From an uncultured Lachnospiraceae bacterium (GTDB lineage Bacteria; Bacillota; Clostridia; Lachnospirales; Lachnospiraceae): a stretch of DNA of 64,000 nt. The notes beneath the pieces were generated by a model, which was given only the letters and a program-made list of their open reading frames with translations, was not told the origin of the DNA and ran no database searches. Positions 1-64,000 of the stretch are shown here, one piece after another. Each line of letters starts with the position of its first letter. Within the stretch, counting starts at the first letter, position 1. A program made the translations under genes and the position numbers. Location: positions 1 to 64,000 of the forward strand of contig CAMOZY010000006.1 of NCBI GenBank assembly GCA_946631295.1, read 5' to 3'.

Positions 1-54
1 GCACAGGCAGCAGCGCAGGCACAGGCTGCACAGGCAGCAGCGCAGGCACAGGCT
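1..54 (+). repeat. Perfect 27-bp tandem repeat, two copies, inside the coding linker
   Basis: Bases 1-27 and 28-54 are identical and encode AQAAAQAQA twice. A diverged continuation runs to about base 81. The array is cut by the window edge, so the copy number is a minimum. Confidence 0.9.
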
Positions 55-1554
55 GAGCAGGCAGCTACTCAGGCAGCAGCCATGAACCAGGCAGCTACCC
101 AGCCCAATCCCCAGTTCCAGGCACAGCCTCAGTTCCAGCAGGCAACTGTTGTTCCTGAGACCAAGGAGAAGAAGGGACTTCCCATCGGCGCAGTCATCGG
201 AATCATCGCCGTTATCGCTGCCGTTATCGCAGGCGTGATCTTCTTTGTTAAGGGAGGCATCGGCGGAAAGGTCGGTCTTCTCAATGTCTTTACAAGTGCT
301 TACGAAGGTGAATATCTCACTGAGTTCAGCAAGGACTTCCAGATTAAGCCTTTCGACGATTTTACTGTAACCGTTAACGGTGAGGTTGAGGATGTTGAGT
401 TTACATATTCAATTGCAAATGCAAGCTCATCTCATACAAGATCCATGTATGCAAGCGTTACATATTCAGGATTTACCGCTGACGCTACCGCATATATCGA
501 TGAGAAGAATATAAAGGCTCAGGTTCCCATCATTGGAGATTATGTATTCCTTTATGATTATTCAAATGATAAGAACGACGGATATCTGATGGAGTTCCTT
601 GACGAAGCTGATATGGACGTCAAGACCTTCAATGCTCTTATCGCATTCATGAACGATAATTCGTCCACAATGCAGAAGTTCTATGAGAAGTCTCTTAATT
701 ATGCTATATCCTGCGTAAACGATCTTGATTTCAAGAAGACCGGAGAAAAAGAGACCTTTACCGTAAACGGCAAGGAAGTTTCCTGCAAAGAGTATGAAGT
801 TGTTATCAATGCTGATACCGTAATCGGATGGGTTGAGGGATATCAGAAGCTCTGGGATGATTTCTATAAGGATAATGCCAAGGTCTTCGAGCCCTTCGAG
901 GAGCTCACCGGTGAGGAAATGGATCTTGGTGATGCATTTGACGATATCATTGACGAAATCGATGATAATTTTGATGAGGACCTTGTTCTTTCCGTATATG
1001 TAAAGGGCAAGATCACCGGAGCTATCAGATTAGAAGCTGATGATGAGATGATCGAGATCCTTTTCAAGGGCGGAGATTACCTTGCTCAGAATGTTGAAGT
1101 TAACTATGATTTCGATGGCGATGACGGCACCCTCCTTACCATTGAGGGAAAGACCAAGGGTGATGTTCAGACCACTACCATCGAGACTGAAGATGAGTCC
1201 TTCGTATTTGAGTATTCATTCAACAGAAAGACCGGAGAGCTCGAGATGGATATGGAACAGTATGGCAGATCCGTTTACCATATTGAGTGCACATATACCA
1301 TTTCAAAGGGCGAATTAAAGACAGTCATTGATGAACTTGAAGTAAATGGTGAAGAGCTTCCCATGGAATCACTCGAAGTCATCATTTCCACCAAGGCAGA
1401 CATCAAGGAGCCCAAGAAGGGTGATACCTTTGATCTCGGAAAAGTTGATGAGGATGAGATCGAGGATCTTACTGAAGAGATCATGGAGACCATTCAGGAT
1501 AATGACGATCTGATGGATGTCATTGACGAGCTCGGTCTGTACTATTACTTCTAA
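1..1554 (+). CDS. Membrane-anchored protein with Ala/Gln-rich linker, 5' truncated by window
   Basis: The reading frame is open from base 1, so the gene starts before the window; the first ATG inside (base 82) is internal to an Ala/Gln repeat and is not a convincing start. Visible order: an Ala/Gln-rich linker (about 60 residues), a charged KEKK stretch, one strong transmembrane helix (roughly bases 175-250), then about 430 residues of acidic, Asp/Glu/Tyr-rich domain that should lie outside the cell. The gene at 3934 has the same layout and starts with a four-Cys zinc ribbon, so I infer that this protein also begins with a cytoplasmic zinc ribbon. No enzymatic motif is seen. It is followed closely by two ABC-2-type permeases. 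Function unknown. Confidence 0.8.
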   Translation, partial: AQAAAQAQAAQAAAQAQAEQAATQAAAMNQAATQPNPQFQAQPQFQQATVVPETKEKKGLPIGAVIGIIAVIAAVIAGVIFFVKGGIGGKVGLLNVFTSAYEGEYLTEFSKDFQIKPFDDFTVTVNGEVEDVEFTYSIANASSSHTRSMYASVTYSGFTADATAYIDEKNIKAQVPIIGDYVFLYDYSNDKNDGYLMEFLDEADMDVKTFNALIAFMNDNSSTMQKFYEKSLNYAISCVNDLDFKKTGEKETFTVNGKEVSCKEYEVVINADTVIGWVEGYQKLWDDFYKDNAKVFEPFEELTGEEMDLGDAFDDIIDEIDDNFDEDLVLSVYVKGKITGAIRLEADDEMIEILFKGGDYLAQNVEVNYDFDGDDGTLLTIEGKTKGDVQTTTIETEDESFVFEYSFNRKTGELEMDMEQYGRSVYHIECTYTISKGELKTVIDELEVNGEELPMESLEVIISTKADIKEPKKGDTFDLGKVDEDEIEDLTEEIMETIQDNDDLMDVIDELGLYYYF

Positions 1555-1589
1555 ATCAGGTTTGCGTTGAACCTTTGATTTTTACCGCT

Positions 1590-2810
1590 ATGAACTATTC
1601 TTTACAATACATAAGAATAGAATTCAAAAGAGCCATTCATGCTTTGCTTAGCGGTATGGTAACACTTTTAATAATTTCTGCAATTACCGTAGGCTCTGCA
1701 GCAGCGTTATATACGCTGTTGCAGAGCCTTGGTGTTTCTGAGCCCGTTATGATCGCAGTTTCGGTAGACGGTGAGGACTCAATGTCTTCCATGGCACTGA
1801 GGCTTGCGGAGGGCATGGATTCCGTCAGTGCAGTCTGTGAATTTGAACTGACGGATGAAGAGGAAGCAAGGGAGGGGGCTCTGAGCGGAAAATATGCTTC
1901 CGCCATAATACTTCCCGCGAACTTTTATGATGAGGTTAATAATGGTATCAATCCACCTGCTCTTTTGTTGATACCTTCCGATATGTCACAGGGAGCAAAG
2001 GATTTTACCGAACTGATAGGATCTGCCGCATCACTGGTTGATACGGTGGAGGGCGGCATCTATGCCGTGACGGATGCGGGCTTTATCTATGGCATGAACG
2101 TTTCAAGGCATGACATGGAAATGTATCTGACAGATATCGCATTTGATACGCTTTTGAAACGTACGAAGATATTTGAAGAGAGTTTTGAAACATCTATTGA
2201 TGCCGATGATCTGATTTCTTATTACGCAGTCAGTGCGTGTCTTCTTATTGTTCTTGTATCGTGTACCGGCTTCGGGTATCTGTATTCGAAGAAAACCCGT
2301 GCGGTCGAATTTTCACTCAGAAGGAACGGGCTTGGCCCGGTCAGGACCGGAATAGTCAGATTTATGATGATGATGTTCCAGCTTGTTTTTATTTCCGGAG
2401 TGTTCATTGTCATTATTCATGTGCTTTCTGTTATCCTTTCAAAAAATGAGGATGAATTCCTGCAGCTTACGGCTTCATCTCTTATGGAAGCAAGGGACAT
2501 CCTTGTTTCGCCTGCAGGCATTCTGCCCGTACTTTTCTGCATATGCGGATTTGCTCATCTTGTTTACAGTCTGCTGAAGGGCAGGGATGATTCGGGACTT
2601 ATCCTTTTGATAGTATTTATGATCATGCTTATTCTCGGAGGGTGCATAGTGCCTTCCGTTTTCCTCCCCAAAGAGGCAGTTATGATAGGAGAGCATCTTC
2701 CTGCATATTTTTGGAGAGAGGATATATTTTCGGGCGGAGCCCTCAGGGAACTTGTTATGGGAGTGGTTCTTTTTACCGGAGGGGAGGTGCTGTCATGGGT
2801 ACGTACATGA
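1590..2810 (+). CDS. ABC-2-type transporter permease (first of pair)
   Basis: A protein of about 406 residues with the ABC-2 permease layout: a cytoplasmic start, one transmembrane helix at about residues 20-45, a soluble extracytoplasmic domain of about 170 residues, then five or six helices (about 215-400). I chose ATG 1590; a TTG 15 bases upstream is also open, and neither has a clear ribosome site. No ATP-binding subunit is present in the window, so the ATPase is probably upstream of base 1 or elsewhere. The end overlaps the next permease by 16 bases, implying translational coupling and a two-permease exporter. The substrate cannot be read from the sequence. Confidence 0.7.
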   Translation: MNYSLQYIRIEFKRAIHALLSGMVTLLIISAITVGSAAALYTLLQSLGVSEPVMIAVSVDGEDSMSSMALRLAEGMDSVSAVCEFELTDEEEAREGALSGKYASAIILPANFYDEVNNGINPPALLLIPSDMSQGAKDFTELIGSAASLVDTVEGGIYAVTDAGFIYGMNVSRHDMEMYLTDIAFDTLLKRTKIFEESFETSIDADDLISYYAVSACLLIVLVSCTGFGYLYSKKTRAVEFSLRRNGLGPVRTGIVRFMMMMFQLVFISGVFIVIIHVLSVILSKNEDEFLQLTASSLMEARDILVSPAGILPVLFCICGFAHLVYSLLKGRDDSGLILLIVFMIMLILGGCIVPSVFLPKEAVMIGEHLPAYFWREDIFSGGALRELVMGVVLFTGGEVLSWVRT

Positions 2811-3841
2811 TGAGGTTCTTCCTGCTGCTTAGAAGCCGTCTGAAGAGTCCGTTTACCTATATATGGATGGTTCTGATAGCATTGTCGCTGCTCCTTGTAA
2901 ATGAAACCGTGGTTCCCACGCGTCAGTCATCCGAAGTCCTTATCCTTAATGAAGCGGGAGAGTACGGAGAGCGCGTTTTAAGTCTTTTGACGGAAGCAGA
3001 TCCTGCACTTACCGCCTGTATCTATGCAGAGGCGGAGGATGAGGAAAGTCTCAGACTTATGGTACGACGCGGTCAGGCAAGATGCGGTTTTATTTTCCCG
3101 GAGGATATGGAAGAAAAGATATCTTCCGGCGATATACGTTCTATGATCACCATGGTCACATCAACGTTTTCAGTGAAGAGTTCCGCGACAAGAGAGACCG
3201 TATTTGCAGCTCTTTTCCGTGTTATGAATGAAGATATCACGGAAAATGCGGCAGCAGGATTTTTTGAAGATCAGGAAAGTGCATCAGCGTTCATACGTGA
3301 AAGGTATGAATATTATGTCGGAAGTGATGATGTGTTCAGGATGGAGTATGAAACCTTTGATGCTGCTGACAGTGATGATGCCGGTTTCCCTGAAGATAAT
3401 TCGGATCCCATAAGAGGAACCGCCGCCGTACTGATATTTATCCTCAGTCTTTATTCGGGCAGTTCCTTCTATGGAAAAGACGGCAGATTTTTCAGGGCAC
3501 TCAGGAAAAATGAGAGACTCGTATGTGTCTTTATTCATGAGCTGACTTCTGTACTTATGCCGGCTGCCTGCGGCTTTGTCATGATAAGGATCCTGTGCGC
3601 AGATGTAAGCCTGATCAGGGATCTTCTGCTTTTTGCGCTGTTCCTGATCATGGCCTGTATCTGGAGCGGAATATTCGTATCCTTCTTTAAAAAGAGTGAG
3701 AGCTATCTGCCGGCAGTGTCAGTTTTACTGTTTGTATCCTTTATTCTGTGTCCGGTATTCTTTGATCCGGCCCGGTATATATCAGTGATCGGATACGTTT
3801 CGAGAGTGCTTCCGCCCGCCTTTTATCTGTACCTTTTTTAG
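2795..3841 (+). CDS. ABC-2-type transporter permease (second of pair)
   Basis: A protein of about 348 residues starting at ATG 2795, chosen because a strong GGAGG ribosome site lies at 2781-2787; the frame is open further upstream but that part overlaps the previous gene. Layout: helix at about residues 18-36, a soluble domain of about 170 residues, then about five helices from residue 205 to the end. This mirrors the preceding permease and fits a heterodimeric ABC-2 exporter membrane part. It ends without an obvious terminator 92 bases before the next gene. Family assignment rests on topology rather than on a signature motif. Confidence 0.7.
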   Translation: MGTYMMRFFLLLRSRLKSPFTYIWMVLIALSLLLVNETVVPTRQSSEVLILNEAGEYGERVLSLLTEADPALTACIYAEAEDEESLRLMVRRGQARCGFIFPEDMEEKISSGDIRSMITMVTSTFSVKSSATRETVFAALFRVMNEDITENAAAGFFEDQESASAFIRERYEYYVGSDDVFRMEYETFDAADSDDAGFPEDNSDPIRGTAAVLIFILSLYSGSSFYGKDGRFFRALRKNERLVCVFIHELTSVLMPAACGFVMIRILCADVSLIRDLLLFALFLIMACIWSGIFVSFFKKSESYLPAVSVLLFVSFILCPVFFDPARYISVIGYVSRVLPPAFYLYLF

Positions 3842-3857
3842 CGAGTTATTTCTGATG

Positions 3858-3886
3858 TTGACAAATGGGGGGTAAAATAAGAAAAT
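3858..3886 (+). promoter_or_regulatory. Possible sigma-A promoter
   Basis: TTGACA at 3858-3863 is a perfect -35 box. Seventeen bases on lies a weak -10, GAAAAT (3881-3886). It sits about 50 bases before the next start codon. The -10 is only 4 of 6. Confidence 0.45.
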
Positions 3887-3933
3887 ACATGTGTTTTGAT
3901 TACACCTTGATTTTAAGAAGGGAGAAAAACTAA

Positions 3934-6270
3934 ATGAAGTGTAAGAATTGCGGAACCGAACTGCAGGAAGGTGCTGTTTTCTGTCAGGGCTGCGGTTCAA
4001 AGGTTGAAGCTGCTGCAGAAAATACAGCAGAAGCAAAGACCGAAAATGTTGCTGAAAAAACAGAAGAGACCAAGGCTCCTGAAGCAGCTGCAGCAGCTCA
4101 GGCACAGCCCCAGCCAGAAGCTCAGGCTACAGAAGCACAGCCTCAGACAGCTGAAGCACAGGCTCAGAATGCTCAGCCTCAGGCAGCACCTGCAGGAAGC
4201 GATGCTCCTAAGAAGAACAAGGCTCTTCCCATCATCATCGGAGTTGCAGCAGTAGCAGTACTTGCTATTGTCATTGCACTTTGCGTCAAACTCTTTTCCG
4301 GCGCCGGCAGAAGCCGTGATGTTTCCACGATGGCAGTATTCCTTGAAAAGGATACACTCTGCTATACACCTGATGCTACCGCAAAAGAGCCCAAGATCTA
4401 TGAGATCTGTGATATCGATATCGATGATTCATTCTATTATATCCCCGATAGTCTTGTAACTATCACCGATGACGAGAAGTACATCTATTTCTTCAATGAT
4501 GTAAGCTATGACGGATACGGCGATCTTTGCAGGATTCAGATCAGCAAGATCGGAAGCAACAAGGAAAAGAATGAGAGCAAGGTTGAGGAGCTTGATGACA
4601 AGATCTCTCTTTATACCTTCACCATTCTCGACGGCGGAAAGTTTGCATATGTTACCGGTAAGGACAAGCTCTTTATCTATAACGGAAAAGAGAGCGTTGA
4701 GATTCAGAAGGATGTTGAGTTCCCTTATACAGTAGACGGAGGAAAGGCTCTCGTTTATCTCGGAGATGAGGACAGCAACGGAAGATATTCTCTTTTCTAT
4801 CTTGACATAACCAAGACAGAGGCTGAAGAGATTGAGGAAGGTGTTTCATATATCAGCTCTGTTGAAGATGACGGTGTGTATTACTGTGTAACAGATGAGG
4901 AGACTTTGGAATCAGCTCTTTATGTTTATTCTTTCAGTGATGCAAAGACAACCGAGATCTGTGAAGATTACAGCTATTCAAGCATCAAGTCCGATAAGGG
5001 TTTCTACTATATCGAGCATGTTGACACTGAACTTTGTATCTATGATTTCATCAACGATCCTTATGCAAGGGATGATGAAAATATAACTGAGCCTGTTTAT
5101 CCCGACACCAGTGACGGATTTGTTCCTGTCAATGTAAGTGATGTTTTCGATGAATACAGGTTGGAGCGCATTGATGAAAATTATGATGGCGATCCTGTAG
5201 CATACATAGAGGACAACTGCTGGACATACAATTACGGTGATGTGGAATATTATTCGATCTATAATGGCGATACTGATGAGTATTACTATTATGATGCTGC
5301 AGGTGATAAGTATTACGTATACAATGATGATGTATATGAGCAGGCTTATGAGGATTACCAGACTGCAAGAGAACTGTGGAATTCTGCACAGAACAGGATC
5401 AGCCTCAGACAGGCTCTGAAGGATTATACCTTCAATCCCGGATATGTCTCCATCAATTACTATCATGACGGAAAGAGTGAGGAAGTTGTTTCCGAATGTA
5501 CCGATGTCATGTTCGCTAATAATTTCAAGGGAGAACCTGTTGCCCTGTATCATCTTCCCAATACCGATGACATTGATAAGATAAGCATTGATGATATCTC
5601 ATGGGCATATGATGCTTACGACAGACTCTTCGGATATGATGTTGAAAATGAGACTGAGGTTTACTATGCAGTAGGAGTTGATGCAGATCATGATCTTGGC
5701 CTTGAGGGTGAGATTGATGATATTGCATACTCTGACGAAGAGGGACTTTGTGCAGTCGCTGTATATACTACCGATAAGAACGGCAATTCCCAGAGAGAAG
5801 TATTCCTTTATAACGTAAAGGGAACAGATTTTGCTCTTAACGATAAGTTCGATGATGAGGCTGACTGCATTGCTGCATTTAACAGCGGAAAGGTCTTCTT
5901 CATTAAGGGAATGGATGGCGACGGAATGGAGGGTGACCTCTATGTATATGACGGCAAGAACAGCACCAAGATCATCAAGAACGTAAATGTTTACTACTAC
6001 GGTGCTCTCTTTGCAAATGGCAACATTCTTGCTTACGATGATTCTGATGCCATTCTCTATAACAAGAACGGTGAGGAGATCATCAAGCTCGGACCTATCA
6101 ACACTCTTTACACTGATATGAACTATATCTCTGACAAGAAGATTGTTTACCTGTCTGAAGGAAAACTGAAGGTTTACAACGGCAAGGAGATCGTCAAGAT
6201 CGCAAGCAATGTCGGTGCAGTATGGTTCAGCAGAACCGGTTCTTATACAACAATGACATACAGATATTGA
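3934..6270 (+). CDS. Zinc-ribbon membrane protein with large beta-rich extracytoplasmic domain
   Basis: A 778-residue protein. The N-terminus carries a zinc ribbon with Cys pairs at residues 3/6 and 17/20. An Ala/Gln/Glu/Pro linker follows (about 25-88), then a single transmembrane helix (about 92-113). The rest is a long acidic Asp/Tyr-rich domain with repeated short strands (motifs such as LYVYDGK, KVYNGKE) that resemble a beta-propeller. Start ATG 3934 follows a GGGAG ribosome site. The cytoplasmic zinc ribbon plus outside sensor-like domain is common in Clostridia as zinc-ribbon domain-containing proteins of unknown role. It shares its architecture with the truncated gene at the left edge, with the permease pair between them. 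Function unknown; a sensing or envelope role is inference. Confidence 0.75.
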   Translation: MKCKNCGTELQEGAVFCQGCGSKVEAAAENTAEAKTENVAEKTEETKAPEAAAAAQAQPQPEAQATEAQPQTAEAQAQNAQPQAAPAGSDAPKKNKALPIIIGVAAVAVLAIVIALCVKLFSGAGRSRDVSTMAVFLEKDTLCYTPDATAKEPKIYEICDIDIDDSFYYIPDSLVTITDDEKYIYFFNDVSYDGYGDLCRIQISKIGSNKEKNESKVEELDDKISLYTFTILDGGKFAYVTGKDKLFIYNGKESVEIQKDVEFPYTVDGGKALVYLGDEDSNGRYSLFYLDITKTEAEEIEEGVSYISSVEDDGVYYCVTDEETLESALYVYSFSDAKTTEICEDYSYSSIKSDKGFYYIEHVDTELCIYDFINDPYARDDENITEPVYPDTSDGFVPVNVSDVFDEYRLERIDENYDGDPVAYIEDNCWTYNYGDVEYYSIYNGDTDEYYYYDAAGDKYYVYNDDVYEQAYEDYQTARELWNSAQNRISLRQALKDYTFNPGYVSINYYHDGKSEEVVSECTDVMFANNFKGEPVALYHLPNTDDIDKISIDDISWAYDAYDRLFGYDVENETEVYYAVGVDADHDLGLEGEIDDIAYSDEEGLCAVAVYTTDKNGNSQREVFLYNVKGTDFALNDKFDDEADCIAAFNSGKVFFIKGMDGDGMEGDLYVYDGKNSTKIIKNVNVYYYGALFANGNILAYDDSDAILYNKNGEEIIKLGPINTLYTDMNYISDKKIVYLSEGKLKVYNGKEIVKIASNVGAVWFSRTGSYTTMTYRY

Positions 6271-6283
6271 TGATATGTAATCC

Positions 6284-6316
6284 AAAGAGCGGGACGAAAT
6301 GTCCCGCTCTTTTTAT
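6284..6316 (+). terminator. Rho-independent terminator
   Basis: An AAAGAGCGGGAC / GTCCCGCTCTTT stem with a GAAAT loop is followed by a T-run. It ends the preceding gene. Confidence 0.92.
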
Positions 6317-6338
6317 TTAAATTTCAGAAACGGTTTTA

Positions 6339-6367
6339 TTGAAAGTGTGCCGATGCCTTGCTATAGT
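6339..6367 (+). promoter_or_regulatory. Sigma-A promoter of the small membrane protein gene
   Basis: TTGAAA (6339-6344), 17-base spacer, TATAGT (6362-6367). Confidence 0.75.
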
Positions 6368-6425
6368 AGAAACTGATATGTTTGAAGAAAGTTTTGAGAA
6401 ACAATGATTTCTTTTGGAGGAATTT

Positions 6426-6929
6426 ATGGATAAGGGATATTATGAATTTCTGGTAAAGGGAAAGCCCAATATGGGCGCTAAGATCGGCAAGATCGTACTG
6501 TTCGCTCTTGCTGTGCTGTGCCTTATCGCCGCCCTTTTGTTTGGTTCACCCATCCTTATAGTACTTACGATCGCATTCGGAGGCGGAGCATATTTTATTT
6601 CCGGATACACAGATGTTGAATATGAATATCTGTATCTGGACAAGGAACTGTCAGTTGACAAGGTCTATAACAAGGAACGCAGAAAGCATGCGGATAACTT
6701 CAAGATGGACAAGGTTCAGATCTTTGCTCCCGAGAAAAGCTCCAAGCTTGATAATTACGCAAAGGTAACGGGTCTTAAGGTATCCGATTACAGCTGCCCT
6801 GATGAAAAGAACGGTCTTAAGAAATTTGTCATGATCTATGAGGGTGGCAGAAAGATCTTCTTTACACTTGATGATGAGATGATCAAGGCGTTTAAGAATA
6901 CCACTCCCAGAAACTTCAGTGATTATTGA
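6426..6929 (+). CDS. Small two-helix membrane protein, unknown function
   Basis: 167 residues. ATG 6426 is chosen because GGAGG (6416-6420) lies at normal spacing; an upstream in-frame TTG runs through the ribosome site and is rejected. Residues 1-20 are charged. Two hydrophobic helices follow (about 22-38 and 40-58) as a hairpin, then a cytoplasmic domain of about 105 residues rich in Lys and Asp with no motif I recognise. It is a single-gene unit with its own promoter upstream and the guaB promoter downstream. I do not recognise a function. Confidence 0.7.
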   Translation: MDKGYYEFLVKGKPNMGAKIGKIVLFALAVLCLIAALLFGSPILIVLTIAFGGGAYFISGYTDVEYEYLYLDKELSVDKVYNKERRKHADNFKMDKVQIFAPEKSSKLDNYAKVTGLKVSDYSCPDEKNGLKKFVMIYEGGRKIFFTLDDEMIKAFKNTTPRNFSDY

Positions 6930-6993
6930 TCCCGTCAAGTAATATGTCTCAAACAAATGCCGGAAACCGGTTTTGTTTTGTGGAAACTGTTTA

Positions 6994-7022
6994 TTGACAT
7001 TGGTTTTCCAAGGTGTTAACAT
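6994..7022 (+). promoter_or_regulatory. guaB promoter
   Basis: TTGACA (6994-6999), 17-base spacer, TAACAT (7017-7022). The leader to the start codon is about 57 bases, too short for a purine riboswitch, and no aptamer-like sequence is seen. Confidence 0.8.
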
Positions 7023-7028
7023 CATTAA

Positions 7029-8540
<1,512 letters not shown>

Positions 8541-8555
8541 CAAGCAAAATACACA

Positions 8556-8586
8556 AACGGCGGGTACATATCCCGCCGTTTTTTCT
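8556..8586 (+). terminator. guaB terminator
   Basis: AACGGCGGG / CCCGCCGTT stem (8556-8564 with 8572-8580) followed by TTTTTT. Confidence 0.92.
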
Positions 8587-8701
8587 ATTATCGTGAGGGG
8601 GGCATAATCTTTTATTTACTCTCCGGATATGGTATATTTGATACTGTCTATGATTATGATTGCGCGTAGTCTGTCCTTTTACAGGATCCGTTGAGGTATA
8701 C

Positions 8702-11296
8702 ATGGTCGGCGTCAGAATAATTGACAGGAAAAAACTTCAAATGGTTCAGGACCTTGTCTGTTCATTCGTAGGGGTAAGCGGTATTGTTCTGGACAAGGAT
8801 CGCAGACCTCTGTCGGAAGTAAGTAATGACGAGGCTGTTTCGGGTGCAATCTCACAGCTTATCGGAAGTGAATATCTGGACGGAATGCTGGACAATGTAT
8901 GTGATACTTCGCCGGAGGATATCTGCATACAGAGCATTGAAGACAGCGAAGACGGAATGGTCTGGGTAGGAGTTGCAAGCATCCAGCCTGCAGGCCAGAC
9001 ATATATATATTGTGTTGTGACGGCTCCGGGAAGTTATTCCGAGAGCAGGTTTGCACATTTTGTTGATGTTATAAAAGCTTCGGTAGAAGGCTATTTAAGC
9101 CCTCCTCCCGAGGATGGTACGGATCCCGATACCTATTACAGCGGAGACGATACCGATGTTGCCATGGTTACGCTCAATGCCACCAAGAACATCCTTGAAC
9201 TGATGGATTCGAGCGATGGGATAGAAGTTGTTTTCCAGAAGTGGCTGAACATAGTTTCGTCCTTCCTGAAGGTGGACGGAGCCAATATATTCAGGCTCGG
9301 TGAAAGCGGAATGGATATCATAGCCCAGTATGCGGCACCCGGAACGGTCTTTGACTTTTCCGTAAAAAACACCGTTCCACTGATCGATTCATTCAAGAAT
9401 GAGGGCCCTATCATAGTATCCTCGGATACTCTTGATAAGCAGCCCGGATTATATGATCTGAGAAAATACGATATTAAGGCTATGATGAATTTTCCTCTTC
9501 TGATAAGGGAGAACGGGGACGGATCATTTATAGCAAGTTTTATCCAGAAGAAGCACAGACGCAACTGGAACATTGAGGAGATCAGATTTACCGGTGATGC
9601 TGTCAGGATAATGCAGAATACCATCCACTCGAGACTCATGTATGGGACGATATCGAGGTATTCAGCATCGGTGACCGAGATACTGGATAATGTCGGATGC
9701 TGTGTCTATCTTACACAGGAATCTACCGGCAAGGTCCTGTTTGCCAACAGGATGCATACCGATACCTTCGGTGCAGACTGGCAGGATGGTGAGCTCAGGG
9801 AGATAGTATCTAAGGGAGATTTTGAGAATCCCATCAGCGGATCGTTCGAACTGTATTATCCGGCGACCAGAAGATGGTTCGATCTGATGTATAAGAGAGT
9901 GGAGTGGGTAGACGGTTCAAATGCGATGTTGTATTCACTCTATGATGTTACGGACAGAAGGCTTTACCAGCGCAAGATTGAGCAGCAGGCGTTTACCGAT
10001 TTCCTTACGGGTCTGTATAACCGTATGTGCTGCGAGAAGGATCTTGCCAAGCAGGTAGACGAAGCGAGGATGACGGGACGCAGAGGCGCGGTCATCTTTA
10101 TAGATCTTGATGATTTCAAGCATATCAACGATGGACTTGGTCATCAGTACGGAGATGTTCTTCTCAAGGAGATATCGGGAGCTCTTCAGAAGATACCGGG
10201 CGTCGAGAATTACTGCTACAGAATGGGCGGAGACGAGTTTGTTGTTCTTGTTCCTCCTGCCGCATACGGAAGATATGAAGAGATCAAGCACAGCATACTT
10301 GCTGTTTTTGCATCTCCCTGGATACTCAAAGAGATCGAGTATTATTGCACCGCCAGCATCGGAGCAGTCATTTATCCAGATTACGGTGAGAAGGTCATGG
10401 ATCTGCTTAAAAAGGCGGACATTGCCATGTACTCGTCCAAGAAGAGCGGTAAGAACCGTATCACGGAGTATACGGACGGTCAGGAGACCATATCCGGAAG
10501 ACGCCTTGATATGGAGAAGAATATGAGAGATGCCTCGAATACGGGCTACAGAGAGTTCGAGGTATACTATCAGCCTATCATAGATGTTGAAGGCGATGAG
10601 CCTGTCTGTGTCGGTGCTGAGGCACTTGTGAGATGGAACAGCCTCAAGATGGGATTTATCTCTCCTGCAGACTTTATCCCGCTTGCTGAGTATCTCGGAC
10701 TGATCAATCCAATCGGCGGATATGTCATGGAGAGGGCCTGCACAAACTGCAGGGAGTGGAATGAGCAGTTCGGTAAGAACTTTAAGGTCAATGTCAACCT
10801 GTCGGTCGTTCAGCTCCTTCAGAACGACATAGTGGAATCCGTAGAGGAGACCATTAAGAAAACCGGTATAGATCCTTCACACCTGTGCCTTGAGGTTACC
10901 GAGTCACTTGCGATAAACGACATGCCCAGGATGATAGAGATCCTCACAAGGATCAAGGCTCTCGGATGTACCATAGCGCTTGATGACTTCGGAACCGGTT
11001 ATTCATCTCTCAATCATATCAGGGAGATACCTTTTGACATAATCAAGGTGGATCAGAGCTTTGTAAGGGATCTTGATGTGGATGCATACGCTCAGTCCTT
11101 TGTCAGGATGGTTGCAGAGCTTGCGGAGACGATCGGTGTCAAAATCTGTGTTGAAGGAATTGAAAATAAAGCCCAGCTTGATAAGCTTGAGGATATGAAG
11201 ATCAAGTATATTCAGGGTTATTTTTACGACAAACCGCTCGTAAGAGAAGAGTTTGAAAGAAAATATGTTATAAATGATGTCAGGAAAAAAGATTAA
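8702..11296 (+). CDS. GAF-PAS-GGDEF-EAL cyclic-di-GMP enzyme
   Basis: About 864 residues, with ATG 8702 preceded by GAGG. Order: an N-terminal region of about 150 residues with no recognised motif, a GAF-like domain (about 160-310), a PAS-like segment (about 325-435), a GGDEF diguanylate cyclase domain with intact GGDEF at 509-513, and an EAL phosphodiesterase domain with E640-A-L, ExTE, DDFGTGYSS, EGIE and QGY motifs present. Both catalytic cores look active, so it could make or break c-di-GMP depending on signals at GAF/PAS. The RxxD inhibition site expected just before GGDEF is not seen. No transmembrane helix is obvious, so it is probably cytosolic. Its stop (TAATG) runs straight into the purO-like gene. 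Confidence 0.93.
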   Translation: MVGVRIIDRKKLQMVQDLVCSFVGVSGIVLDKDRRPLSEVSNDEAVSGAISQLIGSEYLDGMLDNVCDTSPEDICIQSIEDSEDGMVWVGVASIQPAGQTYIYCVVTAPGSYSESRFAHFVDVIKASVEGYLSPPPEDGTDPDTYYSGDDTDVAMVTLNATKNILELMDSSDGIEVVFQKWLNIVSSFLKVDGANIFRLGESGMDIIAQYAAPGTVFDFSVKNTVPLIDSFKNEGPIIVSSDTLDKQPGLYDLRKYDIKAMMNFPLLIRENGDGSFIASFIQKKHRRNWNIEEIRFTGDAVRIMQNTIHSRLMYGTISRYSASVTEILDNVGCCVYLTQESTGKVLFANRMHTDTFGADWQDGELREIVSKGDFENPISGSFELYYPATRRWFDLMYKRVEWVDGSNAMLYSLYDVTDRRLYQRKIEQQAFTDFLTGLYNRMCCEKDLAKQVDEARMTGRRGAVIFIDLDDFKHINDGLGHQYGDVLLKEISGALQKIPGVENYCYRMGGDEFVVLVPPAAYGRYEEIKHSILAVFASPWILKEIEYYCTASIGAVIYPDYGEKVMDLLKKADIAMYSSKKSGKNRITEYTDGQETISGRRLDMEKNMRDASNTGYREFEVYYQPIIDVEGDEPVCVGAEALVRWNSLKMGFISPADFIPLAEYLGLINPIGGYVMERACTNCREWNEQFGKNFKVNVNLSVVQLLQNDIVESVEETIKKTGIDPSHLCLEVTESLAINDMPRMIEILTRIKALGCTIALDDFGTGYSSLNHIREIPFDIIKVDQSFVRDLDVDAYAQSFVRMVAELAETIGVKICVEGIENKAQLDKLEDMKIKYIQGYFYDKPLVREEFERKYVINDVRKKD

Positions 11297-11316
11297 TGGC
11301 ATTTGAGGAGGATAAT

Positions 11317-12027
11317 ATGTCACTTGAATCAAGTCTCAGAGAAAATTCCTATCCCGGCAGAGGAATCGTGGTAGGGGAGAGCGCTGACGGAAAATATGCC
11401 GTATGCGCGTACTTCATCATGGGAAGGAGCGTTAACAGCAGAAACCGTATCTTTGCGGAAGTTCCCGAAGATAATGGTATCGAGACCAGACCTTACGATC
11501 TGACCAAGCTCGATGATCCCAGCCTTATCATCTATCATCCCGTCAGAGTGGATGGTCATACCACCATTGTTACCAACGGCGACCAGACCGATACCGTAAG
11601 GAACGGACTTGATAAGGGATTTACCTTTGAGCAGTCACTCCGCAGCCGTACATTCGAGCCTGATGCTCCCAATTTCACACCCAGGATATCTGCAGTGCTC
11701 AATGTCCATAAGGGAAAATATGATTATCAGATGTCCATCATCAAGAGCGAGGACGGCACTGAGGAGAGACCTATCCACTGCACTTACTCATACGGAAAGC
11801 CCCTCCCCGGAGAAGGACATTTCATTCATACATATGAGCATGACGGAAATCCTCTTCCCAGCTTCCGCGGCGAGCCGGAGTCAGTTAAAATATCAGGCGA
11901 TATTGATGACTTTGCTCTCCTTATCTGGGATTCACTCAATCATGATAACAGAGTATCTCTTTTTGTCAGATACATCAATATTGAGGATGGAACCTTTGAA
12001 AGCCGCATAATCAACGCCAATAAATAA
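11317..12027 (+). CDS. purO: IMP cyclohydrolase, PurO type
   Basis: 236 residues. ATG 11317 is chosen because GAGGAGG lies at 11305-11311; an ATG at 11296 overlapping the previous stop is also in frame. The sequence has the PurO-family pattern (NSYPGRGIVVG near the start, MGRSVNSRNR, THSYGKP-like region CTYSYGKPLPGEGH). PurO closes FAICAR to IMP, the last step of de novo purine synthesis, a job usually done by the N-terminal domain of bifunctional PurH. The neighbouring formyltransferase lacks that domain, which supports this call. Co-transcribed with and probably translationally coupled to the GGDEF-EAL gene. Confidence 0.85.
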   Translation: MSLESSLRENSYPGRGIVVGESADGKYAVCAYFIMGRSVNSRNRIFAEVPEDNGIETRPYDLTKLDDPSLIIYHPVRVDGHTTIVTNGDQTDTVRNGLDKGFTFEQSLRSRTFEPDAPNFTPRISAVLNVHKGKYDYQMSIIKSEDGTEERPIHCTYSYGKPLPGEGHFIHTYEHDGNPLPSFRGEPESVKISGDIDDFALLIWDSLNHDNRVSLFVRYINIEDGTFESRIINANK

Positions 12028-12078
12028 GAACGGCTGTTATATAATTGTCAATAATATCAAGTGTTATTAAGAAAGGAA

Positions 12079-12092
12079 GTCCCCTTCGGGAC
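12079..12092 (+). other. Small hairpin between two ribosome-site-like sequences
   Basis: GTCCC-CTTC-GGGAC lies between AAAGGAAG (12072-12079) and TAGGAA (12095-12100), just before ATG 12104. It may bring the stronger upstream ribosome site to working distance or modulate initiation. Inference from sequence only. Confidence 0.5.
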
Positions 12093-12103
12093 GGTAGGAA
12101 AAA

Positions 12104-13282
12104 ATGAGCGAGATTCAGCTTAAGTACGGATGTAACCCCAATCAGAAACCTTCAAGGATCTTCATGGAGGACGGAAGTGACCTCCCTGTTACCGTATTAA
12201 ACGGCAAGCCCGGATATATCAATTTCCTGGATGCTTTTAACGGATGGCAGCTTGTTAAAGAGTTAAAACAGGCTACAGGCCTTCCTGCAGCTACCTCATT
12301 CAAGCACGTTTCTCCTGCAGGCGCCGCAGTCGGAAGACCTCTTTCCGATACACTCAGAAAGATCTACTGGGTTGATGAAAAAGCTGAACTCAGCCCTCTT
12401 GCTTGTGCATATGCAAGAGCACGTGGTGCCGACAGAATGAGCTCTTTCGGTGATTTCATCGCACTTTCAGATATATGTGATGTAAGTACCGCAATGCTCA
12501 TCAAGCCTGAGGTATCCGACGGAATCATCGCTCCCGGCTATGAGCCTGAGGCGCTTGAGATCCTCAAGGGAAAGAAGAGCGGAGCATACAATATCATCCA
12601 GATAGATGAAAATTACAAGCCCGCAGAGCTTGAAAAGAAGCAGGTTTACGGTATTACCTTCGAGCAGGGAAGAAATGAGCTGAATGCAGATGAGGTCCTT
12701 CCCGGAGAGGTTAAGACTAAGAATAAGAACATTCCCGATGATGCTCTCATGGATATGAAGGTATCTCTCATTGTTCTTAAGTATACCCAGTCCAATTCCG
12801 TCTGCTACGTAAAGGACGGACAGGCTATCGGTATCGGTGCCGGACAGCAGTCAAGAATTCACTGCACAAGACTTGCAGGAAGCAAGGCAGATAACTGGTT
12901 CCTTCGCCAGAGCCCTCAGGTACTCGGACTTAAGTTCCTTGACACCATCAAGAGAGCAGACCGTGACAATGCCATTGATCTTTACATCGGTGATGAGTAT
13001 GAGGATGTTCTTGCAGAGGGAACATGGCAGACCATCTTCGCTGAGAAGCCTCCTGTATTTACCAGAGAGGAAAAGAAGGCTTGGCTTGCAAAGAATACAG
13101 ATGTTATCTGTGGTTCCGATGCATTCTTCCCCTTCGCTGACAACGTAGAGAGAGCTCACAAGAGCGGTGTTAAGTATATTGCACAGCCCGGCGGATCCAA
13201 GAGAGATGATGTAGTCATCGAGGCTTGTGATAAGTACGATATGGTTATGTGCTTTACAGGCATCAGACTTTTCCATCATTGA
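12104..13282 (+). CDS. purH: Stand-alone AICAR formyltransferase (PurH C-terminal domain only)
   Basis: 392 residues matching only the AICAR transformylase half of PurH: KHVSPAGAAVG with the catalytic Lys-His pair, IHCTRLAGSKADNW, SDAFFPFADNVE, and the family C-terminus RLFHH. It transfers a formyl group from 10-formyl-THF to AICAR to give FAICAR. The N-terminal IMP cyclohydrolase domain (about 200 residues) is absent and there is no space for it upstream. The PurO-type gene immediately before supplies that activity, so the pair replaces bifunctional PurH. Followed at 18 bases by glnS on the same strand. Confidence 0.93.
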   Translation: MSEIQLKYGCNPNQKPSRIFMEDGSDLPVTVLNGKPGYINFLDAFNGWQLVKELKQATGLPAATSFKHVSPAGAAVGRPLSDTLRKIYWVDEKAELSPLACAYARARGADRMSSFGDFIALSDICDVSTAMLIKPEVSDGIIAPGYEPEALEILKGKKSGAYNIIQIDENYKPAELEKKQVYGITFEQGRNELNADEVLPGEVKTKNKNIPDDALMDMKVSLIVLKYTQSNSVCYVKDGQAIGIGAGQQSRIHCTRLAGSKADNWFLRQSPQVLGLKFLDTIKRADRDNAIDLYIGDEYEDVLAEGTWQTIFAEKPPVFTREEKKAWLAKNTDVICGSDAFFPFADNVERAHKSGVKYIAQPGGSKRDDVVIEACDKYDMVMCFTGIRLFHH

Positions 13283-13300
13283 TGACACAGGAGTTTTGAA

Positions 13301-15004
13301 ATGGCAGAAACAGATATTAAAGCAGCTGAAACCGAAGAGAGCGGTAAGCGCTCAAGGCATTTCATTGAACAGGAGATTGACAAGGATCTTGAGTCAGGCA
13401 GATTTGACCATGTACAGACAAGATTCCCTCCCGAGCCTAACGGTTATCTGCATATAGGTCATGCCAAGAGCATAATCCTTAATTCGGGAATGGCTCAGGA
13501 GTATGGCGGAAAGTTTAACCTCAGATTCGATGATACCAATCCTACCAAGGAAAAGACGGAATTCGTTGAGTCCATTATGGCTGATGTAAAGTGGCTTGGC
13601 GCCGATTTTGAAGACAGACTTTTCTATGCATCGGACTATTTTGACCAGATGTATGAAGGCGCGATCAAGCTCATCAAAAAGGGAAAGGCTTATGTATCGG
13701 ACCTTACGGCCGATGAAGTCAGAGAGTACCGCGGAACCTTCGAACAGCCCGGAAAGGACGATCCCGGAAGAGACAGATCCATTGAGGAGAACCTCAGACT
13801 TTTCGAGGAGATGAAGGATGGAAAGTATGCAGATGGTGAGAAGACACTGAGAGCAAGGATCGATATGGCTTCTCCCAACATCAACATGAGAGATCCCGTT
13901 ATCTATCGTGTTGCGCATATGACTCATCATAGGACCGGAGATAAGTGGTGCATCTACCCGATGTATGACTATGCTCATCCCATTGAGGATGCGATCGAGG
14001 GCATTACACATTCACTCTGTACCCTTGAATTTGAAGATCACAGACCTCTTTACGACTGGGTGGTAAAGGAGCTTGAATATCCCATGCCTCCCAGACAGAT
14101 CGAGTTTGCCAAGATGTATCTTACCAATGTCGTTACAGGTAAGAGATATATCAAGAAGCTGGTTGAGCAGGGAATAGTGGACGGCTGGGACGATCCCAGG
14201 CTTGTATCCATAGCAGCGCTCAGAAGAAGAGGATTTACACCTTCATCCATCAGGAAGTTTGTTGAGATGTGCGGTATTTCCAAATCACAGGCTTCTGCTG
14301 ATTATGCAGCTCTTGAGTATTGCATAAGAGAGGATCTTAAGCCCAATGCTCCCAGGTACATGGCTATCCTCGATCCGATCAAGCTTGTCATAGATAACTA
14401 TCCCGAAGGACAGACCGAGGAACTTACAGCCTCCAATAATCCCGAGAATGAAGCTCTCGGAACCAGAAAGATCCCCTTCGGAAAGGAACTTTATATCGAA
14501 AGAGAAGATTTCATGGAAGTGCCTCCCAAGAAGTATTTCAGGCTTTTCCCCGGAAATGAAGTCAGACTCATGAATGCTTACTATGTCACCGCAGTTTCCT
14601 GTGAAAAGGATGCAGACGGCAATGTTACTGTTGTACACTGCACATATGATCCTGAGACAAGAGGCGGAGATTCCGCTGATGGACGTAAGGTCAAGGGAAC
14701 CATTCACTGGGTATGCGCAGATACTGCCATTACCGCCGAGGCAAGGCTTTATGAGAACATAGTCGATGAGGAGAAGGGTGTTTACGATGAGGAAGGCAAT
14801 CTGAACCTCAATCCGGACTCTCTCAAGGTATGTAAGAATGTTAAGCTTGAGCCGGCATTTGCAGGAAGCAAGGCATATGACAGGTTCCAGTTTGTAAGAA
14901 ACGGATTCTTTGCTGTTGACTGCAAGGATTCGACTGATGACCATCTTGTATTTAACCGTATTGTGGGACTTAAGAGTTCATTTACTCTTCCTGCTTCAAA
15001 GTAG
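13301..15004 (+). CDS. glnS: Glutaminyl-tRNA synthetase
   Basis: 567-residue class I synthetase that charges tRNA-Gln with glutamine. It has [12 protein letters not shown] with HIGH at residues 51-54, the long GlnRS signature WDDPRL...[18 protein letters not shown] and the C-terminal beta-barrel anticodon-binding region. In the KMSKS position the sequence reads VTGKRY where the E. coli enzyme has VMSKRK; the catalytic lysine could be Lys in GKR. GAGG-type ribosome site (AGGAG) before ATG 13301. Many Firmicutes lack GlnRS and use GatCAB, so this gene is a lineage marker, probably of old horizontal origin. Confidence 0.95.
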
Positions 15005-15021
15005 TGTATTAGGAGGACAGT

Positions 15022-15873
15022 ATGGCTGGTCTGTTGTCCGGGCTTGAAAGCCTCGGGTTGGGAAACCTTGAGAATGTAGGAATATTCGACAAGGAAAAAA
15101 AGGAAGAAAAGAAGAGAGAAGAAGTTAAGATCCATCAGGAGCAGGTTTTTTCCGAGGAAGATTATATCTATGACAAGACATTTAAATGCCCTGTCTGTGA
15201 TGCATCGTTTACTTCCAAGATAATGAAGACCGGAAAAGCCAAGCTCAAGAAGACGGATTTCGACCTCAGACCCGTATATGAGGGATTTGCTGCGGAGAAA
15301 TATGATATTCTTCTCTGCCCGAGATGCGGATATGCAGCGCTTGGAAGATATTTTAACTCCATGCTTCCCACTCAGGCCAGACTCATCAAGGAAAAGATCA
15401 CCAGTAATGTAGTTCTTTCCAAGTATGATGATCCTACTTATTCCTTTGATCAGGCAATAGAGAGATATAAGATAGCCCTCGCATGTGCTGTCGTAAAGCG
15501 CAGCAAGTCGAGTGAGAAGGCTTATATATGCCTCAGAATGTCATGGCTTCTGAGAAGCTACCGTGAATATCTTGAGGAGCAGGATGGCGATAATCAGGAG
15601 CTTATTGACAGCCTTATTGCCCAGGAGCAGGAGTATGAGGAGAATGCATACAAGGGCTTTCTGGATGCCAGAAGCACCGAGGATATGCCCATAGCGGGAA
15701 TGGATTCGACCACACTGGATTATCTGCTTGCACAGCTGTCATTCTATCTTAAGGATTACGATACCTGTACAAGGTTTGTGTCCGGAATACTCACCTCAGC
15801 ATCAGCCAATCCCCGTCTCAAGGATAAGATAAGGGTACTTAAGGATCAGCTGGCATCAGTCAAGGCTAAATGA
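15022..15873 (+). CDS. DUF2225 family protein
   Basis: 283 residues. After a charged N-terminal coil (Lys/Glu-rich, about 22-45) it has a zinc-ribbon-like core with CPVC and CPRCGYAALGRY motifs, then helical repeats. This matches the DUF2225 family common in Clostridia, whose function is unknown. GGAGG ribosome site before ATG 15022, 17 bases after glnS, so likely the last gene of the purine/glnS transcript. It ends at a strong hairpin shared with the opposing gene. Confidence 0.85.
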   Translation: MAGLLSGLESLGLGNLENVGIFDKEKKEEKKREEVKIHQEQVFSEEDYIYDKTFKCPVCDASFTSKIMKTGKAKLKKTDFDLRPVYEGFAAEKYDILLCPRCGYAALGRYFNSMLPTQARLIKEKITSNVVLSKYDDPTYSFDQAIERYKIALACAVVKRSKSSEKAYICLRMSWLLRSYREYLEEQDGDNQELIDSLIAQEQEYEENAYKGFLDARSTEDMPIAGMDSTTLDYLLAQLSFYLKDYDTCTRFVSGILTSASANPRLKDKIRVLKDQLASVKAK

Positions 15874-15975
15874 TCAAATTCTGATCTGATCCAAAGGCAG
15901 AAAAACACAATAAAACTAATCCTTTCAGGATAAATACATTCAGAATAAGTAATGAATACATAAAAAGAAACAGAT

Positions 15976-16013
15976 ACTTAAAAGGGGCAGCCTCTCGGCT
16001 GTCCCTTTTAAGT
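15976..16013. terminator. Bidirectional terminator between convergent genes
   Basis: A 17-base-pair stem (15976-15992 with 15997-16013, one G-U) with TCTC loop. A-rich on one side and T-rich on the other, it can serve both strands. Confidence 0.9.
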
Positions 16014-16058
16014 AGTAGTTGTTTAATGTCTAAATGGCTATTGCCAATTATAGCGTAG

Positions 16059-16529
16059 TTATTTCTCCACCTCTTCAGAGGTTCCCTCTGCAGTATCGGT
16101 GTCGTCAAAGAACTCTTCAACGGTCTTGCCTGCTTCGTCAGCGACTGTCTCGGTAACATCCTTGGCTGTTTCAGCAAGAGGAGTGAAATCGTCATCCTCT
16201 TCGTCCTCTTCATCCTCGAATTCTTCAAAGAGGTCATCAAGATCATCTGATGAAGACTGGAGCTTATCCTTAACCTTGGTATATGCTTCCTTGGCACTCT
16301 TGGATACCTTGGAAGCGGTTTCCTTGGCTGATTCGGTGAACTTCTTTGCTACATCTGAAATATCGTCAAGAGATGTGTATGAGCGCTTGGGAGCTTCCGT
16401 TTCCTCGCCGCTTTCATCGAGAACAATGGTATCTTCTTCCTTCTTCTGATAGTAATAGTAGGCTGCTGCAGCTGCTACAGTACCGATGACCGCAGTACCA
16501 AAGAGAAACTTTCCGAACTTCTTGCTCAT
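16059..16529 (-). CDS. Small membrane-anchored acidic protein
   Basis: 156 residues, start ATG at 16529 with AAAGGAG 8 bases upstream. One N-terminal hydrophobic helix (about residues 9-25) ending in a Tyr-Tyr-Tyr-Tyr run, then a low-complexity region rich in Ser/Lys/Ala that looks like an extended amphipathic helix (about 50-90), then a run of about 20 Glu/Asp residues, then more Thr/Ala/Glu repeats. This resembles YtxH-like or apolipoprotein-like helical repeat proteins of Firmicutes, but I cannot name it. Monocistronic with its own promoter. Confidence 0.7.
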   Translation of the reverse strand: MSKKFGKFLFGTAVIGTVAAAAAYYYYQKKEEDTIVLDESGEETEAPKRSYTSLDDISDVAKKFTESAKETASKVSKSAKEAYTKVKDKLQSSSDDLDDLFEEFEDEEDEEDDDFTPLAETAKDVTETVADEAGKTVEEFFDDTDTAEGTSEEVEK

Positions 16530-16584
16530 ATTACATGCTCCTTTCAGCAATGAATATTCGTCTTTAAGGGCGTAGATTCATTGT

Positions 16585-16613
16585 AATATAATCCCAACTG
16601 TTTTGAAAGTCGA
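16585..16613 (-). promoter_or_regulatory. Promoter of the small acidic protein gene
   Basis: On the minus strand: TCGACT (-35, 16608-16613), 17-base spacer, TATATT (-10, 16585-16590), about 55 bases before the start codon. Confidence 0.65.
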
Positions 16614-17320
16614 AAAAACGGTGAAAAGTTTGGTTAATATTTCAGAAAAATAAGTTTACGGTGAAAAACATAGGGTTAGAGGAAGATTAAGGAGTCTGAA
16701 TGGGCCGAAGAGTGAACCCAGGGAGAGCAAAAACACATGGTATCTGGAAGAAATAATGAGAAACAAATAAATTTTAGAAGAAACAGGTGGAAATGCAGAG
16801 AAATTAGAAGAAACAGATAGAAATATAGAGAGAAATTAGAAGAATTATGGGGAAATAAAGTGCTGATCAGGAGGGAGGAATAAAAAAGGAGAGGGGAAAT
16901 CCGGAGAGAAGAATGGAAATGAAAAATTATATTAATAACGTACGATATCAAATAAAACGATTTTGAAAACAAAATTTAGTCAAATAGTGTAATATGACAT
17001 TTATATTTTATAATGTGTGCTATGTATACATCACATTTATGATGACAGTGATGTTACTTTTTCCGATGTCAGTGATTGTGGATAACTTTCCCCCGATATT
17101 TAAGCCAAAACTACGATTTTTCCACAGACGTCTGTGTCATAAAGTGGAAATGTCATAGTGGATTTCACGGTAAAAATTGCAAAAAAACATGCGTTTGCAA
17201 ATAAAATGTGCATTCATAATTCAATTTTATGTAGTCTGACATATGTGTCATAATATGCAGCTTTCCTTGCAGAAAGCATAAACTTAATGTATTAGCGGGA
17301 ATTTATGTCCGGAGATAAAA
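16614..17320. other. Long gene-free AT-rich region with degenerate repeats
   Basis: About 700 bases without a believable gene. The left part (16676-16900) is strongly purine-rich on the plus strand and carries a degenerate 30-32-base repeat starting TAGAAG at 16775, 16805 and 16837. The right part (16985-17260) holds TGTCATA at 17135, 17151 and 17246 and its inverse at 16993-16999, a perfect DnaA-box sequence TGTGGATAA (17077-17085, i.e. TTATCCACA on the minus strand) and a near-match TTTTCCACA (17118-17126). No dnaA or dnaN is nearby, so an origin is not supported. Role unknown. Confidence 0.6.
16775..16842 (+). repeat. Degenerate 30-32-bp tandem repeat
   Basis: Unit begins TAGAAGAAACAG and ends AGAAAT: copies at 16775-16804 and 16805-16836, with a third partial start at 16837. 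All-purine bias with few C residues. Confidence 0.7.
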
Positions 17321-17324
17321 ATAT

Positions 17325-17347
17325 CCCCCATGAGATTCTCATGGGGG
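17325..17347 (-). terminator. Terminator of the DUF853 ATPase gene
   Basis: CCCCCATGAGA / TCTCATGGGGG inverted repeat, followed on the minus strand by ATATTTTTATC. It lies 30 bases after the stop of the gene at 17378. Confidence 0.85.
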
Positions 17348-17377
17348 ACTGTATTTATTATTGGTTAATAACTGAGA

Positions 17378-18937
17378 TCAGCTCTTGAAGAATATTCCAA
17401 GGAAGTTTCTTCCAATGCTGGATCCGATATTTCCTCCGAGCGTCTTGCCGAATTTTCCTCCGATCGCACTTCCGACGGTCTTGCCTACTTCTCTTCCGAC
17501 GGTTCCCGATGCGGTCTTGGCAACGCTTTGTGCTGCCTTCTGGGTCTTATAGCTCATTGAGGACTTATCGACCTTCTCTTTTGGTTTCTTAGCCTTGGGA
17601 TCTTCCGGGGCTTCCGCTCCGACAGGAGCTTCACCTTCTACGAGAGTCTGGTTTCTCTGAAGGAATTCGTAAGCAGAATCCCTGTCAAAGAAATCATTAT
17701 ATCTGGAGAAGAGCATTCCGGACTTGATCTCGCTTTCTCTTGTCGCATCATCAATGGCGCCCATGAGTGACTGGGGAGGAAGGATCGATGTCTTTTCCAC
17801 GATAGTGGGAACACCTTTTTCGTCGAGAACCGATACAAGGGCCTCGCCTGTTCCGAGTGAAAGGAGAGTCTCATATGTATCAAATTCGGGATTTTCCCTG
17901 AATGACATTGCAGCTGCTTTTGCATTCTTTTGCTCTGCGGGAGTATAGGCGTGGAGAGCGTGTTCGATCTTGTTGCCAAGCTGTGCAAGAACTGCATCGG
18001 GGATGTCTCTGGGATTCTGTGTAACGAAGTAGATTCCGACACCCTTGGAGCGGATGAGCTTGACCACCTGCTCGATCCTTGAAAGGAGAATCTTCGGAGC
18101 ATCATCAAATAACATGTGTGCTTCATCGAAGAAGAATACCATCTTGGGCTTTTCGGGATCTCCGACCTCGGGAAGTGTCTCGAAGAGTTCGCTCATCATC
18201 CAGAGGAGGAAGGTTGCATACATATTCGGTTTGGTGATCAGCTTCTGGCAATCAAGAACCTGGATGGTTCCTTTTCCGGAATTCTGGAGGAACCAGTCGG
18301 CAATAGAAAGTGCAGGTTCTCCGAAGAACTTGTCGGCACCTTCTCCCTCGAGGGAAACTATCGATCTTACTATGGCGTTGACACTCTGCTTGGCAACATT
18401 TCCGTATTCGGAAGCAAATTCCTTGTTATGCTCTGCAACGTAATTAAGCATTGCCTTCAGATCTTTGGTGTCGATGAGGAGCATTTCATTGTCATCGGCT
18501 ATCTTGAATACGATGGAAAGTACATCGGTCTGGGTATCGTTTAATCCGAGGATCCTTGCAAGGAGAAGAGGGCCCATCTCTGAAACGGTGGTTCTGAGTG
18601 CCATTCCCTTTTCACCGTATACGTCCCAGAAATTTGCGGGATATGAGTCATAATCAAAACCTGCTTCTTCAAGGCCGAATCTTTTGATCCTGCTCTGCAT
18701 ATCTTCAGAATCCTTACCGGGCATACAGAAGCCTGCAAGGTCACCCTTGACATCTGCCAGAAATACTGGGACGCCCATATCCGAGAAGGATTCTGCAAGT
18801 ACCTTGAGTGTGATGGTTTTGCCGGTTCCCGTGGCACCGCAGATCATTCCGTGACGGTTTGCCATCTTGGGATAAATGCATACCTTTTTGTCACCGCTTT
18901 TTCCGAGAAAAATCGTACCGTTTTGTTTGTCGTACAT
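17378..18937 (-). CDS. DUF853 / HerA-like P-loop ATPase
   Basis: 519 residues. The start ATG at 18937 is chosen because GGAGGT sits 8 bases upstream; an earlier in-frame ATG at 18955 lies before this ribosome site. Walker A GATGTGKT near residue 35-42, Walker B-like VFFFDEAHMLF, and the arginine-rich segment typical of the HerA/FtsK-type DUF853 family (bipolar DNA helicase-like). Residues from about 410 onward form a Lys-rich linker and a Gly-rich C-terminal tail of GxxxG repeats (VGREVGKTVGSAIGGKFG) that may associate with membranes or oligomerise. The family is widespread; its substrate is unknown. Likely single-gene transcript. Confidence 0.88.
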   Translation of the reverse strand: MYDKQNGTIFLGKSGDKKVCIYPKMANRHGMICGATGTGKTITLKVLAESFSDMGVPVFLADVKGDLAGFCMPGKDSEDMQSRIKRFGLEEAGFDYDSYPANFWDVYGEKGMALRTTVSEMGPLLLARILGLNDTQTDVLSIVFKIADDNEMLLIDTKDLKAMLNYVAEHNKEFASEYGNVAKQSVNAIVRSIVSLEGEGADKFFGEPALSIADWFLQNSGKGTIQVLDCQKLITKPNMYATFLLWMMSELFETLPEVGDPEKPKMVFFFDEAHMLFDDAPKILLSRIEQVVKLIRSKGVGIYFVTQNPRDIPDAVLAQLGNKIEHALHAYTPAEQKNAKAAAMSFRENPEFDTYETLLSLGTGEALVSVLDEKGVPTIVEKTSILPPQSLMGAIDDATRESEIKSGMLFSRYNDFFDRDSAYEFLQRNQTLVEGEAPVGAEAPEDPKAKKPKEKVDKSSMSYKTQKAAQSVAKTASGTVGREVGKTVGSAIGGKFGKTLGGNIGSSIGRNFLGIFFKS

Positions 18938-19038
18938 GTAATAACCTCCATACATTTATACAAATGCTATCTAAAGAGATTCTTCTGTCTGAAAAAAAGT
19001 ACCGTCTGTCACAATCAGCATATGATCACCGAAGATGA

Positions 19039-20943
19039 TCATGCTATGGAATTACCGGTATAGAGCGTATAATATCTTCCCTTCATGTCAATGAGCTGAT
19101 CATGAGTGCCCTGTTCAACTATACGGCCCTGTTCCATGACCATTATGCAGTCCGCGTTCCTTACAGTAGAGAGTCTGTGAGCGATGACGAAAGAAGTTCT
19201 TCCGTGCATGAGCTTATCCATTCCCTCCTGTACTATACGCTCGGTTCTGGTATCAATGGAGCTTGTAGCTTCATCCAGGATCAGTACGGGAGGATCGGCA
19301 ATCGCTGCACGAGCAATGGCGAGGAGCTGGCGCTGTCCCTGTGAAAGGCTGGCACCGTTTCCAGTCAGCATGGTGTTGTATCCGTCCGGAAGCTTGGTTA
19401 TGAATTCATCTGCATTTGCAAGTTTTGCTGCAGCGATAACCTCTTCGTCTGAAGCACCGAGCTTTCCAAAGCGGATGTTATCTGCAATCGTTCCCGTGAA
19501 CAGACATGTCTCCTGAAGAACCATGCCAAGAGACTTTCTGAGATCTGCCTTCTTTATCTTATTAACATTGATACCGTCGTATCTGATCTTGCCATCCTGG
19601 ATGTCATAGAAGCGGTTGATCAGATTGGTGATGGTAGTCTTGCCGGCACCTGTTGATCCTACGAATGCGATCTTCTGACCGGGTTTTGCTTCAAGCTTGA
19701 TATCATGAAGCACCATCTTTTCATCGGTATATCCGAAGTCAACTCCGTCAAATACAACATTTCCTTCGAGAGGCTTGTAATCTGTTGTATCGGTTGCCTT
19801 GTGATAATGCTTCCAAGCCCACTTTCCGGTTCTTTCAAGGGTTTCTTCAAGCTTTCCGTCAGATCCGGCTTTAACATTTACAAGAGTTACATATCCTTCA
19901 TCAACCTCGGGAGTTTCATCCATCAGTCCGAAGATTCTCTCTGCACCTGCCATTGCGACTATTATGGAGTTGAACTGCTGTGCAACCTGGGAGATGGGCA
20001 TATTGAAGCTCTTGTTAAGGCTCAGGAATGAAGCTACAGAGCCGACCGAAACGTTTCCGCTGATCGCAAGAGCTCCTCCGGTGATGGCACAGAGTACGTA
20101 GCTGAGATTTCCGAGCTGTGCGTTTATGGGTCCGAGAGCATTTGCATAGGTATTGGCCTTGTTGGCTGCATCGAAGAGTTCGTCGTTAAGCTCATTGAAT
20201 TTAGCCTTGCCGGCTTCCTCATGGCAGAAGATCTTGATGACCTTCTGGCCTGTGATCATCTCTTCAATATAGCCGTTGACGGTACCGAGCTGTTTCTGCT
20301 GTCTTACAAAGTGCTTTCCGCTGTTCTTGGCAGCATATCCGGTACATCCGAGCATGACTCCTACCATTATCAGCGTAACAAGAGTCATCACCGGACTGAG
20401 TACTATCATGGAGATAAGTACTGATACGATGGTGATGGCAGAATTGAAGCACTGGGGTATGCTCATTGAGATCATCTGTCTCATGGTATCAATATCATTG
20501 GTGTAGATGGACATGATATCGCCGTGAGCATGTGTATCAAAGTATTTAATGGGAAGCTTTTCCATTTTTTCGAAGAGCTCGTCACGCATGGTCTCCATGG
20601 TGCCCTGGGTTATTTTGATCAGGAGTCTTGCCTGTACAAAACTTGCTATAACTCCGATCGCATAGAAGCAGGCAACTCTGGCTATCGCATGTGCCAGCGG
20701 TTCGAAATTCGGAAATGCATTTTTATCGAGAAGGAAAGGAGTTATGTACTTATCTATCAGTTCCCTCATGAAGAGAGTTCCCTGGAGAGAGCAAAGTACT
20801 GACAGGATAATGCACACGATCACGGCAAAATAGTGAGGGGCATAATCCTTCATTACATAACCCATTATACGTCTGAACATTTTCCCGGGGTCCTTTGCCT
20901 TGGGCATGGGCCTTCCGAGCATATTACCTCTTGGTCCCGGCAT
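19039..20943 (-). CDS. ABC exporter half-transporter, catalytically complete subunit
   Basis: 634 residues: six-helix type IV membrane domain (about 30-330) then an ATPase domain with Walker A GSTGAGKTT, Walker B ILDEATSSID containing the catalytic Glu, and H-loop IAHRLST. The signature is LSQGQ rather than LSGGQ. Start ATG 20943 follows the upstream gene's TAA directly, with GGAGGTGGG inside that gene's end. With its partner it forms a heterodimeric multidrug/lipid exporter of the TM287/288-LmrCD kind. Substrate unknown. Confidence 0.92.
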   Translation of the reverse strand: MPGPRGNMLGRPMPKAKDPGKMFRRIMGYVMKDYAPHYFAVIVCIILSVLCSLQGTLFMRELIDKYITPFLLDKNAFPNFEPLAHAIARVACFYAIGVIASFVQARLLIKITQGTMETMRDELFEKMEKLPIKYFDTHAHGDIMSIYTNDIDTMRQMISMSIPQCFNSAITIVSVLISMIVLSPVMTLVTLIMVGVMLGCTGYAAKNSGKHFVRQQKQLGTVNGYIEEMITGQKVIKIFCHEEAGKAKFNELNDELFDAANKANTYANALGPINAQLGNLSYVLCAITGGALAISGNVSVGSVASFLSLNKSFNMPISQVAQQFNSIIVAMAGAERIFGLMDETPEVDEGYVTLVNVKAGSDGKLEETLERTGKWAWKHYHKATDTTDYKPLEGNVVFDGVDFGYTDEKMVLHDIKLEAKPGQKIAFVGSTGAGKTTITNLINRFYDIQDGKIRYDGINVNKIKKADLRKSLGMVLQETCLFTGTIADNIRFGKLGASDEEVIAAAKLANADEFITKLPDGYNTMLTGNGASLSQGQRQLLAIARAAIADPPVLILDEATSSIDTRTERIVQEGMDKLMHGRTSFVIAHRLSTVRNADCIMVMEQGRIVEQGTHDQLIDMKGRYYTLYTGNSIA

Positions 20944-22695
20944 TTAACCCACCTCCGTTTCATCGAAATCCCTGGCACCGCCGGTCTGGGATTCATATAC
21001 CTCGCGGTATATCTCGTTATTCTTAAGCAGTTCATCATGTGTTCCGATGCCATTTACATGACCGTTTTCAAGAACGATGATCCTGTCTGCATCCTGAATA
21101 CTGGAGATCCTCTGTGCGATGATGAACTTGGTGACACCTGGGATCTGGGTCCTGAAAGCCTTTCGGATCCTGGCATCTGTTGCGGTATCTACCGCTGAGG
21201 TAGAATCGTCGAGTATGAGTATCTTGGGATCCTTGAGGAGTGCCCTTGCGATACATAGACGCTGTTTCTGACCTCCGGATACATTGTTGCCGCCCTGTTC
21301 GATACGGGTATTGTATCCATCCGGCATTTTGCTGATGAATTCATCTGCGCATGCCATTTTGCACGCGTTTATACATTCTTCTTCGGTTGCATTTTCCTTG
21401 CCCCAGCGGAGGTTATCAAGGATTGTTCCCGAGAAGAGCTGGTTTTTCTGAAGCACTACTGATACAGCATTTCTTAGAGTTTCAAGATCATACTGCCTTA
21501 CATCCACGCCGCCGACACTTACGCTTCCTTCGGTAACGTCATACAGTCTGCTGATAAGGCTGACGAGGGTGGATTTGGAAGAACCGGTTGCACCCATGAT
21601 ACCTATAGTTTCGCCGGACTTTATGTCGAGATTGATGTTTTCAAGGACGGGCTTTCCGCCTTTATCGAAATTATAAGCGAAGGCTGCATTGGTAAATCTT
21701 ACAGATCCGTCCTTTACGGCGGTAACTGGTTTCTCGGGATTCTTAAGATCTGTTTCCTCATTCAGAACTTCAACGATTCTTTCGGCACTTGCTGCACTCA
21801 TGGTGATCATTACGAAGATCATGGACAGCATCATCAGACTCATGAGTATGTTCATGCAGTAGGTAAGAAGACTCATGAGTTCGCCGGTTGTAAGCTCGTC
21901 GACACTGATCATCTTTGCACCGATCCAGCTTATCGTAAGGATACAGGTGTATACGGTCAGGGTCATGACGGGACCGTTTAAAACAACCTTGCCCTCTGCC
22001 TTGCAGAAGATATCGTATATTGCCTTCGAAGCTTTTTTGAATCTGGAAATCTGTTCATCCTCACGGACGTATGCTTTTACGACACGGATGGCGGAAACAT
22101 TCTCCTGAACAGATTCATTCAGTTCATCGTATTTCGGAAAAGCCTGTCTGAAAATTTTGGTAGCACTCATCATAATGAAAATAAGGAAGATGGCGAGTAT
22201 GATGACTGCAATCAGATAGATCCTTGCAATGCGGGCATTAATGTAGAAAGCCATGCACATTGCGGCGATAAGGCTTGCAGGTGCACGCATGGCCATTCTC
22301 AGGATCATCTGGTACGAATTCTGGATATTCGTTACATCTGTTGTGAGTCTCGTGATGAGACTTGAAGTTGAGAATCTGTCGATATTGGAAAAAGAGAAGG
22401 TCTGTATGTTTTCATACATTGACTTTCTGAGATTTCTAGCAAGTCCGGTGGATGCAACCGCACCGAATCTTCCGCCAAGGATACCGCCTATAAAACCTAT
22501 GATTGCGGCTATTACCATGAAGAGTCCGATCTTCATGATGTGGTTCATGTTTCCGGCATATACGCCGTCGTCGATTATTGAAGCCATAAGGTAAGGCACC
22601 ACCATCTCCATGGCTACCTCAAGTATCATGCATAGAGGTGTCAGGATGGAAGGAAGAGTGTACTCTTTGACCTCTGAAAGTATCTTTTTGACCAT
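20944..22695 (-). CDS. ABC exporter half-transporter, degenerate-site subunit
   Basis: 583 residues: membrane domain (about 15-310) and ATPase domain with Walker A GATGSSKST (Ser where Gly is usual), a normal signature VSGGQKQR, and Walker B ILDDSTSAVD, where Asp replaces the catalytic Glu. H-loop is IAQRISS, with Gln in place of His. This is the expected degenerate half of an asymmetric heterodimeric exporter; its partner follows at zero bases. The first gene of a two-gene minus-strand operon with a promoter at 22753-22780. Confidence 0.92.
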   Translation of the reverse strand: MVKKILSEVKEYTLPSILTPLCMILEVAMEMVVPYLMASIIDDGVYAGNMNHIMKIGLFMVIAAIIGFIGGILGGRFGAVASTGLARNLRKSMYENIQTFSFSNIDRFSTSSLITRLTTDVTNIQNSYQMILRMAMRAPASLIAAMCMAFYINARIARIYLIAVIILAIFLIFIMMSATKIFRQAFPKYDELNESVQENVSAIRVVKAYVREDEQISRFKKASKAIYDIFCKAEGKVVLNGPVMTLTVYTCILTISWIGAKMISVDELTTGELMSLLTYCMNILMSLMMLSMIFVMITMSAASAERIVEVLNEETDLKNPEKPVTAVKDGSVRFTNAAFAYNFDKGGKPVLENINLDIKSGETIGIMGATGSSKSTLVSLISRLYDVTEGSVSVGGVDVRQYDLETLRNAVSVVLQKNQLFSGTILDNLRWGKENATEEECINACKMACADEFISKMPDGYNTRIEQGGNNVSGGQKQRLCIARALLKDPKILILDDSTSAVDTATDARIRKAFRTQIPGVTKFIIAQRISSIQDADRIIVLENGHVNGIGTHDELLKNNEIYREVYESQTGGARDFDETEVG

Positions 22696-22752
22696 ATTGC
22701 TCCATTCTAAGGATTATCGTTTCCTTAATTCCTAAAACACTCTAACTATTTT

Positions 22753-22780
22753 ATTATATATTATGGATGGTTCAAGTCAA
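22753..22780 (-). promoter_or_regulatory. Promoter of the ABC exporter operon
   Basis: On the minus strand TTGACT (22775-22780), 16-base spacer, TATAAT (22753-22758). Confidence 0.75.
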
Positions 22781-22996
22781 CCGATTACTATGAGGGTATT
22801 TTATGGTTAATGTACCTGTTTTTCCGATTGCTATACCAGTATTATCTTCCAAATCATCTGTTCGGATGCATTTTCAACTGGGCGATAATGATCATATTGT
22901 GATGTGATCCTGGTTAAGGAGCATTTGAAAAAGTAATTGTGGTACAATATCCGTATAACTGATGTGACATTTGTGATGCTTTTACAGGAGGCGGTT
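22781..22996. other. Intergenic region between divergent exporter and mutase genes
   Basis: About 300 bases lie between the two start codons (22696-22996). Besides the exporter promoter it holds a 20-base direct repeat, CCGATT-R-CTAT-N5-TATT at 22781-22800 and 22824-22843 (15 of 20 identical), and an extended -10 TGGTACAAT (22940-22948) that could drive the mutase gene. No small gene is seen. Confidence 0.5.
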
Positions 22997-24742
22997 ATGA
23001 GTTATTCCGATATTGCATTGCTCTGGAAAAATAGTCTTGAAAAGGAGGATCCTTTGTATGCGGAACTAGAGGCTATCAGTGATGAATCAGATCTTGAAGA
23101 CAGGTTCTATAAGGATCTTTCTTTTGGTACAGCCGGGCTTCGCGGAAAAATAGGCGTAGGAACAAACCGGATGAATCGATTCACTGTTGGACGTGCAGCA
23201 CAGGGAATTGCTGATTATATTAAGAAATCCGGTGAAGATGCATGTAACATTGGAGTGGTAATAGCACATGATCCCAGGCATTTTTCATCCGAATTTTCAC
23301 GTATGACGGCTGTGATTCTTGCAACAAACGGAATCAAAGCATATACATTTCCTTCACTTCGTCCGACTCCTGAACTTGCTTATATGGTAAGACATCTGAA
23401 ATGTATTGCAGGAATCAATATAACTGCATCACATAATCCCAGAGAATATAACGGATTCAAGGCATATTGGACAGATGGGTGTCAGGTGAGCTCATCGGTT
23501 GCCGATGGCATGACAGAATGTATTGAAGCTGTTGATTATTTTTCCGGCATAAAGGGAATAACCGCGCTGGATGTCAGACTTGATGAAGCATATGAAATGT
23601 ATGTTTCGCAAGATAAGATAATCGTTCTTTCAGAGGAATATGACAGAAAATACATTAAGAGAGTAGAGGGGTTGGCAATACACAAAGAAGGTGAATTGGA
23701 TCTTTCCATACCGATAGTCTACACTCCTCTTAACGGGACAGGAAGCATCCCGTTTATGACAGTCATGTCAGAAAGAGGCTTTACCAATATCAGTATAGTG
23801 GAAGAACAGAAAGACCCGGATCCTGATTTTACGACGGTTGGGTATCCTAATCCTGAAGATCCGAAAGCCTTTAAGCTGTCAGAGGAACTTGGCAGGAAAA
23901 CCGGTGCTGAACTTCTTATGGCAACAGATCCGGATGCAGACAGGTTCGCGATAGAACTTCTTATGGACAATGGAGAATATCTTCCCCTTAATGGTAATCA
24001 GACAGGTTATATCCTTGTAAACTATATACTTGATGGAATGAAGGATGCCGGTACTCTTCCGGAGAACGGAGCTATGGTTAAATCCATAGTTACATCTACA
24101 ATGTCTGCAGTCATGGCTGAAAGCTATGGAGTTAAAATGTATGAATCGCTTACCGGTTTTAAAAACATCTGCGGACTGATCCCGTTTTTGGAGAAGAAAT
24201 ACGAAAGGTATCTCTTTGGATATGAAGAATCGGTTGGATACGCCGCATGCCCGGATATACGGGACAAGGATGGAATAAGTGCGGGAATGCTTGTCGCAGA
24301 GGCTGCTGCATATTATAAAAAGAAGAGCGGAAAAACCTTGTATCAGGTGCTTATGGATCTGTATGAAAAATACGGATATTATGCCGAAGATGAACCGAAT
24401 CTTGTTCTTGAAGGAATCGAAGGCTCTAAGAGGATAGCGAGGATGATGGAATATGTAAGAAAATGTCCTCCTTCTGAAATTGCAGGTAAAAAGGTTGTAA
24501 AACTGATTGACTATAAGGATGGCGGAGAGGATATCAGACATCCCGATAATAAGATACCAGGAACCAATGCACTCAGATTCTTCTTGGATGATCCGGATAC
24601 ATGGTTTGCAATAAGACCTTCCGGAACTGAGCCTAAGATAAAATTTTATTTCTATACAAGACAGGCATCCAGAAAAGAAGCACTAGCTGTAAATACTTCA
24701 ATCAGGGATGCGGTACTTGCGATGATCAACGCTGTTGAGTAA
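22997..24742 (+). CDS. pgcA: Alpha-D-phosphohexomutase (phosphoglucomutase/phosphomannomutase)
   Basis: 581 residues from ATG 22997, chosen over an upstream in-frame codon because AGGAGG lies at 22986-22991. All four family motifs are present: TASHNPREYNGFK with the phosphoserine, metal-binding DPDADRF, sugar-binding GYEESVGY, and phosphate-binding RPSGTEPKIKFY. It interconverts glucose-1-P and glucose-6-P (and possibly mannose phosphates), feeding cell-envelope sugar and glycogen synthesis. Length equals the B. subtilis PgcA type. Ends at a strong terminator; monocistronic. Exact hexose preference cannot be read. Confidence 0.93.
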   Translation: MSYSDIALLWKNSLEKEDPLYAELEAISDESDLEDRFYKDLSFGTAGLRGKIGVGTNRMNRFTVGRAAQGIADYIKKSGEDACNIGVVIAHDPRHFSSEFSRMTAVILATNGIKAYTFPSLRPTPELAYMVRHLKCIAGINITASHNPREYNGFKAYWTDGCQVSSSVADGMTECIEAVDYFSGIKGITALDVRLDEAYEMYVSQDKIIVLSEEYDRKYIKRVEGLAIHKEGELDLSIPIVYTPLNGTGSIPFMTVMSERGFTNISIVEEQKDPDPDFTTVGYPNPEDPKAFKLSEELGRKTGAELLMATDPDADRFAIELLMDNGEYLPLNGNQTGYILVNYILDGMKDAGTLPENGAMVKSIVTSTMSAVMAESYGVKMYESLTGFKNICGLIPFLEKKYERYLFGYEESVGYAACPDIRDKDGISAGMLVAEAAAYYKKKSGKTLYQVLMDLYEKYGYYAEDEPNLVLEGIEGSKRIARMMEYVRKCPPSEIAGKKVVKLIDYKDGGEDIRHPDNKIPGTNALRFFLDDPDTWFAIRPSGTEPKIKFYFYTRQASRKEALAVNTSIRDAVLAMINAVE

Positions 24743-24758
24743 ACTGATCACTTTTCGA

Positions 24759-24790
24759 AAAACGTCTGTCGAAACGGCAGACGTTTTTTG
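24759..24790 (+). terminator. Terminator of the phosphohexomutase gene
   Basis: AACGTCTGTC / GGCAGACGTT stem (24761-24770 with 24775-24784) followed by TTTTG. Confidence 0.9.
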
Positions 24791-24811
24791 TTTTCAAAAA
24801 ATTGTTCCGTT

Positions 24812-24831
24812 TTAAGGTTCAGTTAAGGTTC
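24812..24831 (+). promoter_or_regulatory. Direct-repeat response-regulator box
   Basis: TTAAGGTTC occurs at 24812-24820 and again at 24823-24831, 11 bases apart, one helical turn. This is the layout bound by OmpR/PmrA-type regulators (compare the PmrA box YTTAAG-N5-YTTAAG). It covers the position of a -35 box that is otherwise poor. The matching regulator is encoded in the same operon at 27632. Confidence 0.75.
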
Positions 24832-24837
24832 GCTTTT

Positions 24838-24843
24838 TATACT
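24838..24843 (+). promoter_or_regulatory. -10 box of the VTC cassette promoter
   Basis: TATACT, 6 bases after the second TTAAGGTTC repeat and 26 bases before the start codon. The 17-base-upstream hexamer (AGGTTC) is a bad -35, consistent with an activator-dependent promoter. Confidence 0.6.
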
Positions 24844-24868
24844 GACATCAGAAACGGAGGACAGATAT

Positions 24869-25597
24869 ATGAGTTACCAGACAGTATTTAAAAGATATGA
24901 GATCAAATACCTGCTTGATGACAGACAGAGAGATGCTCTCATGAATGAGATGGATGGCAGGATGAAGATAGACGGATTCGGTCACACTATCATTCGGAAT
25001 ATATATTTTGACACAGATAATTACAGACTTATAAGAACATCTCTGGATAAGCCGGTATATAAGGAAAAACTAAGGATCAGGAGTTATTCACAGGTAAAAG
25101 GCAATGAAGAGGTTTTTGTGGAACTAAAGAAAAAATACGAATCGGTTGTCTATAAAAGAAGGATAGCTCTTCCGGAAAATCTGGCAATGGAATGGCTTGC
25201 GGAAGGCGAAAAGCAGTCGGGAGGATCACAGATTGAAAATGAGATAGAGTACTTCAGGAATTTCTACGAAGGACTTCAGCCGAAAGTATTTCTGTCATAC
25301 GAAAGGGAAGCGTTCTATCCTCTGGATGATTCCGATACAAGGATCACACTTGATTCAAATATCATCGGAAGAAGCAGCGGGCTTTCACTCAGACAGGGGA
25401 TTTACGGAACACCGATCTTGGAAAGCGGAATGAATATCCTGGAAGTAAAGGTAAGCTCATCACTACCGATGTGGCTTATAAGCTTTCTGAGAGAGAATGA
25501 TATTGATAAGACTTCTTTTTCCAAATACGGAATGTACTACACGGACAATTTAGTTGAAAACTCAAACAATATGAAACGGAGGTTAAGATATGCTTAA
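24869..25597 (+). CDS. VTC-domain protein (polyphosphate-polymerase fold)
   Basis: 242 residues. Sequence carries the basic residues lining the VTC tunnel: KRYEIKY (residues 8-14), KLRIRSY, FVELKKKY, YKRR, LSYERE, RITLDSNI, and ILEVKV. In yeast Vtc4 this domain makes polyphosphate from ATP; in bacteria the activity of stand-alone VTC proteins is largely untested. No transmembrane helix is present, so it is presumably cytosolic and paired with the next gene, a membrane protein it overlaps by 8 bases. CGGAGG ribosome site before ATG 24869. First gene of a five-gene cassette. Confidence 0.88.
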   Translation: MSYQTVFKRYEIKYLLDDRQRDALMNEMDGRMKIDGFGHTIIRNIYFDTDNYRLIRTSLDKPVYKEKLRIRSYSQVKGNEEVFVELKKKYESVVYKRRIALPENLAMEWLAEGEKQSGGSQIENEIEYFRNFYEGLQPKVFLSYEREAFYPLDDSDTRITLDSNIIGRSSGLSLRQGIYGTPILESGMNILEVKVSSSLPMWLISFLRENDIDKTSFSKYGMYYTDNLVENSNNMKRRLRYA

Positions 25598-26279
25598 TAC
25601 GATCATTAGTTCAATAGTAGGAAATGCAGATATTTCAATAATACAATTCATAGTCCCTATTCTTTCTGCTCTGATACTTGGATTTATTCTGGCAAGGATG
25701 AGTATGGGAGATAACGGATCAAGCAAGGGATTTATCGTTACACTGGCACTTCTTCCCGCAATAGTATGCGTGGTTATAATGGCAGTTAACGGAAATATCG
25801 GAGCAGGAGTCGCTGTGGCCGGAGCATTCAGTCTTGTAAGATTCAGATCTGCCCAGGGAACGGCCAGAGAGATAGCAAATCTTTTTATGGCAATGACTAT
25901 CGGACTTCTCACAGGAATGGGTTATGTATTTTATGCTCTTATATTCGAACTGATCATGATAGCGGTGACGGTGCTTTACAGGGCAATGGATCTTGGGAGT
26001 GATAAAAAGGTTGAACTGACAAGAAGCCTCAGAATAACAATACCCGAGAATCTGGATTATACGGGAGTATTTGACGAGATATTCGAGGAGTTTACTACTG
26101 AACATTCACTCCTTTCAGCTAAGACTTCAAATATGGGTTCCATGTTTAAACTGGATTATGATGTGGTTCTCAAATCCGCTGATTGTGAAAAGAAGTTTAT
26201 CGATAAGCTTAGATGCAGGAATGGAAACCTTGAGATAGCGGTTTCGTCGTTGAAACGACATGAAGCAGCAGAACTTTAA
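25590..26279 (+). CDS. DUF4956 membrane protein
   Basis: 229 residues with four to five helices in the first 135 residues (about 15-35, 48-67, 70-85, 103-130), containing the family's conserved GAFSLVRFRSAQGTAREIANLF, then a cytoplasmic domain of about 90 residues with an alpha-beta ferredoxin-like feel. DUF4956 genes are very often next to VTC-domain genes; by analogy with the yeast VTC complex I infer that it passes or anchors the product of the VTC protein at the membrane. Overlaps the VTC gene end by 8 bases, GGAGG inside that gene, so coupled translation. Confidence 0.88.
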   Translation: MLNTIISSIVGNADISIIQFIVPILSALILGFILARMSMGDNGSSKGFIVTLALLPAIVCVVIMAVNGNIGAGVAVAGAFSLVRFRSAQGTAREIANLFMAMTIGLLTGMGYVFYALIFELIMIAVTVLYRAMDLGSDKKVELTRSLRITIPENLDYTGVFDEIFEEFTTEHSLLSAKTSNMGSMFKLDYDVVLKSADCEKKFIDKLRCRNGNLEIAVSSLKRHEAAEL

Positions 26280-26315
26280 GTAAGTACATGGATTAATGTA
26301 AAGGAGATGATCATT

Positions 26316-27515
26316 ATGAAGAAAAAACATTTTATAAATATGATGATGATATCTATTGTAAGTGCAATGTTGGTAACCGGATGCAGCGCCTCCGGGGAAA
26401 ATATAAATATATTCGGGAATGCAACAGTAGAAGCTGCTGAAGCAGAAATGACAGACGATTCCATTTCGGGTCTAACATTAGCGGATGAGGTTACAGATGA
26501 TGAGATCGATTCAGCAGAGGTAATAGATCTTGATGGCAGGACCGGCACGTATACAATCACTGAAGGCGGTACGTATAGGCTTAAGGGATCTTCTGAAAAC
26601 TGCTCTGTAGTTATAGATGTTGATGACGATGAAGATGTGACTCTTATACTGGATAATGTCAGTCTAAACTGCAAGGAGTCCGCTCCTGTATATGTTGCCT
26701 CAGTCGGTACGGTCAATCTGGTCCTCGTTGGAGATTCCACATTAACTAATGGTGGCAGCTTTGAAGATGCTGAAGATGAAAAAACAGATGCGGTAATATA
26801 TTCGAAGAGTGATCTGGTGATTTCCGGAAACGGAAGTCTGACCATAACATCACCTGCAGGAAAAGGCATTGTATCTAAGGATAGTCTTTCTATATATGGC
26901 GGAGTACTGAATATCACGGCTTCCGATGATGGTATAAATGTGAATGATGAACTGGTTATCTCTGGAGGAACTTTTACGATAGAAGCTGTTGATGACGGAA
27001 TCCATGCTGATATGTCGATACAGATTGATGGAGGTACTATTGATATTAATGCTGCCGAGGGCTTTGAGGCTACAAGCATAGTCATTAACGAGGGTGATAT
27101 CAGCATAAATGCTTCGGATGACGGCATAAATGCAGCACAGAAGGTGGATGACATTGATGTCAGAGTAGAGATAAACGGCGGCAATATCACAATAGTAATG
27201 GGTCAGGGTGATACCGACGGTATTGATTCCAACGGTGACCTGATCATAAATGGTGGTATGATCAGTATTACAGGACAGTCGTCATGTGATTACGACGGAA
27301 AGGCTGAATTAAACGGAGGCACTCTGATAGTAAATGGTGAAGAGGTTGATGAGATACCCAATCAGTTTATGGGTGGAGCACCCGGTGGCATGGGTGGCTT
27401 TGGAGGAGGATTCCAGAGTGATGGCAGTTTTCCTGAACCGCCTGAAGGAGGCTTTGGCCAGGGCGGTGGATTTAACCAGAGTGGAGAATTTGGTCAGGGT
27501 GGAATGAGACCATGA
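26316..27515 (+). CDS. Cthe_2159-type beta-helix carbohydrate-binding lipoprotein
   Basis: 399 residues from ATG 26316 (AAGGAG at 26301-26306). Signal peptide with lipobox LVTGC, so lipid-anchored outside the cell. The body (about 60-340) is a repeating right-handed beta-helix with recurring SGG-T-x-I-x-A-DDGI and NGG-x-I units, matching the Cthe_2159 / DUF4353 carbohydrate-binding family, one member of which binds polygalacturonate. The tail is Gly/Met/Phe-rich (about 355-399). Shares its operon with VTC-DUF4956 and a two-component system. Binding of pectic or other acidic polymer is inference. Confidence 0.85.
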   Translation: MKKKHFINMMMISIVSAMLVTGCSASGENINIFGNATVEAAEAEMTDDSISGLTLADEVTDDEIDSAEVIDLDGRTGTYTITEGGTYRLKGSSENCSVVIDVDDDEDVTLILDNVSLNCKESAPVYVASVGTVNLVLVGDSTLTNGGSFEDAEDEKTDAVIYSKSDLVISGNGSLTITSPAGKGIVSKDSLSIYGGVLNITASDDGINVNDELVISGGTFTIEAVDDGIHADMSIQIDGGTIDINAAEGFEATSIVINEGDISINASDDGINAAQKVDDIDVRVEINGGNITIVMGQGDTDGIDSNGDLIINGGMISITGQSSCDYDGKAELNGGTLIVNGEEVDEIPNQFMGGAPGGMGGFGGGFQSDGSFPEPPEGGFGQGGGFNQSGEFGQGGMRP

Positions 27516-27631
27516 CATGATTAAAATATCTTACTAACAGCAGATGATTTATGAGATAATGAACAGGTAGAGCAGTGAAAATTTCATTGCTCTGCCTGAA
27601 TTGTTACTTTCCTGAAAGGAGCTGTGCCAAT

Positions 27632-28306
27632 ATGAGGGTACTTCTTGCGGAAGATGAAAAGTCAATGTCCAGAGCCCTGACCGCCATTCTTACCAAGAAT
27701 AATTATTCAGTTGATGCGGTTTACAACGGACGGGATGCACTGGATTATATAACCGGTGGGGATTATGATCTGGCAATCCTTGACGTAATGATGCCCGGAT
27801 TGGATGGATTCGAGGTACTTAAGCGTATCAGGGCAAAGGGTGTACAGATACCGGTAATGATGCTCACAGCAAAATCTCAGGTGGATGATAAGGTTGAAGG
27901 GCTTGATCTTGGTGCAAACGATTATCTTACCAAGCCTTTTGAAGGCAAAGAACTTCTTGCAAGGCTCCGGGCCATGACCAGGAAGAATACTCCGGCTGAA
28001 GGCAATGAACTGAAATACGGAAATATAACTCTTAACAGGGCCAGCTTTGATCTTTCATCGCCCACAGGCAGTGTGAAGCTGTCATCCAAGGAGTTTCAGA
28101 TTATGGAATATCTTATGTCAAATCCGCAGATGCTTATAACTACTGAAAGATTTTTTGATAAGATATGGGGATTGGATTTTGAGGGCGACAGCAACATTGT
28201 ATGGACAAATCTTTCATACCTTCGTAAGAAACTTATCCAGATAGGGGCCAATGTAAGGATCAAAGCCACAAGAAATGCAGGTTATAGTCTGGAAACTGAT
28301 GAATAG
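27632..28306 (+). CDS. OmpR-family response regulator
   Basis: 224 residues from ATG 27632 (AAAGGAG upstream). Receiver domain 1-115 with acidic pocket EDE (7-9), phospho-acceptor Asp51 in LAILDVMMPG, Thr and Lys in TAKS...LTKPF; winged-helix DNA-binding domain about 125-222 with the typical YLRKK and RNAGYSL ends. Activates or represses promoters as a head-to-tail dimer on direct repeats. The TTAAGGTTC pair at 24812-24831 ahead of its own operon is the obvious target. Next gene is its kinase, 22 bases on. Confidence 0.95.
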   Translation: MRVLLAEDEKSMSRALTAILTKNNYSVDAVYNGRDALDYITGGDYDLAILDVMMPGLDGFEVLKRIRAKGVQIPVMMLTAKSQVDDKVEGLDLGANDYLTKPFEGKELLARLRAMTRKNTPAEGNELKYGNITLNRASFDLSSPTGSVKLSSKEFQIMEYLMSNPQMLITTERFFDKIWGLDFEGDSNIVWTNLSYLRKKLIQIGANVRIKATRNAGYSLETDE

Positions 28307-28327
28307 TGGACATTATAAGAGCGGGAT

Positions 28328-29590
28328 ATGATCAGAAAACTTCGTTTAAAATTCATAATGACTTCATTTTTGTCCGCTATGGCAGTTCTTGTGGTGCTTG
28401 TAGGCGGAATCAATATCAGTAACTATCTTAATGTGGTCAAAGATTCCGACAAGGTATTGAGAATGCTTGCCGACAATGATGGGACATTTCCGGACAGAAT
28501 GACAAAGCCGGGAAATGAGGAACCTGTGCAGGCAAAACCACCGGAGGAGAGACGTGGAGAGAGGATAGATTCTCCCGAGATTGCGTATGAGACCAGATAT
28601 TTTACCGTAAGGTATGATTCTGACGGGAATGTAACTTCGGTTGATACAAAAAGGGTATCGGCAGTTTCAGAAGATATGGCGATTGAACTTGCAGGAAGAG
28701 TATCTGATGATGGAAATTCGGAGGGTTTTATCGGGGAATACAGATATCTGTGTAAGAGCTCCTCTGATGGAGAAAAGCTGGTCATATTCTGTGACAGAGG
28801 GGCGAGCCTGGCGAATTTCAGGAATTTCAGGAATAACAGTATAATACTGTCATTATTGACATTACTGGTTGTTGGAGTGTTCATTTATATTGTATCAGGA
28901 GTCGCTGTAAGGCCTGTTGCTGAGGCTTATGACAAGCAGAAGAGATTCATATCGGATGCGGGTCATGAAATCAAAACACCACTTGCAATAATTAAGGCTG
29001 ATGCAGAAGTTCTCGGAATGGAGACGGGAGAGGATAATGAATGGCTTTCGGATATTGCAAAACAAACTGACAGGCTGACCGAACTGACCAATGATCTTAT
29101 TACCCTGTCGAGAATGGAAGAGGGAAGCTCGGTTCTTGTCATGGAAGAAACAGACTTTTCTAAACTTGCTGCTGATGCAGTCGATTCCATAAAATCTCTC
29201 GCAATGATCAGGAACAGGATGTTTACTTCTGAAATAGAAGAAGGAGTCCACATAACATGCGACAGAAAGGCTGTTTATGAACTTATAAGTATCCTTCTTG
29301 ATAATGCAGTAAAATATTGTCCCGAAGAAAAACAGATAAGTTTCAGACTTTATACAAGTGGAAAACAGGCAGTCATAAAAGTTACGAATGATACGGAAGA
29401 CGTTATGGAAAAAGCAATGCTCGATCGTGTTTTTGACAGATTCTACAGAACGGATTCTTCCAGAAACTCAGAAACCGGAGGCTTTGGTATAGGGCTTTCT
29501 GTTGCACGTGCAATAGCAGAAGCACATCATGGACAGATTACAGTAACCTCTGAAGGTGACAGGAGTATTACTTTTACGGTGGTTATATAG
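28328..29590 (+). CDS. Sensor histidine kinase
   Basis: 420 residues. Two transmembrane helices (about 10-32 and 176-196) enclose an extracytoplasmic sensor domain of about 140 residues that I do not recognise. No clear HAMP domain, only a short linker. H-box SDAGHEIKTPL (His near 222), N-box LISILLDNAVKYC, G-boxes DRVFDRFYR and GGFGIGLSVA are all present, so the kinase is intact. Partner of the preceding OmpR-type regulator. As last gene of the VTC cassette it probably senses an envelope or extracellular cue that controls the cassette. Confidence 0.94.
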   Translation: MIRKLRLKFIMTSFLSAMAVLVVLVGGINISNYLNVVKDSDKVLRMLADNDGTFPDRMTKPGNEEPVQAKPPEERRGERIDSPEIAYETRYFTVRYDSDGNVTSVDTKRVSAVSEDMAIELAGRVSDDGNSEGFIGEYRYLCKSSSDGEKLVIFCDRGASLANFRNFRNNSIILSLLTLLVVGVFIYIVSGVAVRPVAEAYDKQKRFISDAGHEIKTPLAIIKADAEVLGMETGEDNEWLSDIAKQTDRLTELTNDLITLSRMEEGSSVLVMEETDFSKLAADAVDSIKSLAMIRNRMFTSEIEEGVHITCDRKAVYELISILLDNAVKYCPEEKQISFRLYTSGKQAVIKVTNDTEDVMEKAMLDRVFDRFYRTDSSRNSETGGFGIGLSVARAIAEAHHGQITVTSEGDRSITFTVVI

Positions 29591-29629
29591 AGTGAAACCC
29601 TGATGTGGAAGAAAGATTCATACCTTGAG

Positions 29630-31771
29630 TTACAGATTTCCCATTAGGAAATCCTTCAGTATCCCTACACTTTCACGGATACAGTTATTGGGAAGATAGA
29701 GAATTACTGAATGAGCGGGTATTCCGTAAATATCGGAGTATCCGCTTTTTCTTGCTATTGCGAGAGCTCTGAATATATGGAAGTTACTCGATACAATTCC
29801 GACACTGCTGTCAGTTAATTCCGGATAAAGCGTAGAACAAAACTGCAGGTTTTCGGAAGTGTTGGTCGACTTGTCTTCCATAAGGATCCTGCTTTCGTCA
29901 ATTCCCTTTGCTATCAGATAATCTCTCATGACTGAAGCTTCACTTGCAGGTTCATTCGAACCCTGTCCGCCTGATACTATAATGATAGTTTCGGGATTTT
30001 CTGCAGCATATCTGTATGCTTCATCAAGTCTGTATCTTGTTACTAATGCAGGACCTGAGGGCTTAACCTGTGAACCTAGAACAATGATATAATCGAGATT
30101 TTTAGCTGTGGTTTTTTTGAAGCCTGAAAAAACCATACACTGTGTTATCACGACATACAGGATGCCGAGAGCAATGATCACCGAGAAGATGATCTTTGCA
30201 GCTTTTGGCATCTGCTGTAACAGTCCCTTATAGTAAAGGAAGGATACCATTATAAGGAACAGTCCGCCTGCAATCCAGCAAAGGAAAAACTTTGATCCGG
30301 AGTTTGCGAGCATTACCGTTATTCCATACAGGATGCTGAGGACTGCAATAATGCAGAGTATCAGACAGAGATAGATCATTTTCTTTCCTTTCGGTTTATC
30401 GGTATTTTTTTTCGTCTTCAGACGAAGGAATATAATAAGGTATGTTACTGAGATGATTGAACTTATGCCCCATGAGATCGGGTATGAAGCCATGAGGACT
30501 GTCATTGAACCGTAATATCTGAATGCCGTGAATATCCACAGAATCCTTATTCCGCAGACTCCGAATACGCTTATCGCCATAGGGCCTGTCGCGTTTCCCA
30601 TTCCTCTTATCGCACCCGAACAGACTTCTATCATTATGAATGTGAAATAGAAGATTGCGAAGAACTTAAGCATATACAGAGCGATTCCAAGTACTGCCTC
30701 ATCTTCAGAAAAGAATCTGAGTACAAAAGGTCCTATTGTAAGAAGGCCTGCCTGGATCAGAAGTGTCTGTATGGTCTCATAGATTCCGCCGTTTATTATG
30801 CTCTTTTTAACTCTGGCCATGTTACCCTTGCCATAGTTTTGTGCGACGAAGGTTGATATGGTGATTCCCATAGACTGTGTGACCATCCAGTAGATCTGGT
30901 CTGTTTTGCCGGTTGCAACCCATGCAGCAACAGTGTCTGTTCCGAATCCGTTGACCGCTATCTGTATGATGAGATTGGATGCAGTATATGTGAGGGAGTG
31001 AACTGTTGAGGGAATGCCTATCATCAGTATCCTTTTAAGATAGAAGGAGTGGATCTTTATCATTTTCGGATACAGTCTGTAACAGTCGTTTGTTCTGATA
31101 AGGACATACAGAGTCAATACCGCACTCAGCGCCTGTGAAAGGATGGTTGCAAGTGCGACACCAAATACTCCAAGACCAAGTCCCAGAACAAGGATAAGGT
31201 CCAGTATGATATTTACGATTGAAGAGATTATCAGAAACAGAAGAGGGCGCTTTGAATCACCGATCGCTCTGAGAATACCGGCTCCCATGTTATAAACGAG
31301 ATTCGGTATCATGCCTGCCATGTAGATGCTCAGGTAGATGGTTGAATCATAAAGTGATTCGGGTGTGGTCTTCATGGCTTCGAGCATCATTCCTGCAGTG
31401 GGAATACCGGCTGCGGTTATGATGATACCAAGTATGATCGCAAATGCCATTCCGGTGTGTACGGATTTTGATACTTCTTCCTTTTTTCCTGCTCCGTAGT
31501 ACTGACCGATTATGACGGTTGCTCCGGATGAAAGCGAGGTAAGGCCTCCGACAAAGACATTGACTAATATGGCAGCTGAACCGCCTACTGCAGCCAGTGC
31601 TTCCTTTCCGACAAAACGTCCTACGATCACGGAATCGGCAGTGTTGTACAGGAGCTGGAAAAATGTGCCAAGCATCAGGGGAAGAAAGAATTTTATCATT
31701 TCCTTCCCAATATTTCCCTCGGTGATCGGATTGACCGGGTATGTGCTGTTTTTCTTTATTTCTGAATTCAC
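29630..31771 (-). CDS. MATE transporter fused to a DUF218 (SanA/YdcF-like) domain
   Basis: 713 residues, GTG start at 31771 with AAGAAGG 7 bases upstream. Residues about 1-455 are a complete 12-helix MATE family exporter (GTFFQLLYNTADSVIVGRFVG, VNGFGTDTVAAW, GAIRGMGNA). Then come three more helices (about 465-550), and from about 560 to the end a DUF218 domain (IIVLGSQVKPSGPALVTRYRLDEA, VSGGQG, STNTSENL). DUF218 proteins act at the envelope in peptidoglycan or polysaccharide handling, mechanism unclear. The continuous frame shows no stop or shift between them. MATE proteins are normally about 450 residues, so this is a true fusion in this sequence. Confidence 0.9.
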   Translation of the reverse strand: MNSEIKKNSTYPVNPITEGNIGKEMIKFFLPLMLGTFFQLLYNTADSVIVGRFVGKEALAAVGGSAAILVNVFVGGLTSLSSGATVIIGQYYGAGKKEEVSKSVHTGMAFAIILGIIITAAGIPTAGMMLEAMKTTPESLYDSTIYLSIYMAGMIPNLVYNMGAGILRAIGDSKRPLLFLIISSIVNIILDLILVLGLGLGVFGVALATILSQALSAVLTLYVLIRTNDCYRLYPKMIKIHSFYLKRILMIGIPSTVHSLTYTASNLIIQIAVNGFGTDTVAAWVATGKTDQIYWMVTQSMGITISTFVAQNYGKGNMARVKKSIINGGIYETIQTLLIQAGLLTIGPFVLRFFSEDEAVLGIALYMLKFFAIFYFTFIMIEVCSGAIRGMGNATGPMAISVFGVCGIRILWIFTAFRYYGSMTVLMASYPISWGISSIISVTYLIIFLRLKTKKNTDKPKGKKMIYLCLILCIIAVLSILYGITVMLANSGSKFFLCWIAGGLFLIMVSFLYYKGLLQQMPKAAKIIFSVIIALGILYVVITQCMVFSGFKKTTAKNLDYIIVLGSQVKPSGPALVTRYRLDEAYRYAAENPETIIIVSGGQGSNEPASEASVMRDYLIAKGIDESRILMEDKSTNTSENLQFCSTLYPELTDSSVGIVSSNFHIFRALAIARKSGYSDIYGIPAHSVILYLPNNCIRESVGILKDFLMGNL

Positions 31772-31806
31772 TTTAAAACCTTCTTTACTGACGGAGTCAA
31801 TACACC

Positions 31807-31835
31807 ATCATAGTACGCCCCGGAGTAAATGTCGA
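31807..31835 (-). promoter_or_regulatory. Promoter of the MATE-DUF218 gene with overlapping direct repeat
   Basis: On the minus strand TCGACA (31830-31835), 17-base spacer, TATGAT (31807-31812). The -35 sits between two AGTAAAT repeats (31824-31830, 31837-31843) around a GTCGAC palindrome, a possible operator. Confidence 0.6.
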
Positions 31836-32031
31836 CAGTAAATATTGACAGATGACTGGAAAAATCATGGGTAATATTGTGTAAAATTTCCGGATAGGCT
31901 TGGAAAAATACATGGATATGCAGCGTGATACATATTAAAATAGAAAAAGGAAACAATACCGATCCTGATTAAAATATCAGATTGGAATCATGATTGGTAC
32001 GAACAGTTGACGTTTCTAAGAGGAGGATGAG

Positions 32032-32715
32032 ATGGGATTACTTGATAAAGCAATGAGCCGTGTATCTGATGAAAACGGGAGCGGCGCAAAGAGCGGCATG
32101 GATGCAAACGGCTTAAATCCTGCATGGGCACAGGACAGGACCGTTACAATTACTAAGGAGCCGGAAAGTCTTGAAGAACTCAAGGCAGCGGTTGATGTGA
32201 CGGATCCCGGATCTGTTGCGGCGTACTGGGTTTACAGCGTTTTCTGTCTTACCGCAGATTACGATATCGGAATGAGTATGATGAAATACCTCTTTGCTGA
32301 TATCGAGCCATATGGCAGAGGATTTACTGAGGGCGGACTGTCCGGAAAGGCAGGCTGGGATACCTATTTTAATGAAAGACTCAGGGATGATGATTACAGA
32401 TGGCTTCCAAGGGCTTATTTTGCGGGAGCTGAAGCAAAGAACGGATTTCATCCGGAGGTGCCTCTTACGGTACAGCTTCATTACAACAAGCCTAATACAG
32501 AAAGCATTAATGAACAGAGCTTGAAACAACTTGGCAGACTGTGCGTCGTATATTATGTGGAAAGCAATGCCGGCGGAAATAAGGTAAACCTTGAAGTTGT
32601 AAAGTTCGACGGAAGCGACAGATTCTATGTTACCAAGGGAACCGCATCCACCGGACTTTTCTATGATCAGCGCAGTGCACTTACTGCAGAGGCAAGGGCA
32701 AAGCTCTGGGAGTGA
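32032..32715 (+). CDS. Hypothetical cytosolic protein
   Basis: 227 residues, no signal peptide or membrane helix; AGGAGG ribosome site at 32021-32026 before ATG 32032. Acidic and Trp/Tyr-rich in the middle (residues 60-130, with WDTYFNERLRDDDYRWLPRAYF), basic beta-strand-like C-terminal half. I do not recognise the family. Single-gene unit between the divergent MATE fusion and a terminator shared with the butyrate kinase gene. Codon use matches the neighbours. Confidence 0.65.
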   Translation: MGLLDKAMSRVSDENGSGAKSGMDANGLNPAWAQDRTVTITKEPESLEELKAAVDVTDPGSVAAYWVYSVFCLTADYDIGMSMMKYLFADIEPYGRGFTEGGLSGKAGWDTYFNERLRDDDYRWLPRAYFAGAEAKNGFHPEVPLTVQLHYNKPNTESINEQSLKQLGRLCVVYYVESNAGGNKVNLEVVKFDGSDRFYVTKGTASTGLFYDQRSALTAEARAKLWE

Positions 32716-32752
32716 GCCTGTAGCAGACTGAAAAAAACGGAGAAAAAATAAA

Positions 32753-32797
32753 GGGACTGTCGTTTTGATCTGATCAACTAAAACGACAGCCCCTATT
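32753..32797. terminator. Bidirectional terminator
   Basis: GGGACTGTCGTTTT (32753-32766) pairs with AAAACGACAGCCCC (32780-32793), followed by TATTTT on the plus strand and an A-rich flank that reads as T on the minus strand. It ends the hypothetical gene and the buk operon. Confidence 0.88.
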
Positions 32798-32819
32798 TTA
32801 ATATTCTGATATGGAAGAC

Positions 32820-33890
32820 TTATGCGTAAACCTTAGCTTCCTCTTCACCGTTCATGACTCTGAGTCCGCCCTGAGCAAGTGCGAGAAGCTCGTCCTCTCC
32901 GGGATAAACGGTTACGGGAGCAATCTTTCCGACTCTTTCGATCATTGCCTTGGTAACTCTCTCGTTATAAGCGATGCCGCCGGTGATGATGATCTGGTCA
33001 ACATCTCCCTTGAGAACGGTTGACTCAGCTCCGATATCCTTGCAGACCTGGAAGATGAATGCTTCCATAACGATCTTAGCCTGCTCATCGCCTTCGTCCA
33101 TTCTCTTCATTACTTCTCTTGCATCGTTGGTTCCGAGATATGCATTGAATCCGCCCTGGCCTGTAGCCTTCTTGAGCATCTCTGCCTCTGAATACTTGCC
33201 TGAGTAGCAGAGTCTGATGAGTTTGCCGGTAGGAAGACCGCCGCATCTTTCGGGTGAAAGAGCTCCGTCACCTTCGAATGCACTGTAAACATCGATGATC
33301 TTGCCGTACTCATGAGCACCTACCGAAACACCGCCGCCAAGGTGTGCAACAACAAGTCTGAGGTCCTCGTACTTCTTTCCCACGGACTTGGCATATCTTC
33401 TTGCAACAGCCTTCTGGTTAAGAGGGTGGAAGATGGAAGTTCTGGGGCACTCGGGCATACCGGAGATACGTGCAACATCACAGAGCTCGTCAACAACAAC
33501 GGGGTCAACGATGAATGCCTTCTTGCCGATGCCGTCTGCAATCTCCTTGGCAAGGATGCCGCCAAGGTTACTTGCATGCTGACCCTGGACACCAATCTCA
33601 AGATCCTTGATGACTGCATCAGTCACTTCATAGGTTCCGCCGGGGATGGGCTTGAGAAGTCCGCCTCTTCCTACGATGAAATCAAAAGAATTAACATCAA
33701 TATTGCTGTTCTTGAGGAAATCGAGAATGATATTCTTTCTGAAATCCTTCTGAGCGATGATCGAGGGATACTGGGAGATCTCCTCGGTTGAGTGACGAAG
33801 TGTTTCGTCCATTACACAGGTCTCATCCTCAAAGATACCTACCTTGGTTGAGGTGGAACCGGGATTGATTATAAGACTCTTAAGTGCCAT
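32820..33890 (-). CDS. buk: Butyrate kinase
   Basis: 356 residues of the acetokinase family: INPGSTSTKVGIF near the start (phosphate loop), VAHLGGGVSVGAH, FEGDGALSPERCGGLP, and IITGGIAYNERV. Converts butyryl phosphate plus ADP to butyrate plus ATP. Length is standard for Buk (shorter than AckA, about 400). AAGGAG ribosome site. Second gene of a two-gene operon after ptb, 10 bases apart. Branched-chain acyl phosphates are possible alternative substrates. Confidence 0.96.
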   Translation of the reverse strand: MALKSLIINPGSTSTKVGIFEDETCVMDETLRHSTEEISQYPSIIAQKDFRKNIILDFLKNSNIDVNSFDFIVGRGGLLKPIPGGTYEVTDAVIKDLEIGVQGQHASNLGGILAKEIADGIGKKAFIVDPVVVDELCDVARISGMPECPRTSIFHPLNQKAVARRYAKSVGKKYEDLRLVVAHLGGGVSVGAHEYGKIIDVYSAFEGDGALSPERCGGLPTGKLIRLCYSGKYSEAEMLKKATGQGGFNAYLGTNDAREVMKRMDEGDEQAKIVMEAFIFQVCKDIGAESTVLKGDVDQIIITGGIAYNERVTKAMIERVGKIAPVTVYPGEDELLALAQGGLRVMNGEEEAKVYA

Positions 33891-33900
33891 AGCTTTCTCC

Positions 33901-34827
33901 TTATTTATTCATCTTTTTCATCTGATCTGAAACGACTGCAGCAAGGGCGATGGAGTTAACCTTGACTTCCTTGGTATCGGATCTGGAGGTAAGGATAACG
34001 GGAGCCTTTGTTCCGGTGAGAATGTTGCCGTTCTTGGCACCGGGTACCATGTGAACGATTGACTTATAAACAAGATTTCCTGCGTGGATGTTGGGGAAGA
34101 GAAGAATGTCTGCAGATGCAGCGCAGGGTCTGTCAGTTGCCTTCTTTTCCTTTGCAGCTTCCTCGTAAAGAGCGATATCGAGTGAAAGAGGACCGTCTAC
34201 GACACATCCGGTGATCTTGCCTTCCTCATTCATCTTACGAAGCTCATCTGCTTCAACGGTCTCGGGCATCTTGGGGTTAACAACTTCAACAGCGGCAAGG
34301 GGTGCTACTTTGGGATTTACGACTCCGCATGCATTGGCAACTTCAACGGTGTAGTCAATGATCGCTACCTTATCTTCAAGAGTGGGGTAGGGCATGAATG
34401 CAACGTCTGTAAGGAACAGAAGTCTGTCAATGCCGGGAAGTTCAAATACGCATACATGAGAGAGAGGCTTTCCGGTTCTGAGGCCTACTTCCTTGTCGAG
34501 AACGCTCTTAAGGAAGGTTTTGGTATCAACAAGGCCCTTCATGTACATATCAGCCTTGCCCTCGTGAACAAAGCTTACAGCCTTGAGTGCAGCTTCAACG
34601 GGATCCTTAACATCGATGATCTCATACTCATCAAGTCTCATGTCGAGATCTTTACCGATGGCACGGATCTGATCCTCATCACCTACCAGAATGGCATCAA
34701 TAATTCCCATTCTGTGTGCTTCTCTTACAGCTTCGAGCACAGGTGCATCCTGAGCTACAGCAACAGCCAACTTCTGCTTCTCAAGGTTCTTAACCTGTGA
34801 GAGCAGATCCGCAAAATTCTTACTCAT
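33901..34827 (-). CDS. ptb: Phosphate butyryltransferase
   Basis: 308 residues. Swaps CoA of butyryl-CoA for phosphate, upstream of butyrate kinase. The C-terminal half shows the phosphotransacylase signature region (FPNIHAGNLVYKSIVH, GTKAPVILTSRSDT). Length fits Ptb. AAGGAG ribosome site before ATG 34827, promoter about 65 bases upstream. The ptb-buk arrangement marks a butyrate-forming fermentation route that yields ATP, as opposed to the butyryl-CoA:acetate CoA-transferase route. Confidence 0.96.
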   Translation of the reverse strand: MSKNFADLLSQVKNLEKQKLAVAVAQDAPVLEAVREAHRMGIIDAILVGDEDQIRAIGKDLDMRLDEYEIIDVKDPVEAALKAVSFVHEGKADMYMKGLVDTKTFLKSVLDKEVGLRTGKPLSHVCVFELPGIDRLLFLTDVAFMPYPTLEDKVAIIDYTVEVANACGVVNPKVAPLAAVEVVNPKMPETVEADELRKMNEEGKITGCVVDGPLSLDIALYEEAAKEKKATDRPCAASADILLFPNIHAGNLVYKSIVHMVPGAKNGNILTGTKAPVILTSRSDTKEVKVNSIALAAVVSDQMKKMNK

Positions 34828-34891
34828 GATATGTCTCCTTAGAAAAAATATAGTTAAATACAGATATGATCTGCCAAAAACACCGCATAAA

Positions 34892-34920
34892 ATAATAGCA
34901 CGCAGGACTTTTATTTACAA
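34892..34920 (-). promoter_or_regulatory. Promoter of ptb-buk
   Basis: On the minus strand TTGTAA (34915-34920), 17-base spacer, TATTAT (34892-34897). Confidence 0.7.
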
Positions 34921-35116
34921 TACTGCATTAATTTAGAAGAAAAAGCAGCGAAAAAGAAATGTTGATTCCGTTGATATCGTGTTGAAATAAGGATTGATAC
35001 GGCAACAAAAAACAGACATGTTATGTCATAAATAGATATGAGTTTTCAGGGAAAACATGTATAATTGATTTATAAATGTTCGATGCTGCATCTGTGTTAA
35101 GCCGAGAGGATAATAT

Positions 35117-36217
35117 ATGAGTGATAAAAGAACCATACTCATGATAGATGACGTAGCACTTAATCATGCAACAGCACGTTCCGTGCTCGAAGACGAATAT
35201 CAACTGTTCGAGGCAACTTCCGGTGAAGAGGCTTTTGAATTGCTTAAGAGCATTGTACCGGATCTGATCCTTCTCGATATTGTCATGCCGGATATGAATG
35301 GTATCGAGGTGCTGAAGAAACTGAAATCCATTCCGGCTTATAAGGGAATCCCCGTAATTTTTCTCACCGCAGATACAAGTCCCGAAGCAGAAGTGGAAGG
35401 CTTTCAGCTGGGTATAGTTGATTACATTACCAAGCCGTTTGTTCCCATGGTAATGAAAAAGCGTATTCAGACTCAGATTGAGCTCTCACTGTATAAGAAG
35501 GATCTTGAGGAAAGAGTTGATAAGAAGATAGAAGAAATGGAGCAGATGTACGATCTGGTCACGGTTTCTTTTGCGGGACTTGTTGAATCAAGGGATGGAG
35601 TGACGGGTGTTCACCTGAAAAATACATCCATCTATTATGCCGCATTTATCAGTCATCTTAAGACTCTGGCCAAATATAAGGATTATCTGCCGCCTACGGT
35701 TGTAAAGAAGGCATGCAGGTGTGCACCTCTTCATGATGTCGGTAAGATTGCGATAAGGGATGCGGTTCTTCAGAAACCTTCGTCACTGTCGTCTGATGAA
35801 TTCGACAATATGAAGCTTCATGCCGTGATAGGCGGAGAACTCTTCGATTATCTGGAGGAGAGAATACCTGATAAGGAGTTTGCAAATATAGCAAGTCAGA
35901 TAGCCAAATCACATCATGAAAGATGGGACGGAACCGGTTATCCATACGGACTTAAGGGAAAGGAAATCCCGCTTCTTGCCCGCATAATGGCTATAGTGGA
36001 TGTCTATGATGCGATGACCTCCAAGCGACCGTACAAGGAACCTATTTCTCACGAAAAGAGTATGGCTTACATTGCATCAGGCAGCGGAACCCAGTTTGAT
36101 CCGGATCTTGTCAATGAATTCCTTAATATCAGTAATGTCATTAAGGAGTGTCTTGAGACCAAGGAAGAGATGATAGAGAAGAGACAGTACTTTCAGATGA
36201 AGGAAAAGTTTATATGA
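35117..36217 (+). CDS. Response regulator with HD-GYP c-di-GMP phosphodiesterase output
   Basis: 366 residues. Receiver domain 1-120 with DD (11-12), phospho-acceptor Asp54 in LILLDIVMPD and Lys in ITKPF; a coiled linker (about 125-150); HD-GYP domain about 155-345 with LHDVGK, HHERWDGTGYP and DVYDAMTS. All metal-binding residues visible are intact, so it should degrade c-di-GMP to GMP on phosphorylation. No kinase adjacent (orphan regulator). Ends at a bidirectional terminator. A GAGAGG sequence precedes ATG 35117. Confidence 0.94.
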   Translation: MSDKRTILMIDDVALNHATARSVLEDEYQLFEATSGEEAFELLKSIVPDLILLDIVMPDMNGIEVLKKLKSIPAYKGIPVIFLTADTSPEAEVEGFQLGIVDYITKPFVPMVMKKRIQTQIELSLYKKDLEERVDKKIEEMEQMYDLVTVSFAGLVESRDGVTGVHLKNTSIYYAAFISHLKTLAKYKDYLPPTVVKKACRCAPLHDVGKIAIRDAVLQKPSSLSSDEFDNMKLHAVIGGELFDYLEERIPDKEFANIASQIAKSHHERWDGTGYPYGLKGKEIPLLARIMAIVDVYDAMTSKRPYKEPISHEKSMAYIASGSGTQFDPDLVNEFLNISNVIKECLETKEEMIEKRQYFQMKEKFI

Positions 36218-36219
36218 TT

Positions 36220-36249
36220 AAAAGCCGGGTCATATGCCCCGGCTTTTTC
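36220..36249. terminator. Bidirectional terminator
   Basis: AAAGCCGGG / CCCGGCTTT stem (36221-36229 with 36238-36246) with T-rich flanks on both strands, between the HD-GYP and epsG-like genes. Confidence 0.9.
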
Positions 36250-36266
36250 TTACCGGAATATCCGGT

Positions 36267-37373
36267 TTACTGGAATATCCAATTGTAATACGGAAGTATC
36301 CTTGAGTCGGTGTTGTACGCACTCTTAAGGAAGAACATGAAGAATAATATGAAGGCACCGCAGATAAGTACGGTCCAGATATTTCTTTTTTTCTTATCCT
36401 CTATCCTGAGAATAAGTGAAGGGATAAAGAATATGTTCGTGATGTTCAGATAAAAGCCTATTCTTGATATCTCCGGCATGAATGAACAGAAAGTATAAAG
36501 GAGCAGTGCCCAGAGATTACAGTAGAATCCGAATTTCAGCCTGTGATCTTCTTCGTCAAAAATCTTTTTACAGTAGATGAGTGCAAAACAGAAGACCGCA
36601 GCAGCCTTGGCGATGTTGGTGATGCTGGTTGCTCCGGTATCAAACATCGATCCTTCATAGAAGGGATAGAATATAAAGATTATCTTTCTGTACAGTCCGG
36701 GAAGGAACAGAAGGGATGCTGAGAAAAGGCTTATGAGGAAATGGCCGATCCAGTTCCAGTTTATTGTGGCAAGAAGATAGAGCGGAATTACAATGAGTAC
36801 CGATTTATGGAAGAATGCCGCCGCACATATTACAGCGATGAATTTGATATAGTCTTTACTCAGGACAAATTTGATCGAATAAAGCGCTGCGGATAAGGCA
36901 AGATAATATCTTACGTTGTTGAGACTTCCGAAATAGTATCCTGCAGTCATGAATATGAAAAGTGAAAAAACGAACCACTCACTCTGGTCATAGATTCCCT
37001 TAACCATAAGTGCTACGGTCACTAAAGAAAAGAATGCAAATATTGGAAGATAGTTATCGTATCTTAAAAACCACTGGATGATCTTTACAATGATCCTGAA
37101 TCCCGGTTCGTAACTGACATATCTGTCCTGCGCTATCAGATTGAAATTATCCCTGTAAACCCAGTAATCGTTTCCTACAGCTATCCTGCATACTGATACT
37201 CCGGAAAGCAGCACAAAAATGCTGACTGCAAGGATACGGTTCCTTACGGTCAGTTTCGATGTATATGGAGTTTTAAGATCTGCTTCTCTTCCTCCTGCGG
37301 TACATATACCAAATCCCAGGAATACTACCGAAGCTGTGAGAAACAGATATAAGAATAATCCGTATGTTAACAT
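36267..37373 (-). CDS. EpsG family polysaccharide polymerase-like membrane protein
   Basis: 368 residues with about ten hydrophobic helices and the EpsG/Wzy-like pattern (short charged loops, VGNDYWVYRDNF in the first large loop, YYFGSLNNVRYYLA). EpsG proteins are thought to polymerise extracellular polysaccharide repeat units. Last gene of a minus-strand unit; the start ATG at 37373 has only a poor ribosome site and follows the Wzz-like gene by 60 bases containing an imperfect hairpin. No glycosyltransferases are nearby, so its substrate pathway must be encoded elsewhere. Confidence 0.8.
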   Translation of the reverse strand: MLTYGLFLYLFLTASVVFLGFGICTAGGREADLKTPYTSKLTVRNRILAVSIFVLLSGVSVCRIAVGNDYWVYRDNFNLIAQDRYVSYEPGFRIIVKIIQWFLRYDNYLPIFAFFSLVTVALMVKGIYDQSEWFVFSLFIFMTAGYYFGSLNNVRYYLALSAALYSIKFVLSKDYIKFIAVICAAAFFHKSVLIVIPLYLLATINWNWIGHFLISLFSASLLFLPGLYRKIIFIFYPFYEGSMFDTGATSITNIAKAAAVFCFALIYCKKIFDEEDHRLKFGFYCNLWALLLYTFCSFMPEISRIGFYLNITNIFFIPSLILRIEDKKKRNIWTVLICGAFILFFMFFLKSAYNTDSRILPYYNWIFQ

Positions 37374-37395
37374 GGGTTCTTATGTTTATTGACCG

Positions 37396-37425
37396 GTGAA
37401 CTTAAGTAAACGTCCACTTGTTCAC
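37396..37425. other. Imperfect hairpin between Wzz-like and EpsG-like genes
   Basis: GTGAAC (37396-37401) pairs with GTTCAC (37420-37425), with an inner AAGT/ACTT pairing. No T-run follows, so it is not a clear terminator; it may reduce expression of the weakly initiated epsG-like gene. Confidence 0.4.
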
Positions 37426-37433
37426 TTTTGAAT

Positions 37434-38492
37434 TTATCTATTCTTTTTAGCAGCGTCCTCTGCAAATCTTGATCTTTTTCCGATGTAATATGCTCTTATG
37501 AGTGCATCATCGGAATCGGTGAGTATCGCACACATAGGCTCCTTTTCATATTTGCTTAAAAAGGACAGTGCACGTTCATCGGCCTGAGGCGATACAAGCG
37601 AAGAGAAAATATAAACAATGGGTTTTCCTGCAGACTTTACAGTTTCAGCAAGTCCTTTGATTTCGGTATCGGCAAGACTTAGTCCCTTTGCTTCCGGCAT
37701 TGTCCCTTTTGCTTTGAGGTCTTCGATCAGCCTGCTGACAGCAGTGTCAGAAAGCGTTGAAGCTATAATGAAGCCATCATCTCCGGCAAGATCTGAAAGA
37801 GTTTCATCAAGGTTTGAGGAAGTCATTGTTCCTGCAGCGGGCAGATGATATCTTTTCTCTATTGTTTCGGGAAGAATGATCCTGTCATCTGAAAGAATAC
37901 GGATTGAAAGTACAAGGCAGGATATGAAAAGACCGATAATGGCACCGAGGATCACTGCACGAAAGGCTCTGATATCAAGAGGCACCGGATCAGCACTTAT
38001 TGCTTCTCCTATTACTCTTACGGAAAGAATCTCGGGAAGGCTTGCGGCATAAGCGGAAATACCTTCAATCGATGCTTTCATTATGCGCATGCTCATGTCC
38101 GGATCCTGATTGGTTACCTGAAGAGTAAGCACCTTGACATCAGCCTTGAGCGTTGCAAGGAATGAATCTCTTACAACCGAAGGATCAAGCGAAGGATCTG
38201 CTTTTATTATCTCATCGATCACAGCACTGTCATGAGACATCTGCTCCCATGTGTACTGATTAAAATAGATGAGATCGTTGGAACCTGCTTCGGGAATGTA
38301 CTCCAGATATACATCGCTTTCAGCCATGTACATTTTGGGAGAAGACAATCTGTAAATCACGTGCCATGCACATACGATAGCCGCACCGAGTATCATGGAG
38401 ATCAGCACTACATGTATCTTTTTAAAAAATCTGAGAAGAAACATTCTTCCGTTAACCGGTTCATCACCGTATCTCATTTCCCAAAGTTTCAT
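37434..38492 (-). CDS. Wzz/YveK-type polysaccharide co-polymerase
   Basis: 352 residues: transmembrane helix 1 (about 28-48), an extracytoplasmic domain of about 130 residues with the chain-length regulator pattern, helix 2 (about 178-198), then an unusually long cytoplasmic C-terminal part of about 150 residues with alternating helix/strand (GKPIVYIFSSL, CAILTDSDDAL) that resembles a nucleotide-binding fold but lacks any Walker A. Typical YveK proteins stop soon after helix 2 and work with a separate BY-kinase. Start ATG 38492 overlaps the upstream gene by 4 bases (ATGA). Role in chain length of an exopolysaccharide. Confidence 0.8.
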   Translation of the reverse strand: MKLWEMRYGDEPVNGRMFLLRFFKKIHVVLISMILGAAIVCAWHVIYRLSSPKMYMAESDVYLEYIPEAGSNDLIYFNQYTWEQMSHDSAVIDEIIKADPSLDPSVVRDSFLATLKADVKVLTLQVTNQDPDMSMRIMKASIEGISAYAASLPEILSVRVIGEAISADPVPLDIRAFRAVILGAIIGLFISCLVLSIRILSDDRIILPETIEKRYHLPAAGTMTSSNLDETLSDLAGDDGFIIASTLSDTAVSRLIEDLKAKGTMPEAKGLSLADTEIKGLAETVKSAGKPIVYIFSSLVSPQADERALSFLSKYEKEPMCAILTDSDDALIRAYYIGKRSRFAEDAAKKNR

Positions 38493-39178
38493 TTCTTTTC
38501 TCCGCTTTTTTTGAAAATATGCTTATCCATGAATGAACCGACACATGTGATCATAGGGCCGAGGAATATCGCCATGAGGATCGTTCCTATGCTGGGGATG
38601 TCTCCGAAGATAAGACCGATGGCGACAGCCATGGTATCAAATGCAATTCTTACGATAAAGAAAGGAAGTCCTCCTGCGGCATTGCAGATTATCTTGCCAA
38701 GGGCATCGTATGGAGAAAGTCCCATTTTGGAATTCATGTAGACCGCAGCACTTACCAGGAAAACAAAGAGTCCGAGGATAAAAGTCACGGGCCTTGCTAT
38801 GGGACCCATGAAGAAACCTTCCGGAACCAGATGGTGAAGGATCCATCTGCACAGGTCGACGGTATATCCGATCAGCACCATGTTAGCAATCGAACCGGGG
38901 CCGATCATCTTGATGCCTGTTATGAGGAGTACCGTTATAAGAACTGCCGTGTTAAATACAAGCTGCCAGTTTCCGAGGCTCCATCCGATCGTTTCGGAGA
39001 TGCTTACATTCATAAAGGTATAAGGATCTGTTCCAAGGTTTGTTTCAAGAAGGAAGGAAAGGGATATTCCCATACACAGGACCGCTGCCACAACCATGAT
39101 GACATTTCCCGTGAATTCCTTTCTGTTTTCTTTTAATCTGTCATATCCGGCCCAGGTCCGGTACCACTTATCTTTCAT
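38489..39178 (-). CDS. YczE/YitT-type integral membrane protein
   Basis: 229 residues with five or six helices and the conserved GLSPYDALGKII and LETNLGTDPYTF motifs of the YczE/YyaS family. The family is widespread in Firmicutes; B. subtilis YczE affects surfactin production but the biochemical role is unknown. GGAG ribosome site before ATG 39178, inside the end of the HAD gene (11-base overlap). Translational coupling in a four-gene unit with the HAD, Wzz-like and EpsG-like genes. Confidence 0.85.
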   Translation of the reverse strand: MKDKWYRTWAGYDRLKENRKEFTGNVIMVVAAVLCMGISLSFLLETNLGTDPYTFMNVSISETIGWSLGNWQLVFNTAVLITVLLITGIKMIGPGSIANMVLIGYTVDLCRWILHHLVPEGFFMGPIARPVTFILGLFVFLVSAAVYMNSKMGLSPYDALGKIICNAAGGLPFFIVRIAFDTMAVAIGLIFGDIPSIGTILMAIFLGPMITCVGSFMDKHIFKKSGEKK

Positions 39179-39821
39179 TTTCTATAATCTCCGGCAGATC
39201 ATGTAATGTTTTTATTTTGGCATAGCAGAGGGGTTCGACTTCGGGCTCTGAATCTGTTGCGTCAGGTACGAAAACCACTCTTATTCCTGCTGCATGTGCG
39301 GATCTGATGCCGTTGGGCGCATCTTCGACGGCAAGGCATTCAGACGCATCCAGTCCCAGTTCTCTGCAGGCATTTTCATACACATCCGGAGCAGGCTTTC
39401 CGTATTTGCAGTCAGCTGCGGAACAGATTCTGTCAAAATGATCCGCAAGGTTCAGGCTTCCCAGATAGCGCATTGTTCTTTCCATATCGGTAGCTGTTGC
39501 CACAGCCCTCAGGATGCCGCGGCTCTTAAGATAGTCCAGAGCTTCTATGGCACCGGGCTTTACCCGGATTCCTTCCTTTTTTACGAGATCTTCGTAAATG
39601 AGCTTTCTGTAGGCTCTTACTTCGTCATAGTTGAAGGAATCGCCGAACCATTCCTTGAAACGGTCATAAGCAAACGGCCTTCCGAGGCTTCTGAGCTGAA
39701 GATACATCTCATCTGTCAGGGTAAAACCGAAATGCTCACAGGCCTTTGGCCAGCATATTTTATAATATTTTTCCGTATCCAGAACGGTTCCGTCCAGATC
39801 GAATATCACTGCACGTATCAT
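39168..39821 (-). CDS. HAD-superfamily phosphatase (beta-phosphoglucomutase-like)
   Basis: 217 residues. ATG 39821 is used because the frame further upstream contains the gene's own -35/-10 boxes. Motif I FDLDGTVLDT with nucleophile Asp, a helical cap (about 16-85), motif II VATAT, motif III Lys in KYGKPAPDVYE, motif IV VEDAPNGIRSAHAAG. Acts on a small phosphorylated metabolite; whether phosphatase or sugar-phosphate mutase cannot be told. First gene of the minus-strand unit. Confidence 0.9.
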   Translation of the reverse strand: MIRAVIFDLDGTVLDTEKYYKICWPKACEHFGFTLTDEMYLQLRSLGRPFAYDRFKEWFGDSFNYDEVRAYRKLIYEDLVKKEGIRVKPGAIEALDYLKSRGILRAVATATDMERTMRYLGSLNLADHFDRICSAADCKYGKPAPDVYENACRELGLDASECLAVEDAPNGIRSAHAAGIRVVFVPDATDSEPEVEPLCYAKIKTLHDLPEIIENER

Positions 39822-39867
39822 ATGGTTTGTAAGACTATTTCCTGTTGTGATAAAATCATACCGATTT

Positions 39868-39896
39868 ATTTTAACTTTTACGATATTTATCGTCAA
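39868..39896 (-). promoter_or_regulatory. Promoter of the HAD-YczE-Wzz-EpsG unit
   Basis: On the minus strand TTGACG (39891-39896), 17-base spacer, TAAAAT (39868-39873). Confidence 0.75.
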
Positions 39897-39936
39897 CTTT
39901 TCGAGAGGGACGCTGTTTGGGGCAAAAGACGGATAA

Positions 39937-40722
39937 ATGTCCTTAGTTCCGAAAGCGTCGGAAAAAATGCTTAGATTTTATTTAACCGTATTTGTCTCTA
40001 TCCCCTGGATCATCTATTTTATGATCAAGGCAAGATACATTCTGAAGCACAAGGATTCATTCCCCATTGAGGAAAGATACGCCTTCATCAAGAGGATGAT
40101 GATCCAGTGCATGAAGAACGGCCGTATAAGGACCAAGTATTACGGGACCGAGAATCTTCCAAAAGAGGGCGGATATGTGATGTTCCCCAATCACCAGGGT
40201 AAGTTCGATACCCTCGGTATCATGTATTCCCATGAAAGACCCTGCACGGTCGTTATGGATGAAGTCAGATCCAAGATGCCCCTTGCGGATGAGATGGTAG
40301 ATATCCTCGACGGATGCAGGCTCAATAAATCCGATCTCAGATCCCAGGTCAAGAGTATCAAGGCCGTATCGGAAGAGGTTAAAGAGGGAAGGATATATAT
40401 TATTTTCCCCGAAGGCGGATATTACCATAACAGGAACACTCTTCAGGAATTTCTGCCGGGAGCCTTCAAGGCTGCGATGATGGCCAAGAGTCCGATAGTT
40501 CCGGTAGCGCTCATTGATTCCTACAGGGCATTCGGTATCAATATCCTTAAAAAGATAACGACTCAGGTTCACTATCTCGAGCCTCTTTATTATGAAGATT
40601 ACAAGGATATGAAATCCAAGGAAATATCCGATTACGTCAAGCTTCAGATCATGAAGAAGATCAATGAGGTGATGGTTGCAAAGGGTAAGAAAGCACCCAA
40701 TGTGATCCCGGAAGATAAATGA
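39937..40722 (+). CDS. plsC: 1-acyl-sn-glycerol-3-phosphate acyltransferase
   Basis: 261 residues. One N-terminal membrane helix (about 12-30), then the acyltransferase domain with NHQGKFD (the NHx4D catalytic block), FPEGG (block III) and PIVPVALI (block IV). Makes phosphatidic acid from lysophosphatidate in membrane lipid synthesis. Start ATG 39937; an internal ATG at 39967 is also possible, and neither has a strong ribosome site. Divergent from the HAD unit. The match is to the family; exact acyl acceptor is inferred. Confidence 0.88.
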   Translation: MSLVPKASEKMLRFYLTVFVSIPWIIYFMIKARYILKHKDSFPIEERYAFIKRMMIQCMKNGRIRTKYYGTENLPKEGGYVMFPNHQGKFDTLGIMYSHERPCTVVMDEVRSKMPLADEMVDILDGCRLNKSDLRSQVKSIKAVSEEVKEGRIYIIFPEGGYYHNRNTLQEFLPGAFKAAMMAKSPIVPVALIDSYRAFGINILKKITTQVHYLEPLYYEDYKDMKSKEISDYVKLQIMKKINEVMVAKGKKAPNVIPEDK

Positions 40723-40729
40723 TGATCAA

Positions 40730-40760
40730 CCCCGGAGGTGAGCCTCCGGGGAAAATATTT
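40730..40760 (+). terminator. Hairpin after plsC, weak terminator
   Basis: CCCCGGAGG / CCTCCGGGG stem (40730-40738 with 40743-40751) followed by AAAATATTTT. The T-tract is weak, so partial read-through into the lipoprotein gene is likely. Confidence 0.65.
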
Positions 40761-40772
40761 TGAGAGGGAAAA

Positions 40773-42806
40773 ATGATGAAACAGATAATCGAATTGCTGA
40801 AAAAAACATTGATACTGTGTCTTGCATTCTGTGTTCTGGCAGGATGCGGCATGACCTCCGGCGATGCATCAGATACTGAGATTGAGGATTCCGATGAGGA
40901 CGAAGATGAGGATGATCGCAGAGATCATGATGAAGACGATGACGAAGATGACGATGAGGACGACGGAGAAGACGGTGGAGACGAACCTGAACAGGAGCGT
41001 TACTCCGGAGAGACGGTTCTTCTTTCATACGGACAGACATCGGATGTGATGTATGTCTTTGATGAAAACGGAAATCAGTTAAAAGAGGTGAACCGTAAGG
41101 ACCTTGCAGAAAATATTCCTGCTTCTGACCTTGACGTTTACCGTGTATATAACGGAGAAGACAGTGACTATTCCAAAAACACAGCCATATGCGAAGGCGA
41201 CGGATTCATCTTTTTCAGGACTTACAAATACATGGATGATACCCGTGAGTATACAAATGTCATCTATGCCATAAGTGAGGATGAACACGGTTTTTATAAG
41301 GTATGGGAAGGAAGCCGTTCTTATTATTCAACTACCTGTGATTTTTATGACGGACGTCTTTATATAGATTACACCCTCGAATACGATTCAAACGGAAGGT
41401 ATACCGGATGTGCCGAGACCTGTTTCAGATATGATGAGGATAAGGATTCCTTTGTAGAAGAGGAAACGGGAATCGATGATGTCATTCAGGCAGCAAATAA
41501 CGCAGGACTGATGATCCGGGGAGCGAGCAGAAACGCATCCGAACCGGACTGCTTCAAGCGTACTCTGGATGAGTGCGGCTTCATCTTCGGAAGTCTGGAC
41601 GGCAGCTATTACATCATGAATTCAAAGGGCAAACTGGATAAGATAAGTGACAGACTTGATAATGCATATCTTCAGTTCTATGGTCCGGATTGTGTTATTT
41701 ACAGCGAGTATTCTTACGAGCGTTCAACCTCTTCACTCTACATTCTTGATATCAAGTCCAAGATGAGCTATCAGCTTACGGAAGAATGGCCTTCTGCAGG
41801 TTTCCTGGGAAGGGATGAATGGAGATATTATTATTACTATCAGTCCCAGGAAGAATATGGCATAAAGCATGACCATGTCATGGAATACAATTATATGAAC
41901 GGTGAGACCACTCCTTTGTATGAAGGTGTGACTAAACCGGGATCGGGTCTGGATCTTCCCGGTGTTTCCGATTTCAGAGTACTCGGCGGACATATTTACA
42001 CTACAGATTTTGCGGATGGCGAGATCAGATGGTACGGCGATGATATCTCCGACAGAGATGCTGATCTGAAGGATCTGAACTGTCTTGTGAAAACCGTTGG
42101 ATTATATGATTACGGAACAGTAGGTTATTGCTCTCACGAGGCATGCTGCAGCGAATGCGGTGCACCGCTTGATCAGAAATATGTGGAATATTTTATACTG
42201 GATTCAGAATATTCTTCATACGCCGATGTGATCAATGAAGCACTGGAACAAAAGGCACGGTTTTTCGTCGGAATAGATGATGACGAAGATTCATCTTACG
42301 TCGATACTTATGGTTCTTCTTGCGAGGAGCACAGTGAACATCCTTCATGGTATCTTGTAACGGATGACGTTAATGTAGTGAATGTTAAGATCATAGACGA
42401 CAGGTATCTTGCGGTAGATATGAGCGGATACTGGTACGCCGGCGGTGCTCACGGAATGCCTTCAAGAAATCAGTATCTCTTTGATCTTGAGACAGGTGAG
42501 GAATTGACATTTGCAGATTTCTATACCGGTTCACTTGAGGACTTCAAGACCTTTATTGCGGAAGCAACAGTGGAAGATTATGAAAGCTATGATTTCCCTC
42601 CTTACTACGAATACGAAGATCTTGATGAACTGTATGCAACAGCGTATGAATATGCATTCCCTGATAACGGCTGTATAGAGTTTACCGAAGACGGTATAGT
42701 CTATTATTACATCCCTTACGAAATGGGACCCTATGCTTCAGGATATATTGAGTTGAATATCAGTTATTCAGAAGTGCTTGGAAGAGAAAACCTTGCGGAA
42801 AAATAA
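40773..42806 (+). CDS. Lipoprotein with Asp/Glu tract and C-terminal DUF3298 (RsiV-like) domain
   Basis: 677 residues. Lipoprotein signal with lipobox LAGC near residues 21-24, then a run of Asp/Glu residues (about 35-75), then a Tyr-rich beta-repeat region (about 80-450), and a C-terminal domain (about 470-670) with WYAGGAHGM and FDLETGEELTFADF, matching DUF3298/RsiV extracellular domain. RsiV binds lysozyme as an anti-sigma factor, but this protein has no visible membrane-crossing anti-sigma part, so it may only share the fold. Anchored outside the cell; function unknown. Probably a weak co-transcript with plsC. Confidence 0.78.
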   Translation: MMKQIIELLKKTLILCLAFCVLAGCGMTSGDASDTEIEDSDEDEDEDDRRDHDEDDDEDDDEDDGEDGGDEPEQERYSGETVLLSYGQTSDVMYVFDENGNQLKEVNRKDLAENIPASDLDVYRVYNGEDSDYSKNTAICEGDGFIFFRTYKYMDDTREYTNVIYAISEDEHGFYKVWEGSRSYYSTTCDFYDGRLYIDYTLEYDSNGRYTGCAETCFRYDEDKDSFVEEETGIDDVIQAANNAGLMIRGASRNASEPDCFKRTLDECGFIFGSLDGSYYIMNSKGKLDKISDRLDNAYLQFYGPDCVIYSEYSYERSTSSLYILDIKSKMSYQLTEEWPSAGFLGRDEWRYYYYYQSQEEYGIKHDHVMEYNYMNGETTPLYEGVTKPGSGLDLPGVSDFRVLGGHIYTTDFADGEIRWYGDDISDRDADLKDLNCLVKTVGLYDYGTVGYCSHEACCSECGAPLDQKYVEYFILDSEYSSYADVINEALEQKARFFVGIDDDEDSSYVDTYGSSCEEHSEHPSWYLVTDDVNVVNVKIIDDRYLAVDMSGYWYAGGAHGMPSRNQYLFDLETGEELTFADFYTGSLEDFKTFIAEATVEDYESYDFPPYYEYEDLDELYATAYEYAFPDNGCIEFTEDGIVYYYIPYEMGPYASGYIELNISYSEVLGRENLAEK

Positions 42807-42848
42807 TCAGCCATCAGATTTCATGTAACAGCATAAGCGCAATGAAAA

Positions 42849-42888
42849 TCCCCTCTTTACCATGAACGGTAAAGAGGGGATATATTTT
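42849..42888. terminator. Bidirectional terminator
   Basis: A 13-base-pair stem TCCCCTCTTTACC / GGTAAAGAGGGGA (42849-42861 with 42868-42880), T-rich after it on plus and on minus strand. Shared by the lipoprotein gene and uxaC. Confidence 0.92.
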
Positions 42889-42917
42889 ATCTGTATCTTT
42901 GTTGTGCTGCCTTCTTA

Positions 42918-44339
42918 TTATTTCTTATCTTCGAGAGGGAATCTGAAGTATCTTACTGCATTGTAGTAGGAGACATCTTCAACAATCTCACCGAGGATCT
43001 TGTAGTCTTCGGGGAACTTGCCCTTTTCAACCCAGTCACCGAGGATGTTGCAGAGGATCCTTCTGAAATACTCATGACGTGTATAGCTTAAAAATGATCT
43101 TGAGTCTGTAAGCATTCCGACAAATCCTGAGAGATTTCCAAGGCTTGCAAGAGACTTGATCTGATCGGTCATTCCCTTGATGTGATCATTGAACCACCAT
43201 GCACTTCCCTGCTGGATCTTGGCAACTGCGGTTGAATCCTGGAAGCATCCGAGGATGGTTCCGATGTACTCGTTGTCTGCAGGATTGAGAGAGTACAGGA
43301 TTGTTCTGGGAAGCTTTCCTTCTTTTTCCAGGGAATCGAGGAAATCGGCGCACTGGCTTGAAGGAGTGTTGTTGTTGATGCAGTCATATCCTGTGTCGGG
43401 ACCGAGCTTTTCATACATGCGTGTGTTGTTATCTCTCTTACATCCGTAGTGGAGCTGCATAGCCCAGTCGAGAGCAACATATTCACCTGCAACGAATGTC
43501 ATGAATGCTGTCTTGAACTTATATTCATCATCCTTGGAAAGAGGAATGTTGTTGAGTCTCTTAAGGAAGATCGCTTCAATCTCATCTTCTGTAGCGGGTG
43601 CGTACATAACGAATTCGAGTGCATGGTCGGATATCACACATCCCTGCTCTTTGAAGAATTCCATTCTGTTTTTGAGAGCGTGACGCAGGCCGTGCCAGGT
43701 TTTGATCTCATCCATTCCTGAAGCTGCAGCGAGCTTCTTCAGATAATCCTTGTAATCGGGCTTCTCGATGTTCATTGCCTTGTCGGGACGCCATGCGGGA
43801 AGAACCTTTACATCAAAGGAAGCATCTTCCCTGATCTGCTTGTGCCAGCAGAGGTCATCAACAGGATCATCAGTAGTACAGATAAGGGTAACGCCGCTCA
43901 TTTTGATGATGCCTCTTGCACTCATCGAAGGCTCTGCCAGCTTCTTGTTGCAAAGCTCCCATACTTCCTCGGCGGTATCCTCACAGAGATGTCCGTGAAA
44001 ATCAAAATATCTTTGAAGTTCAAGATGGCTCCAGTGATAGAGAGGATTTCCAACAGCCTTTCCGAGGCACTTTGCCCACATGACGAACTTGTCATGATCT
44101 GAAGCATCACCTGTGATGTACTTCTCATCAACCCCGCAGCTTCTCATGAAGCGCCATTTGTAATGATCTCCTCCGAGCCATACCTGTGCGATGTTGTCAA
44201 ATCTGCGGTCCTCAGCAATCTCTTTGGGAGAGATGTGGCAGTGATAATCGAGGATCGGTGTTTTTTCTGCATATGTGTGAAAGAGCTTGGATGCCGTTTC
44301 GGATTCGAGCAGAAATTCTTCATCCATAAAAGGTTTCAT
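42918..44339 (-). CDS. uxaC: Glucuronate/galacturonate isomerase
   Basis: 473 residues of the uronate isomerase family, with metal-binding DYHCHISP near residue 32 and later VGMLTDSRSFLSYTRHEYFRR. Converts D-glucuronate to D-fructuronate and D-galacturonate to D-tagaturonate, the first step of the isomerase pathway of pectin sugar breakdown in the cytosol. Length is usual. AAGGAGG ribosome site. Follows the LacI-family gene by 14 bases in the same transcript. Confidence 0.96.
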   Translation of the reverse strand: MKPFMDEEFLLESETASKLFHTYAEKTPILDYHCHISPKEIAEDRRFDNIAQVWLGGDHYKWRFMRSCGVDEKYITGDASDHDKFVMWAKCLGKAVGNPLYHWSHLELQRYFDFHGHLCEDTAEEVWELCNKKLAEPSMSARGIIKMSGVTLICTTDDPVDDLCWHKQIREDASFDVKVLPAWRPDKAMNIEKPDYKDYLKKLAAASGMDEIKTWHGLRHALKNRMEFFKEQGCVISDHALEFVMYAPATEDEIEAIFLKRLNNIPLSKDDEYKFKTAFMTFVAGEYVALDWAMQLHYGCKRDNNTRMYEKLGPDTGYDCINNNTPSSQCADFLDSLEKEGKLPRTILYSLNPADNEYIGTILGCFQDSTAVAKIQQGSAWWFNDHIKGMTDQIKSLASLGNLSGFVGMLTDSRSFLSYTRHEYFRRILCNILGDWVEKGKFPEDYKILGEIVEDVSYYNAVRYFRFPLEDKK

Positions 44340-44353
44340 TTTGAAAAGCCTCC

Positions 44354-45382
44354 TTATTTTGCTTTTGTGGTTCCTCTTGTTACAATCTCGCCGCTGAATA
44401 CTGTCTTTTTGGGCATTTCCTCACCGGAAAGCACACCCATGAGCGTTGAGGTGAGCTTCTGGCAAAGCGTTTCGAGCTTGTTGTCGATTGATGTAAGCTC
44501 AGGCTCTGAACAGTTTGCAAGCATTGAGTTGTTATATCCGATAACCGAAAATTCTTCGGGAATCTTGTATCCTTTTGAAAGGGCATATTTTACGGCGCTG
44601 AGGCCGAGAGTATCGTCTGCTGCTATTACCGCATTGAACTTCAGTCCTGCTGAAGCTGTCTTCTCGAGCTGGGCAGCCATTCCGTGAACATCCTCTCTGG
44701 TTCCTTCGAAGAACTGGAGCTGTCTTTCAACAACACTGATGCCGGCATCCCTCATCGCATCACGGAATCCTCTTTCCTTGAGCGCTCCGGAATAGGAGAG
44801 TGAATTGTAAAAATACAGAATGTTCTTAAAGCCCGATTCGATCAGTTCACCTGTAGCCTTGTACATGCTTTTGTAATCATCGGAGCTTACGCAGTAGATG
44901 TTATTTCCTTCGAGCTCTGCGTTGAGGAGCATTACGGGAACCTTCTCTGCGGCATTAAGGATATATTTGTTATCCGCTACATCGGGATATACGAAATTTG
45001 AACCTACGAGGATGATGCCGTCAACCTTCTTGCTGATGAGGAGGTCTATGGCTGCCTTTTTATCCTTCAGTGCATATCCGGTACAGCACAGAAGTGAATC
45101 ATAGCCGTTTGCCCTGAGTTCTTCCTCGAAATAATAGATAGCCTTGGCAAGATACAGATCCGATGAATCCGCAGCGAGTATGCCGATGGTCTTCATGGTG
45201 TTGAGGCCGAGGCCTCTTGCGAAGGCGTTGGGAGTGTAGCCGGTGTCCTTGATGGCGTTCAATACCTTCTTCTTGGTGGCTTCACTTACATTGCTTGAAT
45301 TATTAAGTACTCTGGAAACTGTTGCGATGGATACCCCGGCCTGTTCCGAGATATCGTAAATGGTAACAGAATGTTCTTTCAC
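44354..45382 (-). CDS. LacI-family regulator of the uronate genes
   Basis: 342 residues from GTG 45382 (GGAGGGG immediately upstream); longer in-frame starts would put the operator and promoter inside the coding part. N-terminal helix-turn-helix IYDISEQAGVSIATVSRVLNNS, then the periplasmic-binding-protein-like effector domain. Effector probably a hexuronate or a pathway intermediate, by context. It lies upstream of uxaC on one strand and faces uxaB-uxaA on the other. A promoter and an operator-like site precede it, implying autoregulation or CcpA control. Confidence 0.92.
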   Translation of the reverse strand: MKEHSVTIYDISEQAGVSIATVSRVLNNSSNVSEATKKKVLNAIKDTGYTPNAFARGLGLNTMKTIGILAADSSDLYLAKAIYYFEEELRANGYDSLLCCTGYALKDKKAAIDLLISKKVDGIILVGSNFVYPDVADNKYILNAAEKVPVMLLNAELEGNNIYCVSSDDYKSMYKATGELIESGFKNILYFYNSLSYSGALKERGFRDAMRDAGISVVERQLQFFEGTREDVHGMAAQLEKTASAGLKFNAVIAADDTLGLSAVKYALSKGYKIPEEFSVIGYNNSMLANCSEPELTSIDNKLETLCQKLTSTLMGVLSGEEMPKKTVFSGEIVTRGTTKAK

Positions 45383-45444
45383 GACCCCTCCGATATGTGT
45401 AGGACTGATCACAAAATAATAGAGCAGTTCCTTGATGGAAACGC

Positions 45445-45458
45445 TGAAAGCGGTTACA
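45445..45458. promoter_or_regulatory. LacI/CcpA operator (perfect cre consensus) in front of the regulator
   Basis: TGAAAGCGGTTACA matches the B. subtilis cre consensus TGWAANCGNTNWCA at every fixed position. It sits just downstream of the regulator's -10, a road-block position. It could bind CcpA or the local regulator. Confidence 0.7.
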
Positions 45459-45464
45459 GCAAAG

Positions 45465-45493
45465 ATTATATAAAAACATGAAAATGATTGCAA
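45465..45493 (-). promoter_or_regulatory. Promoter of the regulator-uxaC transcript
   Basis: On the minus strand TTGCAA (45488-45493), 17-base spacer, perfect TATAAT (45465-45470). Confidence 0.8.
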
Positions 45494-45523
45494 GAGTTTC
45501 ATGAAAAATAATTGCCAAGCCTA

Positions 45524-45552
45524 TTGACGATGGCGAATTTTGATAGTATTAT
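45524..45552 (+). promoter_or_regulatory. Promoter of uxaB-uxaA
   Basis: TTGACG (45524-45529), 17-base spacer, TATTAT (45547-45552). Confidence 0.8.
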
Positions 45553-45556
45553 CCAT

Positions 45557-45572
45557 ATGTAAGGGCTTACAT
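45557..45572. promoter_or_regulatory. LacI-type operator palindrome at the uxaB transcription start
   Basis: ATGTAAG-GG-CTTACAT, perfect 7-base arms. Located at about +1 of the uxaB promoter. It shares the TGWAAG...TTACA frame with the site at 45445, but with GG where cre has CG, so the local LacI-family protein is the likelier binder. Confidence 0.75.
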
Positions 45573-45670
45573 TAAAAACGGCATTTTTCTTACGAAAGCC
45601 CTTTCTGAAAATGAGTGAAAACTCTTCTCTTAATTTGACAAATATATATGATTTTGGAGGATATCCGGAA

Positions 45671-47131
45671 ATGGAAACATTAAATCGTGCAAAAACAGGC
45701 AAAAAATCCCGTCCCATCAAGGTTGTTCAGTTCGGTGAAGGTAATTTCCTCCGTGCATTTGTCGATTATATGATAGATATCGCCAACGAGCAGGGAACCT
45801 TTGACGGTGATATCGTTCTTATCAAACCCATAGAATTCGGAAACCTTGATAATTTCCGCGCTCAGGAGTGCCAGTATACGGTATCTCTTCGTGGCAATGT
45901 CGGAGGAGAAGGAAAGAAGATCAACCGTATCGTTACGAGCGTGGACAGCGCGGTTGATGCAATTTCCGAATATGATGATTACATGAAGCTTGCCGAGATT
46001 GACACGCTTCGTTTTGTTGTTTCCAATACGACCGAAGCAGGTATAGTATATGTACCGGAAGACAGATTTGAGATGACACCTCCTTCAAGCTTCCCCGGTA
46101 AGCTTACCAAATTCCTTTATCACAGATTCGAAACCTTTGGAGGCGCATCTGATAAGGGACTTGTAATGCTTCCCGTTGAACTTATCGATGATAACGGAAT
46201 GCATCTTAAGGAATGTGTTCTTAAGCAGATCGAAAACTGGGGGCTTTCAGACGAATTCAGAAAATGGGTTGAGGATACATGTGTATTCACCCAGACTCTT
46301 GTCGACAGGATCGTAACCGGATATCCCAAAGCTAATGAGCAGCAGGAGTGGGAGGAGCTTGGGTACGAGGACCGCATCATGGTCACTGGTGAACCCTTCG
46401 CACTCTGGGTCATCGAATCCGACAAGGATATCAGTAAGGAGTTTGATCTTCCCGGTGCCGGACTTCCCGTTGTTTTTACGAAGGATCATCATCCCTACAA
46501 GCAGAGAAAGGTAAGGATCCTTAACGGTGCCCACACTTCCTTTGTTCTCATGGCATATCTCATGGGTAAGGACATTGTCCGCGATTCCATGAATGATGAG
46601 GATATAAGGAATTTCATGAACAAGACCATATATGATGAAGTCATTCCCACTCTGACTCTTCCCGAGGAAGATCTTAAGGCGTTTGCTTCAGAGGTTGTAA
46701 ACCGTTTCAACAATCCTTTTGTTGATCATGCACTTCTTGCAATCTCACTGAATTCCGTTTCAAAGTGGAGAGCTCGCTGTCTTCCTTCTTTTCTCGGATA
46801 TGTTGAGAAATTCGGAAAGCTTCCTGCACATCTGACATTCTCAATCGCAGCACTTATCGAGTTTTATCACGGAACTGAGATTGTGGACGGAGTTCTCAAG
46901 GGAAGCAGAGACGGACAGCCTTACGATATCAAGGATGATGCTGCAGTGCTGGAATTCTTTGCAGCTAATTCTGAAAAGGAACCTGCAGAACTTGTTAAGG
47001 CATATCTTTCAAGGGAAGACTTCCACGGACAGGATCTTAACAATGTGTCCGGACTTACAGATGCTGTTACCGCTTATGTAACGGATATAAGAACATCCGG
47101 CATGAGAAGTGCCATGGAGAAGATAGGATAA
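45671..47131 (+). CDS. uxaB: Tagaturonate reductase (altronate oxidoreductase)
   Basis: 486 residues from ATG 45671 (GGAGG at 45656-45660, 10 bases before). NAD-binding start VVQFGEGNFLRAFVDYMID and the conserved mannitol dehydrogenase family core FTKDHHPYKQRKVRILNGAHT with active-site Lys/His. Reduces D-tagaturonate to D-altronate. Fructuronate reductase UxuB is a relative, but the next gene is altronate dehydratase, so UxaB fits. Stops one base before uxaA. Confidence 0.93.
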   Translation: METLNRAKTGKKSRPIKVVQFGEGNFLRAFVDYMIDIANEQGTFDGDIVLIKPIEFGNLDNFRAQECQYTVSLRGNVGGEGKKINRIVTSVDSAVDAISEYDDYMKLAEIDTLRFVVSNTTEAGIVYVPEDRFEMTPPSSFPGKLTKFLYHRFETFGGASDKGLVMLPVELIDDNGMHLKECVLKQIENWGLSDEFRKWVEDTCVFTQTLVDRIVTGYPKANEQQEWEELGYEDRIMVTGEPFALWVIESDKDISKEFDLPGAGLPVVFTKDHHPYKQRKVRILNGAHTSFVLMAYLMGKDIVRDSMNDEDIRNFMNKTIYDEVIPTLTLPEEDLKAFASEVVNRFNNPFVDHALLAISLNSVSKWRARCLPSFLGYVEKFGKLPAHLTFSIAALIEFYHGTEIVDGVLKGSRDGQPYDIKDDAAVLEFFAANSEKEPAELVKAYLSREDFHGQDLNNVSGLTDAVTAYVTDIRTSGMRSAMEKIG

Positions 47132-47132
47132 T

Positions 47133-48623
47133 ATGCAACAGTATATCAGGATCAATGAATCGGATAATGTAGCGGTTGCACTTACAACGCTTGAAAAAAC
47201 TTTCTCCCTCACCCTTGAACCGGGGGATCTTACGGTTCAGACTCTCGAGGAAATTCCCGCAGGCCATAAAGTGGCATTGCGGGATATCCGCGAGGGTGAA
47301 GAGATCATCAAGTACGGATACCGTATAGGTATTGCGACTGCCGATATCCCTGCCGGAAGCTGGGTTCATACTCACAACATCCGCACAGGACTGGGAGATC
47401 TTCTCGAATATAAATATGAACCGGTTCCGTCCGGCGTAAAAAGAGGGATCACAGGCAATTTCAAAGGTTTCCTTCGTGATGACGGAAATGTCGGAGTAAG
47501 GAATGAAATATGGATCATCCCGACTGTGGGATGTGTCAATAATGTAGCTTCCGCAATTGCGAATATCTCGAAAAAAAATCTCAAAGGAAGCGTAACCGAT
47601 TGCATAGCATTCAACCATCCTTATGGATGCTCACAGATGGGAGACGATCAGGATAATACACGCACCATTCTCTGTGATCTTATAAAGCATCCCAATGCAG
47701 GCGGTGTTCTTGCTCTGAGCCTCGGATGTGAAAACAGCAATCTCGATGTTCTTAAACCGATGCTCGGGGATGTTGATGAGAACAGGATAAAATTCCTTGT
47801 CTGTCAGGATGCTGAAGATGAGATAGCTGAAGGCGTAAAGCTTGTTAAGCAGCTCATTGAATATGCAGGAGGGGATGAAAGACAGGAGGTTCCCGTATCC
47901 AAGCTTGTTATAGGACTTAAGTGCGGAGGCTCTGACGGACTTTCCGGAATCACGGCCAATCCCCTTGTCGGACGTTTTTCCGACAGACTTGTTTCAAAGG
48001 GAGGCACGACGATACTTACCGAGGTGCCCGAAATGTTCGGCGCTGAGACTATTTTGATGAACAGATGCGCCGATGAAAAGCTTTTTGATAAGACCGTATG
48101 TCTGATAAATGATTTCAAGAATTACTACAAGGCAAACGGGCAGACCATATATGAAAATCCTTCGCCCGGAAATAAAAAGGGCGGGATTTCGACTCTCGAA
48201 GACAAATCGCTCGGATGCACCCAGAAGTCAGGCTCTGCACCCGTGCGCGGTGTTCTTAAATATGGTGAGAGAGTATCATGTTCGGGGCTTAACCTCCTTT
48301 CCGCCCCGGGCAATGATCTCGTAGCCGCTACGGCTCTTGCCGCATCCGGTGCACAGATAGTTCTTTTTACGACGGGACGCGGAACCCCCTTTGCGTCCCC
48401 TGTGCCTACAATGAAGATCTCTACAAATTCCGCACTTGCAGGTCATAAGAAGACCTGGATAGATTTCAATGCGGGAGTGCTTACGGAGGATGGTCACACC
48501 TGGGAAGAAGTTACGGATGATCTCTATGATCTGGTCATTGATGTTGCCGAGGGAAAACAGGTTAAGTCGGAAGAAGCCGGTTTCCACGATATGGCAATAT
48601 TCAAGACCGGTGTGACATTGTAA
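47133..48623 (+). CDS. uxaA: Altronate dehydratase
   Basis: 496 residues. N-terminal SAF domain (about 10-95), then the UxaA/GarD dehydratase core with FNHPYGCSQMGDD, LGCENSN, GLKCGGSDGLSG and TEVPEMFGAE. Removes water from D-altronate to give 2-keto-3-deoxygluconate. Length typical. Only one base after the uxaB stop and thus co-transcribed. KDG kinase and aldolase are not in this window. Confidence 0.95.
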   Translation: MQQYIRINESDNVAVALTTLEKTFSLTLEPGDLTVQTLEEIPAGHKVALRDIREGEEIIKYGYRIGIATADIPAGSWVHTHNIRTGLGDLLEYKYEPVPSGVKRGITGNFKGFLRDDGNVGVRNEIWIIPTVGCVNNVASAIANISKKNLKGSVTDCIAFNHPYGCSQMGDDQDNTRTILCDLIKHPNAGGVLALSLGCENSNLDVLKPMLGDVDENRIKFLVCQDAEDEIAEGVKLVKQLIEYAGGDERQEVPVSKLVIGLKCGGSDGLSGITANPLVGRFSDRLVSKGGTTILTEVPEMFGAETILMNRCADEKLFDKTVCLINDFKNYYKANGQTIYENPSPGNKKGGISTLEDKSLGCTQKSGSAPVRGVLKYGERVSCSGLNLLSAPGNDLVAATALAASGAQIVLFTTGRGTPFASPVPTMKISTNSALAGHKKTWIDFNAGVLTEDGHTWEEVTDDLYDLVIDVAEGKQVKSEEAGFHDMAIFKTGVTL

Positions 48624-48650
48624 GAAAGTAATACCTGATGATACAATCAT

Positions 48651-48678
48651 AAGCGGTCGCCATAAGCGGCCGCTTTTA
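48651..48678 (+). terminator. Terminator of the uxaB-uxaA operon
   Basis: AAGCGGTCGC / GCGGCCGCTT stem (one G-U, loop CATAA) followed by TTT. Confidence 0.8.
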
Positions 48679-48702
48679 TGTGATGAAAGAGACGGAGGAA
48701 TT

Positions 48703-49536
48703 ATGCAGCTTGGAATAAGACTTCACGACACGGAAGTTCTTCCTTTTGAGGAAAGGATCGCCCACGTTCATGAGATGGGATACAAATGCGGCCATCTGGC
48801 ACTGTCCAAGATAGAAGGTCTTCCATCCGCTCCGGAATCCCTGACTCCCGGATATGCGGAATATATTAAGAATGTCTTCGAAAAAAATAATGTGGATATC
48901 GCGGTTCTCGGATGCTACCTGAATCTTGCAGATCCGGACCGGGACAGGCTTAAAGTGATAAAGGGAAAGTACGAAGCAAGCATAAGATTTGCATCAATGA
49001 TCTCTGCCGGGATGGTCGGAACAGAGACCGGTGCCCCCAATTCCGAGTATAAATCCTGCCCGGAGTGCAGAAGTGATGAGGCTCTGGATACTTTTATCAG
49101 AGAACTTAAAAGTGTTGTGAAGATCGCAGAGAATTTCGGTGTGATGTTTGCAATCGAACCTGTTGCAAAGCATATAGTATGGAATGCGGACCGCGCAAGG
49201 ATAGTGCTCGATGAAGTTGCATCACCTAATCTCGGGATAATCTTTGACCCTGTAAATCTTCTTGATGAGACCAATTATATGGACCGTGAGGAGATCTTTG
49301 AGCACACGATCGAAGTTCTGGGAAATGAGATCATAATGCTCCATCTCAAGGATTTTGTCCCTGAAGCGGGGAAACTGAAATCAGTGGGGTGCGGCCTCGG
49401 AGAGATGGATTATACCCGTATTCTTAAGTTTATTAAGGAAAAGAAACCCTATATCCACGCAACCCTTGAAAATACGACTCCGGCGGACCATGCATCGTGC
49501 AGGGATAAGATCCTGAATGTATACAATTCACTTTAA
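48703..49536 (+). CDS. Sugar phosphate isomerase/epimerase family TIM-barrel protein
   Basis: 277 residues of the xylose-isomerase-like AP-endonuclease-2 fold family. Conserved metal-site pattern Glu in FAIEPV, Asp in GIIFDPVNL, His in IIMLHLKD, Glu in IHATLENTT. Acts as isomerase or epimerase on a small sugar acid or sugar, unspecified. GGAGG ribosome site before ATG 48703. Comes after the uxa terminator, so it may be read through or from its own promoter; a role in uronate use is suggested only by neighbourhood. Confidence 0.82.
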   Translation: MQLGIRLHDTEVLPFEERIAHVHEMGYKCGHLALSKIEGLPSAPESLTPGYAEYIKNVFEKNNVDIAVLGCYLNLADPDRDRLKVIKGKYEASIRFASMISAGMVGTETGAPNSEYKSCPECRSDEALDTFIRELKSVVKIAENFGVMFAIEPVAKHIVWNADRARIVLDEVASPNLGIIFDPVNLLDETNYMDREEIFEHTIEVLGNEIIMLHLKDFVPEAGKLKSVGCGLGEMDYTRILKFIKEKKPYIHATLENTTPADHASCRDKILNVYNSL

Positions 49537-49547
49537 CCCCCTTTACA

Positions 49548-49576
49548 TTGAAACCGCCCCTTATATCTGTTACAAT
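49548..49576 (+). promoter_or_regulatory. secA promoter
   Basis: TTGAAA (49548-49553), 17-base spacer, TACAAT (49571-49576). Confidence 0.8.
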
Positions 49577-49603
49577 AGTCGGATGTGAGGTAGAAGACAA
49601 ATT

Positions 49604-52180
49604 ATGAAGCTTACAGAAAAAATATTCGGAACACATTCCGATCGTGAACTTAAAAGAATTGCTCCCATAGTGGATAAGATTGAGAGTTTAAGACCAGAGA
49701 TGCAGGCTCTTTCCGATGAGGAACTCAGAGCCAAGACTCCCTGGTTTAAGGAGCGTCTTGAAAAGGGCGAGACCCTTGATGATATCCTTCCCGAGGCATT
49801 CGCAGTTGTAAGAGAAGCTGCCAAGCGTGCCATAGGAATGGAGCATTACAGAGTACAGCTTATCGGTGGTATCGTTCTCCATCAGGGAAGGATCGCCGAG
49901 ATGAGAACCGGTGAAGGTAAGACACTTGTCTCAACCTGTCCCGCATACCTTAATGCACTGGCAGGAAAGGGCGTACATATCGTCACGGTCAATGACTATC
50001 TTGCTAACCGTGATGCACAGTGGATGGGAGAGGTACACAGATTCCTCGGTCTTACAGTAGGTGTTGTTCTCAATTCCATGAATTCGGAAGAGAGACAGGC
50101 TGCATATAATTGTGACATTACTTATGTTACCAATAACGAGCTCGGCTTTGATTACCTCAGGGATAACATGGCCATCTATAAGAAACAGCTTGTTTTGAGA
50201 GATCTTAATTTCTGTATCATCGACGAGGTTGACTCTGTTCTTATCGATGAAGCAAGAACTCCTCTCATCATTTCCGGACAGAGCGGCAAGTCCACTGCGC
50301 TTTATGAGATGTGCGACCTTCTTGCAAGACAGCTCAAGCGTGGTAATGATATCAAGGAACTTTCCAAGATGGATGCCATCATGGGTATCACTCAGGAAGA
50401 GACCGGTGATTTTGTCGTTAACGAAAAGGACAAGATCGTCAACCTTACCGAGGCCGGAACCGCACGTGTTGAGCAGTTCTTCCATATTCAGAATCTTTCC
50501 GATCCGGAAAATACCGAGATCAACCATAATATCATCCTTGCACTGAGGGCACATAACCTTATGTTCAAGGATCAGGATTACGTTGTTAAGGACGATGAGA
50601 TCCTTATAGTAGATGAGTTTACGGGACGTATCATGCCCGGCAGAAGATTTTCCGATGGTCTCCATCAGGCAATCGAAGCCAAGGAGCATGTTAAGGTTAA
50701 GCGTGAGTCCAGAACTCTTGCCACCATCACATTCCAGAACTTCTTCAATCTCTTTGAAAAGAAAGCCGGCATGACCGGTACCGCACTTACTGAGGAAGCG
50801 GAGTTCAGAGAGATCTATGGTATGGATGTTATTACCATTCCTACCAATGCTCCCGTTATAAGAAAAGACCTTCAGGATGCCGTTTATAAGACCAGGAAGG
50901 AAAAACTGGAGGCTATCCTCAAGGCTACACAGGAAGCACATGCTACCGGACAGCCCATTCTCATCGGTACCATCAATATCGATGCGAGTGAAGAGCTCAG
51001 CAGGATGTTCAGCAAGGCCGGCATCAAGCATGAAGTCCTCAATGCAAAGTTCCATGAGCGTGAGGCTGAGATCGTTGCACAGGCAGGTATTCACGGTCAC
51101 GTTACCATCGCAACCAATATGGCAGGACGTGGTACCGATATTAAGCTTGACGATGAAGCCAAGGCAGCAGGCGGACTTAAGATAATCGGAACAGAGCGTC
51201 ATGAATCAAGACGTATTGATAACCAGCTCCGTGGACGTTCCGGGCGTCAGGGAGATCCCGGTGAATCCAAGTTTTATATCTCTCTTGAAGATGACCTTAT
51301 GAGACTCTTCGGTTCGGAGAGGCTTATTTCCATGTTCAATGCTCTCGGAATTCCCGAGGGTCAGGAGATCGAGCACAAGGCACTTACAGGTGCAATCGAA
51401 TCTGCGCAGAAGAGGATCGAGTCCAATAACTTCGGTATCCGTAAAAATCTCCTCGAGTATGATAAGGTCATGAGCGAGCAGAGAGAGATCATCTATGAGG
51501 AGAGACGTAAGGTTCTCGACGGCGAGAGCATGCGTGACTATGTCTATAAGATGATCACAGATATCGTTGAGAGATGTGTTGATACATGTATCAATGATGA
51601 TGTATCTTCCGATAACTGGGATTTCACCGAACTTAACGAACTGCTTCTTCCCATCATTCCCCTTGAGCCTGTTACCAAGGAGAGAATGAGCAAGCTCAAG
51701 AAGAACAGCATCAAGCAGGCTCTTAAGGAAGAGGCTGTCAAGCTCTATGAGACCAAGGAGGCAGAGTTCCCCGAGGCAGAGCAGATAAGAGAAGTTGAGA
51801 GAGTTATTCTTCTTCGTACCATTGACCGTAAGTGGATGTCACATATCGATGACATGGCAATCATGGAACAAGGCGCGGGACTTGCATCATACGGACAGAA
51901 GGATCCTCTTATCGAATACAGAAACCAGGGATATGCAATGTTTGACGAACTCATCCAGAACATTCAGGAAGATACCGTCAAGATGCTCATGCATATCAAG
52001 GTTGAACAGAAGGTTGAGCGTGAACAGGTAGCTCAGGTTACCGGTACCAACAAGGACGATTCCGGCCCGAGAGCACCCAAGACAAGATCAGCCCAGAAGG
52101 TATATCCTAACGATCCCTGCCCCTGCGGAAGCGGTAAGAAATTCAAGGCCTGCCATGGAAGACCCGGAATGAAGCTCTGA
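49604..52180 (+). CDS. secA: Preprotein translocase ATPase SecA
   Basis: 858 residues. ATP-driven motor that pushes preproteins through SecYEG. Walker A MRTGEGKT, Walker B region [21 protein letters not shown], the PRGRDTDI-type segment [26 protein letters not shown], and a C-terminal zinc-binding SEC-C motif [15 protein letters not shown] that interacts with SecB or membranes. The GAGG before ATG 49604 is weak but its start matches the family start (MKLTEKIFG). Followed by prfB, the usual secA-prfB order of Firmicutes. Confidence 0.98.
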
Positions 52181-52191
52181 CCTTACTCTAA

Positions 52192-52259
52192 GCACCGGTG
52201 CGGCGGTCTGCTAAATCTGCACATACAGCAGCATAAGACCGGGGTGTATGAAATACACC
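52192..52259 (+). other. Three possible stems in the secA-prfB intergenic region
   Basis: The 101-base gap holds GCACCGGTGC (52192-52201, self-complementary), CGGTCT (52204-52209) pairing with AGACCG (52236-52241), and GGTGTAT-gaa-ATACACC (52243-52259). There is no T-run, so it is not a clear terminator. It may be an mRNA structure before prfB. Confidence 0.5.
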
Positions 52260-52281
52260 GTGTTTAGAAAGAGAGAATATT

Positions 52282-53421
52282 ATGGTAGAACTTGATCAGA
52301 TAAAGCAGGAGATACTTTCTTACAGAGCACCTCTTGCCGAAGTAAAAGAATCACTTGATCTTGAAAATAAATCAAAGAAGATAGAAGAACTTGAGAGAGA
52401 AATGGAGGCACCCGGATTCTGGGATGATCCCGATAAGGCAAATGCCAAGATGAAATCTCTCAAGAATATGAAGGATACCAGAGATCTTGTTAAGAGTCTT
52501 GAGACAGGTATCGATGATGTACTCACCCTTGTGGAGATGGGTAATGAAGAAGAGGACGAATCTCTTATACCCGAGGCAAGGGAAGAACTTGAAAGCTTCG
52601 TTTCAAAATTTGAAGAGCTCAGACTTTCAACCCTCCTTTCCGGAGAGTATGATGATTCTGATGCGATCGTAGAACTTAATGCAGGCGCAGGCGGAACAGA
52701 GAGCTGCGACTGGTGCGGAATGCTTTTCCGTATGTATTCCAAGTGGGCTGATAAGAAGGGACTTAAGATAGAAGTACTTGATCAGCTTGACGGAGATGAA
52801 GCCGGTATCAAATCTATATCGTTTCAGGTCAGCGGTGATAATGCCTATGGATATTTAAAGAGTGAAAAGGGTGTACACAGACTTGTAAGAATCTCACCCT
52901 TTAATGCACAGGCAAAGCGCCAGACATCTTTTGTATCATGCATGGTAATGCCCGTCATTCCTCAGAATAATGATATAGTGATAGAGGATAAGGATCTGCG
53001 TATCGATACTTATCGAAGCAGCGGCGCCGGCGGTCAGCATATCAACAAGACCTCGTCCGCTATCCGTATTACCCATATTCCTACCGGAATTGTTGTTACC
53101 TGTCAGAATGAAAGAAGCCAGTTCCAGAATAAGGACAAGGCGTTTGAAATGCTCCGCGCAAAACTCTTCGAACTGAAGATGGAAGAGGAAGAAGCAAAGA
53201 GCAAGGGTATTGCAGGTGAGATCAAGGATATCGCATGGGGCAACCAGATACGAAGCTATTTCCTTCAGCCCTATACCATGGTCACCGACAAGCGTACCGG
53301 ATACAAGACATCCGACGCACTCGGGGTGCTTGACGGCAAGCTTGACCAGTTTATTGTAAGTTATCTCAAGTGGAAGAGCACCGGCGGAGCAGAAGTCGGT
53401 GGAGATGATGAGGATATCTGA
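52282..53421 (+). CDS. prfB: Peptide chain release factor 2, without frameshift site
   Basis: 379 residues in one uninterrupted frame. RF2 reads UGA and UAA stops. Stop-codon recognition motif SPF (RISPFNAQ) and peptidyl-release GGQ (GAGGQHINK) are present. In most bacteria codon 26 region reads CTT-TGA and needs a +1 shift; here the aligned sequence is TCA CTT GAT CTT GAA (52351-52365), so the shift is not needed and the usual self-regulation by UGA is missing. GAAAGAGAG ribosome site. Followed by a one-base overlap with the HD-GYP gene. Confidence 0.97.
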   Translation: MVELDQIKQEILSYRAPLAEVKESLDLENKSKKIEELEREMEAPGFWDDPDKANAKMKSLKNMKDTRDLVKSLETGIDDVLTLVEMGNEEEDESLIPEAREELESFVSKFEELRLSTLLSGEYDDSDAIVELNAGAGGTESCDWCGMLFRMYSKWADKKGLKIEVLDQLDGDEAGIKSISFQVSGDNAYGYLKSEKGVHRLVRISPFNAQAKRQTSFVSCMVMPVIPQNNDIVIEDKDLRIDTYRSSGAGGQHINKTSSAIRITHIPTGIVVTCQNERSQFQNKDKAFEMLRAKLFELKMEEEEAKSKGIAGEIKDIAWGNQIRSYFLQPYTMVTDKRTGYKTSDALGVLDGKLDQFIVSYLKWKSTGGAEVGGDDEDI

Positions 53422-54503
53422 TGATTAAGTTACAAACTTCCAAGTTAAAGCCGGGAATGGTAGTAGGAAGTGATGTTCTCAATTATGATAATAAAACGAT
53501 CATAGCAAAGGGAACAAAGCTGTCACAGACATTGATCACCAGGCTTGAACTATATGGAATTCTCAGCATTTATGTTGAGGATTTACCTAAGAATGCTCCT
53601 GAAGAGAACTCATCCGAGGATGCTGAACCTTCCCATTTTGAAAAGATCAGGGAATCCGAGATGTTCAAGGAATTCAAGGCTGATTTTGAGGAAGGAACAA
53701 AATCTCTTGAGTTCCATGTGAGTGAAATGGTCAATAAGAACATTGACGTTGATCCGATAATACTTCTTGAGAAGCCGCTCGATATGATCGCAAAAGCAGG
53801 ATCGAGAGTTTCAGTCATAGATATGCTGCATGCGATGAGAGGATTCGATGATTCCACATTTGCTCACTGCATGAACGTGGCTCTTCTGAATTACGTTGTT
53901 GCAGGATGGCTCAGGTGGAATAAGAACGATCAGGAAATGGCAATGATGTGCGGCATTCTTTTTGATGTCGGCAAGATGAAGGTTTCAAGGGATGTTCTTA
54001 ATAAGCTCTCACCGCTTATTCCGGATGAGATGAAGGAAATCAAGCGTCACGCTGAGTATGGTTATCAGATACTCAGAGAAAAGAACCTTCCCGATCATAT
54101 TAAGGCAACTGCCATCATGCATCACGAAAGATATGACGGAAGCGGTTACCCCTTAAAGGTTTCTGGACACAGACTTGATGTTTTTGCAAGACTGACTGCC
54201 GTGACTGATGTGTATGATGCAATGACAAGCGCAAGAGTCTACAGGGAGCCGATCTGCCCGTTCAGAGTGGTTGAGATATTCGAGGATGAAGGACTTGAAA
54301 AGTACGATCCGGATATCATCATGACATTCCTTAAGAATGTTACCTATACATATATCCAGAATTCCTGCACACTTTCCGATGGAAGAGATGGCGTCATCAT
54401 AATGCAGAATCCCGGAGAGTATTCAAGGCCTGTCGTAAAATGCGGCAATGATTTTATCGATCTTAACAAGCACAGAGAACTCCGTATCGAGAATCTTCAC
54501 TGA
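53421..54503 (+). CDS. HD-GYP domain protein with substituted HD motif
   Basis: 360 residues. N-terminal DUF3391-like domain (about 1-55), linker, HD-GYP domain (about 140-320). The GYP loop HHERYDGSGYP and DVYDAMTS are intact, but the HD pair reads Phe181-Asp182 (ILFDVGK) where the metal-binding family motif is His-Asp. This predicts an impaired metal site; it may bind but not cut c-di-GMP. Start ATG 53421 overlaps the prfB stop by one base (TGATG), so translation is coupled to RF2 termination at its own UGA stop. Ends at a terminator. Confidence 0.88.
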   Translation: MIKLQTSKLKPGMVVGSDVLNYDNKTIIAKGTKLSQTLITRLELYGILSIYVEDLPKNAPEENSSEDAEPSHFEKIRESEMFKEFKADFEEGTKSLEFHVSEMVNKNIDVDPIILLEKPLDMIAKAGSRVSVIDMLHAMRGFDDSTFAHCMNVALLNYVVAGWLRWNKNDQEMAMMCGILFDVGKMKVSRDVLNKLSPLIPDEMKEIKRHAEYGYQILREKNLPDHIKATAIMHHERYDGSGYPLKVSGHRLDVFARLTAVTDVYDAMTSARVYREPICPFRVVEIFEDEGLEKYDPDIIMTFLKNVTYTYIQNSCTLSDGRDGVIIMQNPGEYSRPVVKCGNDFIDLNKHRELRIENLH

Positions 54504-54546
54504 TATGTATAGAAGATCTGTGCAGGCTGATATGACTGTGTGAAAG

Positions 54547-54578
54547 AAAAGGACGGTTCGAAAAGAATCGTCCTTTTT
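54547..54578. terminator. Bidirectional terminator
   Basis: AAAAGGACGGTTC / GAATCGTCCTTTT stem (54547-54559 with 54565-54577, one G-U), loop GAAAA, T-run on plus strand, A-run on the other side. It ends the HD-GYP and DUF975 genes. Confidence 0.9.
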
Positions 54579-54600
54579 GTTTATATGCTTTTTTCTTTTT

Positions 54601-55395
54601 TTATATTCTCTTATCTATCGGGATGTAATGATTCGGGTTCATGAGGTTCAGGAAAAAGAGCGCATGGCTTTCGGAAAGGATCGGGTAAACCCAGAGCATT
54701 CCGAGTCCCATCGACAGAACACCAAGTAAAAGCATCGGTATGAATCTGAGATCAAGTGCAAGAAGCCTTGCCCTGTGTCCACGTATTTTTTTTCTCGTAA
54801 GGTGAAGGATCTTCGCAGCGGAATAGTGAGGGAAATCAAGAAGAAGGAAATATGCCATTCCGTATGTGAGATGCATGTACAGCGCCATTGCAAGTGAGGG
54901 AATCAGAAATGCACATGAGAGAATAACGTACTTCTGATCACCTGTCAGGAAATACATTTCGAAGAAAATATTGAAAGGTATCGACAGCAGGATCGTCGGG
55001 AAAAGAAGGAAAGCAGAGATCGTAAAGACCTTGGAAGGTTCTCCCCTGAATCCTGCAAAAATATCTGCAGGCTGTGCTTCACGTCCTGTTGAGATGTTCA
55101 GATAATACAGATCTATACCGCACTGGAACATCCCTGCAAAGATGTTCAGGACAGAGATTATCAAAGTGGAAAGTATCGTAAAGATTATATCCGTGGTAAC
55201 ACTGACAGATACATTTGAAAAAACAGGGAGTTTTGCGAGCATGGTGGAAAAAATGCTGCCTGAATAGGATATCAGATATATCCAGATCAGATATGAGAGC
55301 GTCATCATCACAGCGCCGCCGTAGCGCCCTGCCATTGCATTTTTTGCCTGCTCTTTAAGTTCGCGTGAAGAGCGGTATTCAGACTGATTTATCAA
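54601..55395 (-). CDS. DUF975 family membrane protein
   Basis: 264 residues with about six helices: N-terminal motif SSRELKEQAKNAMAGRYGGAV typical of DUF975, then helices from about 28 to 230 and the conserved LHLTRKKIRGHRA loop. Role unknown; genes of this family occur across Clostridia. Start ATG 55395 overlaps the upstream gene by 17 bases. Last gene of a minus-strand run. Confidence 0.88.
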   Translation of the reverse strand: MINQSEYRSSRELKEQAKNAMAGRYGGAVMMTLSYLIWIYLISYSGSIFSTMLAKLPVFSNVSVSVTTDIIFTILSTLIISVLNIFAGMFQCGIDLYYLNISTGREAQPADIFAGFRGEPSKVFTISAFLLFPTILLSIPFNIFFEMYFLTGDQKYVILSCAFLIPSLAMALYMHLTYGMAYFLLLDFPHYSAAKILHLTRKKIRGHRARLLALDLRFIPMLLLGVLSMGLGMLWVYPILSESHALFFLNLMNPNHYIPIDKRI

Positions 55396-55870
55396 AATTC
55401 ATTCCTTCTGTAGCCAGTCTGTCGGAACTCTTTCTGCCTGACTGGTACGGATTCTTTTCATTAGGATAGGCTATCCTGGTGGATGTTGTTCCGCCTGAGA
55501 TATATGTGCGTCCGCATTCCGGACAAATGGCCGTATGGATGGAAACCGAGGCCTGAAGAACCTTGCCTCCGTCCTTGGATGCTTTTGAGTATGCATTGGA
55601 AACATGCTCCTGCTCGTGAGCTCTTACTCTTGAACCTGCTGCGGTAGGAGACATGTGCTGGGCTGATTTGAAGGAGACATTTTCATCGGATTTATCCTGA
55701 TATTTTCTTTCCTTGCATGTCTTGCATTCAGCCTTATTTACGCGCCCCGGACTTCCTGACTTGAGCGCGGATACTTCCATTGGAGTTACGGTGGGGCCTG
55801 CGATCCTTCTGACCTGGCTCTCACTGTAACCCGGTATGTCATTTGCTATTGAATTAATCGATAAGCCCAC
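55379..55870 (-). CDS. Small putative zinc protein with HEXXH motif and two CxxC pairs
   Basis: 163 residues. HEQEH at residues 85-89 is a zincin-type HEXXH; CxxC pairs lie at 49/52 and 116/119. The arrangement recalls the SprA-related/DUF-type small putative metallopeptidases. No signal peptide is evident. GGAGG (AAAGGAGGACG) precedes the start at 55870. Overlaps DUF975 by 17 bases. Whether it is a protease is inference; Cys pairs might bind a second zinc. Confidence 0.7.
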   Translation of the reverse strand: MGLSINSIANDIPGYSESQVRRIAGPTVTPMEVSALKSGSPGRVNKAECKTCKERKYQDKSDENVSFKSAQHMSPTAAGSRVRAHEQEHVSNAYSKASKDGGKVLQASVSIHTAICPECGRTYISGGTTSTRIAYPNEKNPYQSGRKSSDRLATEGMNFDKSV

Positions 55871-55932
55871 AGGCGTCCTCCTTTCTCCGTGATCAGGAAT
55901 ATATTAATGCCGGCTTACTGATTCCGGTTTTG

Positions 55933-56316
55933 TCACTGCTGATAGAAAATCGGATAATCGGGCATTTCCAGCCCGTATCTTGCATACATCTGTCTTACTT
56001 CTTCTATTACTGAAGGATCGGTCATGACCATGTATACTGCATATATTGAAACTGCCGTTCCTGCTGCGATGCCGATTATGGAAAAGATGAGTCCCAGAAG
56101 TGCCGATGCATTCAGGGGATTCTTTCCTTTTTTGCTGAGAGTTGCAAACAGTATTCCGAGGGCTCCCGTAGGTATGGATAAAACTCCCGTGCATAGCAGA
56201 AGGAGTGATAGTATCCCCATGACCAGGGAAGCGGTTTCAAAGGAGTGTCTTCCTTTGTCGGGATTATAACTGTTGTATGTCGATTCATTAGGGTTCATTT
56301 GATTAGAATTTATCAT
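55933..56316 (-). CDS. Small DUF4190-like membrane protein
   Basis: 127 residues. Two hydrophobic helices (about 28-52 and 70-95) separated by a short LSKKGKN loop, after an Asn-rich polar N-terminus, matching DUF4190-type proteins. Starts at 56316 or at a second ATG seven codons in (56298); neither has a clear ribosome site. Divergent from the ribU unit. Function unknown. Confidence 0.65.
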   Translation of the reverse strand: MINSNQMNPNESTYNSYNPDKGRHSFETASLVMGILSLLLLCTGVLSIPTGALGILFATLSKKGKNPLNASALLGLIFSIIGIAAGTAVSIYAVYMVMTDPSVIEEVRQMYARYGLEMPDYPIFYQQ

Positions 56317-56329
56317 TAATCAGGCACTA

Positions 56330-56358
56330 TTGCAATATTATGGGAGCTGTATTATAAT
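56330..56358 (+). promoter_or_regulatory. ribU promoter
   Basis: TTGCAA (56330-56335), 17-base spacer, perfect TATAAT (56353-56358), just upstream of the riboswitch. Confidence 0.85.
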
Positions 56359-56365
56359 TCTCACC

Positions 56366-56509
56366 GTATCTTCAGGGCAGGGTGTGATTCCCTACTGGCG
56401 GTAACAGAGTTGGAGAAGAGTTTCCAAGACTTTGAAGTCCGCGAACCCAAATAATGGGCCGAATCGGTGCAAGTCCGATACCAACGGTTACAGTCCGGAT
56501 GAAAGAAGG
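56366..56509 (+). ncRNA. FMN riboswitch (RFN element)
   Basis: Conserved aptamer blocks in order: TTCAGGGCAGGGTG, CCCTACTGGCGGTAA, AGTCCGCGA, CGGTGCAAGTCCG, and CGGTTACAGTCCGGATGAAAG. The ribosome site AGGAGG (56507-56512) abuts the 3' end of the closing helix, and only 11 bases separate the aptamer from ATG 56521, leaving no room for a terminator. FMN binding should therefore block translation of ribU. Confidence 0.97.
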
Positions 56510-56520
56510 AGGAAAAAATC

Positions 56521-57291
56521 ATGAAAGACCTGTTTGCTCAGGCGGCTGAAAATGCCCTCTATGTGTTGAGTTTCTTTCTCATCATAGCAGGGCTGTTTGT
56601 TTGTGCGGTGATCGCCGAGAAGGTGATCAACAAGAAGAAAGGCGTTAAGGACAGAACATCCGTTGCAAGGCGTACCGCTTTTGTTGGATTGTTCTCGGCT
56701 CTCTCGGCGGTTCTTATGCTTCTCGAGATTCCCATGCCCTTTGCACCTACTTTTTACAAACTCGATATGAGTGAACTGCCGATCCTTATTGCGGCATATG
56801 CATTCGGACCTTCCGCGGGAATCCTCATCGAGTTTCTTAAGATTGTTCTCAATCTGTTCCTTAAGGGAGGCACTTCAACGGCTTTCGTCGGTGAACTTGC
56901 CAATTTTACCGTTGGTGCATCCTTTATCCTTCCCACTTCGGTTATCTACTATGCTAAGAAGACCAAGAAGATGGCTACGGTCTCATGCATTGTCGGAACC
57001 ATATGTATCACACTTTTTGGAACCATCTTCAATGCGGTATATCTTCTTCCCGCATTTGCCAAGCTCTACGGCATTCCTCTTGAGGTCATCTATGCGATGG
57101 GAGCGGAGGTCAATCCTTTTGCGGGAGACAATGTGGTAAGCTTTGTCATTGCATGTGTTGCCCCCCTTAACCTGATCAAGGGACTTCTCAATTCGGCACT
57201 TGCACTGCTTGTTTATAAAAAGATCAGTCCGATCATCAAAGGCGCCGGACTCAGTGCCGATCTTGTAAAAAACAAGCCTGAAAACCAATAG
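56521..57291 (+). CDS. ribU: Riboflavin ECF transporter S component
   Basis: 256 residues. After an extra N-terminal helix (about 13-33) and a basic loop it shows the six-helix S-component core with conserved LEIPMPF, LDMSELPIL and ELPxxxA-type motifs; GAFGPxAGILIEFLKIVLN-like. Takes up riboflavin with shared EcfAAT energy module (not in this window). The FMN riboswitch in front confirms the substrate. The first 45 residues before the core are longer than in many RibU proteins. Ends at a terminator. Confidence 0.95.
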   Translation: MKDLFAQAAENALYVLSFFLIIAGLFVCAVIAEKVINKKKGVKDRTSVARRTAFVGLFSALSAVLMLLEIPMPFAPTFYKLDMSELPILIAAYAFGPSAGILIEFLKIVLNLFLKGGTSTAFVGELANFTVGASFILPTSVIYYAKKTKKMATVSCIVGTICITLFGTIFNAVYLLPAFAKLYGIPLEVIYAMGAEVNPFAGDNVVSFVIACVAPLNLIKGLLNSALALLVYKKISPIIKGAGLSADLVKNKPENQ

Positions 57292-57313
57292 TTTAAACCC
57301 TGATGAAACAATG

Positions 57314-57352
57314 TGTGCGGCGGCTGCGAAAGCCCGCCGCACATTGCTTTTT
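57314..57352 (+). terminator. ribU terminator
   Basis: TGTGCGGCGG / CCGCCGCACA stem (57314-57323 with 57334-57343) followed by TTGCTTTTTC. Confidence 0.88.
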
Positions 57353-57453
57353 CAGGGGTTTTATTATAAAATAAGATGATATTGTGTTTGGATTATGCCC
57401 TTTTGAGAAAACAAGGGTAAGATCCATGAAAATACTGCATTTGAGAGAAATAC

Positions 57454-57930
57454 ATGGTTGAGTGTGAAGTTAAGATCGGAGCTGCCGATCTGTATGATTA
57501 CAATCTGAAATATACATACGGGAAATTTATCAATATCGTTGCCGAGGTCGTTGGTTTTATGGCAGTCGTATACGGGATTTACTCAGCCAATTATCCTCTG
57601 GCGGTGATAGGGGCGCTGGTTGTTGTATATCTTCCCGTTACGCTATGGATAAGGAGCACACAGACAGCTGCACTTCTTCCGACCTTTAAAAAGCCGCTTC
57701 ATTATGTTCTTGATGAAAACGGACTTACTGTATCGCAGGGAGAAGAATCACAGACGATCAGCTGGGACAATTGCCTTAAGGCAGTATCTACTTCGAGGAG
57801 CATACTGGTCTTTACATCCGGAAACAGCGCGACTATTTTTCCGAGGAATCAGCTCGGAGATAAGACCACACTGGTGATCCAGTGCATTTCACAGAATATG
57901 TCTCCGGACAGAGTAAATATCAAATGCTGA
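57454..57930 (+). CDS. YcxB-like membrane protein
   Basis: 158 residues. Short N-terminal cytoplasmic part, two helices (about 27-45 and 48-65), then a PH-like C-terminal domain with strand pattern YVLDENGLTVSQGEESQTISWDNCLKAV and the end FPRNQLGDKTT, as in YcxB family proteins of Firmicutes. Function unknown. The start ATG 57454 has only a weak ribosome site. Leads into the tsa genes with the tsaE start 14 bases after its stop, so it may be the first gene of that operon. Confidence 0.7.
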   Translation: MVECEVKIGAADLYDYNLKYTYGKFINIVAEVVGFMAVVYGIYSANYPLAVIGALVVVYLPVTLWIRSTQTAALLPTFKKPLHYVLDENGLTVSQGEESQTISWDNCLKAVSTSRSILVFTSGNSATIFPRNQLGDKTTLVIQCISQNMSPDRVNIKC

Positions 57931-57944
57931 CGGAGAGCGGGAAA

Positions 57945-58382
57945 ATGCAGTCATCTGATACTTATATAACAAAATCGGCGGATGAGACATTTGAGCTTGG
58001 CAGGAAGTTCGGCAGTGAAGCTGAAGCTGGAAGTGTCTTTGCACTGGACGGTGACCTTGGTGCCGGAAAGACGGTGTTTGCAAAGGGGTTTGCCGCGGGA
58101 CTTGGAATTACTGAAAATGTGAGCAGTCCCACATTCACCATTCTGCAGATTTACGACAGCGGAAGACTTGAACTGTATCACTACGATGCGTACAGGATAG
58201 AAGACCCTTCCGAGATGGAAGAGATAGGGTATACGGATTATTTTTACGGAGAAGGGACATGTCTTGTTGAATGGCCCGGCAATATTTCAGAATACTTTCC
58301 GGAACACTACACAAAGATAACGATTGAAAAGGAACCTGAAGAAGGATTTGATTACAGACGGATAACAGTCACAAGGATATGA
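57945..58382 (+). CDS. tsaE: tRNA threonylcarbamoyladenosine synthesis ATPase TsaE
   Basis: 145 residues from ATG 57945 (GGAG at 57932-57935), an earlier ATG at 57924 overlapping the previous gene is also in frame. Walker A GDLGAGKT, conserved SSPTFT and HYDAYRI; LVEWP motif. ATPase subunit that works with TsaB-TsaD to add threonylcarbamoyl to A37 of ANN-decoding tRNAs. Overlaps tsaB by 4 bases (ATGA). Confidence 0.95.
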   Translation: MQSSDTYITKSADETFELGRKFGSEAEAGSVFALDGDLGAGKTVFAKGFAAGLGITENVSSPTFTILQIYDSGRLELYHYDAYRIEDPSEMEEIGYTDYFYGEGTCLVEWPGNISEYFPEHYTKITIEKEPEEGFDYRRITVTRI

Positions 58383-59107
58383 AGATATTAGCTATTGACT
58401 CATCCGGACTTGTTGCAAGCGCTGCGATATGGGAAGGCTCTGATGAAAAAAGAGCCGGATGTATCCTTGCTACAGCATCCACGGATTATAAAAAAACTCA
58501 TTCACAGACACTTCTTCCGATGATCGACAGGATCTGCAGGGAAACTGATTCGGAGCCCCGGAGCTTTGATGCAGTTGCCGTATCTGCAGGCCCCGGTTCG
58601 TTTACCGGGCTGAGGATAGGCTCTGCAACTGCCAAGGCAATTGCAATGGCTGCAAATATACCTGTCATAGAGGTTCCCACACTTGAAGGGCTTGCGTTTA
58701 ATCTCTGGGGTGCGGACAAGGCAATCTGTCCCATGATGGATGCAAAAAGGAATCAGGTATACAGCGGACTCTACGGATTCGAAAATGACAGCCTTGTCAT
58801 ATATAGAGAACAGGAAGCTCTTGCACTTGAAGATGTGATGTCCTTCATAAACGGATTCGGAAGAGAAGTTATTTTCCTTGGAGACGGGGCGGATGCATAT
58901 CATGACCTTATATGTGAGACTGCCAAGGTTAAGTTTTCTTTTGCGCCTGCGCATATGAACAGGCAGAATGCATCATCGCTGGCTGTACTCGGTGCCGGGA
59001 TGTATTGGGAAGGAAAAACGGTAAATGCTGATGACCACAGCCCCATTTACCTGCGTGTATCACAGGCGGAACGTGAAGGGGCTAAGAATTTCGACCTGGT
59101 GAACTGA
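58379..59107 (+). CDS. tsaB: tRNA threonylcarbamoyladenosine synthesis subunit TsaB
   Basis: 242 residues of the ASKHA fold. N-terminal ILAIDSSG, and AVSAGPGSFTGLRIGSATAKAIA match TsaB. It forms the core with TsaD and is recycled by TsaE. Four-base overlap with tsaE, 2 bases before rimI. Confidence 0.95.
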   Translation: MKILAIDSSGLVASAAIWEGSDEKRAGCILATASTDYKKTHSQTLLPMIDRICRETDSEPRSFDAVAVSAGPGSFTGLRIGSATAKAIAMAANIPVIEVPTLEGLAFNLWGADKAICPMMDAKRNQVYSGLYGFENDSLVIYREQEALALEDVMSFINGFGREVIFLGDGADAYHDLICETAKVKFSFAPAHMNRQNASSLAVLGAGMYWEGKTVNADDHSPIYLRVSQAEREGAKNFDLVN

Positions 59108-59109
59108 TC

Positions 59110-59592
59110 ATGAATAAAATACAAAGTCTGAAAATAAGACGCATGGAAGTGAGTGATATTGCTCCCCTTGCAAATATTGAGAAACAGTGCTTTTCAAGAC
59201 CGTGGTCCGCGCGTGAATTCGGTCATCTTATTGAGAAGACGGATGCGTATTATCTGATAGCAGAAGTGACTGATGATCACGGAGCACGGAAGGTTGTGGG
59301 CACAGCCGGAATGAGGATTGTCTGCGGAGAAGGTGACATAGATAATGTTGCGGTTCTTCCCGAGTTCAGAAACCAGGGAATTGCGAGTGCACTGATTGAA
59401 GGTCTCTTAAATGCAGGTAGGGAAAAAGGTATAGAAGAATTCACACTTGAAGTCAGGGTGTCCAATGCCTCTGCCATAAGAGTGTATGAAAAAGCGGGAT
59501 TTGTGAGTGAGGGTATCCGTCCGGGATTTTATGAAGATCCCAAAGAGGATGCAAACATCATGTGGATCCGCAAGAAAGATCCTGCTAACTAA
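59110..59592 (+). CDS. rimI: Ribosomal-protein-alanine N-acetyltransferase
   Basis: 160 residues, GNAT fold with acetyl-CoA loop PEFRNQGIASALI and C-terminal strand FYEDPKEDANIMWI. In E. coli RimI acetylates the N-terminus of S18. It follows tsaB directly, the usual tsaB-rimI order. True substrate not determinable. Confidence 0.92.
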   Translation: MNKIQSLKIRRMEVSDIAPLANIEKQCFSRPWSAREFGHLIEKTDAYYLIAEVTDDHGARKVVGTAGMRIVCGEGDIDNVAVLPEFRNQGIASALIEGLLNAGREKGIEEFTLEVRVSNASAIRVYEKAGFVSEGIRPGFYEDPKEDANIMWIRKKDPAN

Positions 59593-59615
59593 ATGTAAGT
59601 TTGACGAGGTTTTTG

Positions 59616-60524
59616 ATGGTTGATGTAACACTGCTCGGCACGGGAGGAATGATGCCGCTCCCATACAGATGGCTGACATCGCTGATGGTCAGATATAACG
59701 GCAGCTCTCTTCTTATCGATTGCGGTGAAGGAACTCAGATTGCCATGAGAGAGCGTGGCTGGAGCCCTAATCCGATCGACGTGATCTGTCTGACTCATTA
59801 TCATGCCGATCACGTAAGCGGACTTCCCGGACTGCTTCTTGATATGGCTAATTCGGACAGGACAGCGCCTGTTACGATAATAGGTCCGAAGGGACTTGAA
59901 AGAGTGGTCGGAGGACTGAGGGTCATAGCACCGGAACTTCCTTTTGAAGTAAAGCTGCAGGAATTTTCCGGAAGCGAAGAAACCTTTGAAATGTTCGGAT
60001 ACAGACTTAAGGCATTCAGGGTAAATCACAGTGTAACCTGTTATGGCTATACCTTCGAAGTGGACAGGGCAGGGCGTTTTGATAAGGATGCGGCATTAAG
60101 AGAAAACATTCCGCTTGAATTCTGGAGCAGACTGCAGAACGGAGAAACGATAACTGCTGATGACAGGACATATGAGCCTTCAATGGTAATGGGACCTGTC
60201 AGAAAGGGTATCAAGATCACCTACTGCACGGATACAAGGCCGGTTCCTGTGATATGCGAAAATGCTGCAGGAAGTGATCTGTGCATACTCGAGGGCATGT
60301 ACGGAGATGCGGAGGATGCTCCCAAGGCGCTGAAGAAAAAGCATATGACCATGCAGGAAGCTGCACAGATTGCGGCTGAAGCTAATGTAAAAGAATTGTG
60401 GCTGACACACTTTTCACCTTCCATGGGAAGGGCGGACAGATATCTGCCCGCAGTAAAAAGCATTTTTCCCGGAACTCTTATACCAAAGGATGGAGAGACC
60501 AGGGATCTGCTCTTTGAAGAATAA
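59616..60524 (+). CDS. rnz: Ribonuclease Z-type tRNA 3' processing endonuclease
   Basis: 302 residues from ATG 59616 (GAGG at 59605-59608; a start 15 bases earlier is also in frame). Metallo-beta-lactamase fold: LGTGG, LIDCGEGTQ, HYHADH metal motif, NHSVTCYGY, TDTRP with the metal Asp, and THFS. Cleaves the 3' trailer of pre-tRNA. Sits within tsa genes, a tRNA-maturation theme. Other MBL nucleases are possible but the motif set favours RNase Z. Confidence 0.88.
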   Translation: MVDVTLLGTGGMMPLPYRWLTSLMVRYNGSSLLIDCGEGTQIAMRERGWSPNPIDVICLTHYHADHVSGLPGLLLDMANSDRTAPVTIIGPKGLERVVGGLRVIAPELPFEVKLQEFSGSEETFEMFGYRLKAFRVNHSVTCYGYTFEVDRAGRFDKDAALRENIPLEFWSRLQNGETITADDRTYEPSMVMGPVRKGIKITYCTDTRPVPVICENAAGSDLCILEGMYGDAEDAPKALKKKHMTMQEAAQIAAEANVKELWLTHFSPSMGRADRYLPAVKSIFPGTLIPKDGETRDLLFEE

Positions 60525-60559
60525 TTATTTGTAACCGTCGATCATTTGGGAAGGAACCC

Positions 60560-61195
60560 ATGAAGCCCGGACATATAAGAGTGACAATTATCATATTGGT
60601 CCTTGTCTTCGGACTGGTAGGGTATTATTCCTATCTGACAGGCAGGGCCAGGGAAAGCGGCAAGGATCCTGAGATGACACCTGTTGAGAAGGTGCTTTCC
60701 AGGAATCTTTCTGCTGACTATCCTCCCACTCCGAAAGAAGTGATGAAGTATTATAACGACATCATGCTTTGCTATTATCGTGATGATGTGACGGATGACG
60801 AAATCGATTCGCTCGGTGTCAGGGCAAGGGATCTTTTTGATCCTGATCTTCAGGCAATCAATGAAGTCGGAACATATCTTGTAAGACTTCATTCCGACAT
60901 TAACGCTTACAGGGAATCCGGACGAAAAATCACAAATTCTGCGGTTGCCTCTGCAGCCAATGTTGATTATTACGAAAGAGACGGATTCAGTTTTGCAAGA
61001 CTTCTCTGTTCGTATAATGTAAGTGAAAACGGAAACAGCTATACACTTCGTCTTGTATATCTGCTGAGAAAGGATCCTTCCGACAAGAGATGGAAGATCT
61101 ACGGATGGGATCTTATGGAAAATGTTGACCTTAACGGAGACGGTAAACCGGAAGGCAGTCAGGATGCGTCCTCTGCTGAGGAAGCGGTAAAGTAA
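60560..61195 (+). CDS. Membrane-anchored hypothetical protein between rnz and tsaD
   Basis: 211 residues. One N-terminal signal-anchor helix (about 8-25), then a soluble domain outside the membrane of about 170 residues with a charged, Tyr-rich helical start (PPTPKEVMKYYNDIMLCYYRD) and a beta-rich end (YTLRLVYLLRKD, KIYGWD), acidic tail. I do not recognise the family. The position between rnz and tsaD may be incidental or may signify a co-expressed envelope function. GGAAGG (AAGGAA) ribosome site before ATG 60560. Confidence 0.7.
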   Translation: MKPGHIRVTIIILVLVFGLVGYYSYLTGRARESGKDPEMTPVEKVLSRNLSADYPPTPKEVMKYYNDIMLCYYRDDVTDDEIDSLGVRARDLFDPDLQAINEVGTYLVRLHSDINAYRESGRKITNSAVASAANVDYYERDGFSFARLLCSYNVSENGNSYTLRLVYLLRKDPSDKRWKIYGWDLMENVDLNGDGKPEGSQDASSAEEAVK

Positions 61196-61207
61196 ACTGG
61201 AACAGTC

Positions 61208-62272
61208 ATGAGTATTAACCTTTCTGAAAATAAAGATCTGCTCGTTCTGGGCATCGAATCATCGTGTGATGAAACTGCAGCTTCTGTCATCAGAGGATGC
61301 AGGGAAGTTCTATCCAATGTTATCTATTCTCAGATTGACCTTCACACTATCTATGGCGGAGTTGTTCCCGAGATTGCATCAAGAGGACATGTTGAGAAGA
61401 TAAATACAGTAGTTAAGCAGGCACTTTCCGAAGCAGGGAAGAGCCTTGAAGATATTGATGCCATAGCCGTGACATATGGCCCGGGGCTGGTCGGAGCGCT
61501 TCTTGTGGGAGTCTCTCATGCCAAAGCTCTCGGATGGGCAGCAGGTGTTCCGGTTGTCGGTGTAAATCATATCGAGGGGCATATCTGTGCAAACTATATA
61601 GATAATCCTTCGCTTGAACCGCCCTTCATGTGTCTTGTTGCATCCGGAGGTCATTCACATCTTGTAAATGTGTCGGATTACGGTGAGTACGAGATCATAG
61701 CAAGAACACGTGATGATGCTGCCGGTGAAGCGTTTGATAAGGTTGCAAGAGCGATAGGACTCGGCTATCCCGGAGGACCCAAGATTGACAGGGAAGCTGT
61801 TAACGGAAATCCTGATGCGATAGATTTTCCGAGAGCCAAGGTCAGGGAAAATGAATACGATTTTTCATTCAGCGGTCTGAAGTCCGCGGTGCTGAATTAT
61901 CTCAATTCATGCAGAATGAAAAATGAAGAGATCAATACGGCAGATGTTGCGGCTTCATTCCAGAAAGCCGTTGTTGATACACTTGTAGGACACAGCATGC
62001 AGGCTGCAAGTGACAGAGGTGTCAGAAAATTTGCCATTGCGGGCGGAGTCGCTTCCAATTCATCACTCAGAAAAGCACTTGAAGATGAATCTGCTGCACG
62101 CGGTATAGAGTTCTTCAGGCCGAGGCCGGTATTTTGCACCGATAACGGAGCAATGATCGGAGTCGCAGGCTCGTATGAATATCTGCTCGGATACAGGAGC
62201 GGACTTGATCTTAATGCTGTACCGAATCTATCCATAGGTGACAGAAAGGGCGTCGCAAAGAATGACACATAA
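61208..62272 (+). CDS. tsaD: tRNA threonylcarbamoyltransferase TsaD
   Basis: 354 residues. [14 protein letters not shown], metal motif VNHIEGH, SGGHSHL and [10 protein letters not shown] match TsaD (formerly Gcp). Catalyses transfer of the threonylcarbamoyl group to tRNA with TsaB and TsaE. Start ATG 61208, ribosome site weak. Overlaps the ispD start by 11 bases. Confidence 0.97.
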
Positions 62273-63035
62273 GAAAAATGCGCTGATCCTTCTGGCCGGC
62301 GGAAGAGGAAGCAGGATGGGATCCGATATCCCGAAACAGTTCATGATGCTCGGTGATAAACCGCTGATATGGCATTCGCTTGAAACTGTACAAAGATCAG
62401 AACTGATAGATGAATGTATTCTCGTATCGGGAACTGATGATATCCCGGCCATAAGGAATATCGTATCCGGTGGCGGCTTTGACAAGGTATCGATGATAGT
62501 CCCGGGAGGAAAGGAAAGATATCTGTCAGTTGTAAACGGATGCATGGCTCTCTTCGAAAAATATGATGGCTGTGAAGCATTCGAAGGCAGTCCCGAGATC
62601 GTTCTGATACATGATGGCGCAAGACCTTTTCTTGATGATGGGATCATAAGCAGATGCATCGAAGGTGTTCTGGAAACCGGCGGATGTGTTGCTGCAGTTC
62701 CGAGCAAGGATACCGTAAAGCTTGCCGGGGAAGATGGAATAGTCACGGATGAGCCGGTCAGAAGCAGAGTCTGGTGCATGCAGACGCCACAGGTATTTGC
62801 TTCATCTGTTATACATGAAACCTGCACAGCTGTTAACGAAGCCATAAAGAGCACCGATCCTCTGGTGAAGGAAAGACTTTCGGAAATAACCGATGATGCC
62901 AGAATGGTAAGTCTTTTTACGGATACTAAGATAAAACTGGTCATGGGAGATTACTGCAATATAAAGGTCACAACTCCCGAAGACCTGATCATAGCAGAAA
63001 AAATTTTGGAGGAAAGACGTGGACATATCTCTTAA
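62262..63035 (+). CDS. ispD: 2-C-methyl-D-erythritol 4-phosphate cytidylyltransferase
   Basis: 257 residues from ATG 62262; an earlier in-frame start would lie deeper inside tsaD. CTP-binding [36 protein letters not shown], and the end [17 protein letters not shown] are diagnostic. Third step of the MEP isoprenoid pathway. The 11-base overlap with tsaD and a further 16-base overlap with the next gene suggest coupled translation. Confidence 0.94.
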
Positions 63036-64000
63036 GATCGCAGAAGAATTAAAGATCAAAAAAACTCAGGTGGACGCTGCAGTCGGCCTTATCGATGAAG
63101 GAAACACGATTCCTTTTATCGCAAGATACAGAAAGGAAGTTACAGGTTCTCTTAATGATGAACAGCTCAGAACTCTTCACGAAAGACTTGTTTACTTAAG
63201 AAATCTCGAGGAGAAGAAAGCATCTTATATCGCATCGATCGATGAGCAGGGTAAGCTTACCGATGAACTGAAGGCCAAGATAGAAGCGGCAGAGAAACTT
63301 GTTACACTTGAAGATCTGTACAGACCTTACAAGCAGAAGAAAAAGACAAGGGCATCAGCTGCTAAGGCAAGAGGCCTTGAACCGCTTGCAGAGTATATTC
63401 TTCTTCAGAATGCCACATCACCTGTAGAGGATGAAGCTGCTAAGTATGTTACGGGTAAGATTCAGCCTGAAAACGATACCAAGGAAGCAGCCGTGAAAGC
63501 GGCCGAAAAAGAAGTCCCCGATGCTGCTGCAGCAATTGCGGGAGCGTGTGATATCATCGCTGAGAGAATTTCCGATGATGCTGAAAACAGAAGCTTTATC
63601 AGAGAGCTCACTGTGGCTGAAGGACTTATTGTATCTTCTGCCAAGGATCCTCAGGCAGAATCAGTTTATACCAACTACTATGATTATTCAGAGCCTGTAA
63701 ATAAGGTTGCGGGACACAGAGTGCTGGCACTTAACAGAGGCGAAGCTGAAAAGATTCTTACAGTTTCAGTACAGGCGCCTGTGGAAAATGCTATCCGTTA
63801 TCTTGAAAAGAAAATGATCATCTCCGATAACGAGTACACCACTCCTCTTCTTAAGAGCACCATTGAGGATGCATATGACAGACTGATAGCGCCTGCAGTG
63901 GAAAGAGATATAAGAAGTGATCTTACATCAAAAGCAGAGGACGGCGCTATTGATGTGTTTGGAAAGAATCTTAAGCAGCTCCTTATGCAGCCTCCTATTG
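63020..64000 (+). CDS. tex: Tex-family RNA-binding protein, 3' truncated by window
   Basis: 327 codons in frame from GTG 63020 to the window edge, with GGAGG at 63009-63013. The start [19 protein letters not shown], then IPFIARYRKEVTG and LEDLYRPYKQKKKTRA are classic Tex N-terminal helix motifs. Tex (about 720 residues in full) is a cytosolic transcription accessory protein with an S1 domain at its end, not reached here. It starts 16 bases inside ispD. Confidence 0.95.

Follow-up and report, generated by a model that had tools for sequence, protein, structure and literature searches.

Bacterial proteins with a VTC domain are common, though we found no tested function for them in the literature searched. 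What such a protein does, and with which partners, is the question raised by a five-gene unit from an uncultured Lachnospiraceae bacterium, of which we analysed a stretch of 64,000 nucleotides (the window). The assembly of this home genome totals 2.54 Mb over 95 contigs and contains one VTC gene. As a whole, the unit is best explained, at a probability of roughly 0.5, as a single self-regulated operon, in which the VTC protein would make polyphosphate, the DUF4956 protein would be coupled to it at the membrane and the Cthe_2159 lipoprotein would act as effector outside. The unit and its upstream region contain the following features:

24760..24790, + strand: transcription-end hairpin with T run, closing the upstream phosphoglucomutase gene (read from the sequence)
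24812..24830, + strand: predicted tandem operator TTAAGGTTCAGTTAAGGTT with an 11-bp period (pattern search; kept before VTC in relatives)
24838..24843, + strand: -10 box TATACT, starting 10 bp past the second TTAAG (read from the sequence)
24869..25597, + strand: VTC-domain protein with Vtc4-like triphosphate tunnel fold, 242 aa (ORF, Pfam, profile comparisons, model)
25590..26279, + strand: DUF4956 membrane protein, distant MgtC relative, 229 aa (ORF, Pfam, profile comparisons)
26307..27515, + strand: beta-helix lipoprotein of the Cthe_2159 family, 402 aa, with a Gly-rich tail and the lipobox-like sequence LVTGC (ORF, Pfam)
27632..28306, + strand: OmpR-type response regulator, 224 aa (ORF, Pfam; a longer ORF starts from GTG 27575)
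28328..29590, + strand: sensor histidine kinase with short outer domain, 420 aa (ORF, Pfam)

A preliminary description of this DNA had claimed a unit of VTC, DUF4956, Cthe_2159 lipoprotein, OmpR-type regulator and histidine kinase genes, which is borne out by the reading frames and by Pfam. Between 24869 and 29590 all five frames are open and lie on the + strand. Pfam E-values were 1.9e-38 for VTC, 4.5e-15 for DUF4956 and 4.3e-55 for Cthe_2159; the regulator carries Response_reg and Trans_reg_C, the kinase HisKA and HATPase_c. NCBIfam gave no match for the VTC, DUF4956 or Cthe_2159 protein of the window. With start codons picked by rule, the VTC and DUF4956 genes overlap by 8 nt, followed by gaps of 27, 116 and 21 nt (regulator start at ATG 27632, not GTG 27575). 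Upstream of VTC the sequence reads, in this order, phosphoglucomutase gene, hairpin with T run, tandem repeat and TATACT, such that the dedicated promoter proposed earlier is plausible. The idea that VTC is the sole polyphosphate maker of the home genome was dropped, because this genome also carries one PPK1.

We followed the arrangement through 59 genomes, 39 of which (the window's own counted) contain VTC, with 55 genes in total. A set of 134 loci was assembled from the window's own gene, all but one (53) of the other 54 VTC genes and 80 loci from named Clostridia records. The Clostridia loci are the best 80 of 576 confirmed ones, ranked against a window-like alignment, so that this sample is biased to close relatives. 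The set encodes 133 distinct VTC proteins; two of the loci (L058 and L101) apparently come from the same contig, being equal in length and identical in the regulator. The 54th VTC gene (G005:C205), outside the 134 loci, is adjoined by DUF4956 and a kinase. Neighbourhood counts were not drawn from the gene tables, since these masked some genes behind antisense ORFs.

DUF4956, previously named as the usual partner of VTC, was found within 6 kb of it in 131 of 134 loci, and in the remaining three the sequence stops within 220 bp of VTC at a contig end. In 130 of the 131 it follows VTC on the same strand, and in 119 of the 131 no more than 60 nt separate the two. A regulator-kinase pair within 6 kb was seen in 67 of 134 loci: upstream and divergent in 27, upstream on the same strand in 23, and downstream as in the window in 17. 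Trans_reg_C matches number 12 in the home genome, from which we estimate that about 6% of genes would have one within 6 kb by chance; the estimate applies to this genome, and others may hold more. The linkage of VTC with DUF4956 and with regulator and kinase is thus far above chance. The preliminary description had been made to depend beforehand on a conserved co-occurrence of all five genes, and this was found: 58 of the 134 loci have all five within 6 kb, and in 17 of the 58 (one a duplicate) the order is that of the window. The preliminary interpretation is supported in part, its polyphosphate-like product, the delivery of a polymer to the envelope, the acidic ligand of the lipoprotein and the signal of the kinase being presumptive.

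In a FastTree phylogeny 63 of the 67 linked regulators grouped together as a single clade with support 99, separate from the 11 other regulators of the home genome. These 11 are the only outgroup, and a long-branch warning applies to the tree. The other four (L032, L037, L040, L073) grouped with these home genome regulators outside the clade. The best NCBIfam model for the window's regulator was RppA with 220.5 bits, under the cut-off of 250. When we searched the 59 genomes with the kinase (E <= 1e-40), matches were obtained in 23. The closest ones (at least 60% identity, n = 11 including the window) all lie within the cassette, which is split by contig ends in G010, G021 and G030. Further matches adjoin VTC in G001, G005, G016, G035, G037, G054 and G057; in G055 the match adjoins Cthe_2159 without VTC. 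Unlinked matches occur in G013, G032 (two) and G033, and partial matches in G026, G028 and G034. From the 67 kinases 32 were selected and aligned, and the motif E-(T/S)-R-(Y/F)-F recurs in many of these.

The promoter provides a candidate target for this regulator. Across the home genome (2.54 Mb) TTAAGNTTNNNTTAAGGTT fits perfectly at a single place, 24812, and with one mismatch at two others. Window positions 24811-24843 read TTTAAG-N5-GTTAAG-N10-TATACT. A single base, located in the second repeat, distinguishes this from the CiaR-type pattern TTTAAG-N5-TTTAAG with a -10 box at distance ten, which passages of PMC3091779 give for CiaR-activated promoters. Of 132 upstream regions (two of the 134 were too short and dropped), 54 have a period-11 direct repeat (at least 8/9) no more than 150 bp before VTC. 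It occurred in 36 of 67 regions with a linked pair versus 18 of 65 without, while other periods from 6 to 30 gave 0 to 7 per group and shuffles 0 to 4. The strict form TT[AC]AG-N6-TT[AC]AG was found within 200 bp upstream in 29 of 134 loci (21 with a linked pair, 8 without). Thirteen of these 29, with one duplicate among them, belong to the genus of the window and are not independent. Each of the 29 operators is followed, at a distance of exactly 10 bp, by the start of a TAnnnT; any other distance between 4 and 19 was seen at most 4 times. Linkage and promoter geometry are both well supported. The likeness to CiaRH of streptococci, as far as it is described in these passages, consists of the operator repeat and the 10-bp distance to the -10 box; the recognition helix of the cassette regulator differs when compared by eye, and the regulator tree contains no CiaR.

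Across the 59 genomes TTAAGNTTNNNTTAAGRWT has 48 matches, versus 3 for the reversed pattern. Thirteen of them lie at most 80 bp before a VTC match and 35 elsewhere. In one genome (G054) a copy stands directly before a Cthe_2159 gene unlinked to VTC, and the VTC locus there has its own copy. Operator-like sites also precede a DUF975-regulator-kinase set, once with VTC following and a regulator from outside the clade (L096) and once without VTC (L097), as well as a lipoprotein gene in L085. Other regulators thus use similar sites, and binding of the cassette's own regulator to the operator at 24812-24830 is a prediction from the sequence.

The VTC protein reached 132.8 bits against Pfam VTC (cut-off 23), and Pfam detected this single domain in its 242 aa with no SPX or transmembrane domain. 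A profile of bacterial VTC proteins matched Vtc4 best (7.8e-23), Vtc2 at 2.8e-13 and Vtc3 at 5.7e-10 and weaker; the N-terminal strand with K200 was aligned only in the Vtc4 match. Residues matching K200, R264, R266, K281, R361, E426 and K458 are present, 13 tunnel residues are retained and 21 residues are invariant across 40 diverse VTC proteins. The earlier statement that the tunnel is intact thus holds for the residues of Vtc4. Yet the fold is matched equally well by Vtc2 and Vtc3, which are not known to be catalytic and which in the alignments share some of these residues, so that an intact tunnel is weaker evidence for a polymerase than had been implied. As an alternative to a polymerase, the VTC protein could act as a triphosphatase or be a subunit that binds polyphosphate and is catalytically silent, but the preference of the profile for Vtc4, the Vtc4-only K200 strand and the 21 invariant residues make it quite improbable. 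Compared with the yeast VTC complex, composed according to passages of PMC9911596 of the Vtc4 polymerase and a Vtc1/3/4 channel, tunnel fold, tunnel residues and the presence of a membrane partner are alike. The bacterial protein differs by its lack of SPX and transmembrane domains, and its membrane partner is the MgtC-like DUF4956.

Downstream of this pair the loci diverge. For 115 of them at least 3.5 kb of downstream sequence was available, and the next partner was Cthe_2159 in 89, CotH (confirmed by Pfam on three representatives) in 17 and neither in 9. Cthe_2159 and CotH were found together in none of the 134 loci. On the VTC tree, from which 19 loci without either were left out, the partner changes twice, so that each of two VTC lineages retains an outside partner of its own. 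A single slot beside VTC-DUF4956 is filled by Cthe_2159 or, in its stead, by CotH. The 59 genomes contain 40 Cthe_2159 genes, counted from match pieces grouped by hand with three rows under the cut-off left out: 25 lie within 6 kb of VTC, 11 elsewhere and 4 in cassettes split by contig ends (G010, G021, G024, G030). The window's lipoprotein matched the solved member 4peu at 8.2e-23, and a loose lipobox pattern occurs near the N-terminus in 82 of 95 Cthe_2159 proteins. In passages of PMC8746771 Cthe_2159 is described as a polysaccharide-lyase-like binder that needs calcium; its ligand here may be calcium together with an anionic polymer.

Related gene sets have been published. Passages of PMC7112168 describe cotH-PPP(VTC)-DUF4956 as accessory genes of Gram-positive Pel operons. 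These share with the window the VTC-DUF4956 pair plus an outside partner gene, whereas the window has Cthe_2159 for CotH, a two-component pair and a CiaR-type operator. In NELoc-2 of Clostridium perfringens, as far as passages of PMC2879425 and PMC11677781 describe it, VTC genes are each followed by a gene of 222-226 aa and then by CotH. The gene of 222-226 aa, annotated as tubulin/FtsZ, is probably DUF4956; by the same description, NELoc-2 differs from the window in having neither Cthe_2159 nor a two-component pair. The VTC-DUF4956 form with Cthe_2159 and its own regulator was not found in the literature searched. While VTC-DUF4956-CotH is already published as Pel accessories, the form with Cthe_2159 and two-component pair is thus new.

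The proximity of such sets to Pel operons could mean that VTC and DUF4956 supply phosphate to modify or control an exopolysaccharide, on which Cthe_2159 or CotH then acts; a role of this kind has been proposed in the context of Pel operons. The lyase-like, calcium-dependent character of Cthe_2159 would fit, as would MBOAT-like neighbours (named by eye) in some CotH-type loci. However, neither pel nor other polysaccharide synthesis genes were present among the three flanking genes scanned beside the window cassette, and CotH has no match in the home genome. We regard a dedicated role in surface polysaccharide as unlikely.

For DUF4956 a similarity to MgtC was found. Profile-profile comparison with hhalign gave 97.9% at E 6e-13 over 198 columns, and a narrower DUF4956 alignment (A5, 72 of 78 sequences, compared to 78 of 81 in A4) gave E 8.9e-6 over 150 columns. 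Nine control families matched DUF4956 at E 0.034 or worse. Against the MgtC profile one control, the c25 membrane family, reached 0.0055 over 18 columns and the other eight 0.074 or worse. Because the controls are much weaker, DUF4956 is, judged by its sequence profile, a distant MgtC relative over the membrane part and the inner domain. The Pfam MgtC model was matched by 4 of 33 DUF4956 proteins (best 7.7e-6), and below cut-off it picks up VTC-adjoining DUF4956 in G050, G044 and G019. Compared with the MgtC family (PF02308), the likeness is one of whole-length profiles (the 198 columns), while the window's protein has no Pfam MgtC match over cut-off and carries its own R84/R86 motif. G78, R84, R86 and G105 are invariant in DUF4956 and lie in membrane helices. 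A structure model (pLDDT 85.1, pTM 0.70) suggests a C-terminal domain resembling a ferredoxin/ACT fold, the structural matches being weak: none in PDB or BFVD reached E <= 0.001, and mainly this C-terminal part was aligned. There was no MgtC structure among the matches listed for the model, which we count as proving nothing. A relation to BCCT (0.0006, below cut-off) concerned 2 of 33 members only and was set aside. In the literature searched MgtC and DUF4956 were not found together in any paper; a Bacteroides DUF4956 gene appears in an iron-response table in the part of PMC10434189 consulted.

A proposed task of MgtC at the membrane is to sense or adjust the balance of cations, phosphate or ATP, and ACT/ferredoxin-like domains are frequent in sensors. 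The unit might thus serve homeostasis without any export. VTC would then store phosphate or ATP as cytoplasmic polyphosphate, DUF4956 would sense or adjust the cation, phosphate or ATP balance, and the lipoprotein would belong to the same regulon as an independent product at the surface. Besides the relation to MgtC and the putative inner domain, the unlinked Cthe_2159 gene with its own operator in G054 speaks for this possibility. A purely internal role, however, needs no outside partner, whereas 106 of 115 loci have Cthe_2159 or CotH in one and the same position and the branching of the VTC tree agrees with the partner, with two changes. We therefore consider homeostasis alone possible but doubtful.

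In the operon that we favour instead, the kinase would perceive a signal and pass it to the regulator, and the pair would most likely turn on its own operon from the CiaR-type promoter with TTAAG repeats at -35. The cytoplasmic VTC protein would convert ATP into polyphosphate, anchored at the membrane by the divergent MgtC-like DUF4956. DUF4956 may either conduct the growing chain outward or couple synthesis to membrane state, ATP or cations. The secreted Cthe_2159 lipoprotein would be the outside effector, in place of the CotH kinase of sister modules. Polymerase activity, docking of VTC to DUF4956 and export are all presumed here, and export is the weakest step. For the latter, the invariant arginines of DUF4956 could draw the chain across the membrane, comparable to the yeast channel, where according to passages of PMC9911596 basic residues draw polyphosphate through the membrane. 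A far-reaching version would be a modular synthase-translocase of VTC and DUF4956, switched on by a dedicated two-component system through a CiaR-type promoter, that passes energy-rich polyphosphate across the membrane to a swappable surface effector: the extracytoplasmic kinase CotH would use it as phosphate donor in a place lacking ATP, or Cthe_2159 would hold a calcium-polyphosphate layer. We put this version forward as speculation with a small chance of being correct. Should the polymer be exported, bacteria would have an equivalent of the VTC channel of yeast, and kinases on the outer side of the membrane might draw phosphate from it.

The bacterial VTC system gains a candidate regulator with a precise operator, a tie of DUF4956 to the MgtC superfamily and a swap of Cthe_2159 and CotH in one slot, which together open the module to induction, deletion and assay. 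The preliminary description had noticed neither the operator geometry nor the relation to MgtC nor the exchange with CotH. Since the two-component switch stays with the cassette in many species, the role of bacterial VTC becomes testable.

One genome without a VTC match (G027) carries a copy of the operator between a MatE gene and one judged by eye to be pta-like, the place that the cassette takes in relatives. This looks like the loss of a whole cassette in one piece, although the operator could also be the older element.

Copies of the operator, the tandem TTAAG repeat with an 11-bp period found 5' of the VTC gene, were also seen away from VTC. In genome G027, which has no VTC match, a copy lies between MatE and pta-like genes (L088:8150); in G054 a Cthe_2159 gene without VTC linkage is directly preceded by one (L089:8155-8173). 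Tandem TTAAG sites furthermore precede a DUF975-regulator-kinase set at L096:7470 and L097:8228; at the former locus VTC-DUF4956 follows directly after this set. A second operator type was located 5' of a lipoprotein gene, which we take to be DUF3048-like from its appearance:

L085:1191-1209 (genome contig C8), second operator type TTAAGATTTACTTAAGATT

A pattern search found this type in 8 of the 59 genomes. A distinct CACA-based 11-bp repeat, read by eye, is present 5' of VTC in L038-L046, L068 and L075, loci that mostly have no linked regulator. This repeat is possibly the site of another regulator.

Cthe_2159 was also found next to a kinase:

L100:7435-10672 (genome G055), Cthe_2159 gene adjoining a kinase gene of the cassette-kinase family (the kinase a 255-aa open frame)

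Neither VTC nor DUF4956 was detected in the stretch examined around this pair. Downstream of the VTC loci L072, L076 and L079, in which CotH replaces Cthe_2159, comes a gene assigned by eye to an MBOAT-like acyltransferase.

As a side observation, the cassette has the following neighbour:

window 29630-31771, (-) strand, MatE transporter with a fused C-terminal DUF218 domain, 713 aa

This gene is located 3' of the cassette and convergent to it, whereas for most same-genus cassettes it lies upstream and divergent.
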